A stretch of 23,236 nucleotides of DNA from IMG/VR virus record IMGVR_UViG_3300007541_010127, positions 1-23,236 of that record; one strand, written 5' to 3'. Below are positions 1 to 23,236 of this stretch, piece after piece. The position numbers were made by a program, and so were the translations under genes. Position 1 is the first letter of the stretch. Each line of letters begins with the position of its first letter. This DNA comes from a virus. A model generated the notes under the pieces. That model saw nothing but the letters and a program-made list of their open reading frames with translations. It was not told the DNA's origin and made no database searches.

Positions 1-1133
1 GTTGCATCAGGTGCGCTTTCTCCCCAAGGAAGCTTCATCATTTTTTGATTCTTATTAAGAAGCTCACGACAAATCAAGATCTCAGCAATGTATACTGGAC
101 TAAAGACTTTATTTACTTCGACTTGTGCAACGTTTGCAATTGAGAAGGCCACATCTAATATTGAAAGCTTGTCTTCGATCAATTTTACCAAGATAACGTC
201 GATCACGTTATATTTAGTATAGAGATAAGTATCCTTTTGAAATTCATAGAAACTAGGATATCCATGCTTCAATTTAGTCGCATTTAAGACCAGGTGCGAA
301 ATAAAATCGAGCTTGTAATTTTCAACCACTTTATATGGCTTAAGTCGCTCAAAGACTTCCATATAATCTAAAATACCTAAGTGAGTTGGAATCTTATTTC
401 TAGAAAAAACTGACTTTGTTGGAAAGGCAGCAGTTGCGTCGATTTTAAGATTTTTTGCACGATTCATTAGATATTTCCAGTCGAATCCAGTAAAATTCCA
501 TCCAGTCAGAAAGGAATGCCTTGGAGCAACTTTATGAAAGTAAAAGGTTAACATTTCTTCTTCACTTTCAAAAAACTTGTATTTTATCTTAAAATCTTGT
601 TCAAAAAGTTTTTTATCTTCAGGCTTAAGAGGAATGATATTTAAAAAATAGTTATTTACCTCTTTTTCCATTTTAGTAATATCTTCTGCAGAAAGACCAT
701 GCTGATGGTCATCATCACTTAGAATGGAAAGAATGTATGTTGTGTTGTCTTCATCACAAAAAGAAATAAGACCAACTGGCATAGCAGCTTTGTCTGGATC
801 TGGAAATTCATCACTAGTTAGTTTTATCTCAATATCGAGATATGTCTTTTTAGGAAGATTGTCAAAACTATAAATTGAATCAATTTCCTTTGAATTTAGC
901 TTTTCAAGGATTAACTCTTGAATTCTAAACTGATTTATATAACGACCGTTTGACTTTCCTTTTTTAACAAATCGTCCATCCCAATTTTTGAATTGGGATG
1001 GCGTTGCAGACTCGACCCAATTAAACATTTCATGGTCAGAAAGTCGCTTGTTAATAAAATCGATTTTACCCTGTTCATTATAGTAGGATATTAGTAAAGT
1101 ACCGTCTTCTAGTATTTCTGAACCGATTGTCAT
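1..1133 (-). CDS. 43: Family B DNA polymerase, T4 gp43-like (N-terminal part, 3' end outside window)
   Basis: Replicative DNA polymerase. About 377 N-terminal residues are visible, covering the N-terminal and 3'-5' proofreading exonuclease domains; the palm, fingers and thumb lie beyond the window edge. I translated this from the minus strand, since it runs off the window. The exonuclease motifs are complete: Exo I YLDIE with D100 and E102, Exo II TGWNFTGFDWKYLMNR with D218, and Exo III YTKYNVIDV with D312. Spacing is very close to T4 gp43 (D112/E114, D219, D324), so proofreading is probably active. The ATG at 1133 overlaps the TGA of the upstream zinc-ribbon gene (ATGA), which suggests translational coupling. 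A perfect 11-bp hairpin lies inside the coding region at 976-1001. The identification is firm; polymerase motifs A, B and C cannot be checked here. Confidence 0.95.
   Translation of the reverse strand, partial: MTIGSEILEDGTLLISYYNEQGKIDFINKRLSDHEMFNWVESATPSQFKNWDGRFVKKGKSNGRYINQFRIQELILEKLNSKEIDSIYSFDNLPKKTYLDIEIKLTSDEFPDPDKAAMPVGLISFCDEDNTTYILSILSDDDHQHGLSAEDITKMEKEVNNYFLNIIPLKPEDKKLFEQDFKIKYKFFESEEEMLTFYFHKVAPRHSFLTGWNFTGFDWKYLMNRAKNLKIDATAAFPTKSVFSRNKIPTHLGILDYMEVFERLKPYKVVENYKLDFISHLVLNATKLKHGYPSFYEFQKDTYLYTKYNVIDVILVKLIEDKLSILDVAFSIANVAQVEVNKVFSPVYIAEILICRELLNKNQKMMKLPWGESAPDA
976..1001 (-). repeat. Perfect 11-bp inverted repeat inside the polymerase gene
   Basis: On the plus strand CCATCCCAATT (976-986) and AATTGGGATGG (991-1001) flank a 4-nt spacer. 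In the mRNA this gives an 11-bp hairpin with a CAAA loop around codons 45-53. It has no T-run, so it is not a standard terminator. Function unknown; it could be chance or a translational control element. Confidence 0.6.
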
Positions 1134-1375
1134 ATCTGGGGTTTAAATAATTCATTTACATGTGAACACTTTGCGCATGCGATAACCGGCATTGGAACTA
1201 TCGAATCTTGATTAGACCCAGTCATGAATTTAGATATTTGCTTGATCATCATTTTTTCTTGAAATACTGTGCCTCCACAATTTTCACATTCAATATACTC
1301 GGCGCTTTTTACTAAATCTAAAGGAACTCCCTTTTGATTTTGAGCAGAATTGTTGTTTTCTCCTACGATTTCCAT
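1130..1375 (-). CDS. Small zinc-ribbon protein of unknown function
   Basis: An 81-residue protein with two CxxC knuckles, C30-E-N-C33 and C67-A-K-C70, a classic four-cysteine zinc ribbon. The 33 residues between the knuckles are rich in Met, Ile and Lys. There is no signal peptide or membrane segment. It lies directly upstream of the DNA polymerase, overlapping its start by 4 bases (ATGA), and 16 bases downstream of the dUTPase gene, so the three probably form one transcript. A nucleic-acid or protein-binding role in replication or transcription is a guess from this context. The zinc ribbon is clear; I recognise no named family. Confidence 0.75.
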   Translation of the reverse strand: MEIVGENNNSAQNQKGVPLDLVKSAEYIECENCGGTVFQEKMMIKQISKFMTGSNQDSIVPMPVIACAKCSHVNELFKPQI

Positions 1376-1391
1376 ACTACTTGGTTTTTTA

Positions 1392-1859
1392 TTAATATCC
1401 TCGAGATTGACGATCTCGATTTTCTTTGTTTTTAGACATGTACATATTGTACATTTCCTCAGGAGTCATTCCGATTGATATTGCATAATTCATAAAGAAG
1501 TGAAGCATATCGATTACTTCAAATTTACATTCAAGTTGATCCCTTTCGCTAAGATCTGAAAATTTGATGTTTTTATACGATTCGTGAGCTCCTTTCCACC
1601 TCTTCCAAACGGCATTTCCATGGCCGTCCTTGATTCCACCTAAGGAGTCAGTTGCTTCATGGATCTCATCAATCATTGAATGATTATTTAGGTGCCAATA
1701 GCTCATAAGCTCACTGAGAAACATCTCATCAAATTTATAGCCGTACACGTTCTCTTGAGTATCGACCTGCATTCTCATGATGTCGCCGAGAGTGTCTTTG
1801 CTTTGAGAGTACAAATCTTCGATTTGAAGATCTGAACATTCATTATCTATGTTCGCCAT
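1392..1859 (-). CDS. All-alpha NTP pyrophosphohydrolase: dUTPase / dCTPase (T4 gp56-like role)
   Basis: A 155-residue protein resembling the dimeric dUTPase (MazG-like all-alpha) superfamily, which hydrolyses dUTP, and in T4 gp56 also dCTP, to the monophosphate and pyrophosphate. Visible metal-binding signatures are E65-x2-E68 in the helix DEIHEATDS and E114-x2-D117 in KFEVIDMLHFFMN. The W-K-R-W-K-G segment lies between them. The C-terminal KNKENRDRQSRGY matches the KNxxNxxRQ...GY tail common in phage members. It heads a leftward group with the zinc ribbon and DNA polymerase, fitting a job of keeping uracil out of DNA and supplying dUMP. An A-rich stretch precedes the ATG, with no Shine-Dalgarno. 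Whether it prefers dUTP or dCTP cannot be told from sequence. Confidence 0.85.
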   Translation of the reverse strand: MANIDNECSDLQIEDLYSQSKDTLGDIMRMQVDTQENVYGYKFDEMFLSELMSYWHLNNHSMIDEIHEATDSLGGIKDGHGNAVWKRWKGAHESYKNIKFSDLSERDQLECKFEVIDMLHFFMNYAISIGMTPEEMYNMYMSKNKENRDRQSRGY

Positions 1860-1941
1860 TTTTCATTTTTTTATCTTATACTGCATATTTTAGTTAGGAT
1901 TTGAAATTTTGACTTTTTTTAGAATTACGAAAAACTGGGTG

Positions 1942-1950
1942 GATAAATAA
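1942..1950 (+). promoter_or_regulatory. T4-late-like promoter element (GATAAATAA) upstream of tail sheath
   Basis: GATAAATAA ends 20 bases before the sheath ATG and resembles the T4 late -10 box TATAAATA. The same 9-mer or a one-base variant precedes two other transcription units in this window. No T4-style -35 is expected for late promoters. Calling it a promoter is inference from the motif and its position. Confidence 0.55.
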
Positions 1951-1970
1951 TAAAAAACATCTGTTCAGAA

Positions 1971-4955
1971 ATGGCCGAACAAAGAATTAACCTAAATAAC
2001 TTTAAGTCTAGCGGCGTATATACTATCGAGATAGATCAGAGCGAGAATATTGCTCTACCGTTGACCACTGGGCGTCTTGTTGTTGGATCGAGTAGAGTCG
2101 GTCCCTACAATACAGTTGTCCTGATCAATGATATTAGAACTCTTCGAGCAGTATACGGAGAGATCGATCCTACTCTTGAAAAGAATGGGAGCTATTTCCA
2201 TAGAACTATTGAAGTGGCTCTTAGAGAGGGCCCAGTATTTGCACTTAATGTTGTTCCATTGGACACCGAGACTGATCCTACTCTAAACTTAGATAATGCG
2301 TATTTTACGACATTTAACACTGAATCTGCATCTGAAAATGATTCAGAGGTGCCGGATCAATATCCTATTGTTGAATTCTTCAATAGGAGAAAATTATGGG
2401 TCGCGGAAGCCGACCAGTTAAATAGATCAAAGAATCTGGCACTAGGTGATGACTTTATAACTAGTCCTGGAACAATTGGTCAGGTGACCAGCGAATCAAA
2501 CAAGATTCTTTCTTTTGTAAACCTAGGAAGAACCAATGCGACTGTCTGGGTAAGACGTGCAAATATCACAGGATATGATGTTACTGCAAAGGAGTGGTAT
2601 TCAACTATCGCAGGAAGCGAAACTGAATTTCCAACATTCGTTCATCCGGATGATTTTATTTCGGACTATTTTGTCGAAGTCATTGTAGTAAAAGGAGATT
2701 GGTCTAATTACTTAAAATTATCAAAAGACCCAGTATACAGCCAGTTTTTCGATGCGACTGGATTAAAATCAAGTAGATCAGCTGACTTCTTTGCATTAAG
2801 AGAGATTGAAGTAGTTAGTAGAACAATTGGTTGCTTGATCCCTGAATTTAAGGATCAACGCGGTCTAACTGTGGCAATCGATCGTTTGGTAAACAGATTG
2901 TTTCCGACTACTGGAATTCTATGTGCACTAGACACAGATAAGCTTGATCTAGTCGATCTAACTGAAGATGCATTTACTGACAATGATATGCTAACGCATA
3001 GAGTTGATATTATTGGCCACGGATATGATAACTTGGTTTATTATGCAGACGATGGAGGTTACGATAATACTGATGCTGCAACGGATGCGGTTAAAATGAT
3101 CGATACTTTGAGCTATAAGAAACCGGCTCTTCCTGAATTGATCTTTCAATTGACTAGCGCAACTCCTGTAAATGAAGCGAATTTCCTTAATGGATACCAA
3201 GACAATGGACCAACTACGCCAGTTCAAACTGGAGACGTATATGTAATTAGCCCGGCTTCTGGAGACGATTACTTAGTTGCGACTGCAGGAAGCAAGCTCT
3301 ATGAAGCTTACAAAGGAGGTTTTGTTCAAAATGGAGACGAAGTAACTGATGATAACCCGAGTACTTATTACTTAAGAATCGACGATTCTCTTTCAGTAAC
3401 TGCAGCAGGTTCATCAACTGTGATTTCATACATCAAAGTTAGACTGTATGATGACGTTGCTCTATTGAATCAAACGAATGTTGCAGCAAGCAGCGGTTTT
3501 TATCAATCTGCAACGGATTCTAACTACTATTTGATGGTAACTTTAGAAAACGGTGATGACTTTAAGCATACTTTTACTTTGGCAACTGATTTTGGAGGAT
3601 TTACTATAACTCAACCAAACAAATTAGAGCTTGAAATCCTAACTGCGAATAAAGCACTAGTTGACGAGTTTATCAAGGTTAATAGTTATATCTTAGCTAA
3701 ATCGACAGACGGTCGACCAAGATTATTAAAGATAATTTCGGTACGTTCGTCAACAACGGCTAGCCCAGCATCAACTACATATACGGTTACGACAATGTCA
3801 TCAAATGAAGATGAAATCGACGGATTAAATGTTGATGGAGGACTTCTTAAAGTATATAAGGGAATTTACAACTTTGTTCCTAGTCTTAAAGGACAGTATA
3901 TGCCCGGCTTTAAAATTAGAAAGGAGTCGTTACCTAATAAAACTGCGGCTCGTCAAACGACTATCTTACAGTACTTGTTTGATGACACCAATATTCCTGA
4001 AACTCTAGCAAATGGAGAATTAGTGGACTATCGATATGTTGTTGATAGCTATGAGGGAGAGATTGGTTCTTCATCTAAATACTATCTTGCGAGACTCGCA
4101 GCGGATCACGGACAGGCAATGGCGATCTTAAACACACCATCGGTTCAACAATTTGAAAAATCAGTTGATCCTAGCTTTATAAGTCAGACTAACAAACTGG
4201 TTTCAATGGAATTGATTTCACAAGGTGGAGATTTAAGCCTAAATCCTAGCTTTACGTTTGCATTTGCTGAAGAAGATATTAACGGAATTCCTTTGTCTTC
4301 GTATGCGACTTATTACTTCCCTAACCTAATTGTTAGAGAAGGAAATAAAAACATATCGGTTCCACCGGCTGCATATATTTCTAACCTATACGTTAGAAAA
4401 TTCAAGAACGGTACTCCTTTCTTGATCGTAGCTGGAGGAAGACGTGGAGCAATTAATGATCCTGAGGTGGTGGGTCTAGAATATGATCTTACTGATGAGG
4501 ATAGAGATTTCTTAGAGCCAGTCGGTCATAACTTGATCGTTAAGCGTAGAGGATTTGGAAACATCTTGTTCTCAAACAATACTGGATATCAAAGAATTAA
4601 TTCTGCTCTAAATAATGCTCACGTTAGAGATAACTTATCAACTATCGAAAGAGATATTGAGCGCATCTTGTTTAACTTCTTATTCGACTTTAACGATGAG
4701 ATTACGAGACTTCGAGTAAAAACTATTGTTGAAAATTATCTAGACGCAGTTGTTTCAGCTCGAGGATTAAGTTCTTATGAGATCATTTTTGATTCTTCGA
4801 ATAATACGAATGAAGTAATTAGTGCGAATGCAGCAATTATCGATATTCGAGTAGACTTCCCAAGAGGAATTCAAAAATTCATCAACCGAATCACCATTAC
4901 AAGAGTCGGTGGAGAACTTAGCTCAGAGTCTACTGGATTTATTCCAAGTTTCTAA
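1971..4955 (+). CDS. 18: Tail sheath protein, T4 gp18-like, enlarged
   Basis: Contractile tail sheath subunit; it polymerises around the tail tube and contracts during DNA injection. The N-terminus (about residues 1-100, including SGVYTIEID, GPYNTVVLINDI and the YGEIDP region) and the C-terminal domain (about 860-994, including RILFNFLFDFNDE and the final FPRGIQKFINRITITRVGG) match the conserved gp18 ends. At 994 residues it is far longer than T4 gp18 (659). The extra length lies mainly in a Thr/Ser/Gly/Asp-rich beta-type middle region, about residues 380-640, probably one or more domains displayed on the tail surface. The gene has a late-type promoter element 20 bases upstream, is divergent from the dUTPase and ends shortly before a strong terminator. 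No Shine-Dalgarno is obvious. Its partner, the tail tube gene, is not in the window. Confidence 0.93.
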   Translation: MAEQRINLNNFKSSGVYTIEIDQSENIALPLTTGRLVVGSSRVGPYNTVVLINDIRTLRAVYGEIDPTLEKNGSYFHRTIEVALREGPVFALNVVPLDTETDPTLNLDNAYFTTFNTESASENDSEVPDQYPIVEFFNRRKLWVAEADQLNRSKNLALGDDFITSPGTIGQVTSESNKILSFVNLGRTNATVWVRRANITGYDVTAKEWYSTIAGSETEFPTFVHPDDFISDYFVEVIVVKGDWSNYLKLSKDPVYSQFFDATGLKSSRSADFFALREIEVVSRTIGCLIPEFKDQRGLTVAIDRLVNRLFPTTGILCALDTDKLDLVDLTEDAFTDNDMLTHRVDIIGHGYDNLVYYADDGGYDNTDAATDAVKMIDTLSYKKPALPELIFQLTSATPVNEANFLNGYQDNGPTTPVQTGDVYVISPASGDDYLVATAGSKLYEAYKGGFVQNGDEVTDDNPSTYYLRIDDSLSVTAAGSSTVISYIKVRLYDDVALLNQTNVAASSGFYQSATDSNYYLMVTLENGDDFKHTFTLATDFGGFTITQPNKLELEILTANKALVDEFIKVNSYILAKSTDGRPRLLKIISVRSSTTASPASTTYTVTTMSSNEDEIDGLNVDGGLLKVYKGIYNFVPSLKGQYMPGFKIRKESLPNKTAARQTTILQYLFDDTNIPETLANGELVDYRYVVDSYEGEIGSSSKYYLARLAADHGQAMAILNTPSVQQFEKSVDPSFISQTNKLVSMELISQGGDLSLNPSFTFAFAEEDINGIPLSSYATYYFPNLIVREGNKNISVPPAAYISNLYVRKFKNGTPFLIVAGGRRGAINDPEVVGLEYDLTDEDRDFLEPVGHNLIVKRRGFGNILFSNNTGYQRINSALNNAHVRDNLSTIERDIERILFNFLFDFNDEITRLRVKTIVENYLDAVVSARGLSSYEIIFDSSNNTNEVISANAAIIDIRVDFPRGIQKFINRITITRVGGELSSESTGFIPSF

Positions 4956-4982
4956 TGAGAATACGATAAATTTTAAAGATTT

Positions 4983-5010
4983 GAAAGGGAGCGAGCTCCC
5001 TTTCTTTCTA
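4983..5010 (+). terminator. Rho-independent terminator after tail sheath
   Basis: GAAAGGGAGC (4983-4992) pairs perfectly with GCTCCCTTTC (4995-5004) and is followed by the pyrimidine-rich tail TTTCTTTCT. It lies 27 bases after the sheath stop and ends about 18 bases before the endolysin ATG, so lysin expression may depend on read-through or its own promoter. Confidence 0.8.
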
Positions 5011-5028
5011 TATAAAAAATGAAATGGC

Positions 5029-5907
5029 ATGATTTTAAAATTAGGTAGCACAGGAAAACTAGTAAAGGCTTTACAGAATTTTCTAAAAATAGTTTCGGAT
5101 GGAGTCTTTGGACCAAAGACCGAGGCCGCTGTTAAAGCATGGCAAGCAAATAATAACTTAAAACCGGATGGAATAGTCGGCCCTAAGACTTGGGATGCGA
5201 TGGGACTAGCGACGACTGACTCATCTGAATTGATAATTAATTCAGATGATCTTGTGATTATTCCTAATTTTTTACCCAAAGGCGAGTATAAAACCGGTCC
5301 AACTGAAAAAGAGTATGTGTTCTTACATCACACAGCTGGGTGGAATAATCCATATAATACTATTAGAAATTGGGGTAATGACACTAGAGGCAGTATTGCT
5401 ACTGAATTTGTTTTAGGCGGCCCAAAGATAACTAACGGAGAAAACAAGTATGATGGAGTTCTATTACAAGCTTTCCCTGAAGGAGGATACGGTTGGCATT
5501 TAGGAAAAAACGGTTCTCAATATATGCATACAAATTCAGTAGGAATTGAAGTATGTAATTTTGGATGGCTTAAGAACGGAAAAACGTATGTTGGTGGAGT
5601 AGCCCACCCAGATCAAATCGTTAAATTGGCTAAGCCGTTTAGAGGATTTACTGAATGGCACAGATATTCTGATAAACAGATAGAAGTACTTAAAAAATGG
5701 ATACTGTTTGTTGCAGAGAGAGATTCAATTGATGTTAGAAACGGTCTTCCTAAATGGATCAAAGAAAAAGGAGCTGCTGCTTTTGAGTTTAATGAAAATG
5801 CGTATTATGGAAAAGTAAAAGGTTTATTAACTCATACTAATACTCGAAAGGACAAATTTGATATGTTTCCACAACAAGAGCTAATGGATATGCTAGTTTC
5901 GCTATAA
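5029..5907 (+). CDS. Endolysin: peptidoglycan-binding domain plus N-acetylmuramoyl-L-alanine amidase
   Basis: A 292-residue lysin. Residues 3-60 form a PG_binding_1 domain with the paired signatures DGVFGPKT (24-31) and DGIVGPKT (47-54). A short linker (61-80) follows, then an Amidase_2-type zinc amidase domain (about 95-292) that cleaves the bond between N-acetylmuramic acid and L-alanine. Likely zinc ligands and catalytic residues are in FLHHTAG (H100/H101), MHTNSVGIEV (around 166-175) and THTNTRKDKFD (H269, D278). There is no signal peptide, so a holin is needed, but none is seen here. The ATG at 5029 was chosen because the PG-binding domain starts at residue 3; two nearby upstream ATGs are out of frame and quickly stopped. 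Being next to the sheath suggests late expression. A perfect 11-bp inverted repeat lies in the linker-coding DNA. Confidence 0.92.
   Translation: MILKLGSTGKLVKALQNFLKIVSDGVFGPKTEAAVKAWQANNNLKPDGIVGPKTWDAMGLATTDSSELIINSDDLVIIPNFLPKGEYKTGPTEKEYVFLHHTAGWNNPYNTIRNWGNDTRGSIATEFVLGGPKITNGENKYDGVLLQAFPEGGYGWHLGKNGSQYMHTNSVGIEVCNFGWLKNGKTYVGGVAHPDQIVKLAKPFRGFTEWHRYSDKQIEVLKKWILFVAERDSIDVRNGLPKWIKEKGAAAFEFNENAYYGKVKGLLTHTNTRKDKFDMFPQQELMDMLVSL
5221..5249 (+). repeat. Perfect 11-bp inverted repeat in the endolysin linker
   Basis: TCATCTGAATT (5221-5231) and AATTCAGATGA (5239-5249) are exact reverse complements with a 7-nt spacer. They lie exactly in the DNA coding for the linker between the cell-wall-binding and amidase domains (residues about 65-74). 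Function unknown. Confidence 0.6.
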
Positions 5908-5910
5908 TAA

Positions 5911-5940
5911 AAAAAGGGAGAAGCGATTCTCCCTTTTTTT
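5911..5940. terminator. Bidirectional terminator between endolysin and groES
   Basis: AAAAAGGGAGAA (5911-5922) pairs perfectly with TTCTCCCTTTTT (5927-5938) around a GCGA loop. T-runs follow on both strands. It lies between the convergent endolysin (plus) and groES (minus) genes and can end both transcripts. Confidence 0.9.
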
Positions 5941-5958
5941 ATTTTAACTTACTTTAGA

Positions 5959-6258
5959 TTATTCAAAATTATCTAATTCAATTTCATCTTCTGAATCTAG
6001 GATTGCGATCACCTCATTTGAAAGAATGACATAATGCTTTTCGCCTTTGTATTTTAAGTCGGCACCTGCATATCTGTTATGTAGAATAATGTCTCCAGGC
6101 TTCACTAACATTGGATTCGCGACAGTTCCATCTCCACACGCAATAACGGTACCAATGTTCGGCTTCTTTACTGCTTTATCCGGAAGCATAATTCCGGTCT
6201 GAGTACGCGTTTCCTTATTGATCGGTTTAACTAAAATTCTCTCATATAGTGGCTTCAT
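5959..6258 (-). CDS. groES: Co-chaperonin GroES (Cpn10)
   Basis: A 99-residue GroES, close to the bacterial length of about 95-100. It forms the heptameric lid of a GroEL cage. The N-terminal KPLYERILVKP matches the family start. A mobile loop spans about residues 15-33 with the GroEL-contact tripeptide I23-M24-L25. The GD(T)V, VKPGDIILHNRYAG and YVILSNEVIAIL blocks follow. The C-terminal tail is acidic (DSEDEIELDNFE). It looks like a standard bacterial-type GroES rather than the highly diverged T4 gp31. The start overlaps the upstream 5' nuclease stop by 4 bases (ATGA). A phage groEL lies in the same orientation about 13 kb away, so a complete phage chaperonin is likely; use with the host GroEL is the alternative. 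Confidence 0.95.
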   Translation of the reverse strand: MKPLYERILVKPINKETRTQTGIMLPDKAVKKPNIGTVIACGDGTVANPMLVKPGDIILHNRYAGADLKYKGEKHYVILSNEVIAILDSEDEIELDNFE

Positions 6259-7394
6259 AATTCTGATAAATTATTTTTAAGTTCATTGAATTTAGTTAAG
6301 CTAAAATTGCTAAATTCATAGGCATTAAAGAAGGTGTCTAGGGTTTCCTGGATTTCATCAGGTAGGACTTTAGTCGAAAGACGTATTATCTTAATATTGA
6401 ATAATAAGTGTTCCCTGATTTCATCCAGTTTTGCTTGATCTTTAACCTTAAGCACTAATTTAATGCTCTCCACAAAATGCTCTAAGAAGGAATCATCTAG
6501 CTCATCAAGCTTTTTTAATAATGGAGACTCTATTCTTTCCTGTAGAGAGGTAATAATCTTTTTAGCTTTTGCTGGAGTTATATTGGCAACCCTAGGAATA
6601 TTATCGGATTTATCACCCAACAATACTTTGTTTAAAACTTCATCGGTCGTATCAACTGTTGAATCAACATATCCTTTACTCTTAAGAGACGATATTATCT
6701 TATCAATAGTTGATCCAGTAATGTGTGATTCGTTTAATGAAAAAAATCCGTCTTCCTCAGAAGCAGCCGGTTCTGGGATTATGGACTTTGGTAAAAATAG
6801 CTTTTTGTGTTTGCTCATTTGTTTAGGTACAATGAGCATCACATTTTTATTTGGAGACCCAACTAATTGCTTCATGTCTTGATCAACTGAATATATTAAA
6901 ATATCTGTGTTGAGTTTTTCACATAAGTATGCAATAATATCGTCGCCTTCTGTTCCCTTAAATCTATAGTAATTTAGACCACATTCATCCTTTAATCTTG
7001 GAGTGAGTATCTGTTGAAAATAATCAAAAAATAGATACTGGTGATCGTCATATTTACGATTTCCTTTATATTTGAATTGCGCTGGAGCGCTTTCAGTTTT
7101 AAAGGTAGATGTCTCAAAGAAATTTGAAATATACTCTTTTCTCCAACTCTTTGAATCAAACACTAAATGCACCTGGCCCAGTGAAGGACCGATTGGTGCA
7201 ATTAGTGAGTTTAAATAGGTGAAACAGAAATTTCTGAATGCTACTTTTACGTGATCCTTTAGGATAAATCCTCCGTCATTGAATAAATCGTTTACGTAAT
7301 ATGCATCACCAGTTCTTTTATCCTGATTGGACATAGATTTGGCCACACTTATTGCGACATTGATGAATGCATTTCCGTCGATTATTAAATCCAT
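6255..7394 (-). CDS. rnh: RNase H / FEN-family 5'-3' exonuclease (T4 Rnh-like)
   Basis: A 379-residue structure-specific 5' nuclease that removes RNA primers and flaps from lagging-strand DNA. The acidic metal-site residues of the PIN/FEN fold are visible: D6 (LIIDGNAF), D80 (VFDSKSWRKE), E149/D151/D152 (EGDDIIAYL), D171/D173 (SVDQDMKQL) and D261/D264 (LLGDKSDNIPR). A helix-3-turn-helix DNA-binding segment follows (about 265-285). A Lys/Arg-rich region near residues 105-115 could be the helical arch. It is longer than T4 RNase H (305); the extra part includes a segment at about 195-245. The gene lies two genes downstream of gp32, echoing the T4 order 32-59-33-dsbA-rnh. It overlaps groES by ATGA. 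No Shine-Dalgarno is seen. Confidence 0.92.
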   Translation of the reverse strand: MDLIIDGNAFINVAISVAKSMSNQDKRTGDAYYVNDLFNDGGFILKDHVKVAFRNFCFTYLNSLIAPIGPSLGQVHLVFDSKSWRKEYISNFFETSTFKTESAPAQFKYKGNRKYDDHQYLFFDYFQQILTPRLKDECGLNYYRFKGTEGDDIIAYLCEKLNTDILIYSVDQDMKQLVGSPNKNVMLIVPKQMSKHKKLFLPKSIIPEPAASEEDGFFSLNESHITGSTIDKIISSLKSKGYVDSTVDTTDEVLNKVLLGDKSDNIPRVANITPAKAKKIITSLQERIESPLLKKLDELDDSFLEHFVESIKLVLKVKDQAKLDEIREHLLFNIKIIRLSTKVLPDEIQETLDTFFNAYEFSNFSLTKFNELKNNLSEL

Positions 7395-7399
7395 AACGT

Positions 7400-7696
7400 T
7401 TAGGCATTTTCTGAATTAGATTCAGCCCGTTGAGAATTTTTTCGAATCGTTCTAATTGCAGTAGACAGTGTTTCTGATTCAAGGATATTGAAAGATCCTC
7501 TGGCTTGTGCAAAATTTGCAGATGCGATCAAGACAAAAACTGCTTGATTCACATCCATGTTATCTAAGAACTTTTCGTATGCCTCATCATTATCATAGCC
7601 AATACTTCCAAATAGAGTATTTTTAGGCTTCTTAACTTCTTCTTGAGTGGAAACTGATTCTGTTTCCATTTCAGGCGCTTGTGTTTCTTCTGACAT
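7400..7696 (-). CDS. Small acidic protein of unknown function between gp32 and the 5' nuclease
   Basis: A 98-residue protein. Residues 1-25 are Glu/Ser/Thr-rich and probably disordered. Residues 30-85 look mainly helical (DEAYEKFLDN, NQAVFVLIASANFAQAR, SETLSTAIRTIRKN). The tail is Ser/Asn/Glu-rich. There are no cysteines, no membrane segment and no recognisable family. It lies 17 bases after gp32 and 5 bases before the rnh-like gene. In T4 that slot holds gp59 (helicase loader), gp33 (late co-activator) and dsbA. By position it could do a replication or late-transcription job, but I see no sequence match to any of these. A poly-A leader (AAAAAAAAATTG) precedes the ATG. Confidence 0.75.
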   Translation of the reverse strand: MSEETQAPEMETESVSTQEEVKKPKNTLFGSIGYDNDEAYEKFLDNMDVNQAVFVLIASANFAQARGSFNILESETLSTAIRTIRKNSQRAESNSENA

Positions 7697-7713
7697 TGTT
7701 AATCAATTTTTTT

Positions 7714-8727
7714 TTAAAGGTCTTTGAATAGATCATCGTAATCATCATCTGCTTCTGCGGATGAGGCGGCCGTCGTACTTGTAGCAGACTCTGGTTGAGA
7801 TGTTGATGTAAAATCAAGATCATCTGCAGTATCAACCTTAGAAGCAGGAGCAGATTTTGATGCTCCTAATTTTTCACGAATAAGAGCGTTAGTCTTTTCG
7901 TCTTTGCTCTTATCCAGTACCATGTTAAGAATGGTTCGCTGTGGAATTAGTGCAATAACTGCTTCTGCGACTTTATTATAGGTCTCCTCAGTCCACTCCT
8001 CATGAAGATAATCGTCCATTTTTGGAGTATTTTTGAGCATAAACTCGTTAAGCAGTTTAATGACTTTTTCATTGTTCTCGGCTTGAATCTGTTTGTCGCC
8101 AATCTTAAATACGAATGGAGTAACTTCATCCATGAATCGGCACTTTGACCAATCGCGGAACTGTTGAGTCTTTTTGCCAACAACACACAGAAAATCCTTA
8201 CCTTGAAGCAAGTGGTATGGATTAATTTTTCTAGAATTGTCGAGACCGTCGATTTCTTCAGGGTTGAGTTGCTGTTCAATCAATTGGTCGATTTGGCTCC
8301 TAAATCTTAGGAGTTTGATTTGGCCTTCCAATTCAGGTCTTTGTGGATCTTTCTTAATGTATACCGGTGAAGTGTGAGTATACCATCTAGAAAAATTATT
8401 GCTGAGCTGCTCATGAAGTTCAGGCTCTTCCTTTTTCAAGGATCTAAGAACTGAATCAATTGTCCAAAGAATTGATGGCTTTTCTGCATTAGACGGACAA
8501 TCGACATAGAGCGATTCTCGAGTCAAAGGATTCCAAAACTTAGCCGAATACTTTGTGTACTTTGACTTTGTCTTATCAGAAATGTAAGGAATGAAACGGA
8601 TCACTGATTTATACGAGCCGTTGAAAGCATTTGGATCTGGATCGTAGATGTTAGGATCGGTTTTCTTTTGCTGATTTCCGCTTGGTGCTGAAATCGTTTC
8701 TTCAGGTAAATCAAAAAAGTCTGTCAT
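7714..8727 (-). CDS. 32: Single-stranded DNA-binding protein, T4 gp32-like
   Basis: A 337-residue protein that coats single-stranded DNA during replication and recombination. The core includes YKSVIRFIPYI (about 39-49), an aromatic and basic stretch with SKYTKYSAKFWNPL (about 54-67), and LLQGKDFLCVVGKKT. A Ser/Thr/Ala/Asp-rich flexible linker (about 285-325) ends in an acidic tip, DDDYDDLFKDL, the type of tail that recruits partner replication proteins. T4 gp32 holds a zinc with one His and three Cys; here only three scattered cysteines exist and no CxxC pair, so a structural zinc is unlikely. It heads a unit with the 98-residue gene, rnh and groES. A terminator from the previous gene lies upstream at 8791-8817. 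Confidence 0.88.
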   Translation of the reverse strand: MTDFFDLPEETISAPSGNQQKKTDPNIYDPDPNAFNGSYKSVIRFIPYISDKTKSKYTKYSAKFWNPLTRESLYVDCPSNAEKPSILWTIDSVLRSLKKEEPELHEQLSNNFSRWYTHTSPVYIKKDPQRPELEGQIKLLRFRSQIDQLIEQQLNPEEIDGLDNSRKINPYHLLQGKDFLCVVGKKTQQFRDWSKCRFMDEVTPFVFKIGDKQIQAENNEKVIKLLNEFMLKNTPKMDDYLHEEWTEETYNKVAEAVIALIPQRTILNMVLDKSKDEKTNALIREKLGASKSAPASKVDTADDLDFTSTSQPESATSTTAASSAEADDDYDDLFKDL

Positions 8728-8787
8728 TGTAAAATGATGTTTATTTGCTTTATTATACTCGGCAAGATAGGTTAGTTTTTAATCTAG

Positions 8788-8820
8788 ACAAAAAATGTCC
8801 TAAAAAAGGACATTTTTAAT
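8788..8820. terminator. Terminator after the histone-like gene
   Basis: AAAAATGTCC (8791-8800) pairs perfectly with GGACATTTTT (8808-8817) around a 7-nt loop. The minus strand reads into TTTTTTG, so it ends the leftward transcript of the histone-like gene (stop at 8839). It separates that gene from gp32, whose promoter must lie within 8728-8790. Confidence 0.8.
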
Positions 8821-8838
8821 TAGAATAGTTAAAGTTGG

Positions 8839-9108
8839 TTAGTCTTTTTTAGAAGCATCAATGATCGACTGGCGAAGATTTTTCGCTGCGTTTTGAAGCT
8901 CGACTAACTTTGATTTAGCGGTTGGGTGATGTATTGTTTTTCTTACATCTTGCATTGTCTTTTTCAAGCGATTACCTGCGCTCTGTACTCCCTTTTCGTA
9001 ATATTTAGAAGCATCGTCCTCAGCGGACTCTAAGAGCTCAACAATTGGACCAAAAATGTCCTCTTTTACTTGATTGACTTGATTGCGAAGTTCTTCAAAT
9101 TGATTCAT
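8839..9108 (-). CDS. Histone H1-like (Hc1-type) small basic DNA-binding protein
   Basis: An 89-residue helical protein. Residues about 36-88 resemble the short histone H1-like proteins widespread in Bacteroidota, as I remember the family: a YYEKGVQSAGNRLKKTMQDVRK block (about 36-57) like the family's EKGNKAAGTRARK pattern, and the ending LRQSIIDASKK (about 78-88) like FRKxSVEASKK. Residues 1-35 are a more acidic helical extension. The likely role is DNA binding and compaction, either as a phage nucleoid protein or to modify host chromatin. It lies between the packaged-protein-like pair and gp32, with its own downstream terminator and an A-rich leader. The match is by eye from a pattern of about 30 residues, so an unrelated coiled-coil protein is possible. 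Confidence 0.6.
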   Translation of the reverse strand: MNQFEELRNQVNQVKEDIFGPIVELLESAEDDASKYYEKGVQSAGNRLKKTMQDVRKTIHHPTAKSKLVELQNAAKNLRQSIIDASKKD

Positions 9109-9152
9109 GTTATCTTTTTTTAGACTTTTATACTTGAATTAATTTGTAGGTT

Positions 9153-9905
9153 TTATAGCGAATTTATTATTTTTTGCGCTTGTTGTGAAAATTTGGCATT
9201 TGGATAACGTTCGACCGCATGCTTGATCCATCTTTCTAGAACATCATGATACTCTTCTGAATTGATGAATTTTGAAAGAACAAAGGGTTGCAAATAATCG
9301 ATGAATATGTAGTCTAATGGAATGTCTTCAATTTCTGCCCTTGCATGGAAACCCTCTATCATCGATTCCATTTCATCACGCAACAAGAAGTATCTATAGC
9401 TTTTCTCAGATTTCTTACGATGTGATTGTTCTTCTGGAGCATTATTGAAAGGATTCTGATTAATTCCTGCTTGGTCGATATGATTTATTTCATGGACCAG
9501 GATATCAACTAATCTGGCATATAGATCATTATATACTGAAGGTTCTCGATTAGGATCGACTATGACATGAAAAGTAAGTTCAGGCACATATTTGTCAGAT
9601 TTATTCATTCTAATCGTCGCATCGATCGCAAAACCTTTTTCGTTGAAATTGTATTTTTCCCAATTTAGATCACTGAAATGTGAATCTGTTTTAAAATCAG
9701 GATTAGTATTCTTTTTAATGTGCAGTATGACGTCGATCTTATATAAATCAGCTATTTCAATACGAGCTGGCGAGAAATATGTATTTGAATCAGGATCGAG
9801 CTTTTGATTTTTTATTTTATTACTTACTTTGTGCGCAAGATCTTTTGCAAAGCGCACAATGTTTTCTTCTGATTCGTTTAGATATTGTGAGAAGGAAAGT
9901 ATCAT
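9153..9905 (-). CDS. Putative HExxH zinc metallopeptidase with prohead-targeting-like N-terminus
   Basis: A 250-residue protein. LVHEINHIDQ (136-145) is an HExxH zincin motif: H138 and H142 as zinc ligands and E139 as catalytic base. A second acidic helix, RDEMESMIEGFHARAE (176-191), could give the third ligand (E180 or E184). The N-terminus MILSFSQYLNESEEN contains L9-N-E11 followed by S12, matching the T4 gp21 prohead protease rule of cleavage after (L/I)-x-E. The next gene upstream starts alike, so both may be packaged in the capsid and trimmed. There is no signal peptide or transmembrane segment. It overlaps the upstream gene by ATGA, and the pair has a late-like promoter element. The HExxH motif is seen; protease activity and packaging are inferred, and I recognise no named family. 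Confidence 0.7.
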   Translation of the reverse strand: MILSFSQYLNESEENIVRFAKDLAHKVSNKIKNQKLDPDSNTYFSPARIEIADLYKIDVILHIKKNTNPDFKTDSHFSDLNWEKYNFNEKGFAIDATIRMNKSDKYVPELTFHVIVDPNREPSVYNDLYARLVDILVHEINHIDQAGINQNPFNNAPEEQSHRKKSEKSYRYFLLRDEMESMIEGFHARAEIEDIPLDYIFIDYLQPFVLSKFINSEEYHDVLERWIKHAVERYPNAKFSQQAQKIINSL

Positions 9906-10390
9906 GATTTTTTATACTCAATAAAGGTGACATCGATCTTATCGCATAATGGAACTCCTTCTTTAGTAAAAATAACGATCACATTGGGTTCTCTTTTTCC
10001 AAAGATATCGGTTGCAACTGCATTTTTTAGCTTTTCAATGAACTCTTCATCTTCCTTTGCAATATTTACCTTTTTACCCTTAACTATGTTAATTAGATTT
10101 TCTTTTCGGAGCTTGATTACTGAATCAGTCATTTGATTTTTATCCGTTGCTGAAATATTCTTTTCAGCCCAATTTTCTAGATTAGGCTGAGTGACTGAAT
10201 ATGATGGAAGAGAGTATTCAACACTTCCGTCTGGGTACCGCTTTGAAGAAAAATCATCAAGTGCATCAACAAATAAGAACCTATGTCGTTTTTCTTTTTT
10301 TGGAGCAGCATTCTCTCCAGGCTCTCCAGGAAGACCTGGTATTTCTTGTTCAAAAAGAAATTTAGAATATGATTTTATATGCTTTTTCAT
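9902..10390 (-). CDS. Unknown protein with prohead-targeting-like N-terminus
   Basis: A 162-residue protein with no family I recognise. The N-terminus MKKHIKSYSKFLFEQE is basic and helical and holds L12-F-E14, a possible T4 gp21-type prohead protease site. It parallels the neighbour's SFSQYLNES. A short flexible Gly/Pro segment (GLPGEPGEN, about 19-27) and a Lys-rich stretch follow. The C-terminal part (about 60-162) is mixed alpha/beta, ending in a strand-like segment (PNVIVIFTKEGVPLCDKIDV). It overlaps the putative metallopeptidase by 4 bases and is the first gene after a late-like element at 10419-10427, which fits a virion or internal protein. A partner or regulator of the protease is possible but unproven. 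Confidence 0.65.
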   Translation of the reverse strand: MKKHIKSYSKFLFEQEIPGLPGEPGENAAPKKEKRHRFLFVDALDDFSSKRYPDGSVEYSLPSYSVTQPNLENWAEKNISATDKNQMTDSVIKLRKENLINIVKGKKVNIAKEDEEFIEKLKNAVATDIFGKREPNVIVIFTKEGVPLCDKIDVTFIEYKKS

Positions 10391-10418
10391 TGGTTAAATC
10401 AAGCAATCAGTATTTAGT

Positions 10419-10427
10419 TTATTTATC
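10419..10427 (-). promoter_or_regulatory. T4-late-like promoter element (GATAAATAA) upstream of the 10390 gene pair
   Basis: The minus strand reads GAGATAAATAAAC, ending 28 bases before the ATG at 10390 and just after the nrdA terminator. It is the same 9-mer as upstream of the tail sheath. Promoter function is inferred. Confidence 0.55.
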
Positions 10428-10436
10428 TCGATTAAC

Positions 10437-10465
10437 TAAAAAAGCCCGTATTACCGGGCTTTTGA
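10437..10465 (-). terminator. Rho-independent terminator after nrdA
   Basis: On the minus strand AAAAGCCCG pairs with CGGGCTTTT around a short loop and is followed by a T-run (CGGGCTTTTTTAG). It lies 20 bases after the nrdA stop and directly before the late-like element at 10419-10427. Confidence 0.9.
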
Positions 10466-10484
10466 TTATTGTAGTTAACTTTGA

Positions 10485-12338
10485 TTATCCATCACAGGAG
10501 AGACAATCGACCATTGCGGCTTGTGCAATATCTCCTCGAAGAACGCTTTCGGTTCTCATATAGTAGAGCGTCTTTATTCCTAATTTCCAGGCTTCCATAT
10601 GTACTTGATTGATCCATTTTGGAGAAGCCTCTTTAGGAAATGCTAGATTCAATGAAACTGATTGATCTACATATTGCTGGCGTATTCCTCCCTGTTTCAC
10701 AAGATCTAGCTGATTTATCTCTTTAAAGGTTTTAAATACTTCTTTAAATGGAATAGTATCGCCTTCGTATACGTCCTCTAATTTACTAGAGTGCCTTAAT
10801 TTTCCATCAACAAAATACCATTCATTTAAAAAATCAAGATCTTGAACAGATCCACCGTCTGCTAATATTTTATCCCATACCTCCTTTGTACTCATCTTCA
10901 TCTTTTTTAAGTACTTATCGAGAGTTGGATTTTTTCTAATAAACGTACCTTTAGCACTCTGTTCAGTCCATACATTTGCTGGCCATGGTTCAATTCCTGC
11001 GGATACATTACCTGATAATTTAGAATTGGACACGGTTGGTGCAATTGCTCGAAGGTGAGTATTTCTAAAACCTGTACCTGCACACCAAAGCGGTTCTCCA
11101 TATTCTTCAGCAAGATATCTAGACGCTCGATCAGATTCTATTTTTATTTGTGAGAATATTTTTCTGGTCTCAAACTGTGCAAGCAAACCTTCAAATGGGA
11201 TTCCTCTATCTTGTAAATAAGTATGCCAACCGAGCACTCCAAGACCTAGGGCACGGCCCTTTTCAGCAGATCGAATTGCGTTTTCAAAACCTCGCATGGT
11301 CTTGGCTTTTTGGATAAACTCTTCAAGAACGCCGTCTAAGAACATAGTTGACGTATAAATTAGATCAGTATCCTTCCACTCATCGTATTTTGCTAGGTTT
11401 AAAGACGATAGACAACACACAAAAGAATGTGATTCATCGGTGTGTAGGGTAATTTCGCTGCAGATATTAGTCATAAAAACCTTGAGCCCATTATGCTTAT
11501 ATGCTTCCGGGTTTTGAGAATTGACATTTCCTTTAAACATGATATAAGGTTCGCCAGTTTCTCTCCTCTTTTTAAGCACTGCTGCCCATCTCTTTCTAGC
11601 CTCAGCTTCTCCCTGTTCGACACTACGCATAAATTTGTTTGAGACAACTACACATTGATGCATGTTCATACACTGTCGATTTACATCGCCTTTAGGCTCT
11701 CGAATACCCAACCAGTCCCAAAAATCATCGTGTTCGATATTGATATTAACTGAGGCAGCACCACGTCGAACATTTCCTTGATTAGTTGCAAGAATTGTTG
11801 AATCGTACATTTTAATAAATGGAACAACGCCATCTGATGTACCGTTTCCAGTAATCGGAGAACCTGCAGGTCTTATCTGGTTTACACCAATTCCGACACC
11901 TCCTCCATGCTTGGCAAGAAGCATCATTTCTAGGTTCTTTTGACCAATATCTAAGATAGAATCAGCAACATCGATGCCGAAACATGAGATAGGAAGACCA
12001 CGTTCAGTTCCAGTGTTTGCTAGAACTGGACTAGCTAAACAAAGCCAACCTTGCCAAATATCATTAAAAAATTTTGAGGCAAGATCCGGTCTGCGTAATC
12101 TTCGAGCAACGGTCGTGGCCACTCTCCAATAAGCGTCCTTTGGGGTCTCCCCATGGAGAAGATACCCCTTTGATATAGTTTTTATGTATACTTCAGTTGC
12201 TCCCCATTCAGGAAGATCAACTCCTTTTTCCCAACCTAAATCCTCAAGCATCTTGTTTACTTCTCGAATAGATGCTTCTTGGTAATTGGATTTTTCTTGA
12301 TTTATTTCTTTTTTATATGCGTCGTCTTGTGTTTGCAT
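10485..12338 (-). CDS. nrdA: Class I ribonucleotide reductase, large (alpha) subunit NrdA
   Basis: Reduces ribonucleoside diphosphates to deoxyribonucleotides with NrdB. The active-site set is complete: redox cysteines C119 (LPISCFG) and C308 (SFVCCLSSLNL), radical/substrate residues N291-I-C293-S-E295, and the radical-transfer tyrosine pair Y592-Y593 (TLYYMRTES). The C-terminal tail ends DCLSCDG, with C612 and C615 as the swinging dithiol for re-reduction by thioredoxin or glutaredoxin. At 617 residues it is shorter than E. coli or T4 NrdA (about 750-760). Without room for a full N-terminal ATP-cone, dATP inhibition at that site is probably missing, as expected for a phage needing high dNTP output. 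The ATG lies 20 bases after the nrdB stop, so nrdB-nrdA is one transcript, ended by the terminator at 10437-10465. Confidence 0.96.
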   Translation of the reverse strand: MQTQDDAYKKEINQEKSNYQEASIREVNKMLEDLGWEKGVDLPEWGATEVYIKTISKGYLLHGETPKDAYWRVATTVARRLRRPDLASKFFNDIWQGWLCLASPVLANTGTERGLPISCFGIDVADSILDIGQKNLEMMLLAKHGGGVGIGVNQIRPAGSPITGNGTSDGVVPFIKMYDSTILATNQGNVRRGAASVNINIEHDDFWDWLGIREPKGDVNRQCMNMHQCVVVSNKFMRSVEQGEAEARKRWAAVLKKRRETGEPYIMFKGNVNSQNPEAYKHNGLKVFMTNICSEITLHTDESHSFVCCLSSLNLAKYDEWKDTDLIYTSTMFLDGVLEEFIQKAKTMRGFENAIRSAEKGRALGLGVLGWHTYLQDRGIPFEGLLAQFETRKIFSQIKIESDRASRYLAEEYGEPLWCAGTGFRNTHLRAIAPTVSNSKLSGNVSAGIEPWPANVWTEQSAKGTFIRKNPTLDKYLKKMKMSTKEVWDKILADGGSVQDLDFLNEWYFVDGKLRHSSKLEDVYEGDTIPFKEVFKTFKEINQLDLVKQGGIRQQYVDQSVSLNLAFPKEASPKWINQVHMEAWKLGIKTLYYMRTESVLRGDIAQAAMVDCLSCDG

Positions 12339-12358
12339 AGTTCAGTACATGTATTTTT

Positions 12359-13357
12359 TTAGAATATATTTTCCCAATCGTCATCTTCACCGGCTTTAGC
12401 ATAGTCGGTTGGGCGAATTGCAAAGAAATCCGTGTGGGTAACTCCTCCAGTAAGATGATAAAACCAATCTAAATTTGAGGCTAGATCTTCACTATAATGG
12501 AAGATAGATTCATAACCAAGTTCATTTAATTTTTCGTTAGCTCGCTTCTTGATAAATTCTTTAAGGTGATCGGCTTTTAGATTTTCAAGATCTCCCATTT
12601 CAAACATTTTATCGATGAATGCCATTTCCATTTGCACCATCAAAGCGGCCGCCTCCTCAACTTGTGATTGAACGGCGTCTTTAAGTTCAGGATATTCTTG
12701 ACACATATGGTTGAATAAGTAACACCCCATTTTAGAGTGAAGAGATTCATCTCTAACTGACCATTTCATTTGTTGCCCGATTCCTTTTAAAAGGTTTCGA
12801 AGTTGAAAAGAATATAAAACAGCAAATGAACTATACAATGAAACTCCTTCAGCAAATGCACTAAATATGGCAAGAGATCGAGCAACTTCTTTTCTAGCTT
12901 CTTGTGATTTTGCTAAAATTTCATGAGTATAATCACCATTGGTTTGCATTAGAAATTCAAATTTATCTGCAATTGATGGCTCATGTAAAAAGGCTTTAAA
13001 GTCTTCTAATCCTAGAGTTTCATTTAGATATGAATATGCAGTGGCATGAATTGTTTCTTGGGAACCGAACATCATTGCCATTTGTTTTATTTCATGTTTT
13101 GGAAACCATTTGGTGACCATGCCTGTCCAATAATCACTTACTGCACATTCAGTTTGAGCAAAGCCTAGTAAGATATTACCTACTAAATTCTTTTCAGCAG
13201 CCGTAAGATTTTCATTCCAGTCCTTAACGTCTCCTCCCATTGGAATTTCTGTGTGTAACCAGAACGCCTGTGCCTGCTTTAGCCAGCCCTCATTGTAATA
13301 CGTTGGATATTCAAAGGGTTTGTATTCAACCCGATCTTCAAATAAACTTTTAGCCAT
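12359..13357 (-). CDS. nrdB: Class I ribonucleotide reductase, small (beta) subunit NrdB
   Basis: A 332-residue ferritin-like radical-generating subunit. Metal ligands by alignment to E. coli NrdB are E101, H104 (SQETIHATAY), E170 (FAEGVSLY), E204 and H207 (VRDESLH). The radical tyrosine is Y108 (E. coli Y122). Spacings equal E. coli for E101-H104-Y108 and E170-E204. The first ligand, D84 in E. coli, is E70 here (FAQTECAV), exactly 31 residues before E101. This Asp-to-Glu change is known from Chlamydia class Ic, but that type has Phe at the tyrosine position, so this protein combines Glu with Tyr. The gene precedes nrdA in transcription. Its 148-base leader carries repeats and a hairpin (13365-13451). 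Confidence 0.95.
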   Translation of the reverse strand: MAKSLFEDRVEYKPFEYPTYYNEGWLKQAQAFWLHTEIPMGGDVKDWNENLTAAEKNLVGNILLGFAQTECAVSDYWTGMVTKWFPKHEIKQMAMMFGSQETIHATAYSYLNETLGLEDFKAFLHEPSIADKFEFLMQTNGDYTHEILAKSQEARKEVARSLAIFSAFAEGVSLYSSFAVLYSFQLRNLLKGIGQQMKWSVRDESLHSKMGCYLFNHMCQEYPELKDAVQSQVEEAAALMVQMEMAFIDKMFEMGDLENLKADHLKEFIKKRANEKLNELGYESIFHYSEDLASNLDWFYHLTGGVTHTDFFAIRPTDYAKAGEDDDWENIF

Positions 13358-13364
13358 TTTTACT

Positions 13365-13451
13365 TATTTTTTTAGACAAGAATAGCTTTCCTAGTCTAAA
13401 TATTAGTACTTTACGAGGTTTGTAATATAATATTTTTAGACAAAGAAAGCC
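13365..13451 (-). repeat. Three related ~20-bp repeats (one inverted) in the nrdBA leader
   Basis: On the plus strand TATTTTTTTAGACAAGAATA (13365-13384) and TATTTTTAGACAAAGAAAGC (13431-13450) are near-identical direct repeats 66 bases apart. Positions 13383-13405 hold a similar inverted copy (reverse complement starts TAATATTTAGACTAGGAAAG). The first and inverted copies can form a hairpin, TTTAGAC (13371-13377) with GTCTAAA (13394-13400), right before the nrdB start. There is no T-run, so a terminator is unlikely. A regulator-binding site or early/middle promoter element is possible. Confidence 0.5.
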
Positions 13452-13483
13452 ATCCTGGTTTATTTATCAGAGGTGGCTTTCTT
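13440..13483 (-). terminator. Terminator-like hairpin after the S1-domain gene
   Basis: AAGAAAGCCA (13443-13452) pairs perfectly with TGGCTTTCTT (13474-13483). The loop of about 21 bases is long, and the T-run on the minus strand is weak (CTTTCTTTGTC). It lies 22 bases after the stop of the S1-domain gene. The loop contains a late-like GATAAATAA. Confidence 0.6.
13460..13468 (-). promoter_or_regulatory. GATAAATAA element in a terminator loop upstream of nrdBA
   Basis: This is an exact copy of the 9-mer upstream of the sheath and of the gene at 10390. Here it lies in the hairpin loop, about 100 bases before nrdB, further than in the other cases. It may be a late promoter for nrdBA, or chance. 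Confidence 0.35.
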
Positions 13484-13505
13484 CATGAATATTGATTTTA
13501 AAAAA

Positions 13506-14675
13506 TTAATCTTCGACAAATTCAAAGTTTAATCTTTTGTTGATCGGGTCGACCTGGTAAACACGAACCTTAGGATATCTGTTCAAGTTTTTTTCCAAAT
13601 CTTTTCTCTTTAGAGAAACTTCAAAATTATCTCCGTCAATATCGATAGAAATTGAGTTTTTACGAGCATTAACTTGATATGGAAAGCTCTTGTTTTCAGT
13701 TCTATTTCTTAGCTCTTGCCACTGCACCTTTTCATCGTTTATTTGATCTTGTGAAAGTGTAAGAACTATACGATATTGAGATTTTTTAACAGTAACATCC
13801 TTAACATATACTGGGATAGTATCGCCGGTTTTCATAGTATTCTGGATAGTCTGGTAATCTTCAAACTCGCTCTTATGAATAAGTCCAGTATAATATCCAT
13901 CGATTTCAACAAAGACTCCAAAATCGTATGGCTTATTTGTAAGAACTCCCAAATATTCTTTATCAAATTGGATCTCAGTAATCATTTGAGGCATCGAGTG
14001 CTGAACATACTTTTTGTATGAAAGTATGAATAGATCGTTTGATTCATCATAATTATCGACCATTACCATTATCTCTTTGCCGAGTAAATCACTAAAGTTA
14101 TGGACGATGTTTGCAGCAGCATGTGATCCAGGAACAAAGCACTCGACCTGATCTTTATAAAGCGCAACGTATCCTCCCTTAATGAGTTTCAATAATTTTA
14201 CTTTGAACCAGGTATTATTTTTAGCGTGATCAAATAGATCTTGACGTAAGGTTAGCGCAATTCCTCTTTTTTCTGAACCGTAATATTCACCGTGCGTATT
14301 TGATTTATAGATCACCGCAACAAATTCTCTAGATTCTTCATCGTTTACTAAAGACTCTAGAGACCCTGAAAACTCTTTAAAGGGTATGACGACGCTTGTA
14401 CTCGACAGTGCTTCCTCAGCATAAATCTCCTCGGTTTCATAGCTAATCGTTTTTGCTATGACCCAATATGGATGACCCTTTTGAAGATCCTTTGAATGGC
14501 TTATAGCTGATGCTGAGCCCTCAGCTGCCCGGTACATATCATAAAGCTCTTGAGCATACGGTTCATGGCAAAGAATTTTTACACCCGCCTTCTTGTCCTC
14601 TGGTGTAAGCTTGACATTCGTATTATATTTACCGACTGTCGCAAATAGATCATTTTCGATTGGTTCGTTTTGCAT
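13506..14675 (-). CDS. Protein with two S1 RNA-binding domains (ribosomal protein S1-like)
   Basis: A 389-residue protein with tandem OB-fold S1 domains: domain A at about 155-222 (TWFKVKLLKLIKGGYVALY ... VPGSHAA ... LFILSYKKY) and domain B at about 236-308 (EYLGVLTNKPYDFGVFVEI ... GLIHKSE ... GDTIPVYVKDV ... YRIVLTLS). Domain B has the full G-V-L...FGVFVEI...GLIH pattern of S1 proteins. The N-terminal 65-145 may be a degenerate S1-like or other beta domain, and 330-389 is beta-rich. S1 binds single-stranded mRNA and delivers it to the 30S ribosome; host S1 has four to six repeats, so this is a short version. Roles in translation of phage mRNA, mRNA protection or transcription antitermination are all possible. 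It is monocistronic, with a hairpin downstream. Confidence 0.85.
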   Translation of the reverse strand: MQNEPIENDLFATVGKYNTNVKLTPEDKKAGVKILCHEPYAQELYDMYRAAEGSASAISHSKDLQKGHPYWVIAKTISYETEEIYAEEALSSTSVVIPFKEFSGSLESLVNDEESREFVAVIYKSNTHGEYYGSEKRGIALTLRQDLFDHAKNNTWFKVKLLKLIKGGYVALYKDQVECFVPGSHAAANIVHNFSDLLGKEIMVMVDNYDESNDLFILSYKKYVQHSMPQMITEIQFDKEYLGVLTNKPYDFGVFVEIDGYYTGLIHKSEFEDYQTIQNTMKTGDTIPVYVKDVTVKKSQYRIVLTLSQDQINDEKVQWQELRNRTENKSFPYQVNARKNSISIDIDGDNFEVSLKRKDLEKNLNRYPKVRVYQVDPINKRLNFEFVED

Positions 14676-14722
14676 ATACTCTTATTTAATATAAGATTAT
14701 ACACTAAACTTAATCACTAGTT

Positions 14723-17700
14723 TTAGACATACGCTCTAAAAAATCCTATTCGATCGGCTGCGGATGCAATAAAATCATCTAGGAATAGAAGAAATAGTAG
14801 ATTCTTGTTTGAAAGTCTTTCCCAGGGAGGAAGATCTTCGTGTACTAAAACTGGATGAATTTCTCGAAGAGCAAGCTTTGATAGTTTAGAATCCTTTAAA
14901 GTAAGGACATTATTTGCTATCACCGGAGTCTTAAAACCTGGAATAAATGAATCGACTGCACCTGCGCCTGCAACTATAAATGGAAGAGCCGGATTCTCAG
15001 AAATAGGCGAAAGAACTGTTTCTAATGAGGAAGCAGCTGATGAAAGAGCGGAGGTATCTATAATTGGATATAGTGCTGAAGTTGGGACAGCTTTTTTCGC
15101 GGCAGCTATCGCATTGAACGCAAGCTCAGCCGGCGGGCCCGTTGGAGGTGCTTTAAATTGAGTAAATTCAACGAAGCTAAGATTTGTTTTAACTAACGGT
15201 TTTACACCATTTAAGACTTTATAGAAAGGTGAAATTAACTGTTCAAAATCATCTAATGAAACATCTATGAAATTAGTCAGTATTGCTAATAAATCAGAAG
15301 GAGTTATGCTAAGAATATCATCGGCTAGCGTTTGAAAGTTGGGGTGTATATCCTTTGTCGATTTTACAATAACGTTTCCAGCACTAAACGTAGAAGATCG
15401 CTCAGAGCTAGATTCATTTGGTGAAAGAATGCTTTCTTGAGATTTATCAGGATCACATGTAACTATTTCAAAAGAGTCGTCGTTATTTGAAGAGTTCGAT
15501 GAAGATGATCCAGTGATTGCTCCAGTATTAGCACTGCCTCCAAAATCAGGTATAGAATTTTTCAAGTATAATACAAGAGCAGACGCAAGAGGATCCTTTA
15601 GAAGATTAAGATCGATTGGAACTCTAGCAGGCAGAGCAGGTTGTGCAGGTATAATAGATGCCTTTTGTTCAAATAAACTAGTAAGGATTCCGCTATGTGA
15701 TTGTATAAACGATGTAATATTTAGAGGTAGTGCAGGAATAGCTAGATTTCTTGGTATATTTTGATTGATTAGGCCGATCAGTCCTGCCACGATATCATTT
15801 GCATTAACTTGAGAGGCTCCACCAAAAATAGTCTTTATCCCATTTATTGAAAGAGAATCGATTGCTGAGGTTAATAATAAGCCGGCTGAATTAAAAACAG
15901 GTATGGCTGGTGGTTCTACTAAATTTAACGAAAAGCTTTCACTCTTGCAGCATGGAGAAAATGGGTCAAATGAAATTGAATAACTCTGAAGTTGATTAAA
16001 AACTTGTTGAGTAATGGCAAGAGCCCTAGCCGTTTTCTCACGCTCAAAATATTCGAGGCGAGCGGATTCTGCTTTATTGATTTTAAGTTGAATCTTTTTT
16101 CTTTTTACAGTATCCTGTTCTTTATTAAGCTGGTCTCGATATTCATTAATTTTTGCTTGAACTTCTTGTGAAGAACCATCACTTATTCCACTGGCTGCTC
16201 GAACCAACTCCTTAGTTGAATCCTTTAAAATTGATTTAGCAGTGTCTATATCTTTTTCAAGATCAAGTGATCCGATTGAGTCCAGTTTAGACTGAATATT
16301 CGTAAGAATCTTCGATTTATTCTTTGCAAGTTCCTTCAAAAATATCATTCGAACTTTAGAATCATCCTTCGAAAGAAACTGCGTACCGAATAGGTTTGAA
16401 ATTTCTCGAATATTGTCTAAAAATGCAAGAATAGGATTTTGTTTTGGATCAAGAGAAGCTGTTCTTTTTGGGATATAGATGGTCGGAAGATCGATCTTAT
16501 TGAAATAAGCAATAAGGTCTTGTTCTAGCGCAGTTATCTTTTCAGATAACTCAATTCCATCTAATTTTGAAGATTGTCTTAGAGCAGCTGCAGCAACGGT
16601 ATTATTATTTTGTAAAGCGCGCTGAGTATCGCTTAGTATTTTTTCTCTTCGCTTTATTGCACGATCCTTTAATCGATTTATTGAAGAAAGCTGAGGTCTG
16701 CCCAGATCGTTTATCCTTTTACGAATAGTATGTCTTAAGTCATCGATAAAATCTTCAACAGAATCACCCTTATTTAATGCTTCGCTCAGTTCTCCTAAAA
16801 TCCCAATCTTTCGAGTTGCTCGAGATATATTATTTTTTTCTCTTTTTATTTTTTTTAGTCGATTTTCATTATTGTATTCTGTTGCAATCTGTTCAGATCT
16901 ATTTAGAATCGTTGTCTGTCGATCGAGGGCCTCTTGCTCGATCTGTGAAAGAGAATTAGTCACGACTTCCTGTGCAGCAGCGACAATAAGAGGAACCTGT
17001 ATAGATCTTTTAATTGAGCTTTGGTCTCCATCTGCTCCAAATTTATCAGACGGTCCTTTCACGGTTAAGATGTGCTGCTTGAATCCACTTGGACTTACAA
17101 AAAATACGACCGGTGAAATGAATATTCCATTAACTGTTAAAAAGAACACAAAATTTCCTACTGAGCTTGATATAGTTATCAATGGAATCCAAACAATGGG
17201 CAATGGAATCTTGATTAGTTTGACCGGTGTCGGAATGATTAATCCGACCGGCCAATATCTTAATTGTGTGGGTATTCCATTAGGGATCGGGGTTAGTCCT
17301 AGGCCATTTGCTATTTTTGAAAACTCTTTCCAATAGCAATGTTGGTTTTGAGTAGGTAACGTAGGATCGCATCCGCTTAATGTTTTAGTAAATAACGGGT
17401 CGCTTCCCAACGTTTCATTAACGTCTGGACAGGCATCCGTATTTTTATCGATATCATTAAAACATTCAGGACTAGCTTCCTTAAGAGTCTTTTTTATCTT
17501 CTCAGGGTTGGGCTTGAGCTCTGCTAATTTTTCTTCTAAGCGAGTTAGTTCAGAAGATAACGATTTTGCTTTGTTTGCAAAATTTGAAGTAAATTCAGTG
17601 ATCTGTAAAAAAGTATTATTTAAAGTTTCTGATGTTTTTCTGGTTTTAGTGTCGGTCTGACTTAATAGAAATATCAATTGAGCTTCTTTTCTAGCAATAG

Positions 17701-19123
17701 ATTTAAGCCCTATCGAGACTAATTCTTTTGCTGGATTAATTACTTGCTCTCTTTTTTGTTTTTTTCGTTCTTCGAATTTTATTTCAAAGGTCTCATAAAA
17801 TGATTGTAATCTCTTAACATCGTTAATAAAATATTCTTTGGTTCCTTCGCGTTTGCGTTCAGAACCGGTGCCAATAAGAACTGGATCGATTAAATTTAGG
17901 TCCTCCGTGAGGCCCCTTTCAGAAAGGCTAAAAAAGTTATTTACTGGGTCGTCTAACAGATTATAGAACTGAGAATAAAGTGTTCCAGTCGGTTTTCGAT
18001 CTCCGATTACAAGATCGCTGAGCGAATAATTTGTGTTGTCAGAATCTATAAAAAATTCTCGATTGGCCAATAACTCACTTGATCGAATTGGGAATTTTTC
18101 AGTAATAATTGAACGCTCGCCGGTCTCCTGATTGAATATTTCTTTTTCAAGATCAATACTGGTAAGATTTAAAAATCGTATTCGATAGTTAAGTCTATCT
18201 TGATTCACAAAGTAAGATATGTCACCAGAGGATACTTCAGAAAGTGAAATAGATAATCCTTCTGAATAATTACGAAGGGCGTTATTAGTTTCTTGGATAA
18301 TTCCGCTTGAGTTAGATCCAAAAATTACAGTGATTAACGTATTTAGATATGATCTTCTTGCATTTAAGGAGGTTGAGTCAAGGTTTTCATAACTCTCGGC
18401 CGATCCCAAGAGAGAGATTAACGAATTGAATGCTATATCTCCTGAGGATGCATTTGGATATAATGAGGTTTTTAGTTCTCTACGTGAGTTATCAATAAGA
18501 TTTCTTTGATCTCTTATTTTTCGATCAAGTGAATTTATATCTGAAACGACTTGCGATCTTTGAGAAATAAGAGATTGCACTAAGCTTATATTAAGAGCGT
18601 TTTCTGCTATTTCAGAATTTAGTTCGCCTCTTTTCTTAATTAGTCCATCTCTTTCATTTTTTAGCTGGTCCAGTTTTATGACAAGCGGTTCATATGTATT
18701 GGTCAACTCAGCATAAATCTTTGCTTTTTCTTCATAATATGCAGCAAGCGGCTCAAAATTATCTTTGAATTCAAGAAGTTTTTCATATAATATCTTGTGT
18801 CGATTATATTCAGTTATCTGCTTTTCAATTTGTTGATTTATATCGCGAACGCTTTCCACACATTTTAATGAAGGAAGATCTGGAGCAATAAAATCTAAAG
18901 CCGGTTCGATTTCGCTGATTAAATCAGGAATAGCCAGATCATCACAAGGTACGTCATTTATAGAATCAATTGGAATACCGGCTTGATCTACCTGGGAGCA
19001 TAGAGAGTTATTCAACAGGTCGTTTAGTTCGTCATCAGTAAATTTTGATTTGACTTCATCGACTGTTATATTTAAAACCTTAGCGATCTCAGTTATTATT
19101 AGATCAAGCGGGGACTGGGCCAT
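14723..19123 (-). CDS. Very large coiled-coil protein, probable virion component, function unknown
   Basis: A 1466-residue protein, the largest gene here. By eye: residues 1-110 are acidic and proline-containing with three cysteines. Coiled coils span about 110-240 and 470-590. A cysteine-bearing segment (about 585-625) precedes a strongly hydrophobic proline-rich stretch at about 625-683 (PVGLIIPTPVKLIKIPLPIV and following). Lys/Glu-rich coiled coil resumes at about 740-1110 and includes CCKSES. The rest is Ala/Pro/Ser-rich with a conserved-looking end (HEDLPPWERL, then LLFLLFLDDFI). There is no signal peptide and no enzyme motif. A late-like element 21 bases upstream and the size suggest a structural, baseplate, internal or tail-associated protein. 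The hydrophobic stretch could contact membranes or line a virion channel. I do not recognise the family. Confidence 0.7.
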   Translation of the reverse strand: MAQSPLDLIITEIAKVLNITVDEVKSKFTDDELNDLLNNSLCSQVDQAGIPIDSINDVPCDDLAIPDLISEIEPALDFIAPDLPSLKCVESVRDINQQIEKQITEYNRHKILYEKLLEFKDNFEPLAAYYEEKAKIYAELTNTYEPLVIKLDQLKNERDGLIKKRGELNSEIAENALNISLVQSLISQRSQVVSDINSLDRKIRDQRNLIDNSRRELKTSLYPNASSGDIAFNSLISLLGSAESYENLDSTSLNARRSYLNTLITVIFGSNSSGIIQETNNALRNYSEGLSISLSEVSSGDISYFVNQDRLNYRIRFLNLTSIDLEKEIFNQETGERSIITEKFPIRSSELLANREFFIDSDNTNYSLSDLVIGDRKPTGTLYSQFYNLLDDPVNNFFSLSERGLTEDLNLIDPVLIGTGSERKREGTKEYFINDVKRLQSFYETFEIKFEERKKQKREQVINPAKELVSIGLKSIARKEAQLIFLLSQTDTKTRKTSETLNNTFLQITEFTSNFANKAKSLSSELTRLEEKLAELKPNPEKIKKTLKEASPECFNDIDKNTDACPDVNETLGSDPLFTKTLSGCDPTLPTQNQHCYWKEFSKIANGLGLTPIPNGIPTQLRYWPVGLIIPTPVKLIKIPLPIVWIPLITISSSVGNFVFFLTVNGIFISPVVFFVSPSGFKQHILTVKGPSDKFGADGDQSSIKRSIQVPLIVAAAQEVVTNSLSQIEQEALDRQTTILNRSEQIATEYNNENRLKKIKREKNNISRATRKIGILGELSEALNKGDSVEDFIDDLRHTIRKRINDLGRPQLSSINRLKDRAIKRREKILSDTQRALQNNNTVAAAALRQSSKLDGIELSEKITALEQDLIAYFNKIDLPTIYIPKRTASLDPKQNPILAFLDNIREISNLFGTQFLSKDDSKVRMIFLKELAKNKSKILTNIQSKLDSIGSLDLEKDIDTAKSILKDSTKELVRAASGISDGSSQEVQAKINEYRDQLNKEQDTVKRKKIQLKINKAESARLEYFEREKTARALAITQQVFNQLQSYSISFDPFSPCCKSESFSLNLVEPPAIPVFNSAGLLLTSAIDSLSINGIKTIFGGASQVNANDIVAGLIGLINQNIPRNLAIPALPLNITSFIQSHSGILTSLFEQKASIIPAQPALPARVPIDLNLLKDPLASALVLYLKNSIPDFGGSANTGAITGSSSSNSSNNDDSFEIVTCDPDKSQESILSPNESSSERSSTFSAGNVIVKSTKDIHPNFQTLADDILSITPSDLLAILTNFIDVSLDDFEQLISPFYKVLNGVKPLVKTNLSFVEFTQFKAPPTGPPAELAFNAIAAAKKAVPTSALYPIIDTSALSSAASSLETVLSPISENPALPFIVAGAGAVDSFIPGFKTPVIANNVLTLKDSKLSKLALREIHPVLVHEDLPPWERLSNKNLLFLLFLDDFIASAADRIGFFRAYV

Positions 19124-19144
19124 ATATTAATTGTTTTGCTTTAA

Positions 19145-19153
19145 TTATTTATT
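19145..19153 (-). promoter_or_regulatory. T4-late-like promoter element (AATAAATAA) upstream of the 1466-residue gene
   Basis: The minus strand reads CAATAAATAATTAA, ending 21 bases before the ATG at 19123, the same spacing as at the tail sheath. It follows the groEL terminator directly. Promoter function is inferred. Confidence 0.5.
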
Positions 19154-19154
19154 G

Positions 19155-19188
19155 TACAAAAAAAGAGACAGCAAACGCTGTCTCTTTA
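19155..19188 (-). terminator. Rho-independent terminator after groEL
   Basis: AAAGAGACAGC (19162-19172) pairs perfectly with GCTGTCTCTTT (19177-19187). The minus strand continues into a TTTTTTT run. It lies 30 bases after the groEL stop. Confidence 0.92.
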
Positions 19189-19217
19189 TAAAGCATGCAT
19201 AAATGAAATGGCCGAAT

Positions 19218-21589
<2,372 letters not shown>

Positions 21590-21602
21590 TTAACTATCTA
21601 GC

Positions 21603-22349
21603 TTATTGTGCTTGATAGTCTTCTACTACGGTAATGTTCGAAAGTTTCAATATGGCTTGGGCAGTAGCAAAAACGTCCTTTTCACAATATTTTGCAATTC
21701 GGTTGATATCGCGTTTCTCCCAAAAAACTTGACCTACTTCTTCGCCTTTAATATCGTCTTTTGGAGTATCTAAACCCAATGAAGTAACAAGAAGCTCCAA
21801 AGAAGCAAAACTTTCTTGCCAGGCACCAAATGACCAAAGATCTGAAGTATCGATAAATGGCATTTCCCAAGGTTTTAGATTTTGTATCTGAAGACCCTTA
21901 GGTAAAGCCTTTCCATTGATTAGCAAGCGCTTACACATCATCGGCACATCAAAGCGTTTGATATTATGTCCACAGAATTTATAAGCAGCGAACTTTGTAA
22001 AGACGACTTCGATTCCGTTTAGAATTTCTAGCTCGTCTTCAGAAGAATAACTTTTGATGACCATCGATGGTTCAAATCCAGTTATTTCATCCCCAGTAAA
22101 AGAAAGTCGACCAAACGATGCACAGACGATTCTAGCAAATTCTGGAGTCAATGCGGCCTTTCGTAGATATAGTTCACTATTACTTAGATCAGCATTCTCT
22201 TCAAATCTAGTTCTTAAGTAATCGCAGCGCTTTTCCCAAAGCTCGGCCATTTTTGGATTAGCGTCCTTTAGATCATTAAGCGAAGCGAAGGCAGGTGCTG
22301 TTTCTAAATCAAAGAAAACAGTTTTTTGTAGTTCTTTTTGTGTATACAT
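21603..22349 (-). CDS. Stand-alone DnaQ-like (DEDDy) 3'-5' exonuclease
   Basis: A 248-residue exonuclease resembling the proofreading domain of family B polymerases but without a polymerase. The DEDDy motifs are complete: Exo I FFDLET with D14 and E16, Exo II GHNIKRFDVPMM with D134, and Exo III Y221-C-E-K-D225. The phage polymerase at 1-1133 has its own intact exonuclease site, so this is an extra nuclease rather than a replacement. It is immediately upstream of the RecB-like nuclease, 13 bases away, in the same transcript. Roles in repair, recombination end trimming or RNA/DNA clean-up fit; the substrate is unknown. The ATG has no Shine-Dalgarno. Confidence 0.88.
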   Translation of the reverse strand: MYTQKELQKTVFFDLETAPAFASLNDLKDANPKMAELWEKRCDYLRTRFEENADLSNSELYLRKAALTPEFARIVCASFGRLSFTGDEITGFEPSMVIKSYSSEDELEILNGIEVVFTKFAAYKFCGHNIKRFDVPMMCKRLLINGKALPKGLQIQNLKPWEMPFIDTSDLWSFGAWQESFASLELLVTSLGLDTPKDDIKGEEVGQVFWEKRDINRIAKYCEKDVFATAQAILKLSNITVVEDYQAQ

Positions 22350-22379
22350 ATCGTCTTTTACCTTGATTTCACAAAAGGT

Positions 22380-22868
22380 TTAGTAACCAGTAGCATCGGC
22401 ATGGATCTTTGTTAAAACTGCGCCCACTGCTGAATTAAGATCACTAAATAAAGGAATGTTAAATCTGGAGCACATTACTTGAATATTGCCCTTTTTCCAA
22501 AATCCATCCGGGCAGCACACAATAAGCTTTTTATCCCTAGCAAGAAATCCAAGCTCTAGCATGGAAATCGGTGATTTGGTTTCAGGAGAAAAATACATGA
22601 GTACATAATCTGCCTCCAACAATTTACTGATTTCCCAATTGACTTGATAGTTAAATTGTATACTCTTTTCGTCTTGAGACCAATTTGAATCCCATTCTCC
22701 TCGCCTAGGATTATAGATGGTGATGTTGTGATTACTTAACGCGTGAATCACTCGGCTTTGCCAATCCTCTGCTATGCCCATTTCTATTGAACCTGCTAGA
22801 AAAAGGCTGCATATCGATGAGGATTTTGGTTCCTGTTTTGATGATTCTGGTTTTATTACTCTACACAT
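22380..22868 (-). CDS. Nucleoside 2-deoxyribosyltransferase-like protein
   Basis: A 162-residue Rossmann-like protein matching the phage/bacterial nucleoside 2-deoxyribosyltransferase-like group. Visible motifs: SLFLAGSIEM (21-30, substrate-binding loop), YNPRRGEWD (52-60), QVNWEI (75-80), ADYVLMYFSPET (86-97) and SPISMLELGFLA (99-110), whose E105 is in the position of the nucleophilic glutamate. The family swaps or removes bases from deoxyribonucleosides or related nucleotides. It lies between the phage nicotinamide phosphoribosyltransferase and the exonuclease genes, 30 bases before the latter, fitting nucleotide or NAD metabolism. Related folds also act as N-glycosidases, so a hydrolase is possible. 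The start at 22868 is uncertain, since residues 1-19 are low-complexity. Confidence 0.8.
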   Translation of the reverse strand: MCRVIKPESSKQEPKSSSICSLFLAGSIEMGIAEDWQSRVIHALSNHNITIYNPRRGEWDSNWSQDEKSIQFNYQVNWEISKLLEADYVLMYFSPETKSPISMLELGFLARDKKLIVCCPDGFWKKGNIQVMCSRFNIPLFSDLNSAVGAVLTKIHADATGY

Positions 22869-22883
22869 GTTTCTAAGATTATT

Positions 22884-22921
22884 GTAAAAACAATGGACTC
22901 AGATAGGTCCATTGTTTTTTA
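22884..22921 (-). terminator. Terminator after the nicotinamide phosphoribosyltransferase gene
   Basis: AAAACAATGGAC (22887-22898) pairs perfectly with GTCCATTGTTTT (22907-22918) around an 8-nt loop. T-rich flanks lie on both strands. It is about 15 bases after the stop at 22934 and ends about 18 bases before the deoxyribosyltransferase-like start. Confidence 0.88.
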
Positions 22922-22933
22922 TATGATTACTAA

Positions 22934-23236
22934 TTAAATGAGTTTTTGAATCCTCTGACGAACCTCAGATAGGCTTGTTTGGTTAAAGAATTGTCCGTCT
23001 TCATAGATTTTTTGAAGCTCTCCATCATCCTCTTCTTCATGAGTGCACTGAGTAAGAACTTGATACTCTCCAAAGGAATCGCGCATAACTGCTACCATGC
23101 CCTTAAGGGATTTCTTGGTGCCGTCATCTGTGATTGGATCTTTATAGATATCGTAACCCACATCGTCTGCCTCAAACCAAGCGCCCTTTGCAGCAAAGCC
23201 TAGCGTATCTCGAGTGTTCATTTGATACGTATACGA
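22934..23236 (-). CDS. nadV: Nicotinamide phosphoribosyltransferase (NAMPT/NadV), C-terminal part
   Basis: The reading frame is open to the window edge, five codons beyond the ATG at 23221, so this is the last 100 residues of a longer gene. It matches the C-terminal end of NAMPT by eye: NTRDTLGFAAKG like the family's NRDTxxFAxK, then YDIYKDPITDDGTKKSLKG like the xxVFKDPVxDxxKxSKKG block, and a final FNQTSLSEVRQRI like the SFDEIRKNA helix. NAMPT joins nicotinamide with PRPP to give NMN, the first step of NAD salvage. T4-like phages such as KVP40 carry nadV. The catalytic residues lie outside the window, so activity cannot be judged. An NMN adenylyltransferase partner, if present, must also be outside. 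Confidence 0.85.
   Translation of the reverse strand, partial: SYTYQMNTRDTLGFAAKGAWFEADDVGYDIYKDPITDDGTKKSLKGMVAVMRDSFGEYQVLTQCTHEEEDDGELQKIYEDGQFFNQTSLSEVRQRIQKLI

What the first reader, a model, noticed from the sequence alone, without database searches (positions are those of the whole stretch)
9153..10390. Two adjacent proteins with matching prohead-targeting N-termini, one a putative metalloprotease: a possible injected effector pair
Both proteins begin with a short amphipathic stretch and an L-x-E site (SYSKFLFEQ and SFSQYLNES), matching the T4 gp21 cleavage rule for proteins packaged in the prohead. One carries HEINH. They share an ATGA overlap and a late-type element. Together this suggests an internal protein pair delivered with the DNA, with a protease that could act on host proteins at the moment of infection.
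Basis: partly seen in the sequence, partly recalled or inferred. Interest (0 to 1): 0.68.

Follow-up and report, generated by a model that had tools for sequence, protein, structure and literature searches.

The report
Head-targeted protease and partner protein
Two neighbouring genes of a large T4-like phage, one a predicted zinc protease, start with the same short address label that T4 uses to load proteins into its head. Relatives of this phage put that label on many proteins, which suggests a whole set of proteins delivered into the bacterium together with the DNA.

Summary
Both ORFs (9153-9905 and 9902-10390, minus strand, ATGA overlap) begin with [F/Y]xx[F/Y]LxE, the spacing mapped genetically in T4 IPIII (MKTYQEFIAE: residues 4 and 7 target, 8 and 10 allow processing). 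All 26 aligned ORF2 relatives keep such a leader. The P1 Glu is an invariant column, like the zinc-site residues H138, E139, H142 and E178, although the next 23 residues diverge freely (22% identity). ORF1 precedes ORF2 in 11 loci, and all ten complete leaders end in [L/I/V]xE. A late-promoter-like [G/A]ATAAATAA element precedes ORF1 and the tail sheath gene. A 207-kb genome of the same clade (G016) carries the pair plus a T4-type prohead protease (Peptidase_S77), a Gp23 capsid protein and about ten labelled proteins. Another relative carries 29 labelled proteins against 1.3 expected. In NadR-like polyproteins of immuto-type phages an LxE|G-like site sits where stand-alone relatives begin. So packaging by a T4-type capsid-targeting signal is well supported. 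Ejection and proteolysis of a host target are inferred, ORF1's role is unknown, and I found no virion proteomics. I rate it a new variant of a known kind: T4-style internal proteins with a metalloprotease cargo.

The parts
9153..9905 (-). ORF2, 250 aa: leader + helical arm + zincin-like metalloprotease domain
   Evidence: family of 26 aligned relatives; AlphaFold2 pLDDT 86, pTM 0.85
9873..9905 (-). ORF2 leader MILSFSQYLNE, predicted prohead cleavage after E11 (NE|S)
   Evidence: P1 Glu invariant in 26/26; leader identity 0.55 versus 0.22 in the next 23 residues; residues 1-10 low confidence
9480..9494 (-). HEINH zinc-binding/catalytic motif, residues 138-142
   Evidence: H138, E139, H142 invariant; on predicted helix 124-146
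9363..9392 (-). YFLLRDEMES, residues 172-181; E178 is the predicted third zinc ligand
   Evidence: Y172, F173, L174, E178 invariant; on predicted helix 176-193
9902..10390 (-). ORF1, 162 aa: leader + Pro/Ala/Gly-rich linker + small alpha/beta domain
   Evidence: conserved partner upstream of ORF2; residues 1-30 disordered, domain 33-160 folded
10349..10390 (-). ORF1 leader MKKHIKSYSKFLFE, predicted prohead cleavage after E14 (FE|Q)
   Evidence: homologues end LFE, VLE, LFE, IFE, LIE, IAE, INE, INE and LLE before Q/A/E
9902..9905 (-). ATGA overlap, translational coupling ORF1-ORF2
   Evidence: 1- or 4-nt overlap kept in all close loci
10417..10427 (-). GATAAATAAAC, late-promoter-like element 37 nt upstream of ORF1
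10440..10463 (.). terminator-like hairpin between nrdA and the pair; nearly symmetric, so strand is not decisive
   Evidence: listed on +; sequence AAAAGCCCG...CGGGCTTTT
1942..1952 (+). GATAAATAATA, same element 29 nt upstream of the tail sheath gene: ties the pair to virion-gene timing

Best explanation
The two genes form a late operon coding for internal head proteins of a large T4-like phage, most likely of Bacteroidota. During head assembly the 11- and 14-residue leaders bind the prohead core through their aromatic residues (F5/Y8 in ORF2, Y8/F11 in ORF1). A gp21-type S77 protease then cuts after the P1 Glu, releasing mature ORF1* and the mature zinc protease ORF2* inside the head. Both leave the head with the DNA, and ORF2* cleaves a specific host protein, most likely a defence factor or a regulator, at the start of infection. 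ORF1* is its co-delivered partner (cofactor, second effector or inhibitor). Shown: the leaders, their conservation, the protease signature, the pairing, the late element, and S77/Gp23 in a same-clade genome. Inferred: packaging, cleavage, ejection and target. My estimates per step: packaged by the leader 0.87; cut after E11/E14 0.85; active zinc protease 0.8; ejected 0.75; host target 0.55.
For: Leader matches the mapped T4 IPIII determinants in identity and spacing (PMC9026906). P1 Glu invariant in 26 family members (relatives 18-46% identical to ORF2). ORF1 leaders end [L/I/V]xE in all ten complete homologues while the middle residues vary. Leader-wide enrichment: G007 29 versus 1.33 expected (P 1e-28), G017 12 versus 0.38 (P 1e-14), G016 9 versus 1.7, G006 6 versus 0.5, G005 4 versus 0.2; T7 control 0; in T4 the regex recovers ipII and ipIII. 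Residue after the P1 Glu is S/A/G in 50/67 leaders versus 13/60 body matches, P 2e-9. S77 protease and Gp23 in G016, G007, immuto (G010) and G012. G016 capsid protein has PLFE|QATAPG in its N-terminal arm, the same LFE|Q as ORF1. Late element before ORF1, tail sheath, S77 and leader-bearing genes; broad-leader genes 39/100 versus 83/515 others, P 9e-7. Polyprotein junctions LVE|GRYD, INE|GRYD, MAE|GRYD align with the leader end of stand-alone relatives. Zincin two-helix signature in the model.
Against: No proteomics, N-terminal sequencing or activity data. The window itself carries neither the prohead protease nor the capsid gene; both are inferred from same-clade G016. The exact motif is not enriched in G012, immuto or MaF61, although immuto and G012 use looser leaders. 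With the exact regex alone, the late-element association is not significant (P 0.14). G007's 29 leaders are partly paralogous and not independent. No solved structure matches the ORF2 model, so the zincin fold rests on motif and helix placement.
Confidence: 0.68

Rival explanations
1. ORF2 is an accessory head-maturation protease: it is packaged by its leader but acts inside the prohead or virion, trimming core proteins or other labelled cargo including polyproteins, rather than in the host.
For: A zincin as polyprotein processor is proposed for phage polyvalent proteins (PMC5512222); the domain sits in polyproteins next to a second HExxH domain; it is conserved at the same locus in the sampled same-clade genomes that cover it.
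Against: Flavobacterium phage MaF61, with S77-like scaffold/protease, related TerL and capsid protein, gave no homologue, so it is not a core morphogenesis gene; S77 already provides LxE cleavage; the leader would release it only at maturation.
Confidence: 0.17
2. Protease plus inhibitor (compatible with the best explanation, differing on ORF1): ORF1 keeps ORF2 inactive during assembly, and only ORF2 is an effector; the leader brings both into the same core.
For: Strict pairing, gene order and translational coupling in 11 loci; ORF1 family narrower than ORF2; ORF1 has its own folded domain after a flexible linker.
Against: Stand-alone ORF2 relatives outside the clade have no ORF1; no complex was modelled; no similarity to known inhibitors.
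Confidence: 0.3
3. The leader is not a head signal but a tail/baseplate or other assembly anchor, or a membrane-binding helix, and LxE is incidental.
For: Leaders are amphipathic; the pair lies among replication genes, not in the head cluster.
Against: Spacing identical to IPIII, P1 Glu invariant, small residue after it, co-occurrence with S77/Gp23, matching capsid-protein site and polyprotein junctions.
Confidence: 0.07
4. The N-terminal match is chance and the proteins are non-virion enzymes.
For: Short motif; one window.
Against: Chance 1.9e-5 for the pair, before counting conservation in more than ten relatives.
Confidence: 0.01

Closest known systems
T4 internal proteins IPI, IPII, IPIII (capsid targeting sequence, gp21-cleaved, injected; type IV restriction inhibitors)
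   Same: N-terminal 10-14 residue aromatic-xx-aromatic-[L/I]xE leader, unrelated cargo behind a shared leader, late-type element, S77 protease and Gp23 in the same clade
   Different: Cargo is a zinc metalloprotease plus a partner domain with no recognised similarity to an IP; many more labelled proteins per genome
T4 Alt (injected ADP-ribosyltransferase with gp21-removed propeptide)
   Same: An enzyme delivered from the head, propeptide removed by gp21 (PMC9026906)
   Different: Different enzyme class; Alt is large and non-homologous
Polyvalent proteins with zincin-like MPTase domains (Iyer et al. 2017, PMC5512222)
   Same: Phage-borne HExxH + Glu two-helix zincin predicted to enter the host; immuto-type relatives fuse it to NTase/NadR-like domains
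   Different: ORF2 is stand-alone with a T4-type leader and hits no Pfam family; fused relatives carry a leader-like LxE site at the junction
Flavobacterium phage immuto gp182 (annotated NadR)
   Same: C-terminal domain homologous to ORF2 (24-25%; 32% to the L029 member), HEIEH and KEVDAN conserved
   Different: 907-aa polyprotein; leader replaced by internal MAE|GRYD junction

Membership tests
T4-type capsid-targeted internal protein | N-terminal leader with targeting residues at P7 and P4 and processing residues at P3 (L/I) and P1 (E) | tested here: met
   T4 determinants from PMC9026906
T4-type capsid-targeted internal protein | Same phage lineage has a gp21-type (Peptidase_S77) prohead protease and Gp23 capsid protein | tested here: met
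   same-clade G016 has S77 (2.5e-12) and Gp23 (1.6e-35) with the ORF1-ORF2 pair; not present in the window fragment itself
T4-type capsid-targeted internal protein | Late transcription with virion genes | tested here: inconclusive
   shared [G/A]ATAAATAA element 21-37 nt upstream of ORF1 and virion genes; sequence evidence only, no expression data
T4-type capsid-targeted internal protein | Present and cleaved in virions, ejected with DNA | not testable with these tools
   needs virion proteomics and ejection assay
Zincin-like metallopeptidase | HExxH helix plus downstream Glu on a second helix | tested here: met
   H138, E139, H142, E178 invariant in 26; helices 124-146 and 176-193
Zincin-like metallopeptidase | Significant structural match to a solved zincin | tested here: not met
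   no PDB match with E <= 0.001; no sequence match
Known Pfam metallopeptidase families, including polyvalent MPTase domains | Profile match | tested here: not met
   no Pfam family at E <= 0.1 for ORF2; not filed as a member
Polyvalent protein | Multi-domain polypeptide with several effector domains | tested here: not met
   ORF2 is single-domain; only immuto-type relatives (L006, L041, L065, L042, L033, L069) are multi-domain

The most novel reading that the evidence does not exclude
Large T4-like phages of this kind run a modular head-loading code: one 11-14 residue leader is placed on roughly 10-30 unrelated proteins per genome (zinc proteases, NUDIX hydrolase, NMN-adenylyltransferase-like enzymes, many unknowns). 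The LxE site is also reused as an internal cut site in polyproteins, so a virion delivers a large enzymatic arsenal, with this protease/partner pair as a member conserved across the clade.
Probability: 0.6. Interest if true: 0.82.

Novelty: new variant of a known kind. Interest (0 to 1): 0.66.

Why it matters
T4 is known to inject three small IPs and Alt, and all three IPs are now known to block restriction enzymes (PMC12373910). A leader readable from sequence makes the injected protein set of uncultured large phages predictable. It points to a co-delivered protease as a possible host-defence or takeover factor, and it makes 'which phage proteins enter the cell first' testable by a simple sequence rule.

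Tried and rejected
Pfam and PHROGs on both ORFs: nothing significant. ORF1 in phage isolates by tblastn: none. Foldseek PDB with the ORF2 model: no significant match; BFVD gives only uncharacterised phage proteins. G005_252 first looked like a prohead protease (AKNRQGN) but profile comparison rejects it; by eye it resembles a Ro/vWA-type protein. Some N-terminal hits are false by eye: LNRYLSE in G006 100508 resembles sigma factor region 1.2, and QYLDQDYREY in G016 60581 looks like a topoisomerase N-terminus. The 1466-aa protein's LDLIITE matches only the loose motif and is not claimed. A search of GTDB genomes found a single 7-kb MAG contig, so I take the family as essentially phage-restricted. 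Papers on virion proteomics of immuto or MaF61: none found in the held library.

Full report
1. What is there. On the minus strand, ORF1 (9902-10390, 162 aa) is followed by ORF2 (9153-9905, 250 aa) with an ATGA overlap. They sit between nrdA (10485-12338) and a histone-H1-like small protein (8839-9108) plus gp32. The window is a 23-kb IMG/VR fragment of a T4-like phage: tail sheath, gp32, NrdA/B, GroEL-like. Its sheath is closest to an uncultured 462-kb phage, Flavobacterium phage MaF61, other huge phages and Prevotella Lak phages.

2. The leaders. ORF2 starts MILSFSQYLNE|S, ORF1 MKKHIKSYSKFLFE|Q. In T4 IPIII (MKTYQEFIAE|A) amber-suppression mapping put targeting mainly on residues 4 and 7 and processing on residues 8 and 10 (PMC9026906). 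The window leaders fit all four positions with identical spacing: F5..Y8 L9.E11 and Y8..F11 L12.E14. From the motif's frequency in protein bodies of this clade, chance for one protein is 0.4% and for both 1.9e-5.

3. Conservation. I gathered 58 ORF2 relatives and aligned 26 sequences (A4). All 26 keep the leader spacing, and E11 is an invariant column together with D95, D134, H138, E139, H142, Y172, F173, L174, E178, G185 and others. In the nine closest, mean pairwise identity is 0.55 for residues 1-12, 0.22 for 13-35, and 0.58-0.69 around the catalytic helices. ORF1 precedes ORF2 in 11 loci that are not near-identical copies. Its leaders end LFE|Q, VLE|Q, LFE|Q, IFE|A, LIE|Q, IAE|Q, INE|Q, INE|E, LLE|Q and LFE|Q; in the eleventh (L028) the start is cut off by the contig end. 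The P1 Glu is thus held as tightly as the zinc ligands although the adjoining residues drift, which is what a cut site behind a detachable arm predicts.

4. Does this phage group have the matching machinery? The window and its nearest contigs are incomplete. A TerL search of the clade found G016 (L180, 207 kb). It carries Peptidase_S77 (E 2.5e-12), Gp23 (1.6e-35) and the ORF1-ORF2 pair at 94026-95251 between nrdA and gp32 genes. Its capsid protein has PLFE|QATAPG in the N-terminal arm, the same LFE|Q as ORF1; G007 has LYE|N, MaF61 IYE|S, immuto and G012 VSE|A. The alignment in that arm is loose, so these are predicted sites. More distant ORF2 carriers (immuto = G010, G011, G012, G013, G015, G007, G008) also have S77 and Gp23.

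5. Genome-wide use of the leader. Exact IPIII-spacing hits in the first 25 residues versus expectation from protein bodies: G007 29/1.33, G017 12/0.38, G016 9/1.66, G006 6/0.48, G005 4/0.19, huge phage LR756500 (300 kb sampled) 12/2.1. T7 has 0; in T4 the method recovers ipII and ipIII. Not every genome uses the exact form: G012 has 0, immuto 2/0.8, MaF61 1/0.5. G012 has leaders such as MKLKQLILEG, and immuto repeats MENFDLKKFLVEN. G006 and G017 show many variants F/Y-xx-W...[VILA]xE|[SAQ]. The residue after the P1 Glu is S, A or G in 50 of 67 leaders versus 13 of 60 internal matches (P 2e-9). G007's leaders are partly paralogous, so its P value is not a count of independent events. Recognisable labelled cargo includes NUDIX hydrolases (G005 11936-12445; by eye G016 170051, G017 98647), a putative metallopeptidase DUF2201_N (G006 97480-98604) and a cytidylyltransferase-like enzyme (G007 84731-85585); most are unknown.

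6. Timing. [G/A]ATAAATAATA lies 21-37 nt upstream of ORF1 in relatives, of the tail sheath gene (window 1942), of the S77 gene in G016, and of many labelled and structural genes. In G006, 22 of 24 such sites are within 200 nt upstream of a start, nearly all at 21-34 nt. Genes with a broad-form leader carry it more often than other genes (39/100 versus 83/515, P 9e-7); with the exact form the trend is not significant (P 0.14). The window copy before ORF1 is GATAAATAAAC (10417-10427), behind a terminator-like hairpin after nrdA.

7. The protein. AlphaFold2 from A4: pLDDT 86, pTM 0.85, residues 1-10 at about 51. HEINH lies on helix 124-146 and E178 on helix 176-193, the two-helix zincin arrangement described for phage MPTases (PMC5512222). 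No solved structure matches significantly, so this is a divergent family. ORF1: residues 1-30 disordered, a small alpha/beta domain from 33, relatives only among uncharacterised phage proteins.

8. Polyproteins. In immuto-type phages the ORF2 domain ends a 524-907 aa protein with NadR-like and other domains and a second HExxH. At the junction, exactly where stand-alone relatives begin (...LLME|GRYDKL), the fusions read ILVE|GRYDK (L033), PINE|GRYDK (L069) and VMAE|GRYD (L006, L041, L065); L029's alignment to immuto runs through its leader. L042 shows no such junction site. This suggests the signal is often kept as an internal processing site.

9. Mechanism. Leader binds the prohead core, an S77 protease cuts after the P1 Glu, mature proteins stay in the head, leave with the DNA, and the protease acts on a host target. 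Packaging and cleavage are strongly indicated by comparison; ejection, activity and target are inference. T4 internal proteins with this kind of leader that have known targets (IPI, IPII, IPIII) are injected restriction inhibitors (PMC12373910), so a defence factor is the leading guess. The main rival is an auxiliary maturation protease; MaF61, which gave no homologue, argues against a core assembly role.

Noticed in passing
G007 (L088-L096), e.g. 1180-5655, 40351-47041, 82145-97960: Twenty-nine proteins begin with exact-spacing leaders, most of them MKNxxSYxEFLNE[A/S] or close variants: an unusually large set of probable head-targeted proteins in one 166-kb phage.
   Followed up: partly
G006 (L100-L103) 79.8-114.8 kb; G017 92-125 kb; G016 167-200 kb: Cluster of late genes with variant leaders F/Y-xx-W-...-[V/I/L]xE|[S/A/Q], including NUDIX and metallopeptidase-like proteins.
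   Followed up: partly
L006 3847-6570 (immuto gp182), L041, L065, L042, L033, L069: NadR-like polyproteins with two HExxH domains and, in five of six, LxE|G-like sites at the last domain junction; in L033, L042 and L069 the upstream neighbour is a leader-bearing P-loop protein (MIKLSTLILEG..GGAGAGKT).
   Followed up: partly
window 8839-9108: Small protein matching histone H1-like Hc1 (PF07432, E 2.4e-12) directly downstream of the pair and conserved there in relatives; no leader.
   Followed up: no
LR756500.1 (L240-L245): A 462-kb uncultured phage also carries leader-bearing proteins (MKYIQTYKDFLIES etc.), one of which (L243 17942-19207) looks by eye like its own prohead protease.
   Followed up: partly
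L239 1-1445: A Burkholderiaceae MAG contig starts with ORF2-like and nucleotidase genes resembling immuto and then what look like bacterial genes: probable chimeric assembly.
   Followed up: no
G001 52577-53545; G016 69216-69869: Acidic protein next to the tail tube gene; the G001 copy has an internal TSFKQFVNE|Y site, a candidate scaffold or core protein.
   Followed up: no
window 14723-19123: 1466-aa protein without relatives in isolates, conserved in the clade and preceded by the late element; starts with LDLIITE.
   Followed up: no
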